64,000 nucleotides of DNA from Acidimicrobiales bacterium. GTDB lineage: Bacteria; Actinomycetota; Acidimicrobiia; Acidimicrobiales; Aldehydirespiratoraceae. Of this stretch, positions 1 to 64,000 are shown piece after piece (the stretch's first letter is position 1; every line of letters starts with the position of its first letter). The DNA is taken from positions 26,537-90,536 of the forward strand of contig JAKMFW010000032.1 of assembly GCA_022425325.1 (NCBI GenBank), in the 5' to 3' direction. The notes under the pieces were generated by a model. It was given only the letters and a program-made list of their open reading frames with translations. It was not told the origin of the DNA and did not search any database. Made by a program: the position numbers and the translations under genes.

Positions 1-567
<567 letters not shown>

Positions 568-594
568 CGGTTTCAGCTTTCGGCGAGCAGGCGA

Positions 595-2169
595 TCAGGA
601 GAGAGGGACGGACTGGCCGGCCCGGACGAAGGCGTCCTCGTAGGCGAAGAGGCCGGCGACCGCAGCGATGCCGGCGGCGGCAAGCGGGGCGGGGCTCGAG
701 ATGTCGGTGGCGAGCACGAGGATCGCGATCGCGCCGGGTACAACCAGCCCGACCGTGATCCCACCGACCCAGAACTGTCGGGCGTACCGGCCGTGGGTCA
801 TCGTCTCAACGGCGAGCTCGACGTGGCGGCTGCCGTGACTGGCGAGCTCCATCCAGACGAAGGCGCCGGTGGCCACGACACCACCGAGCAGCACCCACGC
901 GACGGCGTCCTGCTCGGGCAGATCCATGAACACATCGAGCACGGCATAGGTGGCACCGCCGGCGGTGACGGCCTGGGCAAGCAGCACGGGCAGCAGCAAC
1001 GGCGTCTGCCACAGATCGCGACCTTCACACTGGGCGAAGAGGTACGCGGTGTAGCCGGCCGTCCCGAGGGCGCCCAGTGCAGCAGGGATGGCAACGATCT
1101 CGATCAGACCGTCGTTCTCGGTGAGGCCACCGATCCACCACAGGCCGCACATCGCAGCGAAGAACATCAAGACGTAGGCGCCCTTCACCAGCCACGAGTC
1201 GGTGTTGCCCCTGGTGAGCAGATAGTGGAATCGGGTCGGCTGCTTGAGGTCGGCGATCAACAACACGCCGGTGATGCCGAGGAAGACGCCGGCGACCATC
1301 GGCGGCACGACACCGACCGCAGCCTGCTCGGCGGCGTGCCCCATCAACACGAGCAGCGCAGCGACCAGCATCACGCCGGCCGCGATCGCTTTGGTGACCA
1401 GGTAGCCCGACACCTTTTCCTTCCACGTCATCATGTGTGTGGTGGTGTAGGCCGTGCGGGCGACGACACCGTCGAGATCGGCCGGCTTCTGACCGATCGA
1501 GACCGGAACCGTCGGGTGATTCTTGTCGTGGGTGCCGGTGATCGTGTCGGCCCAGATCATGCCGTCGTTCGCGATCGCGGTGCGGGTCGGGTCGAGCGAT
1601 GCCTGGTCGGCACCCCGGTAGTAGACCTTCGGCTTGGTGTTCTGTTCCGGGGCACGGACGGCGACATCGTCCCGAGCGATGATCCTGGAGATCTCGGAGT
1701 TGGGGTCGTCGAGATCACCGATCTTGATCGCCTCGGTCGGACACACGATCTGGCACGACGGCTCGAGGTTCATCTCGATGCGGTGGTTGCACATGTTGCA
1801 TTTGTGCGCCGTGTTGGTCTCGGGGTTGATGTACAGCGCGTCGTACGGGCAGGCGTTCATGCACGACTTGCACCCGATGCAGTTGTCGTCCTGGAAGTCG
1901 ACGACGCCGTTCTCGGCTCGATAGAGCGCCGAGGTCGGGCAGATCTTCATGCACGGCGCGTCGTCGCACTGGTTGCATCGCATCACCGAGAACTTGCGGG
2001 CGACGTCGGGGAACGTGCCGGTCTCGATGTACTTCACCCAGGTGCGGTTCACCCCGAGGGGGACGTCGTGCTCGCTTTTACAGGCGACGGTGCAGGCGTG
2101 ACAGCCGATGCAGCTGTCACTGTCGAGGAGGAAACCCAGTCGTGTCACCCTCACAGTGTCGGTCGCCAT
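595..2169 (-). CDS. Fused 4Fe-4S dicluster (PsrB/NrfC-like) and NrfD-like membrane subunit of a molybdoenzyme
   Basis: Starts MATDTVRVTRLGFLLDSDSCIGCHACTVACKSEHDVP. Several CxxCxxCxxxC clusters, then about 8 hydrophobic segments ending FAYEDAFVRAGQSVPLS (NrfD-like C-terminus). One continuous ORF. Confidence 0.85.
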   Translation of the reverse strand: MATDTVRVTRLGFLLDSDSCIGCHACTVACKSEHDVPLGVNRTWVKYIETGTFPDVARKFSVMRCNQCDDAPCMKICPTSALYRAENGVVDFQDDNCIGCKSCMNACPYDALYINPETNTAHKCNMCNHRIEMNLEPSCQIVCPTEAIKIGDLDDPNSEISRIIARDDVAVRAPEQNTKPKVYYRGADQASLDPTRTAIANDGMIWADTITGTHDKNHPTVPVSIGQKPADLDGVVARTAYTTTHMMTWKEKVSGYLVTKAIAAGVMLVAALLVLMGHAAEQAAVGVVPPMVAGVFLGITGVLLIADLKQPTRFHYLLTRGNTDSWLVKGAYVLMFFAAMCGLWWIGGLTENDGLIEIVAIPAALGALGTAGYTAYLFAQCEGRDLWQTPLLLPVLLAQAVTAGGATYAVLDVFMDLPEQDAVAWVLLGGVVATGAFVWMELASHGSRHVELAVETMTHGRYARQFWVGGITVGLVVPGAIAILVLATDISSPAPLAAAGIAAVAGLFAYEDAFVRAGQSVPLS

Positions 2170-2177
2170 CAGGTCGA

Positions 2178-2202
2178 GCGATAGAGGGTAGTGCTCTATC
2201 GC
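2178..2202. promoter_or_regulatory. Candidate LysR operator: 9-bp perfect inverted repeat GCGATAGAG-N7-CTCTATCGC
   Basis: Read directly; lies in the 49-bp divergent gap between the FeS/NrfD gene and the LysR gene. Confidence 0.6.
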
Positions 2203-2218
2203 GCCATAGGATGCTTCT

Positions 2219-3115
2219 ATGCCTCTCCCGGCGTCGTTCCCCGAACTCGCATCGCTCGACCTCTTCGTTTCGGTGGTCGAGCTCGGCAGTGTGTCGCGGG
2301 CGGCAGCCGCCCATGGGGTCAGCCAACCGTCGGCGAGCAGCCGAATCAAGCATCTCGAACGCCAGCTCGGGATGCGACTCCTCGACCGGGGACCCAGCGG
2401 CTCGCTCCCGACCGACGCCGGGGTGGTCGTCGCTGGCTGGGCCGAGACGATCCTGCGCGCCGCCCATGAGCTCGAGGCCGGCCTCTCCGCCTTCCAGGCC
2501 GCCCAGGCAGGACGTCTCCGGATCGTCGCCAGCTTCACGATCGCCGAGTACCTCCTCCCCCAGTGGCTCGACCGTTTCTCACGCGATCACCCCCGAGATT
2601 CGATCGCTCTCGAAGTGGCGAACTCCACCACCGTGATCGACCGGCTCCGCCACGGCGCCGCCGACCTCGGTTTCATCGAGACCCCGTCGGAGCTCGACGG
2701 CCTCGACGAGGCCATCGTCGGCAACGACGAGCTCGTCACCGTCGTCGCGACCGGCCATCCGTGGGCGACACCTCGCACGGTGCCGGTCGAGGCCCTCGCC
2801 GCCACCCCACTGGTGATGCGCGAGGCGGGCTCCGGCACCCGAGCTGCACTGGCGGCAGCCTTGCGGGATCTCGGCCTCGGCGAACCGAGCGCCGTGCTGG
2901 AACTCGGCTCGACATCAGCCGTACGGGCCGCCGTCGTTCACGGCAACTCCCCCACCGTGATCAGCCGGCTCGCAGTCGCGGCGGAGGTCGCCGCCGGACA
3001 GCTGGTGGAGGTCGACGTGCCCGGCCTGTCGGTCGCCCGGCAACTCCGGGCCGTGTGGCCGGCGGGCACGGCGCTGCCGTCACTCGCCCGCGAACTTCTC
3101 GACGACATCCGGTGA
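2219..3115 (+). CDS. LysR family transcriptional regulator
   Basis: 298 aa; N-terminal HTH LDLFVSVVELGSVSRAAAAHGVSQPSASSRIKHLERQLGMRLLDR followed by a LysR-substrate-like domain. Confidence 0.9.
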   Translation: MPLPASFPELASLDLFVSVVELGSVSRAAAAHGVSQPSASSRIKHLERQLGMRLLDRGPSGSLPTDAGVVVAGWAETILRAAHELEAGLSAFQAAQAGRLRIVASFTIAEYLLPQWLDRFSRDHPRDSIALEVANSTTVIDRLRHGAADLGFIETPSELDGLDEAIVGNDELVTVVATGHPWATPRTVPVEALAATPLVMREAGSGTRAALAAALRDLGLGEPSAVLELGSTSAVRAAVVHGNSPTVISRLAVAAEVAAGQLVEVDVPGLSVARQLRAVWPAGTALPSLARELLDDIR

Positions 3116-3160
3116 CCACTCTGCTTGCTTGCGCGCCGGGCCACCCGCGAGGCTGCTTCC

Positions 3161-4195
3161 GTGAGTGAGCCGACCACCCGAGGACTCGACCCTGCCTGGG
3201 TCGCCGAGCAGATCGGCGCCGAGCGCGCCACGTTCGACGGCTTCATCGGCACCGGACAGATCGGGCGCAATGCCCGGTTCTCGATCACCGGCCACGAGGC
3301 GACCTCGGTCGTGGTCAAGGTGCCCGCCGACGATCCGGGTGTCCGCCAGATCGGCTTCGATCAAGGGCTCTACCCCAAAGAGTGCCTCTTCTACCGTGAG
3401 ATCGTCGACCTCGTCGAGGTTCGCACACCGCGCCCGCTGGCTGTCGACATCGATCCGGCCGCGGTCGACTTCGCGCTCATCCTCGAGGACATGGCCCAGT
3501 CAGAGGCAGGCGACCAGTTCACCGAGGCGACCGACGACGAACTCTCGCTTGCCGTCGAGCAGGCCGCCCGGTTGCATGGTCCATCGTGGGGGGCCGGGCA
3601 CGCCGCCCTGCAGGAGCTCCGAGGTGGCGACGAAGGCCGGGCCGCGATGGCGGGAATCCTCCAGATGTTCCTTCCGATGTGTCTCGATCGCCTCGACGGC
3701 CGCCTCGATGACGACACCATCCCGGTCCTGCACCGTTTCGTCGAGCTCGCCTCGCTCTGGCTCCATCGCGAGATTGCGACCGAAGGACTCGTCCACGCCG
3801 ACTTCCGGCCCGACAACTTCCTCTTCGGTCGTGCCGACGACGCCCCACCACTCGCCGTCGTCGACTGGCAGACCCTGACCATCGGCGCCTCCGTCTCCGA
3901 CGTCGCCTACCTGCTCGGTGCCGCCATCGACCCGGCTCGTCGCCGGGAGGTCGAGCACGATCAGCTCGCCACCTATCGCGACCTGCTCGCCGGTTACGGC
4001 GTCGAGTACGACGCCGAGACCTGTTGGGCCGAGTACGCGCTCGCGTCGCTGCACGGCATCGTCGTCGGAATCACGGCGACGATCATGGCCACCGAGACCG
4101 AACGCGGAAACAACCTGTTCGCGTTGATGCTCAACCGGCACGCACGACACGCCATCGACGTCGACGCACTCGACCGCCTGGCGGCGCTCGCCTGA
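3161..4195 (+). CDS. Phosphotransferase family protein (APH/ecdysteroid-kinase-like)
   Basis: GTG start giving VSEPTTRGLDPAWVAEQIG; HADFRPDNFLFG and VVDWQT motifs of the APH fold. Confidence 0.75.
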   Translation: MSEPTTRGLDPAWVAEQIGAERATFDGFIGTGQIGRNARFSITGHEATSVVVKVPADDPGVRQIGFDQGLYPKECLFYREIVDLVEVRTPRPLAVDIDPAAVDFALILEDMAQSEAGDQFTEATDDELSLAVEQAARLHGPSWGAGHAALQELRGGDEGRAAMAGILQMFLPMCLDRLDGRLDDDTIPVLHRFVELASLWLHREIATEGLVHADFRPDNFLFGRADDAPPLAVVDWQTLTIGASVSDVAYLLGAAIDPARRREVEHDQLATYRDLLAGYGVEYDAETCWAEYALASLHGIVVGITATIMATETERGNNLFALMLNRHARHAIDVDALDRLAALA

Positions 4196-4196
4196 A

Positions 4197-5108
4197 TCAC
4201 CGCCGAAGACGCGCCGCGACTTCGGCGATCACCTCGAGCTCCGTCTCGGGATCCGGTCCGCACGCCTTGAGGCTCAGCGTCTTGGCTCCGGCTTCGACGA
4301 AGGGTTCGAGGAAGGCGACGATGTCGTCGGCGGTGCCGACCGGCGTGTACTTCTCGAACGGTTCGAACGGCATGCCGTAGAACCGCTGCATCCCGGCGGC
4401 GACGTGGGTGCGACCCTCAGCTGCGTCGGCGCCGACTCCGGCCCAGATCTGGAGGCCGTGATGCCAGTCGACGTCCCGATCGATACCGACCTGCTCGACG
4501 AGCGCCGTGCCCTCGGCGAAGCGACGGGGTGAGCACCACGCCGCCAACCAGCCATCACCGAGCCGGCCAGCGCGATCGAGGGCGGCGTTGCTGCGCCCGC
4601 CCACGACGAACGGAATGCGTTCGTGCGGGATCGGGCGGATCCGTGCCTGTTCGAAGGAGAAAACCTCGCCATCACCGTCGACCGTCTCGCCGTCGAGGAG
4701 CCGACGAACGATGTCGAGCTCGACATCGGTGCGACGACCACGGGTCGCGGGATCGACCTCACAGACCTCGAACTCGTGTCGGTCCTCCCCGCCGACGCCC
4801 ACACCGATCGACACCCGGCCCGGGGCGTACTCGGCGAGCGTGGCGATCTGGCGAGCAGCCACCAGTGGGTGGCGAAGCGCCAGGAGCATCACACCCAGAT
4901 GGAGCCCCAGCCGGGGCTCCATTGCACCCAGCGCAGCGAGCCGGACCGGACCGTCGATCCCGCTGCCGTCGATGAAACTGACGTGATCCGCCGTGAAGAC
5001 ATGATCGATGCCGGCGTCGGCGATCGCGGCGAGAGCAGCCCGCTGGGCATCCGGATCGAACCGGCCGAGATCGTCCGGCGCACTGAGGCCAATCTGCAGG
5101 TCGCTCAT
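4197..5108 (-). CDS. LLM class (F420-dependent-like) oxidoreductase
   Basis: MSDLQIGLSAPDDLGRFDPDAQRAALAAIADAGIDHVFTADHVSF... luciferase-like architecture. Confidence 0.8.
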   Translation of the reverse strand: MSDLQIGLSAPDDLGRFDPDAQRAALAAIADAGIDHVFTADHVSFIDGSGIDGPVRLAALGAMEPRLGLHLGVMLLALRHPLVAARQIATLAEYAPGRVSIGVGVGGEDRHEFEVCEVDPATRGRRTDVELDIVRRLLDGETVDGDGEVFSFEQARIRPIPHERIPFVVGGRSNAALDRAGRLGDGWLAAWCSPRRFAEGTALVEQVGIDRDVDWHHGLQIWAGVGADAAEGRTHVAAGMQRFYGMPFEPFEKYTPVGTADDIVAFLEPFVEAGAKTLSLKACGPDPETELEVIAEVAARLRR

Positions 5109-5524
5109 CCGAACGGATTGCTGACGGTCTCGATGTTGAGTTGGCCAGCGAGCCCGGCGGCGCGATGCACGGCCGCCTCGTTCCACTCCGGCGATGTCGA
5201 CATCGCCCACAACGCCGCACGATTCGGGTACTTCGCGATGGCGACCTCATCCCAGAGTTCCTCGACCTGACCGAGCGAGAGGAAGGTGACGTCCCCGACG
5301 AAGATCACCTCACCGTCGTACTCCCGGATGATCTGGCTTACGGCCTGGCCGTAGAGGCCATACGCCTCGCGCCCGCTGAGATCGGTATCGCGTCCGTCGG
5401 CGTACTCGGCTCGCTCGTTGAACTTCAAGAGGTTGACCATGAAGATCGGCCCCTCAGGCCCCTCGGCCATCATCTCGGTGATGCGGTCGGGGTCGGTCGG
5501 CAGGACCTCGTTGATGACGTCCAT
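5105..5524 (-). CDS. DUF1330-like protein
   Basis: MDVINEVLPTDPDRI...PIFMVNLLKFNERAEY...YGQAVSQIIREYDGEVIFVGD; DUF1330-like pattern. Confidence 0.7.
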   Translation of the reverse strand: MDVINEVLPTDPDRITEMMAEGPEGPIFMVNLLKFNERAEYADGRDTDLSGREAYGLYGQAVSQIIREYDGEVIFVGDVTFLSLGQVEELWDEVAIAKYPNRAALWAMSTSPEWNEAAVHRAAGLAGQLNIETVSNPFG

Positions 5525-5541
5525 GGTGTGCTCCTCGTGGG

Positions 5542-6093
5542 TCAGCCGAGGGCAGCGTCGGCGGTGAGTACGGTGCCCGTCTCTCGACCTTCCACCGCGT
5601 GCAGGCTCCACATCAAGTTCGCGTGGGAGATCACCGCAGCAGGATCGGTGCCGCCCCACTCGCTCAGGTCCTCGGTGGTGTGGGCATCGCTGACGAGGAC
5701 GGCGCCGTAGCCGCGGGCGACCGCTCCATGAAGGGTCGATGTGATGCAGGCATCGGTCTGCGCACCGGCGACCACCAACGACCCGACATCGAGCCCGGCG
5801 AGGACAGCATCGAGTTCGGTGGCCTCGAAGGAATCGCCGTAGGTCTTGTGCACGACTGGTTCGGTGTCAGCGACCGCAAGCTCGGGAACGAGCTGCCAGG
5901 CCGCGGAGCCGTGTTCGAGCTCGTCGTCGCCGTGCATGACCCACACGACCGGCGTACTGGCAGCACGCGCCCGGTCTACAAGCGTCGAGATGTTGGCGAC
6001 GACCTCGTCGCGGCGAATCGATGGCTCCATCACCCCGACCTGCACGTCGACGATGAGCAGAGCGGTTCCCGGTCGGTCGGTGGGGATCGTCAT
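5542..6093 (-). CDS. Cysteine hydrolase, isochorismatase family
   Basis: GTALLIVDVQVGVME..., VVHKTYGDSFEATELD, LVVAGAQTDACITSTLHGAVARGY. Confidence 0.85.
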   Translation of the reverse strand: MTIPTDRPGTALLIVDVQVGVMEPSIRRDEVVANISTLVDRARAASTPVVWVMHGDDELEHGSAAWQLVPELAVADTEPVVHKTYGDSFEATELDAVLAGLDVGSLVVAGAQTDACITSTLHGAVARGYGAVLVSDAHTTEDLSEWGGTDPAAVISHANLMWSLHAVEGRETGTVLTADAALG

Positions 6094-6114
6094 GGCGGGA
6101 TCCTACGAGGGCGG

Positions 6115-6876
6115 TCAGTCGGCTGCAGGGCGTAGCTCGGCCCGGCCGCTCGGCGACCACTCCGAGACGAAGCGATAGCGATCGCCGCGAATCAGGGTCG
6201 TTCGCCACTCGACCGGTGTTCCGTTGTGGATACCGAGCCGCTCGAGTCCGAAGACGGCGGCCCCCGACGGGAGGTCGAGAAGCGCACGGTCCGCCGGCGG
6301 CGGTACGAGCGGGGAAAGCCGTTCCCAACCGGCGGTCGGAGTCGGGGCGCCGATCCGGCCCATCTCGTCGTAGAGCGCCGTGTGGGTCCAGTCGACCGAA
6401 AGCAGCGGCTCGACAACGGCCAACGGCAGCCACGCCCGGTCGACGGCGAGCGGCTCTCCGCCAGCTCGCCGAAGCCGGGCGAGATGGAACAACTCGGTGT
6501 CCTCGTCAATCTGGAGCCGGGCCGCAGCAATCGAGTCGGTGACCACCGCAAGCTCCAACACCTCGCTGGTCTGTTCGGTTCCGGTCGACTCGATCGACTG
6601 GAACAGCGAGTACAAGGTGCCGAGCGGTTGTTCGAACTCGCTGCGGTTGATGACCGTGCCCCGGCCCCGTTCGCGCTTGAGGATCCCGGTCTTGTTGAGA
6701 TGACGGATCGCTTCGCGCACGGTGTGGCGGCTGACCTCGTAGCCCTCGGTCAGCTCGAGATCGGTCGGGAACCGACCGTCGCTGAACTCCCCCGCGTCGA
6801 TGCGGCGACGCAGCTCAGCCTCGAGCTGCGCCCACAACGGCACCGGGTCGGCGCGGTCGAGCGGCACAAGCGGCAT
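6115..6876 (-). CDS. GntR family transcriptional regulator with UTRA-like domain
   Basis: MPLVPLDRADPVPLWAQLEAELRRRIDAGEFSDGRFPTDLELTEGYEVSRHTVREAIRHLNKTGILKRERGRGTVI. Confidence 0.85.
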   Translation of the reverse strand: MPLVPLDRADPVPLWAQLEAELRRRIDAGEFSDGRFPTDLELTEGYEVSRHTVREAIRHLNKTGILKRERGRGTVINRSEFEQPLGTLYSLFQSIESTGTEQTSEVLELAVVTDSIAAARLQIDEDTELFHLARLRRAGGEPLAVDRAWLPLAVVEPLLSVDWTHTALYDEMGRIGAPTPTAGWERLSPLVPPPADRALLDLPSGAAVFGLERLGIHNGTPVEWRTTLIRGDRYRFVSEWSPSGRAELRPAAD

Positions 6877-6899
6877 GACCTGCAATCTGCCCCCGCTGT

Positions 6900-6924
6900 C
6901 CGGACAATGCAAACAATTGTCCGG
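6900..6924. promoter_or_regulatory. Candidate GntR operator: CCGGACAAT-N7-ATTGTCCGG
   Basis: Perfect 9-bp inverted repeat 24 bp upstream of the GntR start, followed by a further GTCCGG half. Confidence 0.65.
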
Positions 6925-6949
6925 ATTCGTCCGGCCCGACGACCGAGAG

Positions 6950-7273
6950 TCAGTCGTGATCCTTGCCGGTGTCGGTCGCCAGATCGTCTCGACCGATCGG
7001 TACCGGTTCGGTGCGATGCACGGCTCGGAACAAGAGATGCACGGCGACCGGCAGGGTCAGCACGAGAGCCACCGCCACGACGAGGAACTCGGCCCGACCG
7101 GCCCAGCCGGTCTCAAGCGACGCACCGATCGCGACGAGCAGGAACGCAATCGGGCTGGCCTTGCCGGCTGCGTGGAATCGGGCGTAGGGGGTGCGGAACC
7201 GCAGCATGCCGATGCCGGACAGCAACGACACGAAACTACCGAGCAGGACGAAGGCAGCGGCGACCGGGCTCAT
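6950..7273 (-). CDS. mnhG: Na+/H+ antiporter subunit G
   Basis: MSPVAAAFVLLGSFVSLLSGIGMLRFRTPYARFHAAGKASPIAFLLV; last gene of the Mrp operon. Confidence 0.88.
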   Translation of the reverse strand: MSPVAAAFVLLGSFVSLLSGIGMLRFRTPYARFHAAGKASPIAFLLVAIGASLETGWAGRAEFLVVAVALVLTLPVAVHLLFRAVHRTEPVPIGRDDLATDTGKDHD

Positions 7274-7530
7274 GTCGCACTCTCCTCGTACTCGATGAAG
7301 CGGCTCGCAGCGACGGTGGCCGTGAACCCGACGATCGCCATGACGGCGAGCACCGGAACGAGGCGGGTCGAGCCGGTATCGGCCGCATCCACGGCGACCG
7401 CACTCATGATCGACACGACGCCGACATCGAGGGCGGCGACACGATCAGCGAGCGTCGGACCGATGGCCGCACGGATACCGGCAGCGACGAACGTGAGTCC
7501 GAAAATGATGAGCGCAATGCTGGCGATCAC
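7270..7530 (-). CDS. mnhF: Na+/H+ antiporter subunit F
   Basis: GTG start; IALIIFGLTFVAAGIRAAIGPTLADRVAALDVG; position in the operon. Confidence 0.85.
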   Translation of the reverse strand: MIASIALIIFGLTFVAAGIRAAIGPTLADRVAALDVGVVSIMSAVAVDAADTGSTRLVPVLAVMAIVGFTATVAASRFIEYEESAT

Positions 7531-8045
7531 GACGGCGCCTCGGAATCGGTGGGCATCGGGAGGGCCCGACAGGCAAGGTCGGCGAGTTCCTGCACATGCT
7601 CCGCAGTGGCTTCGGCCCGCTCGGCGTGGAGGACATGGAGATAGATCCGGCTGGTGTCGGGGTCGACGTCGATCACGGCGGTGCCCGGCGTGACGGTGAC
7701 CGCAACCGCGATCAACATCATGTGGGCCCGAGCGTTGCTGGGCAGATCGACACCGATGATCGCTTCCTCGGTGTAGTCGGTCGGGGTGATGACCTCGTAG
7801 GCGACGTTGAACGTCGACATGACGAGGTCTTGGCCGACGATCGCGCCGAGTTTCAGAAGGGGGCGCAGCCGGACCCCGCCGATACCGGCGGGGCCGACGC
7901 TTCGGTGGCTCACGACGACCGCGACCAGCAGACCCGACACGATGTTGGCGATCGACAACCGATTCCAGAGCGCACACCATGCGGCGACAAGACCGACGAT
8001 GAGGATCACCCGACGGATCGGGAAGTGCTGCCGCAGGAGCCTCAC
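7527..8045 (-). CDS. mnhE: Na+/H+ antiporter subunit E
   Basis: GTG start; VRLLRQHFPIRRVILIVGLVAAWCALW...VAVTVTPGTAVIDVDPDTSRIYLHVLHA. Confidence 0.85.
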   Translation of the reverse strand: MRLLRQHFPIRRVILIVGLVAAWCALWNRLSIANIVSGLLVAVVVSHRSVGPAGIGGVRLRPLLKLGAIVGQDLVMSTFNVAYEVITPTDYTEEAIIGVDLPSNARAHMMLIAVAVTVTPGTAVIDVDPDTSRIYLHVLHAERAEATAEHVQELADLACRALPMPTDSEAPS

Positions 8046-9526
8046 GACATCACCGCCTGGATGTAGGCACTCGGGTCGAGCAAGTCGGCAGCGGCACGCT
8101 CGCCCAGTTCCCAAAGCGGACCGAAGGACGCTGCGATCGCAAGCGAAGCGACCAGCGCAACCGCCGTGGCACCGACCATCAGGCGGTGACCGGGACGAAG
8201 GATCCGGATGGGGGTCGCCGACTCGTCGTCGCCGGAACCCCAGAACACCCCGGTCCAGATCTTCACCATCGACACGAGTGTGAGGACGCTGTTGGCGAGG
8301 GCGATGACGACGATCGGTACCACGACCTTCTCGATGCCGGCATCGACGAGCGCGAGCTTGGCGACGAAGCCCGAGAACGGCGGGATGCCGGCGAGGCTGA
8401 GCGCCGGCAGTGCGAACAAGACGGCGAGCAGCGGCTGACGCTGAGCAAGCCCGCCGATCTTGTCGAGCGCCGAGGTTCCTTCTCGCTCCTCGATGAGCCC
8501 GCCGACGAGGAACAACACAGTCTTGACCGGGATGTGGTGCACGAGGAAGACGATGGCGCCGGCGATGCCGGCAAGGGTGAAGAGGCCGAGGCCCATCAGC
8601 ATGTAGCCGATCTGGCTGATGATGTGGAACGACAGGATGCGCTTGACGTCGTCCTGGGCGAGCGCACCGGCCACGCCGATCACCATCGTCAGAGCCGCCA
8701 GGGTGAGGATGAGCGGCCCGAGATCGTCCATGCCGGTCAACACATGGAACCGAATCAGGACGTACACCCCGATCTTGGTCAAGAGGCCGGCGAACACGGC
8801 GGTGATCGTCGTGGGCGCTGTCGGATAGCTGTCGGGAAGCCACGAGAACAGCGGGAAGATGGCGGCCTTGGTGCCGAAGACGACGAGGAACCACAGGCCG
8901 ATGCCCCATCGCAGCGGATCGTCGAGCTCGGGGATGCGCTCGGCGAGCAGGGCCAGATTGACCGTGCCGGTCGAGGCGTAGACGACGGCGAGGCCGACAA
9001 GGAAGAGGGTCGAGGCGAAGAGGTTCATCGCCACATAGGTCATGCCGGAACGGATCTGACCGCGACGGCCCTGGTGGGTGAGCAGCACATAGCTGGAGAC
9101 GAGGATCAACTCGAAGGCGACGAAGAGCGTGAAGAGGTCGCCGGTGAGGAAGGCGAGCACCACCCCGGAGGTCAGCACCAGCAGCAGTGGTCCGGACAGC
9201 TGGGGGTCGGCGCCCCACGCAGTGCGCCGCTGCCCGATGGCGAAGAGCTGCACGACCAGGATCGTGGCCATCGCGACCAGCAGGACGAGCGCCGCCATCA
9301 GATCGACAACGAGGACGATGCCGAGTTCGGGATCCCAGTCGCCGACGCGGAGCACGACCGTTCCCTCGGACTCGACGTGAGCGAGCAGGATGCCGGCGAT
9401 CGCCGTTGCGCCCGCGAGCGTGCCGACGGTGAGGATGTCACGGACCCACTGCCGTTCGCCGGCGACGAAGCCGATCGCGGCGGCGAGCATCGGGACGACG
9501 ACAAGGAGGCCGACGAGCGCGGTCAT
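8042..9526 (-). CDS. mnhD: Na+/H+ antiporter subunit D (proton-conducting transporter family)
   Basis: 494 aa multi-TM protein with NuoN/MrpD-like core (LFVAFELILVSSYVLLTHQG, GLLTKIGVYVLIR, DVKRILSFHIISQIGYMLMG). Confidence 0.9.
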   Translation of the reverse strand: MTALVGLLVVVPMLAAAIGFVAGERQWVRDILTVGTLAGATAIAGILLAHVESEGTVVLRVGDWDPELGIVLVVDLMAALVLLVAMATILVVQLFAIGQRRTAWGADPQLSGPLLLVLTSGVVLAFLTGDLFTLFVAFELILVSSYVLLTHQGRRGQIRSGMTYVAMNLFASTLFLVGLAVVYASTGTVNLALLAERIPELDDPLRWGIGLWFLVVFGTKAAIFPLFSWLPDSYPTAPTTITAVFAGLLTKIGVYVLIRFHVLTGMDDLGPLILTLAALTMVIGVAGALAQDDVKRILSFHIISQIGYMLMGLGLFTLAGIAGAIVFLVHHIPVKTVLFLVGGLIEEREGTSALDKIGGLAQRQPLLAVLFALPALSLAGIPPFSGFVAKLALVDAGIEKVVVPIVVIALANSVLTLVSMVKIWTGVFWGSGDDESATPIRILRPGHRLMVGATAVALVASLAIAASFGPLWELGERAAADLLDPSAYIQAVMS

Positions 9527-9894
9527 GCGTCGTGCCCTTCGGCTTCGGTCTCGAGGGCGATGCGGCGATCTTCGAGATCGTCCTCGACGAGGTCGTCGCC
9601 CGTGAGCTGGGCCTGCCGGCGGGCAAGGGCCAACAGGAAGAGCGTCAGGCCGAACGAGATCACGATTGCGGTGAGGGCGAACGCCTGGGGAAGCGGGTCG
9701 GACAGTTCGGCCACCGGCGCGTCGCCCGAGATGGGGCGCTCGCCGGCCTCACCGCCGGCGGCGAGCAGCGCCAGCACGGCCGCGTGACCGAGCAGGGCGA
9801 ACCCGAGCAGCATGCGGGTGAGCGACCGGGAGGTCATCAGATAGACGCCGACCGAGGTCAGGCCACCGACGACGAGGGCGAGGGTGACACTCAT
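9523..9894 (-). CDS. mnhC: Na+/H+ antiporter subunit C (NuoK-like)
   Basis: MSVTLALVVGGLTSVGVYLMTSRSLTRMLLGFALLGHAAVLALL...DPLPQAFALTAIVISFG. Confidence 0.88.
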   Translation of the reverse strand: MSVTLALVVGGLTSVGVYLMTSRSLTRMLLGFALLGHAAVLALLAAGGEAGERPISGDAPVAELSDPLPQAFALTAIVISFGLTLFLLALARRQAQLTGDDLVEDDLEDRRIALETEAEGHDA

Positions 9895-10322
9895 ACCTGC
9901 ACCTCGTCACGGCCGAGCTCGTCGGCGTCGAGGCCGTCGAAGACAGCGACGAAGAGGCCGACGACGATCGCAGTGACCCCCGCATCGAACACCAACGCAC
10001 TCCCGGACTTGACCTTGCCGAGCAACGGCACAGTCTCGGAGACGATGACCTGATCGAGCAGCGGCTCACCGCCGAGCAGCGGAGCGAGGGCGACCACCGA
10101 GACCAGTGCGGTACCGATGGCGAACCAACGGGTGGCGTCCTGGGGTCGGCCGATACCGGCGACCGTGCGCAGCGCGACGACTGCGCCGATCACGAGGCCG
10201 GCCGCGAAACCACCACCGGGCTGGTTGTGGCCGGCGAAGAAAAGAAAGGCGGCGACGAGCAGCGCTAGCGGACTTGCGGCACGGATCGCGCTGCGGACAA
10301 CGGGCGAACGACCGCGAATCAT
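9891..10322 (-). CDS. mnhB: Na+/H+ antiporter subunit B (MnhB domain)
   Basis: SPLALLVAAFLFFAGHNQPGGGFAAGLVIGAVVALRTVAG. Confidence 0.88.
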   Translation of the reverse strand: MIRGRSPVVRSAIRAASPLALLVAAFLFFAGHNQPGGGFAAGLVIGAVVALRTVAGIGRPQDATRWFAIGTALVSVVALAPLLGGEPLLDQVIVSETVPLLGKVKSGSALVFDAGVTAIVVGLFVAVFDGLDADELGRDEVQV

Positions 10323-12589
10323 CGGCGCACCTTCCGCACATCGTCCGAAAGCGGGGCACCGCCACCACGTGCGGTGTCGGCCCGGCTCAGGGCCAGCACG
10401 CCCATCGCCGCAACGACCAACACGACGACCTCTCCCAGGGTGTCGAGTGCACGCAGGTCGGTGAGGATCACGTTGACGAGGTTGTTGCCGCCGCCCTCAT
10501 CGACCGCCGCAGCGGTGAGTGACTCACGGTTGGATGGCGTGTCCTCGGCCGAGGCGAGAAGCGCAACCGTGACGGCGGTGCCGGCGAGCACGGCCGTGCC
10601 GATGCGAACGCTGCGCCACACGAAACCGTTGGCGGGGAACTGGGTGGTGAGCCCGCCGAGGCCGATCACGAAGCCGACGACGATGACGGTCTCGACCAAC
10701 AGCTGCGTGAGGGCCAGGTCAGGTGCCCCCTGGATAAGGAAGAGGGCGGATACGCCGAGGCCGACCACGCCGAGCGCGAGTGCGGCCCCGATCCGAGAGC
10801 GGATGGCCGCGACGGCGATTGCAGCCGCAACGACCGCTGTCCCCATGCCGGCCTGCAACGGACGGTCCCAGGCGTGGAGCTGACCGGCATCGATCGAGCC
10901 GAGGAACGGGATGACGGCAAGCGAGGCCACGAGGGCCATCACGACGAGATAGATCGGCAGTGAGCCGTGCTGGACACGGCCGGTGGTCCACTTCGCGAGA
11001 TCGAGGGTGCGGTCGACGAGCCGGTCGACATTGTTGGCACCGACCGGTTCGGGCGGCGACGAATGGCGAGCGGCTGCCGCACCGATGATCGCACCACCGG
11101 CGACGATGCCCATCGAGATCCAGAAGGCCGTGCTGTCGAGGCCCGGCCACCGAAGCAACGCGTACCCCGTCGACGTGGTTTCGAGCGTGGCGGCGGCTGG
11201 CACGACCCAGTCGGTGACACTGGGCGCCAGGACGTACCCGACAACGCCGAGTGCGGAGAGCAGCACCGACGGCGCTGCAGCCGCCCACCGGAACGGTGCC
11301 ACCTCGGTGGGCTCGCCGCCCTTGTCGGAGAAGAGCGCAAGCACGAGGCGGGTGGTGTAGGCGACGGTGAGCACCGAGCCGATCGTGACGCCCGCAAGGA
11401 TGAGATCCCCGGAGGCACCGGACTCTTTGAGCGACGCCTCGATGGCCGCTTCCTTCGCAGGGAAGCCGAGCAGCGGCGGCACACCGGCCATCGACAGTCC
11501 GGCGAAGACCATCACCCAGAACGCAACCGGCATCGAGGTACGGAGCCCCGACAGGGAGCGGAGATCACGGCTACCGGTGCGGATGTCGATCTCGCCGACG
11601 GCCATGAAAAGGGCCGCCTTGAACACGGCGTGGGCCACGACGAGGGAGACGGCGGCGAAGATGGCCTTCCCGCTGCCGAGCGACATCATGGCGGTCATCA
11701 GGCCGAGCTGGCTGACCGTGCCCCAGGCGAGCACGAGCTTGGCGTCGGCGTGGCGCAGGGCGCCGATCGCGCCCCAGAACATCGTGAGCAGGCCGACGGT
11801 GACGCCGAGACCGGACCAGATGTCGACCGCCCCGAGCACGGGGTGCATCAACCCGATCAACACGATGCCCGCCTTCACCATGGTGGCGGAGTGCAGGTAG
11901 GCGCTCACCGGCGTTGGGGCGGCCATGGCACCCGGTAGCCAGACGTGGAAGGGCAGCTGGGCCGACTTGGTGAACGCGCCGACCAGTATGAGCACGGCGG
12001 CGACGGTCGCCTGATCGCCGGTGACGGGGCCCATCTCGCTGAGGGTCGCCGTGCCTGCGACGTCGACGAGAACAAGGAGGCCGGCGAGCAGGACGAGGCC
12101 ACCTGCAACGGTGACCAGCAACGCCCGACGAGCTGCGGTCACCGCCGCGCTGTCGGTGGACTTGGTGCCGACGAGCAGGAACGAGGTGACCGACGTGGCC
12201 TCCCAGAACAAGAAGAGCGTCCAGACATCGTCGGCCCAGACGAGGCCGAGCATCGAGCCGCTGAACGCAAGCAAGGTTGCGGCGAAGCCTCGTCGATCGC
12301 CACCCCCGAAGTAGCCGTGGCCGTAGACGAAGATGAGGACACCGATACCGGAGACGAGGACGGCGAGCAGGGCGCCGAGCGGCCCGACTCGGAAGCTGAC
12401 GGCGAGATCGAGGCCCTCAACCCAGTCGAGGCGGGCGGTGTCCGTCTCACCGCCGCCGAGTCTGGAAGCAGCCCACACGGCGCTCGCCAACGGCGCCGCA
12501 AGCGCGACAGCGAAGGCAGGGCGGGGGTTCGGAAGTGAGAGAACGGCGACCACCCCGACGAGGTGGGCCACCAGCAGAATCCAGATCAA
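10319..12589 (-). CDS. mnhA: Na+/H+ antiporter subunit A (MnhA/MrpA, 756 aa)
   Basis: NuoL-like core (VWLPGAMAAPTPVSAYLHSATMVKAGI, DAKLVLAWGTVSQLGLMTAM) plus MnhA C-terminal region. Start at TTG. Confidence 0.88.
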   Translation of the reverse strand: MIWILLVAHLVGVVAVLSLPNPRPAFAVALAAPLASAVWAASRLGGGETDTARLDWVEGLDLAVSFRVGPLGALLAVLVSGIGVLIFVYGHGYFGGGDRRGFAATLLAFSGSMLGLVWADDVWTLFLFWEATSVTSFLLVGTKSTDSAAVTAARRALLVTVAGGLVLLAGLLVLVDVAGTATLSEMGPVTGDQATVAAVLILVGAFTKSAQLPFHVWLPGAMAAPTPVSAYLHSATMVKAGIVLIGLMHPVLGAVDIWSGLGVTVGLLTMFWGAIGALRHADAKLVLAWGTVSQLGLMTAMMSLGSGKAIFAAVSLVVAHAVFKAALFMAVGEIDIRTGSRDLRSLSGLRTSMPVAFWVMVFAGLSMAGVPPLLGFPAKEAAIEASLKESGASGDLILAGVTIGSVLTVAYTTRLVLALFSDKGGEPTEVAPFRWAAAAPSVLLSALGVVGYVLAPSVTDWVVPAAATLETTSTGYALLRWPGLDSTAFWISMGIVAGGAIIGAAAARHSSPPEPVGANNVDRLVDRTLDLAKWTTGRVQHGSLPIYLVVMALVASLAVIPFLGSIDAGQLHAWDRPLQAGMGTAVVAAAIAVAAIRSRIGAALALGVVGLGVSALFLIQGAPDLALTQLLVETVIVVGFVIGLGGLTTQFPANGFVWRSVRIGTAVLAGTAVTVALLASAEDTPSNRESLTAAAVDEGGGNNLVNVILTDLRALDTLGEVVVLVVAAMGVLALSRADTARGGGAPLSDDVRKVRR

Positions 12590-12712
12590 CGTGACCCTTG
12601 GGGGAGGCCGGTACGCCCAGATGCTAGCGGATCGGGCCGGGTTGAATACGGGCCCATCGTCCTCCGACCGCCACCCGTTCCTGCGGCCTCGAGCAATCCT
12701 GCGCCGGCAAGG

Positions 12713-12751
12713 CCAAAACGACGATGGCGAGGCCCGGAGGCCTCGCCATCG
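12713..12751 (-). terminator. Rho-independent-like terminator downstream of sodN
   Basis: Minus strand CGATGGCGAGG-CCTCCGGG-CCTCGCCATCG (11-13 bp stem) followed by TCGTTTTGG. Confidence 0.7.
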
Positions 12752-12774
12752 ACGAGATCAGGTGATCGACAGGA

Positions 12775-13197
12775 TCAGGCGGGCGGGTAGACGCCCATGT
12801 CCTTGCCCTTGTCGGTCTGCCAGAACACGTCGGCAATCTCATCGATGTAGGTGAGGAGCTGCTCGCAGACGGCGGCGTCGGTGGACTTCTTCACCTCGCC
12901 GGCCTGGTGGACTGCGTCCCAGAAGAGCTGGTGGAGGTTCGGGAACGCCTCGAAGTGGGCGGGGGCGAAGAAGTCGGCCCACAGGACCATCAGGTGGTGC
13001 TTCACCTCTTCGGCACGCTGCTCCTTGACGATGATGCACCGGGCACGGAAGTGCTCATCGTCGGAGCCGTGGTACTTGGCGATGGTCTTGAGGCACGACA
13101 GGGCCTCAATCTTTGCCTGGGCGGGGTCGTAGACGCCGCAGTAGAGGTCGCAGTGGGCCTGAGCCTTCTCGGCGCCGTCGAAGAGACGGTTCATCAT
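12775..13197 (-). CDS. sodN: Nickel superoxide dismutase precursor
   Basis: MMNRLFDGAEKAQAHCDLYCGVYDPAQAKIEALSCLKTIAKYH...; Ni-hook HCDLxCGVYDP and an adjacent divergent sodX-like gene. Confidence 0.93.
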   Translation of the reverse strand: MMNRLFDGAEKAQAHCDLYCGVYDPAQAKIEALSCLKTIAKYHGSDDEHFRARCIIVKEQRAEEVKHHLMVLWADFFAPAHFEAFPNLHQLFWDAVHQAGEVKKSTDAAVCEQLLTYIDEIADVFWQTDKGKDMGVYPPA

Positions 13198-13242
13198 GGG
13201 TGGGGTCACCTTCTGTTCGGGATCGGGCCTATGTTGCCCGCT

Positions 13243-13545
13243 ATGGCTTTCGCACCGATTCGCCGATTCGTTGTGGAGGGCGACTCGATGCTCCCAAGCT
13301 ACGCGAACGGCGACCTGGTTTTCGCCTCGAAGAGCAAAAGAGCGCGCGTCGGGCAGGTTCGCGTGCTCCGCCACCCCTACAACCCGGGCATGTGGTTGGT
13401 GAAACGAGTGGCGTCGGTGCGGGGCGATGACATGACGATCAGCAGCGACAACCCCGATGCGACTCGAGCGGATTCACGAGAGTTCGGCCATGTTCCGGTC
13501 GCCGGCAGCCTCCGTGTGATCGGGCGGCTTCGGGCCCGTTCCTGA
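13243..13545 (+). CDS. sodX: Nickel-type SOD maturation protease (S24/S26-like)
   Basis: MAFAPIRRFVVEGDSMLPSYANGDLVFASKSKRARVGQVRVLRHPYNPGMWLVKRVASVRGDDMTISSDN; Ser/Lys motifs; divergent from sodN. Confidence 0.85.
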   Translation: MAFAPIRRFVVEGDSMLPSYANGDLVFASKSKRARVGQVRVLRHPYNPGMWLVKRVASVRGDDMTISSDNPDATRADSREFGHVPVAGSLRVIGRLRARS

Positions 13546-13615
13546 ACTCGGCCCTCGGCGCCGACCTCGGCACCACACAGGCCCGGCCGCCGCCGGACCA
13601 CTAGGTTCTCGTCCC

Positions 13616-14041
13616 GTGACCGCGCATCGCACGACCATCCGGGTCCGGTTCTACGAACTCGACCCGTACAATCACGTCAACCACTCCGTGTACGTCTCGT
13701 ACTTCGAGTCGGCCCGGGTCGAGTTGCTGGCGGAAGCGGGCTACTCGCTGGCGAGCATGCGAGCGAACGGCCGCTCGATCGTCGTGTCGGAGATCCAGAC
13801 AAAGTTCCACGCCAGCGCCGAGGAACTCGACGAGCTGACGATCGAGACCGAGGTACTGGAGTTCAAGCGGGTCACCACGACCTGGCGCCAACGGATCGTG
13901 CGGGGCGACGAGCTGATCTGCAGCCAGGACCTCCGAGCGGCGCTGATCGACGAGCGTGGGCGGCCGGTGCGCTTCGACGATGCCATGCTCGACGCGCTGT
14001 CGATCTACGCAGCTACACCATCGGACCCTGAACCGACGTAA
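13616..14041 (+). CDS. Acyl-CoA thioesterase (4HBT/hotdog)
   Basis: RVRFYELDPYNHVNHSVYVSYFESARVELL. Confidence 0.85.
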   Translation: MTAHRTTIRVRFYELDPYNHVNHSVYVSYFESARVELLAEAGYSLASMRANGRSIVVSEIQTKFHASAEELDELTIETEVLEFKRVTTTWRQRIVRGDELICSQDLRAALIDERGRPVRFDDAMLDALSIYAATPSDPEPT

Positions 14042-14114
14042 GCCGCTGGTGTTCACCCCATGACCGAGCCGCTGAAACTCGCGGCGGTGCGACCCAGGCA
14101 CCTAGGTTGCGGGC

Positions 14115-14954
14115 ATGAGCGATCTCCTCGAACTCTCCGGCCGGCTCGGTTCGATGACCAACCTCGTGCACGGCTTCATCTACTTCGCGCCGGAAGCGAG
14201 TGAGGAGTTCGACGCCCTCGGTCTGCCCGCCGATCATCACTACTTTGCGAGCCGAGGGGCGGCACTCGGGCCGGTCTCCGCCGAGGTCATCGTGGCCACC
14301 TTCTACAACTTCAACCCGGCCCTCGTGGCTGCGGTGATCCCGGCGGCGTGGTCGTTCGTCGACCCGACCGAGATCCAGCAGGCCCGGATCCGAGCAGCAG
14401 GGCGAGCCCTCCGCCGGGTCGAGCCGGATCTCGATGCCGAACTCCTCACCGAAGCCACGGACATCGCAGGTCAGATGATCGCCGGCGTCGGCGACGCCGG
14501 ACGACCGCTCGCCGCCGGCAACCGGGCCACGCCCGAACCTGACGAGCCGTGGGGGCGGCTCTGGCAGCGGATCACGATCCTGCGCGAGTGGCGGGGGGAC
14601 GCCCACGTCGCTGCGCTAGTCGCCGCGCCGGCTGACCCGATCGAGGCGCTGATCCTGCACGCGGCGACCGGCATCGTCCCGAAGGGTGCGCTCACGGCGA
14701 CCCGCCACTGGCCCGACGAGCAGTGGGATGCCGGCGTCGCTCGGCTTGTCGCTCGCGGCCTCGTGCAGGAGGACGAATCGTTCACCGAGATGGGGGAAGC
14801 CTTCCGCGCTGACATCGAGCGACGGACCAATGGGGCCGCACTCCCGTTGGTTGAGGCGGTCGGCCCCGACCGGACCGCACGCCTGATCGATCTTCTCAAG
14901 CCGGTTCGGCGAGCCCTGCTCGACGGGGGCGCCTTCGCCGCCTTTGGGCGGTAG
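14115..14954 (+). CDS. SCO6745-like (SalK-type) HTH protein
   Basis: Pattern FIYFAPEASEEFDALGL...YFASRGAALGPVSAEVIVATFYNFNPALV; family assignment from memory. Confidence 0.7.
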   Translation: MSDLLELSGRLGSMTNLVHGFIYFAPEASEEFDALGLPADHHYFASRGAALGPVSAEVIVATFYNFNPALVAAVIPAAWSFVDPTEIQQARIRAAGRALRRVEPDLDAELLTEATDIAGQMIAGVGDAGRPLAAGNRATPEPDEPWGRLWQRITILREWRGDAHVAALVAAPADPIEALILHAATGIVPKGALTATRHWPDEQWDAGVARLVARGLVQEDESFTEMGEAFRADIERRTNGAALPLVEAVGPDRTARLIDLLKPVRRALLDGGAFAAFGR

Positions 14955-14964
14955 GGAGGCAATC

Positions 14965-15318
14965 GTGTCGATGGAGATCAACGCGATCACGTTCGTGGTC
15001 ACCGACATGGCGACATCGGTCGGCTTCTACACCGACCTCGGCGGCGAGATCGTCTACGGCGGCGCCGATGCGCCGTTCACCTCGCTGTCGTTCGGGTCGA
15101 ACTTCGTCAACCTTCAGCAGACCGGCGAGGCACCCGGACTTCGGTGGGGTCGGGTGATCTTCCACGTCGACTCTCCCGATGCGATCCACGACACGGCGAT
15201 CGCAGCCGGCCACGCGCCGGAGTTCGCCCCGTCGGATGCTCCCTGGGGTGAGCGCTACTTCCACATCCGCGACCCCGATGGTCACGAACTCAGCTTCGCC
15301 CGACGGCTGGATCAGTGA
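14965..15318 (+). CDS. VOC/glyoxalase-family protein
   Basis: MEINAITFVVTDMATSVGFYTDLGGEIVYGG...YFHIRDPDGHELSFARRL. Confidence 0.85.
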   Translation: MSMEINAITFVVTDMATSVGFYTDLGGEIVYGGADAPFTSLSFGSNFVNLQQTGEAPGLRWGRVIFHVDSPDAIHDTAIAAGHAPEFAPSDAPWGERYFHIRDPDGHELSFARRLDQ

Positions 15319-16274
15319 TGACCGGCGGGGGCGTCATCCGGCTCAGCAGGATGGCTTCCTTTCGGCAGTGACGCCACCGCTCCCACCACGATCAGGCCCC
15401 AGAAGAAGCCGACGACCGCCGAGATCAGGGTGTTGACACTCCAGCCGATGAGTCCGCCAAGCGGAAGATCCGCCACGGCGTACTCGGCGTCGTGCACGGC
15501 GTCGTAGGGGAAGTGCCAACCGAGTTCCTCGGCGCCGACAAGAAGGATGTGACCGCCGACCCACAGCATCGCCGCGGTCCCGACCACCGAGAGCGTCTTC
15601 AGGACCTTCGGCATGGCGGCGACCAGATTGCGACCCGTGCGCTGTGAGCCCTCCGAATCGCTTTGTGTCATCCGGAGGCCGACATCGTCCATTTTCACGA
15701 TGAGCGCGACTGCGCCGTAGACGACCACGGTGATCAGCACGGCGACGATGGCGAGGATGATGCCGCGGGTCACCAACGGCTCGTCGATGACCTCCTTGAG
15801 CGAGATGACCATGATCTCGGCCGACAGGATGAAGTCGGTGCGGACGGCGCCCGAGACGGTGGCCGCTTCGGCTTCGGGGCCGACCATGGTGACCGGCACG
15901 TCATGGTCATGATCGTCGCCGGCGAGGGCGTGCAGGATCTTGTGGGCGCCCTCGTAGGCGAGGAACGAACCACCGCAGATCAGGATGATCTCGACGAGGG
16001 TCGGGGCGATTTCGCTGAGCAGGATCGCCGCCGGGAGGATGAACGCAAGCTTGTTGAGCAGCGAGCCACGGGCGATCTTCTTGATGATCGGGAGTTCGCG
16101 CTCGGCAGCAAGCCCCTGGACGTATTGCGGGGTGACTGCCGCATCGTCGACGACGACACCAGCCGCCTTCATCGAGGCGCGACCCGCCGCCGCGCCGACA
16201 TCATCGATCGACGACGCTGCGAGTTTCGCCAGCGCGGCGACATCGTCGAACAGACCTACGAGACCACCAGCCAT
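15312..16274 (-). CDS. DUF808 family membrane protein
   Basis: MAGGLVGLFDDVAALAKLAASSIDDVGAAAGRASMKAAGVVVDDAAVTPQYVQGL...ERELPIIKKIARGSLLNKLAFILPAA. Confidence 0.88.
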   Translation of the reverse strand: MAGGLVGLFDDVAALAKLAASSIDDVGAAAGRASMKAAGVVVDDAAVTPQYVQGLAAERELPIIKKIARGSLLNKLAFILPAAILLSEIAPTLVEIILICGGSFLAYEGAHKILHALAGDDHDHDVPVTMVGPEAEAATVSGAVRTDFILSAEIMVISLKEVIDEPLVTRGIILAIVAVLITVVVYGAVALIVKMDDVGLRMTQSDSEGSQRTGRNLVAAMPKVLKTLSVVGTAAMLWVGGHILLVGAEELGWHFPYDAVHDAEYAVADLPLGGLIGWSVNTLISAVVGFFWGLIVVGAVASLPKGSHPAEPDDAPAGHH

Positions 16275-16316
16275 GGGTCCGCAAACTAGCGGACCAGCCG
16301 GACCCTCCGACGACGA

Positions 16317-17138
16317 TCAGATGCTGACGGTCGTCAGGTCGTCGCCCAGAATGATCTCGCCGTCGAAATGCTCGGCGGCGAGGGCAATCCAGGCGTCGTA
16401 CTGCTCGGCGGGTGGCGCCGGGACCATGTGGGTCAGCATCAGCCGCTTGGCCCCGACTCGGGCTGCGGTCTGAGCGGCCTCGACGACATCAGAGTGGTAG
16501 TCGAGGATGTCCTGGATCATCTCCATGGGGATCTGCCGGACAAGGTCCTTGCGGATAACCGACTGCAGGTAGGCATCGGCACCAGCTGCGAGGACATCGA
16601 CGCCCTCACAAGGGTTGGTGTCTCCGACCAAGGCGACGGAGACCCCGTCGTGTTCGAGCCGGTACCCGATGGTCGGGGAGACGGGCGGGTGCTCCGTTGC
16701 CGCCGTCGTGACCATGACGTCGTTGATCATGAACGAGTCGCCGGGCTTGAGTTCGGTGACATCGAGTTGGGGACCCTTTGTCATCTCGTCGTGGTGGGCG
16801 ATGCGATAGCCGATGTCGAACTCAAGCATCGCCAACGTGCGGTCGACGAGTTCGACGATGCCCTCGGGGCCGAAGATCTTCAGCGTGGCGTTCTCTTGTG
16901 TCATCACCCAGTGGGTGGTGATGACATCGTTGAGTGCAGCAATGTGATCGCTGTGGAAGTGCGTGATCAACACGCCCCCAAGCATTCCGGGCAACGAGCC
17001 GGCCGCCGTCATCCTCATGACGACACCGCGCCCAGCGTCGAGGAGAATGTGGGTGTCACCCGCTTTCACAAGAGCGGCCGGGGCGGCCCGGTTGGCGTCG
17101 GGAATCGGTGATCCGGTGCCGAGCATCGTGATTTCCAT
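16317..17138 (-). CDS. MBL-fold metallo-hydrolase (RNase Z/arylsulfatase-like)
   Basis: LGTGSPIPDANRAAPAALV..., LITHFHSDHIAALND, VALVGDT. Confidence 0.85.
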   Translation of the reverse strand: MEITMLGTGSPIPDANRAAPAALVKAGDTHILLDAGRGVVMRMTAAGSLPGMLGGVLITHFHSDHIAALNDVITTHWVMTQENATLKIFGPEGIVELVDRTLAMLEFDIGYRIAHHDEMTKGPQLDVTELKPGDSFMINDVMVTTAATEHPPVSPTIGYRLEHDGVSVALVGDTNPCEGVDVLAAGADAYLQSVIRKDLVRQIPMEMIQDILDYHSDVVEAAQTAARVGAKRLMLTHMVPAPPAEQYDAWIALAAEHFDGEIILGDDLTTVSI

Positions 17139-17191
17139 GCGGCCATCGTAGAACTTTTGTCGTCGAGACTGTCAATTGTTACGGTCACCGC

Positions 17192-18220
17192 ATGAGCGAC
17201 CAGCCGATCGTGCTTGCGGGCCAGTACGGCTCGCCCTATTCCCTCAAGATGCGGGCGGTCCTGCGCTACCGCCACATCCCGTTTCGCTGGGTGCTACGCG
17301 ACTCGAAGTGGGACGACCTTCCCGAGCCACCGGTGCGGCTGATCCCCATGATCGTGTACCCCAACAGTGATGGCAGCCACGGCGAGGTCACGATCGACTC
17401 ATCGCCACAGATCATGCGACTTGAACGCGAGCACACCCACCGCAGCGTCGTCCCCACCGACCCGGCACTCGCCCTGATCGACGCCATCATCGAGGACTTC
17501 GGCGACGAGTGGGTCACCAAGGCGATGTACCACTATCGCTGGGCGTACCAGGACGGCATCGACAAGGCCGGCATGCTGCTCCCCCTGTCGGGCAATCTGC
17601 AGCTCGATTCCGACGGCGCCCAAATGCACTACGACTTCATCACCCAGCGTCAGATCGGGCGCCGCGAACTCGTCGGCTCCACCGACATCACCCAGCCGAT
17701 CATCGAATCCTCCTATGAGCGGCTGCTCGATCTGATGACTGCCGGGTTCGCCGAACGAGATTTCTTCCTCGGCGACCGACCGGGGCGCGGCGACTTCGGC
17801 ATCTTCGGACAACTGACCCAGCTGGTGAAGTGGGATCCGACCTCGGTCCGGATTGCGGAGCAGCGAGCCCCAAAGGTGATCAACTGGGTCGACCGCACCG
17901 ACGATCTGTCATGGCTTCCCGTCGAAGACGACGACGGCTGGGTGTCGTTGGAGTCGCTCCCCTCCGCCACCCGCCGCCTCCTCCACGAGATCGGGGCCAC
18001 CTATGTCCCGTTCCTCCTCGCCAACGCCGACGCGCTGGAAACAGGGAAGGACGAGGTCGTGTGCGAAATCCTCGGCGATACCTACCGCCAGGGGCCGTTT
18101 GCCTACCAGGGCAAGTGCCTCGAGTGGCTCCGGCGGGACCATGCAGCGCTCTCCGACACCGACCGCGAACGAGTCGATGCCGTGCTTGCCGGCACGGGCT
18201 GCGAGGCGATGTTCGCCTGA
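17192..18220 (+). CDS. Glutathione S-transferase family protein
   Basis: VLAGQYGSPYSLKMRAVLRYRHIPFRWVL thioredoxin-like N-terminus; GST C-terminal-like helices. Confidence 0.75.
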   Translation: MSDQPIVLAGQYGSPYSLKMRAVLRYRHIPFRWVLRDSKWDDLPEPPVRLIPMIVYPNSDGSHGEVTIDSSPQIMRLEREHTHRSVVPTDPALALIDAIIEDFGDEWVTKAMYHYRWAYQDGIDKAGMLLPLSGNLQLDSDGAQMHYDFITQRQIGRRELVGSTDITQPIIESSYERLLDLMTAGFAERDFFLGDRPGRGDFGIFGQLTQLVKWDPTSVRIAEQRAPKVINWVDRTDDLSWLPVEDDDGWVSLESLPSATRRLLHEIGATYVPFLLANADALETGKDEVVCEILGDTYRQGPFAYQGKCLEWLRRDHAALSDTDRERVDAVLAGTGCEAMFA

Positions 18221-18234
18221 GCAGAGGGTTCGGA

Positions 18235-18422
18235 TCAGGCGACGTCGAAGCCGGCGTCGTCGATAGCCGCGAGAACTGCATCGCGCTCGCCACCGACGAC
18301 CTCGACGATCTTGGTGTCGAGATCGATCCGGACATCGCTGACCCCCTCGACCTTGCCGACCTCGCCGGTGATCGCCTCGACACAGTGCCCACAGCTCATA
18401 CCGGGCACGGAGTAGGTACTGA

Positions 18423-18426
<4 letters not shown>
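18235..18426 (-). CDS. copZ: Copper chaperone / heavy-metal-associated domain protein
   Basis: 63 aa with [11 protein letters not shown]. Confidence 0.88.
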
Positions 18427-20588
<2,162 letters not shown>

Positions 20589-20675
20589 GCGGTCAGGCTA
20601 CGACGAGACGGCGACGACCACAGGCACGAGGTGACGAGCAACGCGGAGCGGTCGTTGGCTTCGTAGCCTCGGCAC

Positions 20676-21914
20676 ATGACGTCACGCTCTGATCGCCCGA
20701 ACGACATCATCGTCTTCGGCGCCACCAGCTTCGTCGGCGAAATCCTCTGCCGGTACCTCGTCAAGCGCCACGGCGCCGACGGTGATCTCGCCTGGGCCAT
20801 CGCGGGCCGGAACGAAGCGAAACTTGCCGCAGTCGCAGAGGCCACCGGTGCTGATGTGGCCCGGATCGTCGCCGACGCTGGCAACGCTGACGCCATGGCC
20901 GAGCTTGCCGAGTCGACCCGTCTCGTCATCTCGACCGTCGGCCCCTACGCGCTCTACGGCTCGGAGCTCGTCGCGGCGGTGGCCGCCGCCGGTACCGACT
21001 ATGTCGACCTCACCGGCGAGCCGCAGTGGATGCAGCGCATGATCGACGCCCACTCGGCGACGGCCGAAGCGAGCGGCGCCCGCATCGTGCACACCTGCGG
21101 CTTCGACTCGATCCCCTCCGATCTCGGCGTCTGGTTCACCCAGGGCCAGGCCGCAATCCGCTTCGACAAACCCTGCACCACCATCGCCATGCGGGTGAAG
21201 GCCATGAAGGGTGGAGCGAGCGGCGGCACGATCGCCTCGATGATCAATGTGGTCGACGAAACAAAGGCCGACCCGGAACTGCGCACAACACTGAGCAACC
21301 CCTATGCGCTCGCCCCCGACGGCATGCGTTCGGGGCCCCGCCAGCCCAGCGTGATGCGACCGACGAAGGACCTCGTCTCCGGCGAGTGGGTCGGCCCGTT
21401 CGTGATGGCCGGCATCAATACCAAGGTGGTGCACCGCAGCCACGCCCTGCTCGACCGGCCGTGGGGCGCCGGGTTCACCTACGACGAGGCGATGCTTATG
21501 GGCGACAGCCCGTTGGGTGCGGCGAAGGCTGCGGCCCTCGTCGGCGGACTAGGAGGACTCATGGGCCTCGCCGCGCTTGGTCCGGCCCGCGGCCTGCTCA
21601 ACAAGATGCTGCCCAAACCGGGCGAGGGCCCGAGCCCTGAGCAGCAGGAGTCCGGCTTCTTCGACCTTCGCTTCTTCGGCACGACCGCCGGCGGCGGCAC
21701 GATCACCACCAAGGTCACCGGTGATCGTGATCCCGGCTATGGGTCGACTGCCAAGATGCTTGCCGAGAGCGCCACGACGCTCCTCGCCACCGACCGGGAC
21801 CAAACGACCGGGACCCCTGGTGGCTTCTGGACGCCGGCAACGGCGATGGGTGACCGGCTGATCGAGGCGCTCGTCGAGCATGCCGGGCTGACCTTCGAGG
21901 TGCTCGAGAGCTGA
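20676..21914 (+). CDS. Saccharopine dehydrogenase-like / trans-acting enoyl reductase family protein
   Basis: DIIVFGATSFVGEILCRYL...DYVDLTGEPQWMQRMIDAHSATAEASGARIVHTCGFDSIPSDLG. Confidence 0.85.
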   Translation: MTSRSDRPNDIIVFGATSFVGEILCRYLVKRHGADGDLAWAIAGRNEAKLAAVAEATGADVARIVADAGNADAMAELAESTRLVISTVGPYALYGSELVAAVAAAGTDYVDLTGEPQWMQRMIDAHSATAEASGARIVHTCGFDSIPSDLGVWFTQGQAAIRFDKPCTTIAMRVKAMKGGASGGTIASMINVVDETKADPELRTTLSNPYALAPDGMRSGPRQPSVMRPTKDLVSGEWVGPFVMAGINTKVVHRSHALLDRPWGAGFTYDEAMLMGDSPLGAAKAAALVGGLGGLMGLAALGPARGLLNKMLPKPGEGPSPEQQESGFFDLRFFGTTAGGGTITTKVTGDRDPGYGSTAKMLAESATTLLATDRDQTTGTPGGFWTPATAMGDRLIEALVEHAGLTFEVLES

Positions 21915-21947
21915 TCACCCCCGATATGGATTCGCTACGGTGCCGCC

Positions 21948-22958
21948 ATGGCCGACACCGATCACGCGCCTCTTCGTTGGGGCATCCTCTCGACCGCCAA
22001 GATCGCCGCCCAACACCTCGTCCCGGCGATGCATGACCGTGCTGGCCACCGAGCCCACGCCGTCGGCTCACGTGACCTCACTCGGGCGACCCAATGGGCG
22101 CAGGCCAACGACATTGTCACCGCGCACGGCTCGTACGAGGCACTGCTCGCTGATCCTGACGTCGACGCGATCTACAACCCACTCCCCAACCACCTCCACG
22201 TCGACTGGTCGATCGCCGCCCTCGAGGCCGGCAAGCACGTGCTCTGCGAAAAGCCCCTCGGCCTCGACGCCGCCGATGCCCAACGCCTCGTCGAGGCGGC
22301 GACTGCCCACCCTGATCTCGTTGCGATGGAGGCGTTCATGTACCGCTTCCACCCGCAATGGATCACCGCACGCGACCTCGTTGCTACCGGCGCGATCGGC
22401 ACGGTGAAAACAATCCAGACCTTCTTCGCCTACTTCAACGACGACCCGGGCAACATCCGCAACCAGGCCGACATCGGCGGAGGTGCACTGATGGACATCG
22501 GTTGCTACCCGATCAGTCAGGCCCGAATGGTGCTCGACGCCGAACCGCTCCGGGTCACCGGCTCGATGGAGCTCGATCCTCGCTTCGGTACCGATCGGCT
22601 CACGTCCGCCATGCTCGACTTCGGCGATGGCACGACGGCCATGTTCACCGTCTCGACCCAACTCGAGCCCTTCCAGCGGGCCTGCATCTTCGGTACAGAG
22701 GGCCGGATCGAGATCAAGATCCCGGTCAACAGCCCGAACGATGCACCGACCGAGCTGACCATCACGACCTCGACCGGAAGCGAGACCCGCAGCGTTGGAC
22801 CGGTCGACCAGTACGGGGAGCAGCTCGATGCGTTCGCCTCAGCGGTGCGGGCCGGTACCCCCGCGCCCGTGCCGCTCAGCGATGGTGTCGCCAACATGCG
22901 AGTGGTCGACGCTGTCGTCGAGGCGGCGATCACCGGCACCTGGGTCGGGATCTCCTAG
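21948..22958 (+). CDS. Gfo/Idh/MocA family oxidoreductase
   Basis: RWGILSTAKIAAQHLVPAM...LCEKPLGLDAADAQRLVEAA...MEAFMYRFHPQW. Confidence 0.9.
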   Translation: MADTDHAPLRWGILSTAKIAAQHLVPAMHDRAGHRAHAVGSRDLTRATQWAQANDIVTAHGSYEALLADPDVDAIYNPLPNHLHVDWSIAALEAGKHVLCEKPLGLDAADAQRLVEAATAHPDLVAMEAFMYRFHPQWITARDLVATGAIGTVKTIQTFFAYFNDDPGNIRNQADIGGGALMDIGCYPISQARMVLDAEPLRVTGSMELDPRFGTDRLTSAMLDFGDGTTAMFTVSTQLEPFQRACIFGTEGRIEIKIPVNSPNDAPTELTITTSTGSETRSVGPVDQYGEQLDAFASAVRAGTPAPVPLSDGVANMRVVDAVVEAAITGTWVGIS

Positions 22959-23030
22959 ACGACCCCGCAGGGCCGCAGCACCGGTGGGGAACGAGGAAGA
23001 GGTCCGCCTCATCCCCCACCAGGCAGTCGG

Positions 23031-23384
23031 TCAGTTGACCTGAATGATCTGCGCCACCGCGATGAGGGTGACCAGAACAAGGTTCGAGAGACGGAACACG
23101 ATGAACGGCGTTCGCTTGAACGCCTCACCCATCTCCGTGTTCGCCATCGAGTCCGGCATGCCCTTCATCAGCGCCATGAAGCCCTGCTGAGAATTCTCGA
23201 ACGTCAGCAAGCCGAAGAGCCCGACGCCGATCGCCGAAACCGTCAACAAGAACGACGAGTCGGAGAGGTCCCCGAACACGATGATGGCGGTGAGTGCCGA
23301 GACGGCAAGCATGTAGGTGTTCTGCGAGGCTCGCAGGTTGCCGGCAGTCTGGTCGCCGAGTTTGATCCACGTTTTTTCGTTCAC
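23031..23384 (-). CDS. Small hypothetical membrane protein (117 aa)
   Basis: About 3 hydrophobic segments; GGAG Shine-Dalgarno-like sequence upstream of a GTG start; no family recognised. Confidence 0.5.
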   Translation of the reverse strand: MNEKTWIKLGDQTAGNLRASQNTYMLAVSALTAIIVFGDLSDSSFLLTVSAIGVGLFGLLTFENSQQGFMALMKGMPDSMANTEMGEAFKRTPFIVFRLSNLVLVTLIAVAQIIQVN

Positions 23385-23485
23385 TCAGGAACTCCAATCT
23401 CTTTGGGATGAATCAATTGTCGACCAAAACCTCCGAGCGGCTTGGGATACGCCTCAACGGGCGTATCGCCGACACCGTCACCCGG

Positions 23486-23535
23486 CGCCAAAACGCACAC
23501 GTCCCGGATTCTGCTGAATCCGGGACGTTCGTGCG
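23486..23535 (-). terminator. Rho-independent terminator of the tRNA gene
   Basis: Minus strand: CGCAC-GA-AC-GTCCCGGATT-CAGCAG-AATCCGGGAC-GT-GTGCG-TTTTGG; perfect 10-bp core plus flanking pairs and a T-tract, about 30 nt after the tRNA. Confidence 0.8.
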
Positions 23536-23565
23536 ATTGAAGCCTGCACCTTGGTGCATCCTCGG

Positions 23566-23642
<77 letters not shown>

Positions 23643-23736
23643 GCGCCACCCTAGCGATGCGCCATGCGTTCCCCAACCGGGTGCTGAGGTGCGGGTTCGG
23701 TTCGAACAACGCCACGATCGCGGCCAAGATGTCGTC

Positions 23737-24768
23737 ATGAAGATCAGCACCACCATCGGTTTCGACGGCGACCCGCAGCGCCTCGTGCAACAAGCCAAGG
23801 ACTTCGAGTCGGCCGGCGTCGACCTCCTCTGGGGCGCGGAGATCTACGGCTACGACCTCGTGTCGACGCTTGCGTACATCGCCGCCAACACCGAGCAGGT
23901 TGAGCTGATGACCGGCATCATCCCGCTGTATTCCCGAAGCCCGGCTCTCATCGCACAAACCGCGGCCACCCTCGACGCCCTGTCCGACGGCCGGTTCGTG
24001 CTCGGCCTGGGCACGTCAGGGCCGCAGGTGATCGAGGGCTGGCACGGCGTCCCGTTCGAGAAGCCGATGGCTCGCACCCGCGACACGATCGACATCTGCC
24101 GCAAGGTCTGGAGCGGCGACAAGGTCACCCACGATGGCAAGGCGTACTCGCTGCCCTACGACGGCGGCACCGGACTCGGCAAGCCCCTCAAGTTCATGAA
24201 CCGGCCGCCCGTCCGAGACATCCCGATCTCGATCGCATCGATCGGCCCGAAAAACGTCGAACTGACCGCCGAAGTCGCCGACATCTGGCAGACGATCCAC
24301 TTCGTGCCCGACCGCTTCGAGCAGGTGTGGGGCGAAGCGCTCAAGACGGGCCTCGCCAAGCGCGATCCGGAAAAGAAGCCGCTCGAGATCATCGCCGGAC
24401 AGTTCGTTGCGATCGGCAAGGGCGACCACATCCAAGAAGCCCGCGACGCAGCCCGCGGCCTGATCGGCTTCTACGTGGGCGGCATGGGCGCCAAAACGAA
24501 GAACTTCTACAACGACCTCTTCAAGCGGTACGGCTGGGAAGAAGAAGCCGAGGAGATCCAGGATCTGTTCCTGTCCGGGAAGCGGATGGAGGCGTTCGCA
24601 GCGGTGCCCGAGGAGTACATCGACTTGTCGGCGTTGATCGGCGACGAAGGGTTCGTGCGCGAACGCATCCAGGTGTTCAAGGAGGTGGGTGTGACCCATC
24701 TCAACGTGAGCCCGATCGGCCCGGATCCGCTCAAGCAGATCGAGATGATCAAGGCGTGGAGCGAATAG
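23737..24768 (+). CDS. LLM class F420-dependent oxidoreductase
   Basis: MKISTTIGFDGDPQRLVQQAKDFESAGVDLLWGAEIYGYDLVSTLAYIAANTEQVELMTGIIP...DGRFVLGLGTSGPQVIEGWHG. Confidence 0.88.
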   Translation: MKISTTIGFDGDPQRLVQQAKDFESAGVDLLWGAEIYGYDLVSTLAYIAANTEQVELMTGIIPLYSRSPALIAQTAATLDALSDGRFVLGLGTSGPQVIEGWHGVPFEKPMARTRDTIDICRKVWSGDKVTHDGKAYSLPYDGGTGLGKPLKFMNRPPVRDIPISIASIGPKNVELTAEVADIWQTIHFVPDRFEQVWGEALKTGLAKRDPEKKPLEIIAGQFVAIGKGDHIQEARDAARGLIGFYVGGMGAKTKNFYNDLFKRYGWEEEAEEIQDLFLSGKRMEAFAAVPEEYIDLSALIGDEGFVRERIQVFKEVGVTHLNVSPIGPDPLKQIEMIKAWSE

Positions 24769-24802
24769 CGGGATGCCCCGGCACGAAGGGGGCGGTCAAC
24801 CA

Positions 24803-25225
24803 GTGAGCGACTTCTCTCTCACCCCCGAGACGCTCAACGACTCGATGTCCACACTCTTCACGAGTTCGGTCTTCCGGTGCCTCGAGGTCTCACCCACCCA
24901 CGTTCTGGCCGAGCAGAAGATCGACCAGAACGGCCTTCGCCCCGGGGGCTTCGTACCGGGACCGGTGCAGTTCAGCCTTGCCGATCTCGTCCTCTGGTAT
25001 CTCACCTCCGCCGCGATCAACCGTGTCGAGCCGATGGCACTCACCTCCGACCTCTCGATCCGGTTCCTGCGCCCGGGACAGGGCGAGATGCTCTACGCCC
25101 GAGCCGACCTCGACAAGGCGGGTCGACTCATGATCGTCGGGACGGTGAAGATCTGGGTCGACGACCGAGAGGACAAGCCGATCTCCGTCGCCCAGGGCAC
25201 CTACGTGCTGCCGCAGCCCGCCTAG
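24803..25225 (+). CDS. PaaI-like thioesterase
   Basis: Hotdog pattern GGFVPGPVQFSLADLVLWYLTSAAIN...LSIRFLRPGQGEMLYARADL. Confidence 0.75.
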   Translation: MSDFSLTPETLNDSMSTLFTSSVFRCLEVSPTHVLAEQKIDQNGLRPGGFVPGPVQFSLADLVLWYLTSAAINRVEPMALTSDLSIRFLRPGQGEMLYARADLDKAGRLMIVGTVKIWVDDREDKPISVAQGTYVLPQPA

Positions 25226-25602
25226 GGGCGCCGAGCAACGATCCGCACCTCGGCACGGGCATCCGGCAACGCCAGCCCGGTCGTACCGACTGCTGTCCAC
25301 GCCGGCCACGGCTCGATGACATAGCGGTCACGAACCTGCTGGAAGATCGACAGCTCAGTCATGTCGGTGTGCCAGCTGGTCATCTCGATCACGTCGCTCC
25401 AGGCCAGGTGCGCCTCGGTCAGCACCAACGTGATCGAGTCGAACAGCTGGGTGAACTGTTCCTCGGCATCCGCAGCGCACCGGCCATCAGGGCCCATGCC
25501 GGTGACGCCGCTCAGAAACGCAATGCCGTCGTGGACGACCGCAGGCGCGAAGTGCCATGCGTCGAAAAATGGCCGCTGGGATTCGGGGACAATGTGCTCC
25601 AT
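25222..25602 (-). CDS. Rid/YjgF-like protein
   Basis: HFAPAVVHDGIAFLSGVTG...EEQFTQLFDSITLVLTEAHLAWSDVIEMTSW...PWPAWTAVGTTGLALPDARAEVRIVA. Confidence 0.75.
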   Translation of the reverse strand: MEHIVPESQRPFFDAWHFAPAVVHDGIAFLSGVTGMGPDGRCAADAEEQFTQLFDSITLVLTEAHLAWSDVIEMTSWHTDMTELSIFQQVRDRYVIEPWPAWTAVGTTGLALPDARAEVRIVARRP

Positions 25603-26465
25603 CACCCGAGCGTAGATCGCTGGCTGTTCGGTTTCGGGGGCGTGGTTTCGGCCGGGAGCGTGTCGTCGGCTCCCCACTGCGACCACGACCCGACGTACAG
25701 CCTTGCGTCGGGGAGGCCCGCCTTGCGGCGAGCGAGCAGATCGGCGCATGCGGTGACACCAGAGCCGCAGTACACCACCACATTGTCGCCGTTGGCCCCG
25801 AGCGCGCCGTAGTGCTCAGCGAGCTCGGCCTCGGAGCGGAAGTGGCCGTCGGCGACGTTGGCACCCGCCGGCGCGTTCCGAGCACCCGGCACGTGCCCCG
25901 GCCTCGGATCGACCGCACTCCCCTTGGCGAAGCGATCGGGCGCGCGAGCATCGAGGATCGTCAGCGCACCATCGAGCGACTCGGCGAGCGCCTGCTTGGT
26001 GATGATGCAATCGGCTGGCCACTCAACCGGTGAGAACAACGCCGGCGCCGGGTTGGTTGGCCCGTCGGCCGTTGGCCCCTCCCAGGCGGCGAACCCGCCG
26101 TCAAGCACCGCAGCGGAACGCCCGAGCGCATCGAGCATCCACCACAATCGCGAGGCGATCATGCCCCCCGCATCGTCATAGGCGACGACTTTGGTGTTGT
26201 CACTGATGCCGAGGCGCCCCATCGCGTCGGCGAATGACGCAGCGGTGGGAAGCGGGTGTCGGCCGGCTTCGGTCGAGGCGGGTGAGGAGAGGTCGACGTC
26301 GAGATCGGCGAACACCGCCGAGGCGATGTGCCCACGCTCGAAATCGGCACGCCTCGGCCCGGCATCGAGCGACCAGCGCACATCGACGACCACGAGGTCG
26401 GCATCGTCGAGGTGAGCCGTGAGCCACTCGACCGAAACGATCGGCCCGTTTTCCTCGGTGCTCAC
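25602..26465 (-). CDS. Two-domain rhodanese sulfurtransferase
   Basis: VSVEWLTAHLDDADLVVVDVRWSLDAG...; C-terminal active-site loop VVVYCGSGVTACADLLA. Confidence 0.9.
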   Translation of the reverse strand: MSTEENGPIVSVEWLTAHLDDADLVVVDVRWSLDAGPRRADFERGHIASAVFADLDVDLSSPASTEAGRHPLPTAASFADAMGRLGISDNTKVVAYDDAGGMIASRLWWMLDALGRSAAVLDGGFAAWEGPTADGPTNPAPALFSPVEWPADCIITKQALAESLDGALTILDARAPDRFAKGSAVDPRPGHVPGARNAPAGANVADGHFRSEAELAEHYGALGANGDNVVVYCGSGVTACADLLARRKAGLPDARLYVGSWSQWGADDTLPAETTPPKPNSQRSTLG

Positions 26466-26472
26466 GGCGCGC

Positions 26473-27291
26473 TCAGAACGGACGATCGCCGACGACGGTG
26501 ACACGCTCCATGCGACGATGCATCGGTAAGAAGTCGTTGGTGGCGGCGTGCTGCGCCGACCGGTTGTCCCACATCACGAACGTGTCGGGCTGCCAACGAA
26601 CCCGACACTGCACCGACGGACTCATGATCTGGCGTTCGAGATGGCGCAGGATCTCCTTTGACTCCTCTGGCTCAACATCAAGGATGTGCGAGGTGAACCC
26701 GATGTTGGTGTAGATCCCCCGCTCGCCCGTCTCAGGATGGGTGCGAATCACGGGATGGTGCTGCGCAGGGTACGTCTCCCGCATGGCCTCACGCTCGGCC
26801 GGCGCAACGCGGTCAGAAAACACCCGCATGTAGTCGTGCACCGCGACGAGATCGTCGACCCGCTCCTTCCACTCATCGGACAAACGCTGATAGGCCGCGC
26901 AGGCGTTGGCGAAGCACGTGTCGCCGCCATAGGGCGGGACGATCACCCCACGAAGGATCGACCCCATGGAAGGTTCAGCCCGCCAGGTCACGTCGCTGTG
27001 CCATCCCGCTGCCACAAAAGTCCTGCCCGTGTCGCCACCGGCCTCCAACACCACGATCTCGGGGTGCCCGTCGTCGTTCTCGGTGAACGGATGCACCTCG
27101 AGGTCGCCGAACAGTCGACCGAAGGCGATGTGCTGCTCCTGGGAGATGTGCTGATCACGCAGCACCAGCACCTTGTGGTCGAGCCACGCCTTGCGGAGTT
27201 CCTCAGCCGTGTCGGTCGAGATGTCGGCCAGATCGACACCGGTGATCTCGGCGCCGATCGAGGCGGTGAGCGGATGGATGCCGATGGCCAT
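26473..27291 (-). CDS. TauD/TfdA family Fe(II)/2-oxoglutarate dioxygenase (copy 1)
   Basis: MAIGIHPLTASIGAEITGVDLADI..., WHSDVTW (HxD), SAQHAATNDF distal region. Confidence 0.9.
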   Translation of the reverse strand: MAIGIHPLTASIGAEITGVDLADISTDTAEELRKAWLDHKVLVLRDQHISQEQHIAFGRLFGDLEVHPFTENDDGHPEIVVLEAGGDTGRTFVAAGWHSDVTWRAEPSMGSILRGVIVPPYGGDTCFANACAAYQRLSDEWKERVDDLVAVHDYMRVFSDRVAPAEREAMRETYPAQHHPVIRTHPETGERGIYTNIGFTSHILDVEPEESKEILRHLERQIMSPSVQCRVRWQPDTFVMWDNRSAQHAATNDFLPMHRRMERVTVVGDRPF

Positions 27292-27300
27292 GGTGTCCTC

Positions 27301-28113
27301 CTAGAACGGGGCGTCGCCGACGACGGTGACGCGCTCGACGTGGCGGGTCTCGGGCCAGAAGTCGTCGGTCGCGAAATGCTGGACGGCCCGGTTGTCCCAC
27401 ATCACGAACGTGTCGACGCCCCAACGGATACGGCACTGCACCGACGGGTTCATGATCTGGCGCTCGAGATGACCGACGATCTCCGCTGACTCCTCGGGTG
27501 TGCAACCTTCAATCTCACGGACGAACGATCGGTTGGTGTAGATCGTGCGCTGACCGGTCTCAGGGTGGGTGCGGATGACGGGATGCCGAGCCGGCGGATA
27601 GAGCGCCTGCTTCTCCGCCCGCTCCTCGTCGGAGAGACGCTGCCCGAAGGTCATCGAGAAGTCGTGAATGGCGAACAGCGGGTCGACCCGATCCTTCCAC
27701 TCCGGGCTGAGGCGCTGGTACGCGGCGCCGGTGTCAGCGAAGCAGGTGTCACCGCCCGCTGGCGGGACCACGACACCTCGCAGGATCGAGCCCATCGAGG
27801 GCTCGGCCCGCCAGGTGACATCGCTGTGCCAGTTGTTTGCCGCGTACTGGTACTCGGCGGTGGACTTGATCTTGACGACCTCGGGATAGCCCTTCTTGCC
27901 GACGGCGAACGGATGAACCTCTAGATCACCGAACCGGCGACCGAACGCGATGTGTTCCTTGACCGAGATGTGCTGGTCGCGCAGGACCAGCACCTTGTGA
28001 TCGAGCCACGCCTTGCGCAGTTGCTCGAGGGTCTCCCCCGAGACATCGGCCATATCGATGCCGGAGATCTCGGCGCCCAGTGTTGCGGTGATCGGTCGGA
28101 CCTCGATCGCCAT
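27301..28113 (-). CDS. TauD/TfdA family Fe(II)/2-oxoglutarate dioxygenase (copy 2)
   Basis: MAIEVRPITATLGAEISGIDMADV..., NNWHSDVTW, VQHFATDDF; clear paralogue of copy 1. Confidence 0.9.
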   Translation of the reverse strand: MAIEVRPITATLGAEISGIDMADVSGETLEQLRKAWLDHKVLVLRDQHISVKEHIAFGRRFGDLEVHPFAVGKKGYPEVVKIKSTAEYQYAANNWHSDVTWRAEPSMGSILRGVVVPPAGGDTCFADTGAAYQRLSPEWKDRVDPLFAIHDFSMTFGQRLSDEERAEKQALYPPARHPVIRTHPETGQRTIYTNRSFVREIEGCTPEESAEIVGHLERQIMNPSVQCRIRWGVDTFVMWDNRAVQHFATDDFWPETRHVERVTVVGDAPF

Positions 28114-28165
28114 GGCTTCCCCCGTTCGCTAAGCGTCGATCGCTCCAGAGTGGCACGATCAGGGG

Positions 28166-28681
28166 GTGGACGCACCTTCTCTGCGCACCAAGCGCCTCGT
28201 GCTTTTGCCACTCGGCAGCGCCGACCTCGACGAGGCCGCCGCACTCTTCGCCGACCCCCGCGTGATGGTCCACGTCGACGGCGGGACGCGAGATCGCGCC
28301 ACCACCTCGCGTCTGCTCCAGGCCAACGAACGCTGCTGGAAGAACGAAGGCTGGGGCCTCTGGGCGATCCGAGATGCCACGTCCGGAGCGTTCATCGGCC
28401 AGGGCGGGCTTCAGCGCATCACCGAACTCCAGGACGCCGACGTCGAGTTCAGCGCGATCATCGGGTGGCGAAACTGGCGGAAGGGCATCGCCACCGAGGC
28501 AGGCAAGGCCATCGTGTACGACGCCTGGGAACGCTTTACGGGCAGCCAGATCCACGCCCTCGTGCATCCCGACAGCGCTGCAGGCGGCCCGTTCCTGCGT
28601 CGGATCGGCTTTCGGCGCAACGACGATCAACTCGTCCGAGGCGAGATGCTCAAGGTCTGGCACACCCAGCGTCTGGGCTAG
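28166..28681 (+). CDS. GNAT family N-acetyltransferase
   Basis: LRTKRLVLLPLGSADLDEAAALFADPRVM...WGLWAIRDATSGAFIGQGGL...EFSAIIGWRNWRKGIATEAGKAI. Confidence 0.85.
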   Translation: MDAPSLRTKRLVLLPLGSADLDEAAALFADPRVMVHVDGGTRDRATTSRLLQANERCWKNEGWGLWAIRDATSGAFIGQGGLQRITELQDADVEFSAIIGWRNWRKGIATEAGKAIVYDAWERFTGSQIHALVHPDSAAGGPFLRRIGFRRNDDQLVRGEMLKVWHTQRLG

Positions 28682-28694
28682 CACCGACGCTTGA

Positions 28695-29306
28695 TCAGCT
28701 CCAGCTCTCCGAGTCGGCGGGATCGCCGAATAGTTCGATCGAGTTGAACGCCGGATCCGGCTCGACCGACGCACCGGCCGGCCAGATGCCCGCTTCGGCG
28801 GCGACGTCGGCACGAACGCCACCCGAACCCCACTGCACAAAGCCGAAGATCGTGTCGGGGTTGGTGACGTCACTTCCCGAGTGCAGTGCCGCCTCGCCAC
28901 CGTCGACGGCAAGACCGCCGAGCACGGAGGCCATGACCAGGATCGATGTCCCTGCGGGGATCGTGCCGGCGGCAATCGGGGCGATATCGACGCAGGTCGC
29001 CGATTGACAAAGCTGAACACCGCCGACGTCGGCATCGGTATCTCCGACATTGGCGATCTCGACATAGCCATCATCGCCGAATTCGACGAACACCATCTGC
29101 AGGTCGGGAAGTTCCACCGCCTCGGGCGGGATCGTGTCGGTGGTCGGTGGCACCGTCTCCTCGGGCTCGGTATCGGACGAGCTGTCTGACGTGTCGCCGG
29201 ACCCGCCGGGAGCCCGGTCAACGTCAGCCGAGTCGTCACTGCCCCCGCACGCAGCGGCGAGCAGGGCGAGCGACATGAGCAGAGCGAGCAAGGAGCGGGG
29301 CATCAC
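28695..29306 (-). CDS. Secreted lipoprotein with a lamin-tail-like domain
   Basis: Signal plus lipobox ALLAAACGG; Ser/Asp/Pro-rich linker; FVEFGDDGYVEIANVGDTDADVGGVQLCQSA resembles an LTD start. Confidence 0.6.
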   Translation of the reverse strand: MMPRSLLALLMSLALLAAACGGSDDSADVDRAPGGSGDTSDSSSDTEPEETVPPTTDTIPPEAVELPDLQMVFVEFGDDGYVEIANVGDTDADVGGVQLCQSATCVDIAPIAAGTIPAGTSILVMASVLGGLAVDGGEAALHSGSDVTNPDTIFGFVQWGSGGVRADVAAEAGIWPAGASVEPDPAFNSIELFGDPADSESWS

Positions 29307-29392
29307 GAGTCCTTCACGGGGCAGGTCACGGGGTGACGCAACGGTAGTGGTCCCAGTCGGGCCAGAACGCGCACCCGCAGCGAACCGCTGCC

Positions 29393-32300
29393 CTAGGCGT
29401 CGACCTCATCCGAATCGGTCGGCTCCGGCGCAGGTTCCGGCTCGACGTCGAGTTCCTCGACCGTCGCCAACAGCTCCCCAATCCGGGCCAACAACTCGGC
29501 TGCGCGGATCTCATCCGGCGGCGACGAGGTCAGGGCCTCCTGCCGCTGGTCATAGAGCGACGCGACTTCGGCGAGCACCTCTGCGGCGGTCGACGGCACC
29601 GGAGGCGTCTCGTCGTCACCGGGCTCAGGTCCGTCGTCCGGCTCGGGTGCAGGTTCGGGATCGGGATCAGCGACAGCTCCGAGCAGATCGGAGAAGTCCT
29701 CACCGTCGAAGAGTTGATTCAGCGCCTCGGTGAGATTGCTGGCGATCGTGATGCGCTCACCCTCACCGACGGTCGCGATCACTCGCTGCAGGGTGGGCAC
29801 CGACGCATCTCCCTCGGCCGCCACATAGAGCGGACGGACCCACAGGATCGAATCGCCGATCGGCAACATCAGCAGATCACCGAACTCGACGGTCGAGCCG
29901 TCGCGGTTGAGCAGAGAGAGCTCGCTCGAGATCGCCTCGTCCTGCGCGATCGCCGAGGCCACGAGCACAGGACCAGGCGCGTCGGGCGAGGTGATCTCGT
30001 AGGAGACCAGACGGGACGTGCCGTCGGGTCTCGTCTCGCCGACCATGAAAGCCTCGAGTTCGCGACGGTCGTCGTTCTCGTCGTAGGGCACGAAGCTGCG
30101 CAATGTCACGAAGCTCGGCTCGTCCTCACCCGGCAACTCCATCAGGGCGTAGTACGGATTGACCCGTTCTTCGCGGGTGACGAGCAGGCCATCCTCGCCC
30201 ACCGTCGTCTCGGTGCCGGCGGCGACGCGGACCTGACGGCCCGGGTTCTGGGCGACGTCCCACCGCTCGGTGCCGATGATGAGGCTTTCGGGATCCGAGA
30301 CCTGGTAGCGGGCCCACATGTTGGTCTGCACCCGGAACAGGTCCTGCGGGTACCGAAGGTGGTCGCGAAGCGCCTCGGGCATGTCGTCGAACGATGTGAA
30401 GAGATCCGGGAAGGCCGACATCCAGGCGTCGGCGAGCGGGTCCTCCACCGGCATGCGGTAGAAGGCGACGTCGCCGTTGTAGGCGTCGACGACGGCCTTG
30501 ACCGAGTTGCGGACATAGTTGAACGACCCGCCGGCCAGACCACCGTCGAATAGACGTCCGTTCTCGGAGCGCTGGCTGTACGGGTAGCGATCACTCGTGG
30601 TGTAGGCGTCGATCACATAGTGGATGCGGCCATCGAAGACGACCGGGTAGGCGTCGGCGTCGAACCGCAGGAACGGTGCAAGCGCCTCGACCCGGTCGTG
30701 CACGTCGCGGACATAGATCACGCGGGTGTCGTCGGACACGAAGTTCGAGATCAAGGGCTCGATCTGACCGAACCGCATCGCGAACGCAGCCCGCCGGATG
30801 AACGACCCCATACCGACGCCCGAGTCGCCGTCGTAGCGAACCGGTACGTCCTGGTTGGTCGCACTGTCGACATAGTCGATTTCGTCGACCGTGGTGCCCA
30901 CGAGGGCGTACCCGCCAAGGCCTTCACCGTGGTAGATCTGCGGCTGGTCGAGCTGAAGGGCGAGTGCCGGATCGGTCTCGACCGGCAGACCACCGGCAAG
31001 GAAGCGCGGGCTGCCCTCGGGCGTGGTGGCGTTCGCGCCGGCTAGGGCGAGGCCGTAGCCGTGGGTGAGACGAACGTGCTCACGCTCCCAGCTGAGGTCA
31101 GCGAGGTTGAGTTCGCGGGTGCCGAGCACGACCTGCGTCAGTTCGCCATTGATCAGGTAGCGGTCGGTGTCGAGCGACGGCGCAAAGGTCGCGCCGACGT
31201 CGACCACGGCGCCCTCGAACCGGTAGAAGTCGCGCAGCGCCTCGAACCGCTCGAACGTCGGATGGGTCACGACCGGGTCGAGCACGCGGGTGTTGCGAAC
31301 GGTCGTGGCGTTCTCGCGAAGTTCGTCGGCCGTGACATCCGTCGTGTACGCAAACGCCGTCTCGGTGACATCGGCATCGGGCTCGAGTCCGAACGCTTCA
31401 CGAGTCGCGTCGATATTGCGCTGCGTGAACTCGACCTCGCGACTCGTCTCGTTGGGCTCGACCTGGAACCGTTGCACGAACGCCGGGTAGATGCCGCCCA
31501 TGACGATGGCGACGAACGCCCACAGGCCCACGGCGATGATCGGCAAGGTCCAGCCCCGCTGCCGCAGGTTGAACACGAGCAACACGACCGCCGACAGCGA
31601 GATGGCGATCAGCAGGTAGAGCGCAGGCAGCTGCGCATTGACATCGGTGTAGAGCGCACCGTCGACCACCCCTCGTTGCGAGACGGTGAGTTCGTAGCGC
31701 TGCAACCAGTAGTCAGCGGCTCGAATCACGGCGAGGACGGCGAGAATCGCCGAGAGGTGCACCTTGACACTCGCCGTCGTGCGCTCACCGGACGTGGCCG
31801 CCATGCGGATGCCGCCATTCAGGTAGTGCGCGATGACCGTGAGGATGAAGATGATGATGAAGGCGGCGAACGCCCAATCGACCACATAGGTCAAGAACGG
31901 CAACTGGAAGAGATAGAAGCCGATGTCGGTGCCGAACTGCGGATCGGTGATCCCGAAGTCCTGACGGTTGACGAACAGCAGCCACTCTTCCCACTGCGAC
32001 TGCACACCGGCGGCGGCGAGCAGGGCGAAGAAGAACGACACCACCGCGCGCACCAGCCGGGAACGGCCGGCGACGAGATCGTGGTAGCGGGCGAGGAGTT
32101 CCTCCTCCGGGCCAGGCACTCGAGTCTGCGGCGCCGAGCGGTCGGCGAGGAAGAGGTTGAGCCACAACAGGGCGAAGAACACCCCGAAGAAGATGAGGGT
32201 CAAGACGACCTTGGCGCCCAGCACCGTGCCCCACACATCGGTTCGGTCGAGCGAGTCGAACCAGAGGAAGTCGGTGTAGAACCCTGCGATTCCTCGCAGC

Positions 32301-32410
32301 GACAGGGCGATGACGATGAACGCGGCGGCGAGCACGGCCAGGACGACTCGGCCTCGCCCACCGAACCGGGAGGAACGACCTCGCTGCGGCATCTCTTCTA
32401 CATTTCGCAT
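29393..32410 (-). CDS. UPF0182 family large membrane protein
   Basis: 1005 aa; about 7 N-terminal TM segments, GFYTDFLWFDSLDRTDVWGTVLGAKV..., MPVEDPLADAWMSAFPDLFTSFDDMPEALRDHLRYPQDLF, acidic Pro-rich tail. Confidence 0.92.
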   Translation of the reverse strand: MRNVEEMPQRGRSSRFGGRGRVVLAVLAAAFIVIALSLRGIAGFYTDFLWFDSLDRTDVWGTVLGAKVVLTLIFFGVFFALLWLNLFLADRSAPQTRVPGPEEELLARYHDLVAGRSRLVRAVVSFFFALLAAAGVQSQWEEWLLFVNRQDFGITDPQFGTDIGFYLFQLPFLTYVVDWAFAAFIIIFILTVIAHYLNGGIRMAATSGERTTASVKVHLSAILAVLAVIRAADYWLQRYELTVSQRGVVDGALYTDVNAQLPALYLLIAISLSAVVLLVFNLRQRGWTLPIIAVGLWAFVAIVMGGIYPAFVQRFQVEPNETSREVEFTQRNIDATREAFGLEPDADVTETAFAYTTDVTADELRENATTVRNTRVLDPVVTHPTFERFEALRDFYRFEGAVVDVGATFAPSLDTDRYLINGELTQVVLGTRELNLADLSWEREHVRLTHGYGLALAGANATTPEGSPRFLAGGLPVETDPALALQLDQPQIYHGEGLGGYALVGTTVDEIDYVDSATNQDVPVRYDGDSGVGMGSFIRRAAFAMRFGQIEPLISNFVSDDTRVIYVRDVHDRVEALAPFLRFDADAYPVVFDGRIHYVIDAYTTSDRYPYSQRSENGRLFDGGLAGGSFNYVRNSVKAVVDAYNGDVAFYRMPVEDPLADAWMSAFPDLFTSFDDMPEALRDHLRYPQDLFRVQTNMWARYQVSDPESLIIGTERWDVAQNPGRQVRVAAGTETTVGEDGLLVTREERVNPYYALMELPGEDEPSFVTLRSFVPYDENDDRRELEAFMVGETRPDGTSRLVSYEITSPDAPGPVLVASAIAQDEAISSELSLLNRDGSTVEFGDLLMLPIGDSILWVRPLYVAAEGDASVPTLQRVIATVGEGERITIASNLTEALNQLFDGEDFSDLLGAVADPDPEPAPEPDDGPEPGDDETPPVPSTAAEVLAEVASLYDQRQEALTSSPPDEIRAAELLARIGELLATVEELDVEPEPAPEPTDSDEVDA

Positions 32411-32532
32411 AGTCGGACGATTCTACCGGTCGCCCAGAAGGAGGCCTTGTCGGCGCTCAGGTCATCGATCGACGTAACCAGATCCGAACAGATTCACGGC
32501 TCGACGACCCGTCGCTCCGCACCGTTCGCGGT

Positions 32533-34134
32533 CTACTCGCCGGCCGGACCGATCACTGCTGACACCGCCGCAGCGGCCGCCATCGGCAGACGACGCGATC
32601 GAGACTCGCGGTAGAGCCCTCGCACCGTGTCGGACAGCTCATCGGCATCGTCAGTACGTTCGGCGACCTCGAGCAACCGGCTGCGCACTGGGTCGAGTGC
32701 AACCGTGCGTAGCTGCTCGTATCCCGCCTGTCGGGAGCTGGCATCGCCACCCACCGCCTCGAGGATCTCGTCGAACGCTGCGTCGATCGCCGACTCGTAC
32801 GGCGCAGCGTGGGCGTCGGCATCAGCCACGACAACAGCGATGGCGTCCGAGCCGCTCCGCCGGACGCCGTCGAGAAGGGTGCTCTGCTCTTCCACCAGGA
32901 CCTTCTTGAGGGCTCGCGTTGCGACACTCTCGGCCCGTGCTCGCAGCGCCTGGTTCGGGTCGGTCGACACGGCGGCTTCCTGCTCGGCCTCGGGCTCCGG
33001 CTCGGATTCAGCGTCGGGCGGAGCCGCTTCCTCGGACTCGACTTCCGGGTCGTCGTTGCTGTCGCCACGCAGGCGAGCGAACAGGTCATCGACCGCATCC
33101 CCGGTGGCCGCTGGTTCGTCGACCTCGGGTTCGTCGGCCTCGGGGGCATCGACCTCAGGTTCAGAGGGCTCGGACTCGGTCGCCTCGGCAGGCGGCGGGT
33201 CGTCAGGCTCCGACGGTTCGTCATGCTCGTCGTCGACGCCTTCATCGCCGTCGGCGTCTTCGCTGGCAGCAGATTCGGCCTCGTTGCTGGGCTCGAGCGC
33301 CTTGTCGACGTGCGTCAGCGCTTCCATCTCGGCCGTGACGAACGCCGGATCAGGCTCATCATCGAGATCGCCAGCAGAACCAGGAGCAGCGATCCCATCG
33401 ACCAGCGGATGCCCGACCAACCGGGCCGCCTCGATCTCGGCCTCCATGGTCTCCACTGTCGGCGTGGGCTCGTTCGCGATCCACAAGCCGGCGCGTTCCG
33501 CCGCAGCGCGTGCCTCGGGAACCGAATCGACGAGATCCTTCATTGCTGCATCAAGAGACTGCTGGGCGATCGTCAACGACTCGAGCAGCCGGTCGCGGCC
33601 CGCTCGGAGCTGCTCCACCTGGGCTCGGCCCGTCTGCCGCTTGCGAGCCAGGTCGCTCAGCATCCGCTCGCGCACCGCCTGCGCCTCATTGACCATGTCG
33701 CGACCTCGCTGGCGGCCCTCCTCGGCGACCTCCTCGGCGTCACGCTCCGCCGCAGCGAGGGTCTCTTCACGGGCGGCGATGGCCTCCGCTCGGGTCGTGT
33801 CGGCGGCAGCGAGCGCCTCGGCCCGGATTGCCTCGGCCTCTCGTTCGGCCCGTTCGGCCCGTTCGGCGGCGGCAGCGTGCGCCGCCTCGAGTACCTGGGT
33901 CGCCTCGGCGCCGAGCGCTTCGGCAACCCGATGAGCCTCCAGCGGCTCCGAGAGCACGGCTTCGACCTCGGCGACCCGGGCTGCCAGCACATCGCGCTCG
34001 CGACGAAGGTCTCGGATGACCGCTGCAGCATGCTGCAGCGTCCGCTGCACTGGCAGCGGGTCGAATCCGCGTCGAACCAACTCGAACGAGGCCTGGTCGA
34101 GCTCGCTGGGATCGAGGGATGCACCATCGGTCAT
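32533..34134 (-). CDS. DivIVA-like coiled-coil protein with acidic linker and distinct C-terminal domain
   Basis: N-terminus DQASFELVRRGFDPLPVQRTLQHAAAVIRDLRRERDVL resembles a DivIVA domain; long Ala/Glu/Arg coiled coil; about 130-aa acidic linker. An alternative ATG lies at 34140. Confidence 0.65.
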   Translation of the reverse strand: MTDGASLDPSELDQASFELVRRGFDPLPVQRTLQHAAAVIRDLRRERDVLAARVAEVEAVLSEPLEAHRVAEALGAEATQVLEAAHAAAAERAERAEREAEAIRAEALAAADTTRAEAIAAREETLAAAERDAEEVAEEGRQRGRDMVNEAQAVRERMLSDLARKRQTGRAQVEQLRAGRDRLLESLTIAQQSLDAAMKDLVDSVPEARAAAERAGLWIANEPTPTVETMEAEIEAARLVGHPLVDGIAAPGSAGDLDDEPDPAFVTAEMEALTHVDKALEPSNEAESAASEDADGDEGVDDEHDEPSEPDDPPPAEATESEPSEPEVDAPEADEPEVDEPAATGDAVDDLFARLRGDSNDDPEVESEEAAPPDAESEPEPEAEQEAAVSTDPNQALRARAESVATRALKKVLVEEQSTLLDGVRRSGSDAIAVVVADADAHAAPYESAIDAAFDEILEAVGGDASSRQAGYEQLRTVALDPVRSRLLEVAERTDDADELSDTVRGLYRESRSRRLPMAAAAAVSAVIGPAGE

Positions 34135-34191
34135 GGCCATGATCGTAGAAGTGCATCGCAGAGCGTTGCGGTATCCCCCAACGCAAGCGGG

Positions 34192-35346
34192 TCAGTTCAC
34201 CGTGAAACCGTCGATCTGAAGCGCCAGGTCGCTGACGTCGCCACCAAGGCCGGCAAGCACCGCGATCGCCTCGTCGAGGGTGGCGACCCCTTCGATTCGG
34301 AGGCGCTCCGTGGTCGACTCGGCCTCGGCGATGGCATCGACGGGCACGATGAAAACCTCGGCACCGGCATCCTCGGCAGCACGCGCCTTCTGAGCGACAC
34401 CACCGACATCGCCAACCGAGCCACCGGCAGAGATCGTGCCGGTGACGGCAACCTTGCCACCCCCGGTGAGTTCCCCTTCGGTCAGCAGGTCGATGATCGT
34501 CAGGGTGAATGCCAACCCGGCCGACGGGCCACCGATCGAGCCGGAATCGATGTCGAGTTCGAACGGCAGATCCGCATCGACCGCCCGCACGGTGACATCC
34601 ATGATCCCGATGAAGCCGCCCGCCCGGCCCTCCGGATGGGCACCGAGCGTGACCGACTGGGTTCGGAGCTCGCCCGTGTCAACATCCTCGAGCGTGATCT
34701 GGACCTCGGTTCCCGGGTCGGTCGCCGACAGGAACTCGAGCAGGGATTCGAGGCCGGTGATGAGGTCGTCGTCGACCGCCACGATGATCTCGCCGACCTG
34801 CAGCAACCCGTCGACCGGGCCCTCCTCGACCACACCGTTGAACCCGACCCCGCTCTCGACGACGGCCTCGACGCCGAGATATTCGAGCGCGGCGACAACC
34901 GCAGACTCTTTCGACACCGCCATCAACTCGAGATTGCGCTCGCGCTGCTCTGCCGTGGTGCGGGTACCGAAGACTTGTTCTCGGGTGCGCAGTTCGACGG
35001 CGTCGTCGGAGTTCGCACGAACCCAGTCGGCGATGGTGACCTGATCATCGACCGCCACCGTCGTGAACAAGATCTCGCCCTCGGGCTCGAAAATCTCGAT
35101 GTCGGACGCCTGGACACGGTCGTCAGTGGGCCGTGCCGATCCCGGCTTCAGGGCCACAGCACCGTCGTCGACGACCGAGTTCCCGGGAAGGATCCGACCC
35201 ACCCACTGAGCAGGCACGGTGTAGAAGCTCGCCACGCCGGCGAGCAGCACGGAGACCAGCACGAGCACGACGACGCTGAACCGATCGCGGTACCAGGCGC
35301 GTGGGGCGACAGCCGCCACCGGGGATCCCGGGGGTGGCGGTAACAT
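34192..35346 (-). CDS. YlbL/Lon-like PDZ-containing serine protease
   Basis: N-terminal TM, PDZ-like segment GVGFNGVVEEGPVDGLLQVGEIIVAVDD, Ser motif SGSIGGPSAGLAF, Lys motif GGVAQKARAAEDAGA. Confidence 0.88.
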   Translation of the reverse strand: MLPPPPGSPVAAVAPRAWYRDRFSVVVLVLVSVLLAGVASFYTVPAQWVGRILPGNSVVDDGAVALKPGSARPTDDRVQASDIEIFEPEGEILFTTVAVDDQVTIADWVRANSDDAVELRTREQVFGTRTTAEQRERNLELMAVSKESAVVAALEYLGVEAVVESGVGFNGVVEEGPVDGLLQVGEIIVAVDDDLITGLESLLEFLSATDPGTEVQITLEDVDTGELRTQSVTLGAHPEGRAGGFIGIMDVTVRAVDADLPFELDIDSGSIGGPSAGLAFTLTIIDLLTEGELTGGGKVAVTGTISAGGSVGDVGGVAQKARAAEDAGAEVFIVPVDAIAEAESTTERLRIEGVATLDEAIAVLAGLGGDVSDLALQIDGFTVN

Positions 35347-35356
35347 CGCCCCCGTC

Positions 35357-35755
35357 GTGTCCTCCACCGTCATGATCTTCGTGCTCGTCCTTGTGGCGGG
35401 AATCCTGGGCACCGGCCTTCGGCCACCCACATCGATGCAGCCTGCCATGGTGCGGGCGGCAAACGGCAGCGAGCAGCTGAGGCGCCGGGTGGGGACGTCG
35501 ATGCTCGGCGTCGTGCCCGTCGACGACGAGGACGACACGAACATCATCATGGACAGCCTGCGAGCGATAGGCCTCGTCCGGCGCCGCGTCGATCGGCCCA
35601 TCGTCGGCCGAAAGGCGTACGTGCGCTGGTGGGAGCGGATTCGAGCGATCATCGTGCTCGCCGCCTTGGTGGCCGGTCTGGGCATCGCGCTGGCCGCTCT
35701 CGTCGGCATCACCGTGCTCGGACTGGGATTCCTGCTCGAACGGGCGATCAGCTGA
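35357..35755 (+). CDS. Hypothetical membrane protein (132 aa)
   Basis: TM at both ends, DDEDDTNIIMDSL centre; no family recognised. Confidence 0.45.
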   Translation: MSSTVMIFVLVLVAGILGTGLRPPTSMQPAMVRAANGSEQLRRRVGTSMLGVVPVDDEDDTNIIMDSLRAIGLVRRRVDRPIVGRKAYVRWWERIRAIIVLAALVAGLGIALAALVGITVLGLGFLLERAIS

Positions 35756-35790
35756 CCGTCGGCCCGCACCGGTCCCGTTAGGGTCAGTCA

Positions 35791-36396
35791 ATGCACGACG
35801 AGGTCATGGCCCGACGCCGAGCCGCCGCCCAAGCGGGTTTCCTCGACGATCCGGACACGGCACTCGCCGCCCTCGATGACGGCGATGCGTCGGTCCGTAT
35901 CGCTGGCCTTCGCAGTGCCGACCGACTCGGCATGCTCGATCCCGACCGGCTTGTCACCCTGCTCGCCGACCCGGAGCCTGCGGTGCGCATCGCCGCACTC
36001 GATGTCGCTGCCCACCGGCACGAACCCGACATCGTCGGGCTGCTCGACGACCCCGAGCCCGCCGTCGTGGAGATGGCTGCGTGGGCGTGCGGCGAGCGAG
36101 ACAGCGACCCTCGACCCCCCACATCCCGACTCGCCCAACTCGCAACCGGGCACGACGATCCGCTCGTGCGGGAGGCCGCCGTCGCAGCGATCGGTGCGAT
36201 CGGTGACGAACTCGGGCTGCCCGCCGTGCTGGAGGCGACCACCGACAAACCCGCCGTGCGACGTCGGGCCGTGCTCGCCCTCGCCGCCTTCGAGGGCCCC
36301 GAGGTCGACGCGGCATGGGAGCGGGCACGTACCGACCGCGACCGACAAGTGCGCGACGCCGTCGACGAGTTGTTGGGCCCAGCCGACGGGGCCTGA
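35791..36396 (+). CDS. HEAT-repeat protein
   Basis: Repeated DPEPAVRIAALDVAAHRHEPDIVGLLDDPEPAVVEMAAWACGE pattern. Confidence 0.8.
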   Translation: MHDEVMARRRAAAQAGFLDDPDTALAALDDGDASVRIAGLRSADRLGMLDPDRLVTLLADPEPAVRIAALDVAAHRHEPDIVGLLDDPEPAVVEMAAWACGERDSDPRPPTSRLAQLATGHDDPLVREAAVAAIGAIGDELGLPAVLEATTDKPAVRRRAVLALAAFEGPEVDAAWERARTDRDRQVRDAVDELLGPADGA

Positions 36397-36399
36397 GAC

Positions 36400-37425
36400 T
36401 CAGCGACGCCCGCGGCCGCCGCCGCCTGCGTCGTCCATGAACATCGCCTGCACCGACTCGTAGTGTTCGATGACCTTGCCGGCACCGAGCACCACCGACT
36501 CGAGCGGCGAATGGACCCGGCGCACGGGTACGTCGGATTCGGCGGTGAGGCGCAGATCCATGCCTTTCAGCATTCCGCCACCACCGACCAGGTGCACGCC
36601 CTGCACGATGAGATCCTGTGCGAGCTCCGGCGGAGCCTGGGCGAGACAGCTCACGACCGAATCCACCATCGCCGTAACGGGTTCCTCGATGGCAACCCGG
36701 ATCTCGTCGGGCGTGAGCACCACCGTCTTGGGCAGGCCACTCATGAGCTCACGGCCGCGGACCTCGGCACTGACCTCGTCGGCGGTCGGATAGGCCGACC
36801 CCAGCACGATCTTGATCTCCTCGGCGGTGCGCTCACCGACCGCGATGCCGTACTCGCGGCGGACGTACCCCTGAATGGCGTTGTCGATGTCGAACGAGCC
36901 GACTCGGACCGCTTCGAGCGCAACGACGCCGCCGAGCGAGATGAGGGCGCTCTCGGTGGTGCCGCCCCCGATGTCGACCACCATGTTGCCGATCGGTTCG
37001 TTGATCGGCAGATCAGCACCGATCGCAGCGGCAACGGGCTGCTCGATGAGGCGGGCATCCGCAGCGCCGGCGCGGCGCGCCGCCTCGGTCACGGCTCGAC
37101 GTTCGACGGCGGTGATCGCCGACGGCACACAGATCACGACCCGCGGCCGATTGAGTCGGCTCACCCCGACCCGCTGCAACAGCAGCCGGATCATGCGCTG
37201 GGTGACCTCAAAGTCGGTGATCGCCCCCTTGCGCAGCGGCCGCACCGCCACGATGTAGGACGGGGTACGGCCGATCATCTGCCACGCCTCGTGACCCATC
37301 GCCAGAACCTCACCGGACCGACTGTTGAGCGCGATCACCGAAGGCTCGTTCAAGACGATGCCCTCCCCTCGTGCGTACACCAGCGTGTTGGCGGTGCCGA
37401 GATCGATCGCAAGGTCGCGTGCCAG
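36400..37425 (-). CDS. mreB: Rod shape-determining protein MreB, apparently initiated at CTG
   Basis: [CTG]ARDLAIDLGTANTLVYARGEGIVLNEPSVIALNSRSGEVLAMG...VVDIGGGTTESALISLGGVV...; the phosphate-1 motif is upstream of the first GTG. Confidence 0.9.
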   Translation of the reverse strand: MARDLAIDLGTANTLVYARGEGIVLNEPSVIALNSRSGEVLAMGHEAWQMIGRTPSYIVAVRPLRKGAITDFEVTQRMIRLLLQRVGVSRLNRPRVVICVPSAITAVERRAVTEAARRAGAADARLIEQPVAAAIGADLPINEPIGNMVVDIGGGTTESALISLGGVVALEAVRVGSFDIDNAIQGYVRREYGIAVGERTAEEIKIVLGSAYPTADEVSAEVRGRELMSGLPKTVVLTPDEIRVAIEEPVTAMVDSVVSCLAQAPPELAQDLIVQGVHLVGGGGMLKGMDLRLTAESDVPVRRVHSPLESVVLGAGKVIEHYESVQAMFMDDAGGGGRGRR

Positions 37426-37427
37426 GG

Positions 37428-37637
37428 TCAGGTCTCCTCAACTGGTGCGTCGTCGAGACGCACGATACCGCTCGGCTGCGGGTGGGGTCGCGACCGCTCG
37501 TCCGGAGCGAGGGCCCGGAGCTGCTCCTGGAAGCCCGCTTCGACAGGACGACGGCGGCGAGACCACAGCCACAACAGCACAGATCCGAGCGCTGCGGCGA
37601 GGAAGGGCAAGACGAGGAAGACGACGGCGTCGCTCAC
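37428..37637 (-). CDS. Small single-TM hypothetical protein upstream of mreB
   Basis: VSDAVVFLVLPFLAAALGSVLLWLWSRRRRPVEAGFQEQLRAL; GTG overlaps the moaE stop; SD-like GGAG near its 3' end precedes mreB. Confidence 0.6.
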   Translation of the reverse strand: MSDAVVFLVLPFLAAALGSVLLWLWSRRRRPVEAGFQEQLRALAPDERSRPHPQPSGIVRLDDAPVEET

Positions 37638-38113
37638 GACTCCCGCTCCGGTGCGACGTCGGTGATGTGCTGAGACTCGAGGCCCCACGACTCGCCGGCG
37701 GACCAGCGCTCACGCTTCCAGATCGGCACGGTCGCCTTGAGGGTGTCGATACCGAACCGGGCCGCCTCGAACGCCGCAGGCCGATGGGGGGCGGACGCAA
37801 CGACGATGACTGACGATTCACCGATGGCGACCGGGCCGATCCGGTGAATCAACACCACGCGTCCGAGGTCGTGCCAGCGGCTCCGCATCTCGGCAGCAAT
37901 GTCGGCGAGACGAGGCACGACGTGCTCCTCGTAGGCCTCGTAATCGAGCAACTCGACGCCCTCACGGCCGGGTGCATGGTCGCGAGCCGTGCCACTGAAC
38001 AGCACGATTGCGCCACAGCGGGGAAGGACGGCCCAATCGGCTGCGGTGCCGACGGGCAGGGGCTCCTCGGTGAGAGCGAGCCAGTCGTCGCCGTCGAGGG
38101 GCGGGGTGAGCAT
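37634..38113 (-). CDS. moaE: Molybdopterin synthase catalytic subunit-like
   Basis: CGAIVLFSGTARDHAPGREGVELLDYEAYEE..., RVVLIHRIGPVAIGESSVIVVASAPHRPAAFEAARFGIDTLKATVPIWKRE. Confidence 0.9.
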   Translation of the reverse strand: MLTPPLDGDDWLALTEEPLPVGTAADWAVLPRCGAIVLFSGTARDHAPGREGVELLDYEAYEEHVVPRLADIAAEMRSRWHDLGRVVLIHRIGPVAIGESSVIVVASAPHRPAAFEAARFGIDTLKATVPIWKRERWSAGESWGLESQHITDVAPERES

Positions 38114-38207
38114 CACGACATCGTAGGAGCACTGACGCAGCTGCCCACCGACCGACCGAGGTGACTCCCGCAGGGATCCGGTGCCGACGCTGGCGTGACC
38201 GAGGTGC

Positions 38208-39284
38208 CTACTTCCGACGGAGCCGGCGGAGCACGAGCACGGCGCCGACAGCGAAACCGATCGCAAGCGCAGCGGCGGCAGCGAGCGCGAGTTCCTGGCG
38301 GCGGCGAGCAGGCAGCTGCTCGAGTGGGCTCGGCTCGTGAGACACGACCCACGCTTCCTCGTTCGAGTAGTCGGCCTCCCATCCGAGCGCCCGGATGCGG
38401 TCGTTGGCGACCACCCAGGAGTGGGACGTGTAGGGCACGATGCCGGGCGGAATGGGAGCCAACCCCGACCGTTGCCGGACTGCAGCCACGGCTCGAGCGG
38501 CCCACGCCGGAACCCGCACGCGAGCCTGCGGGCCTTCGAGGTCGGCGAGCGCGTCGGGCGGGATCCAGCTGTCGGGTGCGACGTTGGCCACCCCGTCGAA
38601 ACGGGTCTCGATGGCGGCGACCACCGCCGCGGCCAGATCGTCGACGTGGAGGTACTGGACCGGTGGATCGCCATCGGCGGCAATGCCGACGCGGGCGGTG
38701 TGGAGCACCTGCGCGAGCCGCCCGAGCGTGTCGTCGGTGACGACGGCGGTGGGACGGAGAATGCTGACGGCAGCCTCACGGCCCGAGCCCCATTCGAGGA
38801 CGGCCCGCTCCACGGCGGCTCGGGTGATGGCCCACGGGAAGTCGAGGTTGGGCCGAACGTCGGCGTCCTCAGTCAACGGCACCGGGTTGTCGACCCAGGC
38901 GCCGTAGACCATCGCAGTGGAGAGCACGCACACGTGGCTCACACCGACCTCGGCGGCAGCGTCGAGCACCCGGGACACGATCGCCAGTTCAAGTTCGTCG
39001 GCCGACGGGTCGTCAACGTCGGGCGTGACCGCCGTGGCGAGATGCACGATCGACGTCGCTCCGGCGAACACCGACGTCAGATCGTCGGAGGCAAGGTCGA
39101 CCCGCTTCACGTCGAGGCCGGGCTGCGCGTCGACGGTGGCTTTGTCGACGGCCCGCACATCGATCCCTTCGCGGTCGTGGACGAGGCGGCGCACGACGCG
39201 CGATCCCACCGCACCGGCCGCACCGGTGACCACCACCACGGCGTGCTCGTTCGGGTTGTCCTCGAGGCGACTTCGGGAATCCAC
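38208..39284 (-). CDS. NAD-dependent epimerase/dehydratase (SDR-like)
   Basis: VVVTGAAGAVGSRVVRRLVHD...STAMVYGAW...; C-terminal TM. Confidence 0.85.
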   Translation of the reverse strand: MDSRSRLEDNPNEHAVVVVTGAAGAVGSRVVRRLVHDREGIDVRAVDKATVDAQPGLDVKRVDLASDDLTSVFAGATSIVHLATAVTPDVDDPSADELELAIVSRVLDAAAEVGVSHVCVLSTAMVYGAWVDNPVPLTEDADVRPNLDFPWAITRAAVERAVLEWGSGREAAVSILRPTAVVTDDTLGRLAQVLHTARVGIAADGDPPVQYLHVDDLAAAVVAAIETRFDGVANVAPDSWIPPDALADLEGPQARVRVPAWAARAVAAVRQRSGLAPIPPGIVPYTSHSWVVANDRIRALGWEADYSNEEAWVVSHEPSPLEQLPARRRQELALAAAAALAIGFAVGAVLVLRRLRRK

Positions 39285-39301
39285 GCCCCTACGATGCCGT
39301 C

Positions 39302-40477
39302 ATGAGCGACGGCAATCCACCCGACGACATGTTCGGAGGTCTGCCGTTCATGGCCGACCTCATGAAGTTGTTGCAGGGCCAGACCTCCGGCAGCAACGAC
39401 ACGGCGCGCCAACTGGCCCACACGATCGCCAACGACGGACAAAGCGAACCCAACATCGATCCGGCCGACCGCATCGCCGTCGAGCAGCTCATTCGGGTCG
39501 CCGAGCTCCAGGTGGCATCTCTCACCGAACTCTCCACCGGCCCGATCACGGTCGAGGTCGGGAACCGGTCACAGTGGGCCGACCGCACGATCACCGACTA
39601 CCGCCCACTCTTCGAAACCCTCTCCGACTCGATGAGTCAGGGGCTCCAGCTACCCGACGATCTCCCCACCGGCGATCCGATGGCGGCGATGATGGCGAAC
39701 CTCACCCAGATGATGGGACCGATGATGCTCGGCATGACCACCGGCTCGATGGTCGGCCACCTCGCCCGTCGGGCACTCGGCGGTTTCGACCTGCCGGTCC
39801 CCCGAGCCGCCGACACGCCGATTCTCGTGCTGTTACGCAATGTCGACGAATTCGGTGATGCCTGGTCACTCGATCGCGACGACCTCCGGTTGTGGGTGTG
39901 TCTCCACGAAGTCGCCCACCAGGCGGTGCTCAACGTTCCGCACGTCCGCGAGCGACTCACCGATCTGCTCCAACGCCACGCTGCTGCGTTCGAGTCCGAT
40001 CCTGCTCGCATCACCGACCAACTCGGGGGGTTCGACCCGATGGCGGGGCCAGAGGCGCTGGCCGACATGCAGAACTCCCTCAGTAACCCCGAACTCGTCC
40101 TCGGGGCGGTCCGCTCCCCCGCCCAAGAGGCCATCCAACCCGAGCTCACTGCGCTCGTCGCCGCCATGACCGGCTACATCGACTGGGTGATGGACTCGAT
40201 TGGCGAGTCACTGATCGGCTCCTACGGGATGGTCACCGAGGCGCTTCGGCGACGTCGGGTCGAGGCCGATGCCAGCGATCGGTTCGTCGAACGAATCCTG
40301 GGCCTCGAGCTCGATGCAGAGCAGTACGACCGCGGCACGGCCTTCGCCGGCGGTGTCGTCGAGCGCACCGGCGCCGAAGGACTGCGGCGCCTCTTCGATG
40401 GTCCCGCGCACCTGCCGACCCCCAACGAGGTCGACGCCCCGGGCCTTTGGCTGGCCCGGATCGATCTACCGACCTGA
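39302..40477 (+). CDS. Zinc-dependent metalloprotease (DUF2342-like)
   Basis: LWVCLHEVAHQAVL Zn motif; overall pattern of the actinobacterial family annotated as F420-biosynthesis-associated. Confidence 0.8.
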   Translation: MSDGNPPDDMFGGLPFMADLMKLLQGQTSGSNDTARQLAHTIANDGQSEPNIDPADRIAVEQLIRVAELQVASLTELSTGPITVEVGNRSQWADRTITDYRPLFETLSDSMSQGLQLPDDLPTGDPMAAMMANLTQMMGPMMLGMTTGSMVGHLARRALGGFDLPVPRAADTPILVLLRNVDEFGDAWSLDRDDLRLWVCLHEVAHQAVLNVPHVRERLTDLLQRHAAAFESDPARITDQLGGFDPMAGPEALADMQNSLSNPELVLGAVRSPAQEAIQPELTALVAAMTGYIDWVMDSIGESLIGSYGMVTEALRRRRVEADASDRFVERILGLELDAEQYDRGTAFAGGVVERTGAEGLRRLFDGPAHLPTPNEVDAPGLWLARIDLPT

Positions 40478-42085
40478 GTCGTCGGTGTCGTCGGGCCGCT
40501 GAGGCGGCCGGGGTGCCTCACCGATCGGGTCGACTTCGACCCCATCGACCGACGAGATGATCGGCTCGGCGTTACCCCACCCGTACGCGAAGTCCGCCGT
40601 GCCCGCCGGCGCCTCGGGCTGACTCGGCCGCAGGTCCTCGATCGTGAGTTCGGCGGGGTCCGTCTCGGCGTGGCCGGGAGTCGTCGACGGCGACCCGGCC
40701 GTCGAATCGGCGACCGTGGCGGCTGGAGGGGGTGGTGTTCCTCCGGCCCCCTTGGGACGAAGTGTCCGGATCGACGACCACGGCACCGCTTCATGGGCGG
40801 GCTTTCCGATCAGATACGAGACCAGCGCGAAGATCGCCGCTGCGGCGACCCCGAAGCCACCCACGACGAGATTGAGCGGGATGACAGCGGGAACGAGCGC
40901 ACCGATGACCCATGCGCCCTGGAAGCGGGCTTCGAACCGGGCGAACGAACGGCCGTAGTTGGCGTCGGGCGCTGCTCGCTGCACGAGCGAGTCGAAGGCG
41001 AGTTTCCCGGTGGCGGCTCCGCTGGCGATCACGAACGACAGCACGGCAGCGCCGAAGAGATCGTTGGAGAACGCTGCGAACAACGCACCGACACCGACGA
41101 TCGCCAGCACCGTCTGCAGCATGCGTTCCTCGGCCACCCGCTCTCTCAGGTTCGGGGCGAGACGGGCGCCGATCAACGCGCCGATACCGGCGAGGAGGAG
41201 CACGACACCGAAGTGCCACGCCGGTGCAGCGGGATCGCCGGAGATATCGATGCCGCGGGCGGTGGCGGTGAGACCCCCCGCCGCCGAACCGAGGGTGCTG
41301 ATGTCAAGTCCTTCCTTGCCGCCGCGGAACTCGAAGGCCAGCAGGAAAGTGACGAAGCCGACGACCCCTCGGAGGATCGCCGTCGCATAGGCGGCGAGCA
41401 GAACGTGGGCGTCGCGCAACTCCGCCTTCTCAATCTCCTCGGCCGGCTCTGCGGCCACCACCGTTCGCGGGACCTTCGTTGCGACGACGGTCGTGACGAC
41501 GAAGCCGACCATGGCAACGGCAGCGGCGAACGCAGGCCCACCGATCAGGGAAAGGACACCCGAGACGGTGGCTCCCACCATGCCCGAGACCGCGCTGATC
41601 AAGGCGAGCCGACTGTTGGCACCGACGAGATCGTGCTCGGAGCGCACGAGGGCCGGGACCACGGCACTCTTCGCAACCGAGTACGTCTTCTGCAACACGA
41701 GAATCGTGAACGCAAGCGGGAAGAGCCACAGCGAATCGATGTTGTCGATCATCAAGAACGCCGCAATGGCGCGACCGGCGGCCGTGCCGATGATCATCAG
41801 GCGACGTCCACCCTTGGCCCGATCGATCGCCGGGCCGAGCAGCGGGGCAACGATGGCGAACGGTGCCATGGTCAGCGCCAGATAGAGCGCCACGCGGCCA
41901 CGGGAGTCGTCGGGGCTGATCGAGAAGAAGATCGAACCGGCCAGGGTGACGGCGATCGCGGCATCGGATGCCGCCCCGAGCGCATGGGTGCGAGCGAGTC
42001 GCATGAACGGCGAGACGAAGAACGCCTCGGCGCCTCGCTTGTCCGGTTCGGGGGAGCGCATCGGGCGCCAATCGTCCTGGCTCAC
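40466..42085 (-). CDS. MFS transporter
   Basis: 12-TM-like hydrophobicity, GPAIDRAKGGRRLMIIGTAAGRAI, long Pro/Thr-rich C-terminal tail; GTG start. Confidence 0.8.
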   Translation of the reverse strand: MSQDDWRPMRSPEPDKRGAEAFFVSPFMRLARTHALGAASDAAIAVTLAGSIFFSISPDDSRGRVALYLALTMAPFAIVAPLLGPAIDRAKGGRRLMIIGTAAGRAIAAFLMIDNIDSLWLFPLAFTILVLQKTYSVAKSAVVPALVRSEHDLVGANSRLALISAVSGMVGATVSGVLSLIGGPAFAAAVAMVGFVVTTVVATKVPRTVVAAEPAEEIEKAELRDAHVLLAAYATAILRGVVGFVTFLLAFEFRGGKEGLDISTLGSAAGGLTATARGIDISGDPAAPAWHFGVVLLLAGIGALIGARLAPNLRERVAEERMLQTVLAIVGVGALFAAFSNDLFGAAVLSFVIASGAATGKLAFDSLVQRAAPDANYGRSFARFEARFQGAWVIGALVPAVIPLNLVVGGFGVAAAAIFALVSYLIGKPAHEAVPWSSIRTLRPKGAGGTPPPPAATVADSTAGSPSTTPGHAETDPAELTIEDLRPSQPEAPAGTADFAYGWGNAEPIISSVDGVEVDPIGEAPRPPQRPDDTDDSGR

Positions 42086-42537
42086 GGCGTGATCGTAGAC
42101 GACATGGTGGCCGTCTCGATTTCGTCCACCAGCACGACATCGCGTTGATAGCTGAGAATCGCCCGGGCGGATGCAAGGTCGAACCACCCGACGGCATCGA
42201 CCTCGTGATTGGGAACGAACGCTCCCTCGGCCACGGTCATCGTCCAGTAGACCACCGCCTTCGATCGACCTCGGCCGTCGGTGTAGGTGACGAGCGACAG
42301 CCGATCCCCGGTGACACAGCGAAGACCGGTCTCCTCCTCGACCTCGCGAAGGGCACAGGCTCGCAGGGTCTCCCCTTCGTCGAGCTTTCCCTTGGGCATG
42401 GTCCAGTCCTTGAGGCTCTCACGGCGCACGAGCAGGAGCTCGACGTGTCCGTCGACCGTGCGCCACACTGCGCCACCCGCCGCCCACACTTCGATCTCGG
42501 GATGCCCCGAGAGGAGGGTCTCGGTGGCCTTACCCAT
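42082..42537 (-). CDS. NUDIX hydrolase
   Basis: GKLDEGETLRACALREVEEETGLRC Nudix box. Confidence 0.92.
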   Translation of the reverse strand: MGKATETLLSGHPEIEVWAAGGAVWRTVDGHVELLLVRRESLKDWTMPKGKLDEGETLRACALREVEEETGLRCVTGDRLSLVTYTDGRGRSKAVVYWTMTVAEGAFVPNHEVDAVGWFDLASARAILSYQRDVVLVDEIETATMSSTITP

Positions 42538-44629
42538 TCGCACGACCTCGGGCAAGCTGCTGCAGTCGTGCATGGGTGTCGATCGCGTCGGGGCCGCGCC
42601 GCTTGGTCCACACGCCATCACCCGCGAGGGTCCAGGCGAGTCGGTCGTCGTCGAGCACGACATCGAGGATCTCACGCACGCGTTGCTGGGTGCGGGGGTC
42701 GTCGAGACGGACGAGTGCCTCGACCCGCCGGTTGAGGTTGCGGCTCATCAGGTCGGCGGACCCGATGTAGGTCGCCGGCTCGCCCGGGCCGTTGCCGTTC
42801 GCGAAGTGGTAGATGCGTGAATGTTCGAGGTAGCGGCCGATGATCGACCGCACCCGGATCCGGTCGCTGAGTCCGGGGATCCCCGGCTTGAGGCTGCACT
42901 GACCTCGGATGATCAGGTCGATGTCGACACCCGCCTGTGATGCCTCGTAGAGCTTCTCGGTCATGCGGACATCGACCAGGCTGTTCATCTTGAGGATCAT
43001 CCGACCTCGCCCGGAGGCGATTTCGTTGTCGATGAGTGCCTCGAGACTGGGCCGCAGCTGATCCGGCGCGATCAGCAGCTTGTTGTAGCGAATCTCGCGT
43101 CCGTACCCGGTGAGATGGTTGAACAGGTCGGCGACATCGGCGCCGATCTCCGGGGCGGCGGTGAGGATGCCGATGTCTTCGTAGATCCGGGCGGTGCGAT
43201 GGTTGTAGTTGCCCGTGCCGATGTGGCAGTAGCGGCGGATGCCATCGGGTTCCTCGCGAACAGCCATTGCGATCTTGGTGTGAATCTTCAGGCCGAGCAG
43301 GCCATAGGCGACATGGACCCCCGCCTGTTCGAGGCGACGGGCCCAGCCGATGTTCGCTGCCTCGTCGAACCGGGCCTTGAGCTCAACGAGCACGGCGACC
43401 TGCTTGCCCTGTTCGGCCGCCTTGATGCAGGCATCGACGATCGGGCTGCTGCTGGCGGTGCGGTAGAGCGTGATCTTGATGGCCAGCACGTCGGGGTCGT
43501 TCGCGGCCTGGTGGATGAACTCGACGATCGAACGGCTGAACGACTCGTACGGGTGCTGGACGAGGACATCTCCAGCGCGGATCTCGGCGAAAATGTCGAC
43601 CGGTTCGTCGTCGGGCTGCAGTCGTGGGTCGACAACGCCCTTCCACTCGGGCCAACGCAGAGCCGGGCGTTCGATGTCGGCGATCTCGCTGAACGAGGTC
43701 GGATCGAGCGGCGTTCGAGCGACATAGACCGCCGACGGGTCGAGATCGAATTCGCCGATCAGGAGGTCGAGCACCTCGTCGGTCATCGATGCACCCACCT
43801 CGAGGCGGGTGGCACGGCCGAACCGGCGCCGCCGCAGCTCGTACTCGACCGCCGAGAGGAGGTCGTCGGCCTCGTCGAGCGCATCGGAAAGGTCGGCATT
43901 GCGGGTGACGCGGAAGGCGTGGTGCTCCTGCACCTCCATGCCGGGAAACAGCTGGTCGAGGTGGGCGGCGATGACCTCGTCGAGCGGCACGAAACGATCG
44001 GTGTCGTCGATCCGGAGCCATCTGGGCAACGTGTTCGGGACCTTCACCCGGGCGAAGAGTTCGCAGTCGTCCCGTGGATCGCGGACGACGACCGCCAGGT
44101 TGAGTGACAGATCCGACACATAGGGGAACGGGTGACCAGGGTCGACAGCGAGCGGCGTGAGCACCGGGAAGATCCGGTCGCGGAACCGCTCCGACAGCCC
44201 AGCGTGGTCGTTGTCGTCGAGATCGTGCCACGACGACAACTCAATTCCCTGCTCCCGAAGGGCCGGGATGATCTCGTGGACGAGAACTCGTTCCTGCTCA
44301 GCCACCAGGTCGGTGACGATGTCGCGCACGAGCGCAAGTTGCTCGGCCGGCAGTCGCCCATCGGACGCCGGAGTGGAGATGCCTGCTGCCTGCTGATCGC
44401 GAAGACCAGAGACGCGCACCTGAAAGAACTCGTCCAGGTTGCTGGAGAAGATGGCGAGGAACCGAATCTTCTCGAGCAGCGGCACCTCGGTGTCGCTCGA
44501 GAGTTGGAGGACCCGGGCGTTGAAGGCGAGCCAGCTCAGTTCCCGGTTGAAGACGTTGGTGTCGTTGTGATCCCAGCCCCCGACCTGGGCCACCACATCG
44601 GCGCCGAGGACGGATGGCGTGCGGGTCAC
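42530..44629 (-). CDS. ppk: Polyphosphate kinase 1
   Basis: NRELSWLAFNARVLQ..., LFARVKVPNTLPRW, IKITLYRTASSSPIVDACIKAAEQGKQVAVLVELKARFDEAANI, HIGTGNYN. Confidence 0.95.
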   Translation of the reverse strand: MTRTPSVLGADVVAQVGGWDHNDTNVFNRELSWLAFNARVLQLSSDTEVPLLEKIRFLAIFSSNLDEFFQVRVSGLRDQQAAGISTPASDGRLPAEQLALVRDIVTDLVAEQERVLVHEIIPALREQGIELSSWHDLDDNDHAGLSERFRDRIFPVLTPLAVDPGHPFPYVSDLSLNLAVVVRDPRDDCELFARVKVPNTLPRWLRIDDTDRFVPLDEVIAAHLDQLFPGMEVQEHHAFRVTRNADLSDALDEADDLLSAVEYELRRRRFGRATRLEVGASMTDEVLDLLIGEFDLDPSAVYVARTPLDPTSFSEIADIERPALRWPEWKGVVDPRLQPDDEPVDIFAEIRAGDVLVQHPYESFSRSIVEFIHQAANDPDVLAIKITLYRTASSSPIVDACIKAAEQGKQVAVLVELKARFDEAANIGWARRLEQAGVHVAYGLLGLKIHTKIAMAVREEPDGIRRYCHIGTGNYNHRTARIYEDIGILTAAPEIGADVADLFNHLTGYGREIRYNKLLIAPDQLRPSLEALIDNEIASGRGRMILKMNSLVDVRMTEKLYEASQAGVDIDLIIRGQCSLKPGIPGLSDRIRVRSIIGRYLEHSRIYHFANGNGPGEPATYIGSADLMSRNLNRRVEALVRLDDPRTQQRVREILDVVLDDDRLAWTLAGDGVWTKRRGPDAIDTHARLQQLARGRANG

Positions 44630-45564
44630 GCCAGGTCCTCGACCAACAGCGCTGCGCCGATCGCGCCGCCAGCATCGCCGAGGCGAGCGCGAACAACAGG
44701 AGCGGTGATGCCGGCGAACGCTCGCTCGGCAACCTCGGCCTCGACCCGGAGCCGGAACGGCTCACCGAGTCGCTCGGCGAAACCTCCACCGAGCACGACG
44801 AGTTCGATATCGAGGATGGTGATGACGGACGCGATGGCCGTGGCCAGCGCCGACGCGGCTTGGTCGACGAGGCGACGAGCGAGCGGGTCGTTCATCTCGA
44901 TCGCGGTGGCCCAGGCTTTCGACTTGAGACGGCCGTCGGTTCGCAGCGCGAGCAGTGCCTCGTTGTCGGGGGCACCGGCGGCTTCGACACGGCGCTCGAG
45001 CGCTTTGCGGCCTGCGTAATCCTCGAGTTCACCGCGGCCGAGTCCTTCGACCTGTTGGGCGAGGTCACGGAACGCGACGAAGATGTGGCCGATCTCACCG
45101 GCGAGCCCGCGAGGACCCTCGCGAAGTTGGCCGTCGAGGATGAGCCCCGCCCCGACCCCGGTGCCGGCGAACACACCGAGAAGATCGTCGACCCCTTCCC
45201 CGGCCCCGAGACGGTGCTCTGCGAGCGTGCCCACATTGACGTCGTTGCCGACCACGACGGGTCGCCCGCCGAGGCGCTCGCTCATCAGATCAGCAACCGG
45301 GACGTCGTGGTCCCAGCCGGGAAGGTTCGGGGCGGCCGGCAGCACGCCGGTGCCCGGAACTACCGGCCCGGGGGCACCGATGCCGATCGCGGTCGCCGTG
45401 GCGTCAGGGTCGACGGATGCGGCGACCTTCGCCATGGTGGCCAGGACGTCGTCGGGCGAACCGACGCGAGGCGTTGGCCGCTTCGCCTTCTCCACGACCA
45501 CGCCATCCTCCACGAGGACCGCCAGCGTCTTGGTTCCCCCGAGATCGATGCCGATCGTGCGCAA
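44626..45564 (-). CDS. ROK family sugar kinase
   Basis: RTIGIDLGGTKTLAVLVEDG...GVFAGTGVGAGLILDGQL...AGEIGHIF. Probable TTG start; upstream in-frame starts exist. Confidence 0.88.
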   Translation of the reverse strand: MRTIGIDLGGTKTLAVLVEDGVVVEKAKRPTPRVGSPDDVLATMAKVAASVDPDATATAIGIGAPGPVVPGTGVLPAAPNLPGWDHDVPVADLMSERLGGRPVVVGNDVNVGTLAEHRLGAGEGVDDLLGVFAGTGVGAGLILDGQLREGPRGLAGEIGHIFVAFRDLAQQVEGLGRGELEDYAGRKALERRVEAAGAPDNEALLALRTDGRLKSKAWATAIEMNDPLARRLVDQAASALATAIASVITILDIELVVLGGGFAERLGEPFRLRVEAEVAERAFAGITAPVVRARLGDAGGAIGAALLVEDLA

Positions 45565-45581
45565 CGGCCCCTCGCTTGAGG

Positions 45582-45860
45582 TCAGGACTCGGGTTCTTCC
45601 TCGGGATACCCGAGGTCCCACTCCACCACGATGTTCTCGCGCTCTCCGTCGCGGTTCACACGCTCACGGTTGCGACGGAACTGCGGATCATGCGGCGGCA
45701 ACAAGAGCAGACGGGCGTTGACCCGGTCACGGAACGAGTCCATGACGTCGCGTTCGCCGAACACCGGCCGGATTTCCCAGTGGGGCGCAGCCGGCCCGAG
45801 GTACACGATGGTGGCCTGGCCGATCGGCGGCTCGTCGTTCTCGACGGTGATGTCGCTCAT
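45582..45860 (-). CDS. Hypothetical protein (92 aa)
   Basis: MSDITVENDEPPIGQATIVYLGPAAPHWEIRPVFGERDVMDSFRDRV; no family recognised. Confidence 0.55.
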   Translation of the reverse strand: MSDITVENDEPPIGQATIVYLGPAAPHWEIRPVFGERDVMDSFRDRVNARLLLLPPHDPQFRRNRERVNRDGERENIVVEWDLGYPEEEPES

Positions 45861-46032
45861 GGTCCGAGAGTGTAGTGGCTCTTTTCCGCGTCGATACAGG
45901 GCGAATCCGGCCGCAGATCAGCGCACGATCTCGAATGCCAGGGCCTTTACGGGAACTTTCCCCGTGTTGTGGGCGTACTACTCCCACGCAGCACGCGGGC
46001 GGTTGGACGGCGGTCCGACCAAGGAGATCCGA

Positions 46033-46269
46033 ATGGACACCAACTGGATGGCACGAGGGAATTGCGCCACCCGACCCCCTGACACCTTCTTCCCCTCGGA
46101 TGGCGTTGGCGTGGAGATCGCCAAGCGCATCTGTGAAGGCTGTCCTGTGCAGGAGCCCTGCCTCGAGTACGCCCTGCACCACCGCATCGACCACGGCGTG
46201 TGGGGCGGCTGCAGCGAGCGTCAGCGTCGCCGCATCCTCCGCGCTCGGAGGCTGGCCACCGCCGCCTAG
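46033..46269 (+). CDS. WhiB family regulator (copy 1)
   Basis: SD AAGGAG; MDTNWMARGNCATRPPDTFFPSDGVGVEIAKRICEGCPVQEPCLEYALHHRIDHGVWGGCSERQRRRI. Confidence 0.93.
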   Translation: MDTNWMARGNCATRPPDTFFPSDGVGVEIAKRICEGCPVQEPCLEYALHHRIDHGVWGGCSERQRRRILRARRLATAA

Positions 46270-46279
46270 TCCTCCGCTG

Positions 46280-46316
46280 CCGGTCGAGGTGCGGCGAACC
46301 CGCCGCGCCAGACCGG
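46280..46316. terminator. Candidate bidirectional hairpin between convergent whiB and tatA
   Basis: CCGGTC...GCGGCG-AACC-CGCCGC...GACCGG nested inverted repeats in the intergenic gap; no clear T-tract. Confidence 0.4.
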
Positions 46317-46475
46317 TCAGGCGTTGTTGTCGTCGTCCGATTCCTCGGACAGGCCTTCCTTGAATTCCTTCTGCGCCTGACCCAGCGAGCGGGCCAGCTT
46401 TGGCAGCCGCGCGCCGCCGAAGACGAGCAGCACGATGACGAGGATGACCAGCAGTTCAGGGGTGCCGAGGTTCAT
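46317..46475 (-). CDS. tatA: Twin-arginine translocase TatA/E-like
   Basis: MNLGTPELLVILVIVLLVFGGARLPKLARSLGQAQKEFKEGLSEE. Confidence 0.93.
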   Translation of the reverse strand: MNLGTPELLVILVIVLLVFGGARLPKLARSLGQAQKEFKEGLSEESDDDNNA

Positions 46476-46545
46476 AGGCGCGAGCGTAACCCGACAACGA
46501 TGAGGAAAGGATGAGGGCGTGCCGCCCGACTGGGTCGGGCCAGGC

Positions 46546-46836
46546 TCAGGCGGTGACGTTGCCTGCCTGGGCGGCGGCCGCTCGGGCCAGCGCCCGCTGA
46601 CGGCGGATGCGGCGGCGCTCACGCTCGCTCATGCCACCCCAGATGCCGAACTTTTCGCCGTTCTGCAGGGCGTACTCGAGGCAGTCCTCTCGCACGACAC
46701 AGCCCTGGCAGACCTCCTTGGCCTCCCGGGTGGACGCCCCACGCTCGGGAAAGAAGAGGTCGGGGTCGACGCCCAGACAGTTGGCGAAATCCTGCCAGGA
46801 CTTCTCTTCGGTTTCGGTTTCGTCGTAGAGCGCCAT
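46546..46836 (-). CDS. WhiB family regulator (copy 2)
   Basis: SD GGAGG 5 nt before ATG; WQDFANCLGVDPDLFFPERGASTREAKEVCQGCVVREDCLEYALQNGEKFGIWGGMSERERRRIRRQ. Confidence 0.93.
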   Translation of the reverse strand: MALYDETETEEKSWQDFANCLGVDPDLFFPERGASTREAKEVCQGCVVREDCLEYALQNGEKFGIWGGMSERERRRIRRQRALARAAAAQAGNVTA

Positions 46837-46900
46837 GAGAACCTCCGTCATGACAACGATTTGGTCCGACCTGGACCCCCCGCCAGCTGCCACCGCTGTA

Positions 46901-46930
46901 ATTACACCACTGTAACTCTATGTTTGTAAA
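46901..46930 (-). promoter_or_regulatory. Candidate sigma70-like promoter of whiB copy 2
   Basis: Minus strand TTTACA-N18-TGTAAT; about 65 nt between the -10 and the start codon. Confidence 0.5.
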
Positions 46931-47029
46931 GCCCGAACTCGGCCCGAGTCGACCGGAATTCCGCAGAAAACCGGGTTTCACCCACCGCTCGAAGCAATCA
47001 TCGCGCGCCGTATTACTCGGAGCTCAGGG

Positions 47030-49075
47030 TCAGCGGCCCCGCACAAGGCTTCGCTTGTGGTCGACAAAGTCCATCAGGACATAGTCCCCGAGGTTCTCAT
47101 TCGTCGTGAAAAACGCTCTCCCGCCGTTCATCCTGGAGATCTGCTCTACGAAATTCTGGAGATAATGGGTGACATCGAGAACGAACGTGTTGATCCGAAT
47201 GTCCTCCCGAGTGCACTTCGCAACCTCGGCGAGGGTGAGATCGACCGTCTCCTGCGACGGCGGGTAATTGAAGTACGGCTGACCTGACGGTGTGATGTGA
47301 GCCGTCGGTTCGCCGTCGGTGATCATGATGATCTGCTTCGTGCCCGCCTGTTTGGCCAGCATCTTGCGGGCGATCTGGAACGAGTGCTGCATATTGGTGC
47401 CGTACACGTAATCCCAGCTGAGCTCGGGCAGCGTGGCGGCGTTGAACTCCCGAGCGACCTCGCTGAACGACACCATCCCGAGGAAATCACGCGGGTACTG
47501 GCTCGAGATCAGCGAATGCAGCGCCATGGTGACCTTCTTGGCCGGCAGGAAGTTGTCGCGCATCGCCATCGACATCGAGACGTCGAGCATCAGCACCGTC
47601 GACGAGCGCACGAGCTGTTCCGTGCGCTCAATCTCGAAATCGTCGGGGTGCAGCCGAACCGGAGTGCCGCCACCCGTGCGGGCGACGGCGTTACGGAGCG
47701 TCTTCTCGATGTGGAGGTTGAAGCGGTCGCCGTACTCGTAGGGCTTGGTGTCGAAATCGCGCTCGTGGCCGGCGCCGGTCTTCTCGAGCGCGTGTTTGCC
47801 GAGCGTGTCGGCCGACATGCGCTTGAAGAGCTCCTGCAGGGCACCGTTCCCGATTTTGCGGATCGCACGCGGCGTGAGCTCGTACGTTCCTTCCTTGTTC
47901 TCGATGAGACCCTGCTCCTCAAGCAGCTTCGCCAGCTCAGCCATGCGCTCGAGCGACTCCGCCGACTCGTCGCCGAGCAGATCGCGAGCCCGATCGATGT
48001 CGACCTCGGCGAGTGCACCGGGGTTGGTGGCGCCTCGCAGGAGGTTGTCGAGCTGATCGATATCGCCGAGTTCGCCCATCATGTCCATCGCCTCGGGCAT
48101 GTCGAGCGGGTCGAAGCCGTCGAAGTCGTACGACTGACCCCAGCCCATCTGCGGGAACTGGTCACGAAGATTGTCCGCCAGCTGTTGCATCTGGAACTGG
48201 AGGTCCATGTCCTCCATGAGTTGGTTGCTGAGGTCCTGGAGCTGCTGTCGCTGCTCGGGCGTCATGGAGTTGAGCATCTGCTGGGCCTGTGCCATCCGCT
48301 GGGCCATGACCTCGAGCAGCTCGTCGAGGGTCTGCGGATTCTCCGGGAAGAAATCCCCGTAGCGCTCCATGAATCCGTCGAAGTCGGGCTCCTCACCGTT
48401 GGCCCGTTGCTCGAGCATCCGGTTGAGCTCCGCCATCATGTCCTTCAGGCGCTGCATGTCCTCGGGTGACATGTCGTTGATGCCTTCGGCGATCTGATCG
48501 AGCTGCTGTTGCATCAGCTGCTCACGAAGCTGGTCCATCAGCTGCTCGAACTGCTCGCGAGCCTCCTGGCTCTCGAAGTCGTAGTTCTGCAGGCCCTTCA
48601 CCTGGCCGGCGAGGTCGGGCGGGAGCATGTCGAGCTCCATGTTCTTCATCGCCGCCGTGTCGGATTTGAGCTGCTGCTGACGCTCATCGACGCCATCGCC
48701 CTCGGCCTCGCTCGGCTGACCCAGCTGATCGAGCGCCACCCGTTCCGCCTCGACGACCTCGCGCAGCGAATCGGCGATGTCGTCGTAGACGCCGCCGAGA
48801 TTGTGGTTCTCGAGGATCTCGCGACGGCGTTCCCGGAGGCGCTGCATCATGTCGCGGATGCCCTCCATGTCGCGACCGTCGCGATCGGTCAGGCCGTTCT
48901 GCATCATCTGCCGCAGCGCCGAGTTGACGTCGCCGTGATAGAGCAACTCGTCCGCCATCTCACCAAAGAGGTGGTCGGCGTCGAGATCGAACCCGGTCTG
49001 GCTGCCATCCCAGCGCGAGTAGGTGAAGTGCGCAGGCTCCCGCCGACGGCGGTGACGACGACGAGAGAAGACCAT
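47030..49075 (-). CDS. VWA-domain protein (MIDAS intact)
   Basis: C-terminal VWA: VLMLDVSMSMAMRDN...IIMITDGEPTAH; long Gln/Met-rich helical N-terminal region. Confidence 0.85.
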   Translation of the reverse strand: MVFSRRRHRRRREPAHFTYSRWDGSQTGFDLDADHLFGEMADELLYHGDVNSALRQMMQNGLTDRDGRDMEGIRDMMQRLRERRREILENHNLGGVYDDIADSLREVVEAERVALDQLGQPSEAEGDGVDERQQQLKSDTAAMKNMELDMLPPDLAGQVKGLQNYDFESQEAREQFEQLMDQLREQLMQQQLDQIAEGINDMSPEDMQRLKDMMAELNRMLEQRANGEEPDFDGFMERYGDFFPENPQTLDELLEVMAQRMAQAQQMLNSMTPEQRQQLQDLSNQLMEDMDLQFQMQQLADNLRDQFPQMGWGQSYDFDGFDPLDMPEAMDMMGELGDIDQLDNLLRGATNPGALAEVDIDRARDLLGDESAESLERMAELAKLLEEQGLIENKEGTYELTPRAIRKIGNGALQELFKRMSADTLGKHALEKTGAGHERDFDTKPYEYGDRFNLHIEKTLRNAVARTGGGTPVRLHPDDFEIERTEQLVRSSTVLMLDVSMSMAMRDNFLPAKKVTMALHSLISSQYPRDFLGMVSFSEVAREFNAATLPELSWDYVYGTNMQHSFQIARKMLAKQAGTKQIIMITDGEPTAHITPSGQPYFNYPPSQETVDLTLAEVAKCTREDIRINTFVLDVTHYLQNFVEQISRMNGGRAFFTTNENLGDYVLMDFVDHKRSLVRGR

Positions 49076-49167
49076 GAGCGGAATGTAGTGCGGAGCCCAG
49101 ACCTCGTACAGGTGGGCGCTCCCCCGCATTCCATCTCACGGTGCGTCGCTGTTAACGTTCGCTAACC

Positions 49168-49773
49168 ATGCGTGCGACCGATGCCACCGCCACCGATGCG
49201 CCGACGCGCCGTCCGGCCAATCGGCGCGCGCTGATCCTGGAAGCCGCAGTCGAGCTTTTCCGCCATCACGGCTACCCGGCCACGAGCGTCGACGACATCG
49301 GCAAGGCCGTTGACGTCTCCGGCCCGGCCATCTATCGCCACTTCTCCTCCAAGGAGGATCTCCTCGTCGAGGCGATCACCCTCGCCGCCGACGAGGTTCA
49401 CGCAGTCAACCGCTCCGCCCGGGCCGACACCGACGATCCCCGCGCACTGCTCACGGGCTACATCCGCGCCTACACCGACGTCGCGCTCGAGCGTTCGGCC
49501 CTCATCGCCGTGTGGACCTCCGAGCGTCGCCACCTCAGCCGCGAGCGCCGCTCCCCCATGGGACGCCGCCTTCGAAGCTGGACGCACGAGTGGACCGACG
49601 CCCTGCAGGCCGCTCGTCCCGAACTCGACGACGACGACGCCTTCCTGCTCGTCACCGCAGCCATCGGGTTGATCACGAGCGTGGCCACCGGCCCCGACCG
49701 GCGCGATGATCCCCACCTGGCCGAGAACATCATCACGATGGCACTCGCCACCCTCGACGCTCCCGTCCGCTAG
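49168..49773 (+). CDS. TetR family regulator
   Basis: RALILEAAVELFRHHGYPATSVDDIGKAVDVSGPAIYRHFSSKEDLLVEA. Confidence 0.9.
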   Translation: MRATDATATDAPTRRPANRRALILEAAVELFRHHGYPATSVDDIGKAVDVSGPAIYRHFSSKEDLLVEAITLAADEVHAVNRSARADTDDPRALLTGYIRAYTDVALERSALIAVWTSERRHLSRERRSPMGRRLRSWTHEWTDALQAARPELDDDDAFLLVTAAIGLITSVATGPDRRDDPHLAENIITMALATLDAPVR

Positions 49774-49789
49774 TCCCCGGAGGCTGCCC

Positions 49790-50629
49790 GTGCCCATCAA
49801 CCCCGACGCCGTCGGCACCGTCGGTCCCGAAAACGAGATCTCCTGGACCAGCAAGGACTCGCTGCTCTACGCGCTAGGAGTCGGTGCAGGGCAGACCGAT
49901 CCGACCGGGTTCGAACTCGAGTTCACCACGGAGAACACCTCGGCAACCGCCCAGCAGGCGTTCCCCACGCAGGTCGTCGTCCTCGGCGGCGGTGGCGGTG
50001 TCGACTTCGGCGATTTCAACCTCGCCGCTCTGCTCCACGGCGAGCAGCACATCACCCTTCACCAGACGCTCCCCGCCGAAGGCACGGCAATCGGTCAGGG
50101 ACGCGTCGCCGCAATCCACGACAAGGGCAAGGCGGCACTCGTCGTACTCGAAACCGACGTTCGCGACACCGACGGCAACCCCTGGTGGACCACCCGCTCC
50201 GGCCTCTTCATCTCCGGCGAAGGGGGCTGGGGTGGCGACCGTGGGCCGTCGGCCACCTGGACGCTCCCCGATCGCGCCGCCGACATCGTGCACGGCTTCG
50301 ACACCCGCACCGACCAGGCGCTGCTCTATCGCCTCAACGGCGACCGTAACCCCCTGCACTCAGACCCGTTGTTCTCCTCCCTCGCCGGCTTCGAGACCCC
50401 GATCCTGCACGGCCTCTGCACCTACGGAGTGAGCGGTCGGGCCCTGCTCCACGCGCTCTGCGACGGCGACCCCGACGGGTTCGGCTCGATGGGCGGCCGC
50501 TTCAAGTCGCCGGTCATCCCCGGCGAACGCCTCGACGTCCACATCTGGAACGAAGGCGATCAGGTCCTCTTCCAGACCCGTGTCGGCGACCGCGTGGTCT
50601 TCGACAGCGGCGTCTTCGCCCACCGCTGA
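49790..50629 (+). CDS. MaoC-like / hydratase-2-type double-hotdog protein
   Basis: LLYRLNGDRNPLHSDPLFSSLAGFETPILHGLCTYGVSGRALL hydratase-2 motif; GTG start. Confidence 0.88.
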   Translation: MPINPDAVGTVGPENEISWTSKDSLLYALGVGAGQTDPTGFELEFTTENTSATAQQAFPTQVVVLGGGGGVDFGDFNLAALLHGEQHITLHQTLPAEGTAIGQGRVAAIHDKGKAALVVLETDVRDTDGNPWWTTRSGLFISGEGGWGGDRGPSATWTLPDRAADIVHGFDTRTDQALLYRLNGDRNPLHSDPLFSSLAGFETPILHGLCTYGVSGRALLHALCDGDPDGFGSMGGRFKSPVIPGERLDVHIWNEGDQVLFQTRVGDRVVFDSGVFAHR

Positions 50630-50638
50630 TCCGTCGAT

Positions 50639-51827
50639 GTTCCTGAAGGGCGTCACCGCCTCAGCGGTCTCAGCCGAGGGCGTCGCACCGGCCGCCGACT
50701 GGTCGACCTGGGAGCGCGACGGTCGAGCCCCGCGCTCGAGCGATGGCGCCGGCCTGCTCACCGACTTTCGCGACGATCTGCAGCAGTTCGTCGCGCTCGG
50801 CTGCAACGCCTGGCGGGTCACGATCGAGTGGGCCCGAATCGAACCGGAACCCGGCAAGATCGACCACGACGCGCTCGACATCTACCGGGACGTACTGGCC
50901 TTCGCCCGCGAGGTCGGGCTCCAGAACTGGATCACGCTCCAGTCGACCACGCTGCCCGGCTGGTACCTCGACGACGAGGGCGGCCATCGAGACGAGGACG
51001 CCCGGGGTCGGTACTGGCTGCGTCACGTCGACCGGGTGGCCGAGGCGTTCGACGAATTCGCCACCGGTTTCGTGCCGATCGACGACCCGATCGGGTGGGC
51101 CGTGCGCAGCTACGGGCTCGGATCCCGGCCACCCGGGCGCAAGGATCGAGTCGTGCTGCGCGACGCCGTCGAAGGGGCCGTGCACGCAACCCACGAGGCG
51201 ATCCGGCTCCTGTCGTCGGGACGCCAACAGCTGATGACCGCCTGGCGAGCCGATCCGATCCACGCGCTCGCCGATGACGACGGACGGGTGTCGCTCGAGG
51301 CGACCCAGGCGGCCCGCGGCTGGGAAAACCTCTTCTGGTCGTGGCTGCGGCTTCACGCCGACGGCGTGCTCGAACTCGACGGCCGAGCGCCGGTCGACGT
51401 GCCGCTGTTCGTCAACGCAGTCGATCACGTCGGGATCGTCCACGACCATCCGATCGGCATCGGTCCCGACGGTGGCTTCGCCCCGTGGCCGCGGGGCGCT
51501 CGAGTCTCAGGAAGTGGCCTTGCCCCCGAACCCGCCGAGCTCGCCGAGGCCCTCCACCGCGTCAGCGAGGCGCTCCCCGACCACTCGCTCGTCGTTGCAG
51601 GCCATGGGGTCAACACCGACGACGAGGCCTGGCGAGAACACCTGCTGGCTCGCACGCTCGACCATGTCCGCGGGGCCCATCACGACATCGGCCTCGCCGG
51701 ATATTTCCACGACAGCGGGATCGACGGTTACGACTGGAAGCTCGGCTTTGCCCGGCCACGCGGCCTGCTCAGCCGAGGACGGGCACGCAAGGCGGCCGCC
51801 GACACCTTCGCCGACTGGTCGGTGTGA
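50639..51827 (+). CDS. GH1 (beta-glucosidase)-like protein lacking the canonical catalytic Glu residues
   Basis: FLKGVTASAVSAEG, WRVTIEWARIEPEPGKIDHDALDIYRDVL, LPGWYLDDEGG, FVPIDDPIGWAVRSYGLGSRPPG (NEP changed to DDP), LVVAGHGVNTDDEAW (TENG changed to AGHG). Confidence 0.75.
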
Positions 51828-51839
51828 ACCCGTTCGGGT

Positions 51840-53252
51840 TCAGCTCCGACTGCGGAACTGGGCGCGACCGCCCACGGCGTCCTTGTTGAGACGCTTGGCC
51901 AGGTGCAGCCCCTCGAGCACCATCTCGCACGCACTGGCGACCATCGCAGGCGAACTCGCAGCCTCCTCCTCGGAGATGAGGGCGTCGACCGGCGCCTTCA
52001 ACGCAGAAACCCGATCGATGAGGGCGACATAGGCGTCGTCGGTGACGTCCTCACCCGTGTCGACGACGAGTTCGCCGTCAAACGCGTCGACGACCGCACG
52101 ATGGGTGTCGGGCGGAACACGGTCCTTGAACACCTGCAGGATCCCGGCCTTCACCAGACCGTCGAGGATCTCCGCATCGCGTCCCTCGTCGAGCGTCTCG
52201 ATCTCGACCTTGCCACTCGTCGACGCAGGCAGGGCCTCGAGGTCGACGATGCGCGGAACGGCAGCGCTGGCACCGGAGCGCAGGGCACGTCGAACCGAGT
52301 TGGCGATCATGATCTCGAAGTTCGAGATCGAGAGACGGACCGACACGCCGGACCGCTGGGAGATGTGCTGGCTACGACGAGCGGCATGGGTGACCGAAGC
52401 GACGATCTCGGTCATGAACGACGGCACAGTGAGATCGAAGCCCTCGCTGACGGAGATGTCGGCCTCCTGCTCGACGATGGCGACCTCGGTCTCGACATCG
52501 AGTGGGTAGTGCGTGCGGATCTGGCTGCCGAAGCGATCCTTCAGCGGGGTGATGAGCCGACCGCGGTTGGTGTAATCCTCGGGGTTGGCCGAGGCGACCA
52601 GGATGACGTCGAGCGGCAGCCGGACCTTGTGACCACGGATCTGCACATCGCGTTCCTCGAGCACGTTGAGCAAACCGACCTGGATGCGCTCGGAGAGATC
52701 GGGCAGCTCGTTCATCGCGAAGATGCCGCGGTTGGTCCGCGGGACGAGGCCGTAGTGCAGGGTGAGTTCGTCGGACAGATAGCGCCCCTCAGCGACCTTG
52801 ATCGGGTCGACCTCGCCGATGAGGTCAGCGATCGAGGTGTCGGGTGTCGCCAGCTTCTCGCCGAATCGGTCGTCGCGGTGGACCCATGCGATCGGCGTGT
52901 CGTCGCCGTGCTCGGCGATCAGTTCGCGTGCGTGGCGAGAGATGGGGTTGTACGGGTCGTCGTTGATCTCGGAACCGGCGACGATCGGCATCCACTCGTC
53001 GAGGAGACCGGTGAGACCGCGGATCATGCGGGTCTTCGCCTGCCCTCGCTCCCCCAGGAAGATGATGTCGTGGCCGGCGAGCAGCGCATTTTCGAGCTGC
53101 GGGGTGACGGTGCTCTCGTAGCCGAGCACCTCGGGGAACAACGGCTCATCGGCCTGGATTTTGGCGATGGCGTTGCGCCGCAGCTCCTGGCGCAGCGACA
53201 CCGACTCCCAACCGCTCGCCTTCAGGGCTCCGAGTGTCTCAGGGTTCGACAT
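51840..53252 (-). CDS. MoxR/Mg-chelatase-like AAA+ ATPase
   Basis: Walker A LGERGQAKT; GIFAMNELPDLSERIQVGLLNVLEERDVQIRGHKVRLPLDVILVASANPEDYTNRGRLITPLKDRFG. Confidence 0.9.
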   Translation of the reverse strand: MSNPETLGALKASGWESVSLRQELRRNAIAKIQADEPLFPEVLGYESTVTPQLENALLAGHDIIFLGERGQAKTRMIRGLTGLLDEWMPIVAGSEINDDPYNPISRHARELIAEHGDDTPIAWVHRDDRFGEKLATPDTSIADLIGEVDPIKVAEGRYLSDELTLHYGLVPRTNRGIFAMNELPDLSERIQVGLLNVLEERDVQIRGHKVRLPLDVILVASANPEDYTNRGRLITPLKDRFGSQIRTHYPLDVETEVAIVEQEADISVSEGFDLTVPSFMTEIVASVTHAARRSQHISQRSGVSVRLSISNFEIMIANSVRRALRSGASAAVPRIVDLEALPASTSGKVEIETLDEGRDAEILDGLVKAGILQVFKDRVPPDTHRAVVDAFDGELVVDTGEDVTDDAYVALIDRVSALKAPVDALISEEEAASSPAMVASACEMVLEGLHLAKRLNKDAVGGRAQFRSRS

Positions 53253-53312
53253 GGCCGGACCATACACGGATGCCAATCCATGACCCAGACGGGCGACCGG
53301 TAGCGTTCAGGG

Positions 53313-55421
53313 ATGGACCTGTCCGGCGCGTGGCGTGCCGCCCCCGCTCGTGAAGAGCTCCGCCGGACCTTCCACGAACCGGCACTCGACGACCGCGACT
53401 GGGCCGAGGTCACCGTGCCCGGCCACTGGGCCCACACGCCCGACCTCGCCGACGAATGCGCAGTCCTCCACCGCCATCGCTTCTCGATGCCGTCCGTGGC
53501 GGAGGATCGGCGCCGCTGGATCACCCTGCACGGGATCGCCCAGCAGGGCGATGTCTGGCTGAACGGTGCCTACGTGGGCGATACCGACGGCTACTTCGTC
53601 CCGCACCAGTTCGAGATCACGCACCTGATGCGCGACACCGACGAGCACTGTCTCGCCGTCGATGTCACGGTGCCGTCATTCGGCGATCCCGACGAACGCA
53701 GCAATCTGATGGGTGCCATCCTTGATCCGCAGCTGTCGGGAGCGGCCGGCCACAACCCGGGAGGCATCTGGCGCGAGGCCGCGATCCACGAGACCGGCAC
53801 GAGCGCGATCCAGCACTTCCGTGTCGTGTGTGTCGACGCCGACCGGGCTCGGGCCCGTCTCGCCATGCGCTGCGTCTTCGACCACCCCGACGGCGGGCCG
53901 GTCCTGCTCCGAACACACGTCGCCGGGATCGACCACGAACTCCACCATCCGGCGGCGGTCGGCGAGAACCGGGTCGAGTGGACGATCGACGTGCCCGAGC
54001 CTGAGCTGTGGTGGCCGCACTCGCTCGGCGAGCAGCCCCTGCACGAACTCTCGTGTGAGCTCATCGTCGACGGCCAGCTGCATGATCATCGGTCCTACCG
54101 CACGGCCTTCCGCACGGTCCGGCTCCGCGACTGGACACTCCACGTGAACGGGGTTCGTCTCTTCACCAAGGGCATCGTGATGTTGCCCACTACCCCACGC
54201 CCCGGCGATGCGACACCTCACCAGGTCGCCGCCGACGTGAGGGCGGCCCGAGACGCCGGACTTGACCTGATCCGCTTTGTCGCCCACGTCGCCCACCCCG
54301 AGGCCTACCGGACCGCCGACGAACTCGGGATGCTGGTGTGGCAGGAGATGCCATTGCGCGGGGTGATGGCTCGAGGCGTACGAGGTCAGGCGGTCCGACA
54401 AGCCCGCGAGATGGTCGATCTTCTCGGCCATCACCCGTCGGTGGCCGTGTGGTGTGTGCATGACGAGCCCTTCCGGCGACAACAGGCGCCCACGTCGACA
54501 CCGCCGATCGTCGGCCAGCAGCGCCCCTCGTGGAACCGGGCGGTGCTCGACACCTCCGTACGGCGCGTCCTCCAACGCACCGACGGTTCCCGCCCGATCG
54601 TCAATCACACCGCCGTCCCACCGCACCTTCCCCTGCTCGACGGGACGACGAGCCACCTGTGGTTCGGTTGGCACGACGGCACAGCCGATGATCTCGCCGC
54701 TGCGATCGGACGCCTTCCCCGCATGGGACGGTTCGTGACGGCGTTCGGGGCTGCAAGCGTCGACCCGCAACTCCCTGAACTCCAGGAAGGGCGTTGGCCG
54801 GCACTCGACTGGAATCCGATCGCGGCAGCCGTCGGAGCTCGCCGTCGATCGCTCCATCACCTCGCCCCACCCGAGCGGGCCGGTGACGGACCGGCCTGGG
54901 CCGAGACCACCCGCCAGGCCCAGGCCGACGTGCTGCGCACCACCATCGAGACACTGCGGAAGGTCAAGTACCGGCCGACCGGCGGCTTCTGCGCCTTCTA
55001 TCTGGCCGACCCCGGACCCGCCGGCGGCTTCGGTGTCCTCGACAGTGATCGCCGGGCCAAGCCCGCCCTCCAGGCGCTTACCGATGCGTGCCGTCCGGTC
55101 ATCGTGGTCGGCGAGCCACTCCCCGCCTCGATCGGGGTCGGCGAGGTCTACGAGATCGCCATCCATGTCGTGTCGGATCTGCACGAGCCGTTGCGAGACG
55201 GGGTCGTTTCGGCGACGATCCACCACGCCGACGGCACCACCGACATCCACCGCTGGGGCGGCGAGATCGAGGCCGACTCGGTGGTCCGTATCGCCCTGCT
55301 CTCGGTGCCCGCGTTGCGGCCCGGAGCGCTCACGGTCGAACTTGCGCTCAACGCAGTCGTCGACGACGTCGAAAACGGCGAGATCACCGCTCACAGCAGC
55401 GTGAAGACAACTGTCAGCTGA
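53313..55421 (+). CDS. GH2 (beta-mannosidase/galactosidase)-like protein lacking the apparent nucleophile Glu
   Basis: Jelly-roll ADDWAEVTVPGHW-like N-terminus, GYFVPHQFEITHLM, HNPGGIWREAAIH; barrel DELGMLVWQEMPL, HHPSVAVWCVHDEPF (acid/base Glu kept), GRFVTAFGAASVDPQ (SEFG changed to TAFG). Confidence 0.75.
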   Translation: MDLSGAWRAAPAREELRRTFHEPALDDRDWAEVTVPGHWAHTPDLADECAVLHRHRFSMPSVAEDRRRWITLHGIAQQGDVWLNGAYVGDTDGYFVPHQFEITHLMRDTDEHCLAVDVTVPSFGDPDERSNLMGAILDPQLSGAAGHNPGGIWREAAIHETGTSAIQHFRVVCVDADRARARLAMRCVFDHPDGGPVLLRTHVAGIDHELHHPAAVGENRVEWTIDVPEPELWWPHSLGEQPLHELSCELIVDGQLHDHRSYRTAFRTVRLRDWTLHVNGVRLFTKGIVMLPTTPRPGDATPHQVAADVRAARDAGLDLIRFVAHVAHPEAYRTADELGMLVWQEMPLRGVMARGVRGQAVRQAREMVDLLGHHPSVAVWCVHDEPFRRQQAPTSTPPIVGQQRPSWNRAVLDTSVRRVLQRTDGSRPIVNHTAVPPHLPLLDGTTSHLWFGWHDGTADDLAAAIGRLPRMGRFVTAFGAASVDPQLPELQEGRWPALDWNPIAAAVGARRRSLHHLAPPERAGDGPAWAETTRQAQADVLRTTIETLRKVKYRPTGGFCAFYLADPGPAGGFGVLDSDRRAKPALQALTDACRPVIVVGEPLPASIGVGEVYEIAIHVVSDLHEPLRDGVVSATIHHADGTTDIHRWGGEIEADSVVRIALLSVPALRPGALTVELALNAVVDDVENGEITAHSSVKTTVS

Positions 55422-55492
55422 AGTGGGCGCGTGCCCGCAGAGGGCAAGTACCTTTGTGAACTGCAGGACGTTTCACGAAGGAACACCAATCG

Positions 55493-56274
55493 ATGGCACA
55501 GACCATGCCCGGCACCGACCACTCGGTGCCGGTACTCCGCCGCCGGGCACCGCAGCTTCCCTGGCCGCTCAACCTCTACCAGACCGCCGTCGGCAAGAAG
55601 TACGTGATGGCCATCACCGGCGTCGGCCTCCTGGGCTTCGTCGTGGTGCACATGATCGGCAACCTCCACATCTACGAGGGCCCGACACAAGTCCACGAGT
55701 ACGCCGAGGCACTTCGCGGTCTCGGCGGTCATCTCGTGCCCCGGACCTTCCTGCTGTGGGTGCTCCGCATCGGCCTGATCGGCATGTTCGCTGCGCACAT
55801 CCACGCTGCGTTCTCGCTCAGCCGCATGAACACGAAGGCCAACAAGGCCTACGCCGGTAGCCGCGACTATCTCGCCGTGAACTTCGCCAGCCGCACCATG
55901 CGCTGGACCGGCCCGATCATCCTGCTCTACCTGCTCTTCCACCTCGCCGATCTCACCTGGGGCTGGTTCAGCGACGAGTGGGTGCGAGGCGACGTCTACG
56001 CCAACGTCTACAACTCAATGAGCGCACTCCCGATCGCCGCCATCTACATCGTCGCCAACGTGGCGCTGGCGACGCACATCTACCACGGCGCCTGGTCGAT
56101 GTTCCAGACCCTCGGCATCAACAACCCCCGCTACAACAACGCCCGCCGGCGCTTCGCTCAAGGCCTCGCCGCCGTGATCCTGCTCGGCAACCTCAGCTTC
56201 CCGCTGGCCGTCCAGGCCGAACTGATTGATCTCGAAGGCCACACACCCGGCCAGTACAACCTCGAATACGGAGA

Positions 56275-56278
<4 letters not shown>
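55493..56278 (+). CDS. sdhC: Succinate dehydrogenase/fumarate reductase cytochrome b subunit (single-gene membrane anchor)
   Basis: Five TM-like segments with His in [34 protein letters not shown]; upstream of sdhA. Confidence 0.9.
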
Positions 56279-58203
<1,925 letters not shown>

Positions 58204-58222
58204 GTCTGGAAGATCCCGTCCG

Positions 58223-58996
58223 ATGAGCAAGAACCTCAATCTCAAGCTGAAGATCTGGCGCCAGGCCGGTCCGCACGCCCAGGGCTCCTTCCTGGAGGTC
58301 GATGCCCACGACATTCCCGAGGACGCCTCGTTCCTCGAGATGCTCGATGTGGTCAACGAGCGCCTGATCGCCGACGACGTCGAGCCGGTCACGTTTGGTC
58401 ACGACTGTCGTGAAGGCATCTGCGGCACCTGCGGCGTGATGATCAACGGGCAGGCCCACGGCCCCGAGAAGGCCACGGCAACGTGCCAGCTGCACATGCG
58501 CAAGTTCAACGACGGTGACGAGATCGTGATCGAACCGTGGCAGGCCACGTCGTTCCCGATCCTCAAGGACCTCATGGTCGACCGCCGCGCCTTCGACCGC
58601 ATCGTCGAGGCCGGCGGTTACATCTCCGCCCCAACCGGCACGGCGCCCGACGCCAATGAGATTCCGATCCCGAAGGAGGTGGCCGACACCTCGATGGACG
58701 CCGCCGCCTGCATCGGCTGTGGCGCCTGTGTTGCGGCATGCCCCAATTCGGCAGGTCAGCTGTTCACGTCGGCCAAGCTCCACCACCTCAACACGCTGCC
58801 CCAGGGCCAGCCGGAGCGGTGGAAGCGCACCGAGGCCATGGTCGAGACCATGGAGGACTTCTTCGGTTCCTGCACCAACCACGGCGAGTGCGCCGAGGCG
58901 TGCCCGAAGGAGATCTCGCTCGACTTCATCGCCTTCATGAACCGTGACTACGTGAAGTCGAAGGTCAAGAACCGCAGCCTGGTCAGCAAGCACTGA
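58223..58996 (+). CDS. sdhB: Succinate dehydrogenase/fumarate reductase iron-sulfur subunit
   Basis: DCREGICGTCGVMINGQAHGPEKATATCQLHMR; CIGCGACVAACPNSAGQLF. Confidence 0.95.
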   Translation: MSKNLNLKLKIWRQAGPHAQGSFLEVDAHDIPEDASFLEMLDVVNERLIADDVEPVTFGHDCREGICGTCGVMINGQAHGPEKATATCQLHMRKFNDGDEIVIEPWQATSFPILKDLMVDRRAFDRIVEAGGYISAPTGTAPDANEIPIPKEVADTSMDAAACIGCGACVAACPNSAGQLFTSAKLHHLNTLPQGQPERWKRTEAMVETMEDFFGSCTNHGECAEACPKEISLDFIAFMNRDYVKSKVKNRSLVSKH

Positions 58997-59021
58997 TCCC
59001 GAATCGGGCGACGCTCCGGCG

Positions 59022-59906
59022 TCAGGGTCGATCCGGCCAGACTGCGGCGTTGCGCAGGTGTTCGATCAGGACGGGAATGAACTCGTCGAGCATCGGCGCA
59101 GGCGTCTCGTGGCCGAGGCGGTCGACTTCGAGAAGCACCGCACCATCGATCCCGGTGGCCAGCGCGCGTCCGTGCTCGATCGGGAAGACCGGATCGGCGG
59201 TGCCGTGCACGACGAGTGTCGGTTGCCGAATCTCACTGAGCCGATCGAGTCGGCTGGGCGACGCGTGCACGGCGACACCATGGCCCGACTCGGGCTGCCA
59301 TCCGGTAGCGAGTTCGGCAGCCGCGAGGCGTCGGGCCGAGTCGGCATCGAAGGGATAGGCATCGCCGGCCAGCAGTTCGGCCAGTTCGGCGAGCCAACCG
59401 GCCAGCGCTCGCCGGTCGGGAGGTGGGCCGGCGTAGAGCCGATGCATCATCGCGTCCACGAACTCATCGTCGGGCCCCGGTAGACGCTCATCGCCTGCGC
59501 CCGCGGTCGAGCCGAGAAGGGTCAACGAGCGGACCCGCTCCGGATGATCGAGCGCAGCGACCTGCGCGACCATCCCGCCCATCGAGCGGCCGACGAGATG
59601 CGCAGAGTCCACGGCCAGAAGGTCGAGTAGGCCGATGAGATCAGCAGCGAGATCGTCGAGGAGGTAACCGGCCTCGGATCCAAGCCATGACGACCGGCCA
59701 CAATCACGGTGATCGAAGCGCACCACACGGAATCCGGTGCCGGCCAGCGCGTCGACGAAGCTGGGCGACCAGTGGAAACCCGGCGTGTCGGCACCGGCCA
59801 ACAACACGACGGTGTCGTGGCCGTCGCCGGCCACATCGACCCACAGATCGACCTCACCGACTCGGAGTTGCTCGCCCCGATCGACGTCTCGTGCCGCGTC
59901 CGTCAT
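59022..59906 (-). CDS. Alpha/beta hydrolase
   Basis: FRVVRFDHRDCGRSSWLG, AHLVGRSMGGMVAQ, PTLVVHGTADPVFPIEHG. Confidence 0.88.
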   Translation of the reverse strand: MTDAARDVDRGEQLRVGEVDLWVDVAGDGHDTVVLLAGADTPGFHWSPSFVDALAGTGFRVVRFDHRDCGRSSWLGSEAGYLLDDLAADLIGLLDLLAVDSAHLVGRSMGGMVAQVAALDHPERVRSLTLLGSTAGAGDERLPGPDDEFVDAMMHRLYAGPPPDRRALAGWLAELAELLAGDAYPFDADSARRLAAAELATGWQPESGHGVAVHASPSRLDRLSEIRQPTLVVHGTADPVFPIEHGRALATGIDGAVLLEVDRLGHETPAPMLDEFIPVLIEHLRNAAVWPDRP

Positions 59907-59913
59907 CGAGCCG

Positions 59914-59925
59914 AACGGTACCGTT
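59914..59925. promoter_or_regulatory. Palindromic divergent -10 region AACGGTACCGTT
   Basis: Contains TACCGT on both strands, each 8 nt from its own start codon (59906 minus, 59933 plus). Confidence 0.5.
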
Positions 59926-59932
59926 GGCCCCC

Positions 59933-60841
59933 GTGATCCCCAAGGTCGGTGCCCAATTCGTCCGTGGCTTGCTGATGGGAGCTGCCGACGTCGTCCCCGG
60001 TGTGTCCGGTGGAACCATCGCCCTGATCGTCGGCATCTACGAGACGCTCATCGATCAGGTCCGAGCCGGAGCCAAGGCGCTCGGCATGCTCGTTCGCGGC
60101 GACCTTCGCGGCTTCTGGAAGCAGGTGAGGGGGCTCGACGTCACGTTCCTGCTCCCGTTGGCGATCGGCATCCTGCTCGCCGTGGGCGGGCTCGCCTCGG
60201 TGCTTGAGACCCAGCTCGAGGAGAATCCCGAGGAGATGGCCGGACTCTTCTTCGGTCTTGTCGCAGCGTCGGTACTGATCGGCTGGGATCTCATCTCGGC
60301 CCGTACCAGCACCCACCTGGCGATCGTGCTGCTCGTCGCCGTCGCCATCTTTTTCGGGCTGGGCTTCCAATCCGGTCCGATCACCGACCCGAGCCCCGTG
60401 GTGCTCGTCGGTGCCGGCGCGCTGGCGATCTGCGCCATGATCCTGCCGGGCATCTCCGGTTCGTTCATCTTGTTGATGATCGGGATGTACGCGACCGTCA
60501 TCGGCGCCGTCGACGATCGGGCGTTCGGCGACCTCGCCCTCGTCGGAATCGGCGCAGTCGTGGGCCTCGCACTCTTCTCGACACTGCTCGGCTGGCTGCT
60601 CGACCATCACGGCGACACGGTGATGGCCGCCATGGTCGGTCTCATGCTCGGCTCGCTCCGGGTCCTGTGGCCCTGGCCCAACGGCGTCGGTGTCATCAGC
60701 GAGGACGAGTCCGAGGTGATCGACGGCACCGGTCTCGAACTTCCGGCCGGTGATGAGCTCCTCGGCCCGGTCGCCCTCGGCATGATCGGGTTCGTGATCG
60801 TGAGGGTGCTGGCGCGGATCGGCAAACGCCTCGAGCGCTGA
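59933..60841 (+). CDS. DUF368 family membrane protein (PopT-type undecaprenyl-phosphate translocase family)
   Basis: VRGLLMGAADVVPGVSGGTIALIVGIYETLIDQVR; multi-TM; GTG start. Confidence 0.9.
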   Translation: MIPKVGAQFVRGLLMGAADVVPGVSGGTIALIVGIYETLIDQVRAGAKALGMLVRGDLRGFWKQVRGLDVTFLLPLAIGILLAVGGLASVLETQLEENPEEMAGLFFGLVAASVLIGWDLISARTSTHLAIVLLVAVAIFFGLGFQSGPITDPSPVVLVGAGALAICAMILPGISGSFILLMIGMYATVIGAVDDRAFGDLALVGIGAVVGLALFSTLLGWLLDHHGDTVMAAMVGLMLGSLRVLWPWPNGVGVISEDESEVIDGTGLELPAGDELLGPVALGMIGFVIVRVLARIGKRLER

Positions 60842-60856
60842 GCGGCGACCCGACGA

Positions 60857-61513
60857 TCAGAGGGGTAGCTCGACCCACCCCGGCCGATTGCTCATGATCC
60901 AACTGCGGATCTCCGGCGATGGCTGACCGGGCCACTGCACGGCGATGCGGGTCTGCGGATCGAAACCCGGGGTGAGCGGCGCAAGCCTCGGCCACCGACC
61001 GTCCCACCGGCGTCGACGAACCCCGACCGCGTCGACCTCGTACTTCGCACTCCCGAGCAGCACCTCACCCCGGGCCGTGACCTCGTGCTCGAAGCCGTCG
61101 TCGTGTTCATCGGGCGCCGAGGCGGCCTCGACATCAAGGTCGAGGCCGACCGGGGTACGGTCGCCGAACGTCGCCGGGTGGATCACGTCGTCGGGGTCGA
61201 CGGCGATCCCGAACGCCTCCAGACCGATCGTCCACTGCTCGATCGGTGTCTCGCACACGAAGTCCGTCCAGATGCCGGGTGCTCGGAACTCGAACGCGTG
61301 GGAGACCAGCGGCAGTTCGTAGTCGAGGACGACGACGGGATCCTCACCCTGTTCGTGCACGACGGCGAGAAACCAGGTCGCGCCGGCGCTGGGGCGGACC
61401 GACACACGCAAGAGCCCGGCGACCGCCTGCCGCTTGTCGACCCACTCGATATCGATCGTGTCGTCGAGGTGCTCGTGGGGTTCGCCCGGATCGAAAAGGT
61501 CCGTCTCGATCAC
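60857..61513 (-). CDS. Hypothetical protein (218 aa)
   Basis: Intact ORF, 4-nt overlap with the upstream RDD gene; no family assigned with confidence. Confidence 0.6.
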   Translation of the reverse strand: MIETDLFDPGEPHEHLDDTIDIEWVDKRQAVAGLLRVSVRPSAGATWFLAVVHEQGEDPVVVLDYELPLVSHAFEFRAPGIWTDFVCETPIEQWTIGLEAFGIAVDPDDVIHPATFGDRTPVGLDLDVEAASAPDEHDDGFEHEVTARGEVLLGSAKYEVDAVGVRRRRWDGRWPRLAPLTPGFDPQTRIAVQWPGQPSPEIRSWIMSNRPGWVELPL

Positions 61514-62004
61514 TCGGACCCCTCCCGGGGAAGCGCAACGACGGTGGTTCCGGCGAGTCGGTCGTGCACCCCACGTCCGCTGGCAGGGAGAACAACGCTC
61601 ACGACGAGCACCAGGAGGAAGGTCCCGCCGTACGCACCGAAGGCAACCGGTCCGCCGTAGAGCACCAGCGCACGGGCCGTTGCCCGACTCCAGGGGATCC
61701 GGGCCGAAGGCTCGACCGTTCGAAGCCGCAGGCCGACGAGCGCCTTACCGAGGGTCGCTCCCTTGAGGACCGTGGGAAGGACCTCGTATGCGGCAATGGT
61801 GACGACAACGAAGAGCAGCGACCGGCCCTGGGTCACGTCGACCTGGAGAGGCTGCCGGCCGAAGGGATCGCCACCGAGAAGTCGCTGGTCGAGTTCCACG
61901 AGCACGAACCCGAGCGCCCACGTCAACGTGATCGCGTCGATGAGGCGGGCACCGAGGCGGGCTCGGATCGAGGCGGGGGCGGGGATCGGGAGCACTTCGC
62001 TCAC
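61510..62004 (-). CDS. RDD family membrane protein
   Basis: IRARLGARLIDAITLTWALGFVL...TVLKGATLGKALVGLRLRTVE; GTG start. Confidence 0.88.
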   Translation of the reverse strand: MSEVLPIPAPASIRARLGARLIDAITLTWALGFVLVELDQRLLGGDPFGRQPLQVDVTQGRSLLFVVVTIAAYEVLPTVLKGATLGKALVGLRLRTVEPSARIPWSRATARALVLYGGPVAFGAYGGTFLLVLVVSVVLPASGRGVHDRLAGTTVVALPREGSE

Positions 62005-62042
62005 CTGGCCAAACCTATGGCGCGCCGCCCTACCCTGGCCAC

Positions 62043-62385
62043 GTGAGCGACTTCCTGACCGACGCCTGGTTCGCCGAAATCGCCGACCGGGCCGCGAGCG
62101 CCTCGGTTCCGGAGGGTGTCGCCCTCACGGTCGAGCAGGTCGTCGAAGGGGACCCGGCGATCCGCTGGCAGTTGCGCCTCGGACCCGACGGGGTCGAACT
62201 CGACCGGGACCCGTCCACCGATCCCGACATCCGGATCACCACCGATCGCGAGACCGCCACCGAGATCCGAGCGGGAAACGTCTCTGCCCAACGCGCCTTT
62301 CTCGGAGGACAACTCCAGATCGGCGGCGACATCCAGGCACTGATGGCCAACCGCGAGGCCTTGGCCGCGCTGGCGCCGGCACTCG

Positions 62386-62396
<11 letters not shown>
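62043..62396 (+). CDS. SCP2 sterol-binding domain protein
   Basis: DIRITTDRETATEIRAGNVSAQRAFLGGQLQIGGDIQALM; GTG start. Confidence 0.85.
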
Positions 62397-63425
<1,029 letters not shown>

Positions 63426-63481
63426 CTACCAGCGAAGCGCCGGCTCCCCGAAGGTCGGCGACGACGGCGACCGGCCGGTGC

Positions 63482-64000
63482 TCAGCCCGCCGGATGCTCC
63501 GACCGGGTGTTGCCCAACCACGACTCGTACAGCGTCTGATAGATCCCGGGCACCGCGACAAGATCCTCGTGCGGACCCATCTGGGCGACCCGACCCTTGT
63601 CGAACACGATGACGAGATCAGCCCGTTCTGCCGTGGAGAGCCGGTGCGCGATTGAGATCATCGTGCGGCCTCCTGCGAGGCGATCGAGGGCGGCCGCCAA
63701 CGCCTCTTCGGTCTCGGGGTCGACCGCCGACGTCGCCTCGTCGAGCACCAGGAGTCCCGGGTCCGCGACCTGCGCGCGGGCCAAGGCGACGAGCTGGCGC
63801 TCCCCGACCGAGAGCCGCCCACCACGCTCGCCCACGACGGTGTCGAGCCTGTCGGGCAGGGTCTCGATCCAGCCACGAAGACCAAGGACGTCGATCGCCC
63901 GCTCGACCTCGGCGGCGGTGGTGCCCCCGCGGCCGTAGGCGATGTTGTCCCGGATGCTGACGTCGAACAGGAAACCGTCCTGCGGCACCATCCGGATCGC
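63482..64000 (-). CDS. ABC exporter ATP-binding protein (C-terminal part; truncated by the window edge)
   Basis: VPQDGFLFDVSIRDNIAYGR, LSVGERQLVALARAQVADPGLLVLDEATSAVDPETE, ISIAHRLSTAERAD; open at 64000. Confidence 0.9.
   Translation of the reverse strand, partial: AIRMVPQDGFLFDVSIRDNIAYGRGGTTAAEVERAIDVLGLRGWIETLPDRLDTVVGERGGRLSVGERQLVALARAQVADPGLLVLDEATSAVDPETEEALAAALDRLAGGRTMISIAHRLSTAERADLVIVFDKGRVAQMGPHEDLVAVPGIYQTLYESWLGNTRSEHPAG

Follow-up and report, generated by a model that had tools for sequence, protein, structure and literature searches.

In the window (the whole stretch of DNA that we analyzed, 64,000 nucleotides long, from a marine actinobacterium), a gene for a GH1-fold protein follows those for a TetR-family regulator and a MaoC-like protein on the forward strand, with spacings of 16 bp (TetR to MaoC) and 7 bp (MaoC to GH1) if the MaoC gene starts at 49790 (Table 1). 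These three genes are flanked by two on the opposite strand, for a VWA-domain protein upstream and a MoxR-type ATPase downstream, after which the forward strand continues with a gene for a GH2-fold protein and with sdhC, sdhA, and an sdhB-like gene, the last three being succinate dehydrogenase / fumarate reductase genes (55493..58996). Since GH1 and GH2 are opposite in strand to VWA and MoxR, they are neighbors of this pair, not one operon with it. The arrangement VWA(-)-GH1(+)-MoxR(-) recurs across the class, and within the taxonomic order GH2 and sdhC/A usually come next; some members of the core clade also have MaoC beside GH1. Several relatives have further ORFs, read by eye, between GH1 and MoxR, and in two cases (L051 and L058) such an ORF resembles ribose 5-phosphate isomerase by the same kind of inspection. 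In a phylum-wide sample, no relatives of the GH1 protein at E <= 1e-28 were found outside the class, and those relatives that have names are for the most part MAGs of Acidimicrobiales or Acidimicrobiaceae.

Table 1. Genes of the locus and catalytic or -1 subsite positions, in coordinates of the window; GH1 residues are paired with those of SGR_2426
Feature	Position	Strand	Basis or remark
VWA-domain protein, presumed MoxR partner (DxSxS motif DVSMS)	47030..49129	-	VWA_2 just below cut-off; cobaltochelatase-type match; synteny
TetR-family regulator, first gene of putative operon	49168..49773	+	domain search
MaoC / hydratase-2-like protein	49790..50629	+	domain search; GTG start picked by eye
GH1-fold pseudoglycosidase gene	50637..51827	+	396 aa; Pfam GH1, AlphaFold2, Foldseek
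Ser12 (SGR_2426 Q29)
Ser103 (SGR_2426 H123)
Asp149 (SGR_2426 N167)
Acid/base codon, Asp150 (NEP to DDP; SGR_2426 E168)	51084..51086	+	Asp in 36/36 core-clade rows, 33/33 non-redundant
Tyr-position codon of -1 subsite, Asp270 (SGR_2426 Y267)	51444..51446	+	Asp in 27/33 core rows; Tyr in every catalytic-type row
Nucleophile codon, Gly322 (TENG / AECG to AGHG; SGR_2426 E318)	51600..51602	+	G/A/S in all core-clade rows except L020
Trp-position codon of -1 subsite, Asp359 (FHWT to FHDS; SGR_2426 W356)	51711..51713	+	Asp in 30/33 core rows; Trp in every catalytic-type row
Asp366 (SGR_2426 E363)			paper prints Gln363, aligned chain has Glu (PMC12369401)
Trp367 (SGR_2426 W364)			sole kept -1 contact; 31/33 non-redundant rows
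MoxR-type AAA+ ATPase (Walker A GERGQAKT)	51840..53276	-	Mg_chelatase / AAA_5; BchI/ChlI-like
GH2-fold protein, 702 aa	53313..55421	+	nucleophile lost (Ala477, TAFGA); acid/base Glu385 kept (HDEP)
Codon of Ala477, GH2 nucleophile Glu position	54741..54743	+	ortholog alignment
sdhC	55493-56278	+	TIGR02046 and TIGR01811/PRK07573 cover C and A, above cut-off
sdhA	56275-58203	+	TIGR02046 and TIGR01811/PRK07573 cover C and A, above cut-off
sdhB-like	58223-58996	+	translation only

The GH1 gene runs in one open frame from the ATG at 50637 to the stop at 51827; an earlier note, made from the letters of this DNA, gave the same end and put the start at 50639, the last base of this ATG codon. The GH1 scaffold proposed there is borne out by homology far above chance. 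In the comparison with the family HMM that the note had called for, the protein passes the cut-off of Pfam PF00232 (54.6 bits against 22.6, E = 8e-15), and it matches the beta-glucosidase equivalog TIGR03356 (E = 8.5e-22) with a score of 77.6 bits, below the curated cut-off of 478.5, which the catalytic-type relative L049 also fails to reach (172.3 bits). A phmmer search against the PDB matched 1vff (E = 4e-27). The AlphaFold2 model (pLDDT 77.9, pTM 0.84), built from 13 sequences and with low pLDDT in several active-site loops, has a (beta/alpha)8 barrel of GH1 type, and the best Foldseek matches listed are all GH1 (E of about 1e-23, TMq 0.70-0.80). A signal peptide is not evident from the sequence, and the barrel is apparently cytosolic. 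PF00232 matches this gene alone in its genome, with no second GH1 in an assembly that is 95% complete.

Retaining hydrolysis by GH1 enzymes requires both an acid/base and a nucleophile Glu, and the window protein has neither. The four altered motifs that had been described are all present, in one frame: the acid/base motif NEP reads DDP (within FVPIDDPIGWAVRSYGLGSRPPG, residues 145-167), the nucleophile motif reads AGHG (within LVVAGHGVNTDDEAW, residues 318-332), the WSLLDNFEW loop reads HDSGIDGYDW (residues 358-367), and the HW pair is replaced in QSTTLP (residues 102-107). The last of these descriptions is correct for the window and has a narrow reach, the change from HW to ST being limited to the closest relatives, with the His kept in ~40% of the wider clade. 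We mapped individual residues by phmmer alignment to SGR_2426, for which the -1 subsite contacts and an E318G mutant have been published (PMC12369401). The acid/base Glu aligns with Asp150 and the nucleophile Glu with Gly322, and the contacts Gln, His, Asn, Tyr, Trp, Glu, and Trp are S, S, D, D, D, D, and W in the window protein, Asn167, Glu168, and Glu363 of SGR_2426 all becoming Asp. The protein is thus GH1 by fold and sequence and fails in the residues that define the enzyme. No catalytic Glu reappears in the aligned motifs, and with both absent a non-hydrolytic protein is the simplest interpretation; loss of activity, as the earlier note had it, is probable on the evidence of these residues. 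Sequencing error is excluded by near-identical independent assemblies (95-97% identity; L031, L002/L032, L035, and L037) carrying the same residues, and so is a frameshift, of which a re-reading of the codons in the earlier note had found no sign.

The gene is maintained rather than decaying, as had also been claimed. Pairwise dN/dS across orthologs, a comparison suggested in the earlier note, lies in the purifying range, at 0.076-0.13 for the five closest (Nei-Gojobori), and within the range of the neighbors at the same locus (MoxR 0.020-0.081, MaoC 0.083-0.20, GH2 0.098-0.18); the frame is open in all listed core-clade members, at 40-97% identity, and the change of the acid/base to Asp is fixed among the non-redundant relatives. 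Loss of the catalytic motifs together with purifying selection characterizes a maintained pseudoenzyme. Across the 36 core-clade rows, besides the invariant Asp150, the residues Arg157 (36/36), Arg164 (35/36), Arg375 (33/36), Asp359 (33/36), and Asp270 (30/36) are conserved, and all six differ from the residues of the catalytic type. Among the 33 non-redundant rows, there is drift at the positions of Gln, His, and Glu363, and G, A, or S stands at the nucleophile position, apart from one Glu. This pattern suggests that sugar recognition was relaxed while a few new residues were fixed. Taken jointly, the ten -1 positions show conservation no greater than that of random sites (p = 0.11), and strong selection on the pocket as a whole is unsupported. 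The row with the Glu, L020 (family f54), is a core-clade GH1 that combines an AECG nucleophile motif with Asp at the acid/base.

Beyond what the earlier note covered, we observed that the slot can hold GH1 orthologs whose catalytic motifs are complete, and that the adjoining GH2 also lacks its nucleophile. GH1 proteins with NEP and the nucleophile Glu occupy the slot in families f3, f6, f24, and f53 of this order (L049, L051, L052, L054, L055, L079, and L080) and in most of the sampled genomes of other orders (L175, L176, L178-L182, L185-L188, and L190-L194), some of these other-order loci being too short to display both flanking genes. They are ~31-41% identical to the window protein (e.g., L049, L052, and L178) and share common ancestry with it. 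With the catalytic columns excluded, 35 rows of dead forms, including that of the window, group in one clade (98 SH-aLRT). Three further same-slot GH1 proteins without full catalytic motifs, from other orders of the class, fall outside it, L168 with L177, and L184, which makes three changes in total. Other dead clades of the slot carry different pockets. One loss shared by every dead form of the class was not firmly rejected (p-AU 0.094). Family f53 has both dead and catalytic-type GH1 in the slot, and recent repeated loss there was tested by forcing the two into one clade, a grouping that was rejected (p-AU 0.0094; p 0.16 in the same topology test for f3). For f53, the rejected grouping makes older paralogs, or a replacement at the slot, the likelier source of the mixture. 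Outside the locus we also found a separate group of catalytic-type GH1 proteins (NETNYY; L059, L069, L071-L073, L076, and L174), which co-occurs with the dead form in some genomes.

The GH2 neighbor passes the Pfam cut-offs for PF22666 (35.5 against 27) and PF00703 (28.1 against 23) and stays under that of the TIM-barrel domain PF02836 (17.9 against 21); its AlphaFold model is weak (pLDDT 64.5). Orthologs of catalytic type have HNEP and (S/T)EFGAQ where the window clade has HDEP and TAFGA, and other clades have HDAP/AAFG, HVDP/SQFG, HLRP/SDMG, or HEEP/GGFG. The PADLOC profile CARF_Beta-galactosidase_LolE_TM also matches the GH2 protein (E = 5.6e-46), a match that probably reflects the shared GH2 domain and not defence. 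In the 54 genomes with both genes, GH1 and GH2 are both dead in 40 and both of catalytic type in 7, a dead GH1 stands beside a catalytic-type GH2 in 7, and a catalytic-type GH1 stands beside a dead GH2 in none (raw Fisher p = 2e-5, relatedness ignored). On the tree this joint loss has two or three origins, and an independent-pairs test, tried as statistical proof, yields two pairs, with GH2 differing in neither. The link between the losses is a pattern with too few independent origins for an established association. In genus g2 of the same family (L108-L112, five sister genomes), the dead GH2 is present and GH1 has no match; MoxR adjoins the dead GH2 at four of these five loci, and L111 has no MoxR match.

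The GH1 gene of the window very probably encodes a maintained GH1-fold protein that is not a retaining glycosidase. The retention of GH1 and GH2 without their key residues suggests that each serves a purpose other than cutting sugars. We propose that the ancestor of the GH1 protein was a catalytic-type enzyme, of the kind that related genomes still have in this slot, that retaining glycoside hydrolysis was dropped in the lineage of the window, and that the protein may have taken on a new job as adaptor, scaffold, or ligand sensor for the flanking MoxR-VWA chaperone pair, in a locus that runs into succinate dehydrogenase genes and has a GH2-fold neighbor also without its nucleophile. The analysis shows the fold, the replacement of both catalytic Glu and of most sugar contacts, the purifying selection, the fixed slot, and the loss in GH2 in this lineage; the absence of hydrolysis and the MoxR-VWA link are inferred. 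The function is read from the place of the gene, between VWA and MoxR and close to the genes for succinate dehydrogenase. The E. coli pair RavA-ViaA, also of MoxR-VWA type, associates with fumarate reductase and acts on it (PMC10585395), and RavA builds a cage with the metabolic enzyme LdcI as its structural partner (PMC6987120); a GH-fold protein as partner of MoxR-VWA would be a comparable arrangement. A non-hydrolytic partner role, the function that we favor, is a tentative but quite possible reading, and the whole explanation, a maintained pseudoglycosidase that partners MoxR-VWA, comes just short of probable. Against this explanation, GH1 is absent from the five g2 genomes that keep the dead GH2, and so is dispensable there, and Asp150 could still serve as an acid. 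We consider unlikely a bolder version, in which GH1 and GH2, of unrelated families and flanking the MoxR gene, both turned into non-hydrolytic parts of a MoxR-VWA system serving succinate dehydrogenase, with the GH1 pocket rebuilt into a site of conserved Asp and Arg residues that serves a new ligand or a new reaction.

The rebuilding of the pocket can also be taken by itself, with Asp150, Asp270, and Asp359 together with Arg157, Arg164, and Arg375 forming a new ligand, metal, or catalytic site in an enzyme or sensor for a non-glucoside. The conservation of these six residues in the core clade (30-36 of 36 rows), in states unlike those of the catalytic type, speaks for such a site, as does the alignment to SGR_2426, which puts the three Asp at positions lining the -1 subsite in solved GH1 structures. 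For Asp359, we take the lining role of the Trp position from general knowledge of GH1. We regard this reading as rather unlikely: the -1 positions as a set do not exceed random ones in conservation, those of Gln, His, and Glu363 are free to vary, 7 of the 33 non-redundant rows lack Asp270 or Asp359, and the differing pockets of the other same-slot dead clades fit a scaffold role better than one chemistry. Improbable as well is a lectin-like barrel that binds a glycoside without cutting it; the kept GH1 fold, the Trp364 equivalent W367, and the GH1-fold precedent of Klotho (PMC10628560) agree with it, but glucose at the -1 subsite is held by Gln, His, Asn, Tyr, and a platform Trp, and these are replaced here. 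A glycosidase still working by an altered mechanism, with an Asp acid, substrate assistance, or a migrated nucleophile, could draw on the invariant, acidic Asp150 and on GH97, a family shown to have both inverting and retaining members (PMC2670981), yet G, A, and S replace one another at the nucleophile position and the sugar-binding set drifts as well, and we consider this reading just as improbable. A pseudogene in early decay, for which one could cite the lost catalytic residues and the absence of GH1 in the sister genus, is ruled out for practical purposes by dN/dS of 0.08-0.13 and by the open frames of the core-clade orthologs.

Compared with known GH1 beta-glucosidases (1vff, BGL167 4r27, and SGR_2426 8kap/9u98), the window protein has the fold and overall sequence in common (PDB E-values of 1e-15 to 4e-27, TMq 0.70-0.78) and differs in that both catalytic Glu and most -1 contacts are replaced; the catalytic-type GH1 proteins of the slot keep NEP and AE(C/H)G, whereas the window clade does not. 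By description, there is also a likeness to the KL domains of alpha/beta-Klotho, which share the GH1 fold, have their catalytic Glu altered, and play a non-hydrolytic part (PMC10628560). Klotho proteins are animal membrane co-receptors with tandem KL domains, whereas the window gene encodes a single bacterial domain of 396 aa; if the reading as a non-hydrolytic partner is right, the window protein would act in the manner of KL domains, yet it is not a Klotho. The locus resembles RavA-ViaA in its MoxR ATPase and VWA protein and in the tie to fumarate reductase / succinate dehydrogenase (PMC10585395). It differs from it in that the known enzyme partner of RavA, LdcI, is not glycosidase-fold, and in that MoxR and VWA are non-adjacent in the window, flanking TetR-MaoC-GH1; the likeness is one of related domains, matched by general profiles, and of a conserved locus. 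Rv0958/Rv0959 may be relatives of the MoxR/VWA pair.

In the literature searched, with most subscription journals outside its coverage, we found no paper that describes a family of bacterial GH1 pseudoglycosidases. The clade described here, bacterial GH1 pseudoglycosidases in a MoxR-VWA locus beside a nucleophile-less GH2, is a variant of pseudoglycosidases already known. A GH1 domain match alone would lead to the label beta-glucosidase, and such proteins are probably misannotated across the order. The fixed slot, with catalytic-type orthologs as controls, makes the change from enzyme to non-enzyme directly testable, and if the MoxR-VWA link is true, these proteins would be a new kind of partner for a poorly understood class of chaperones.
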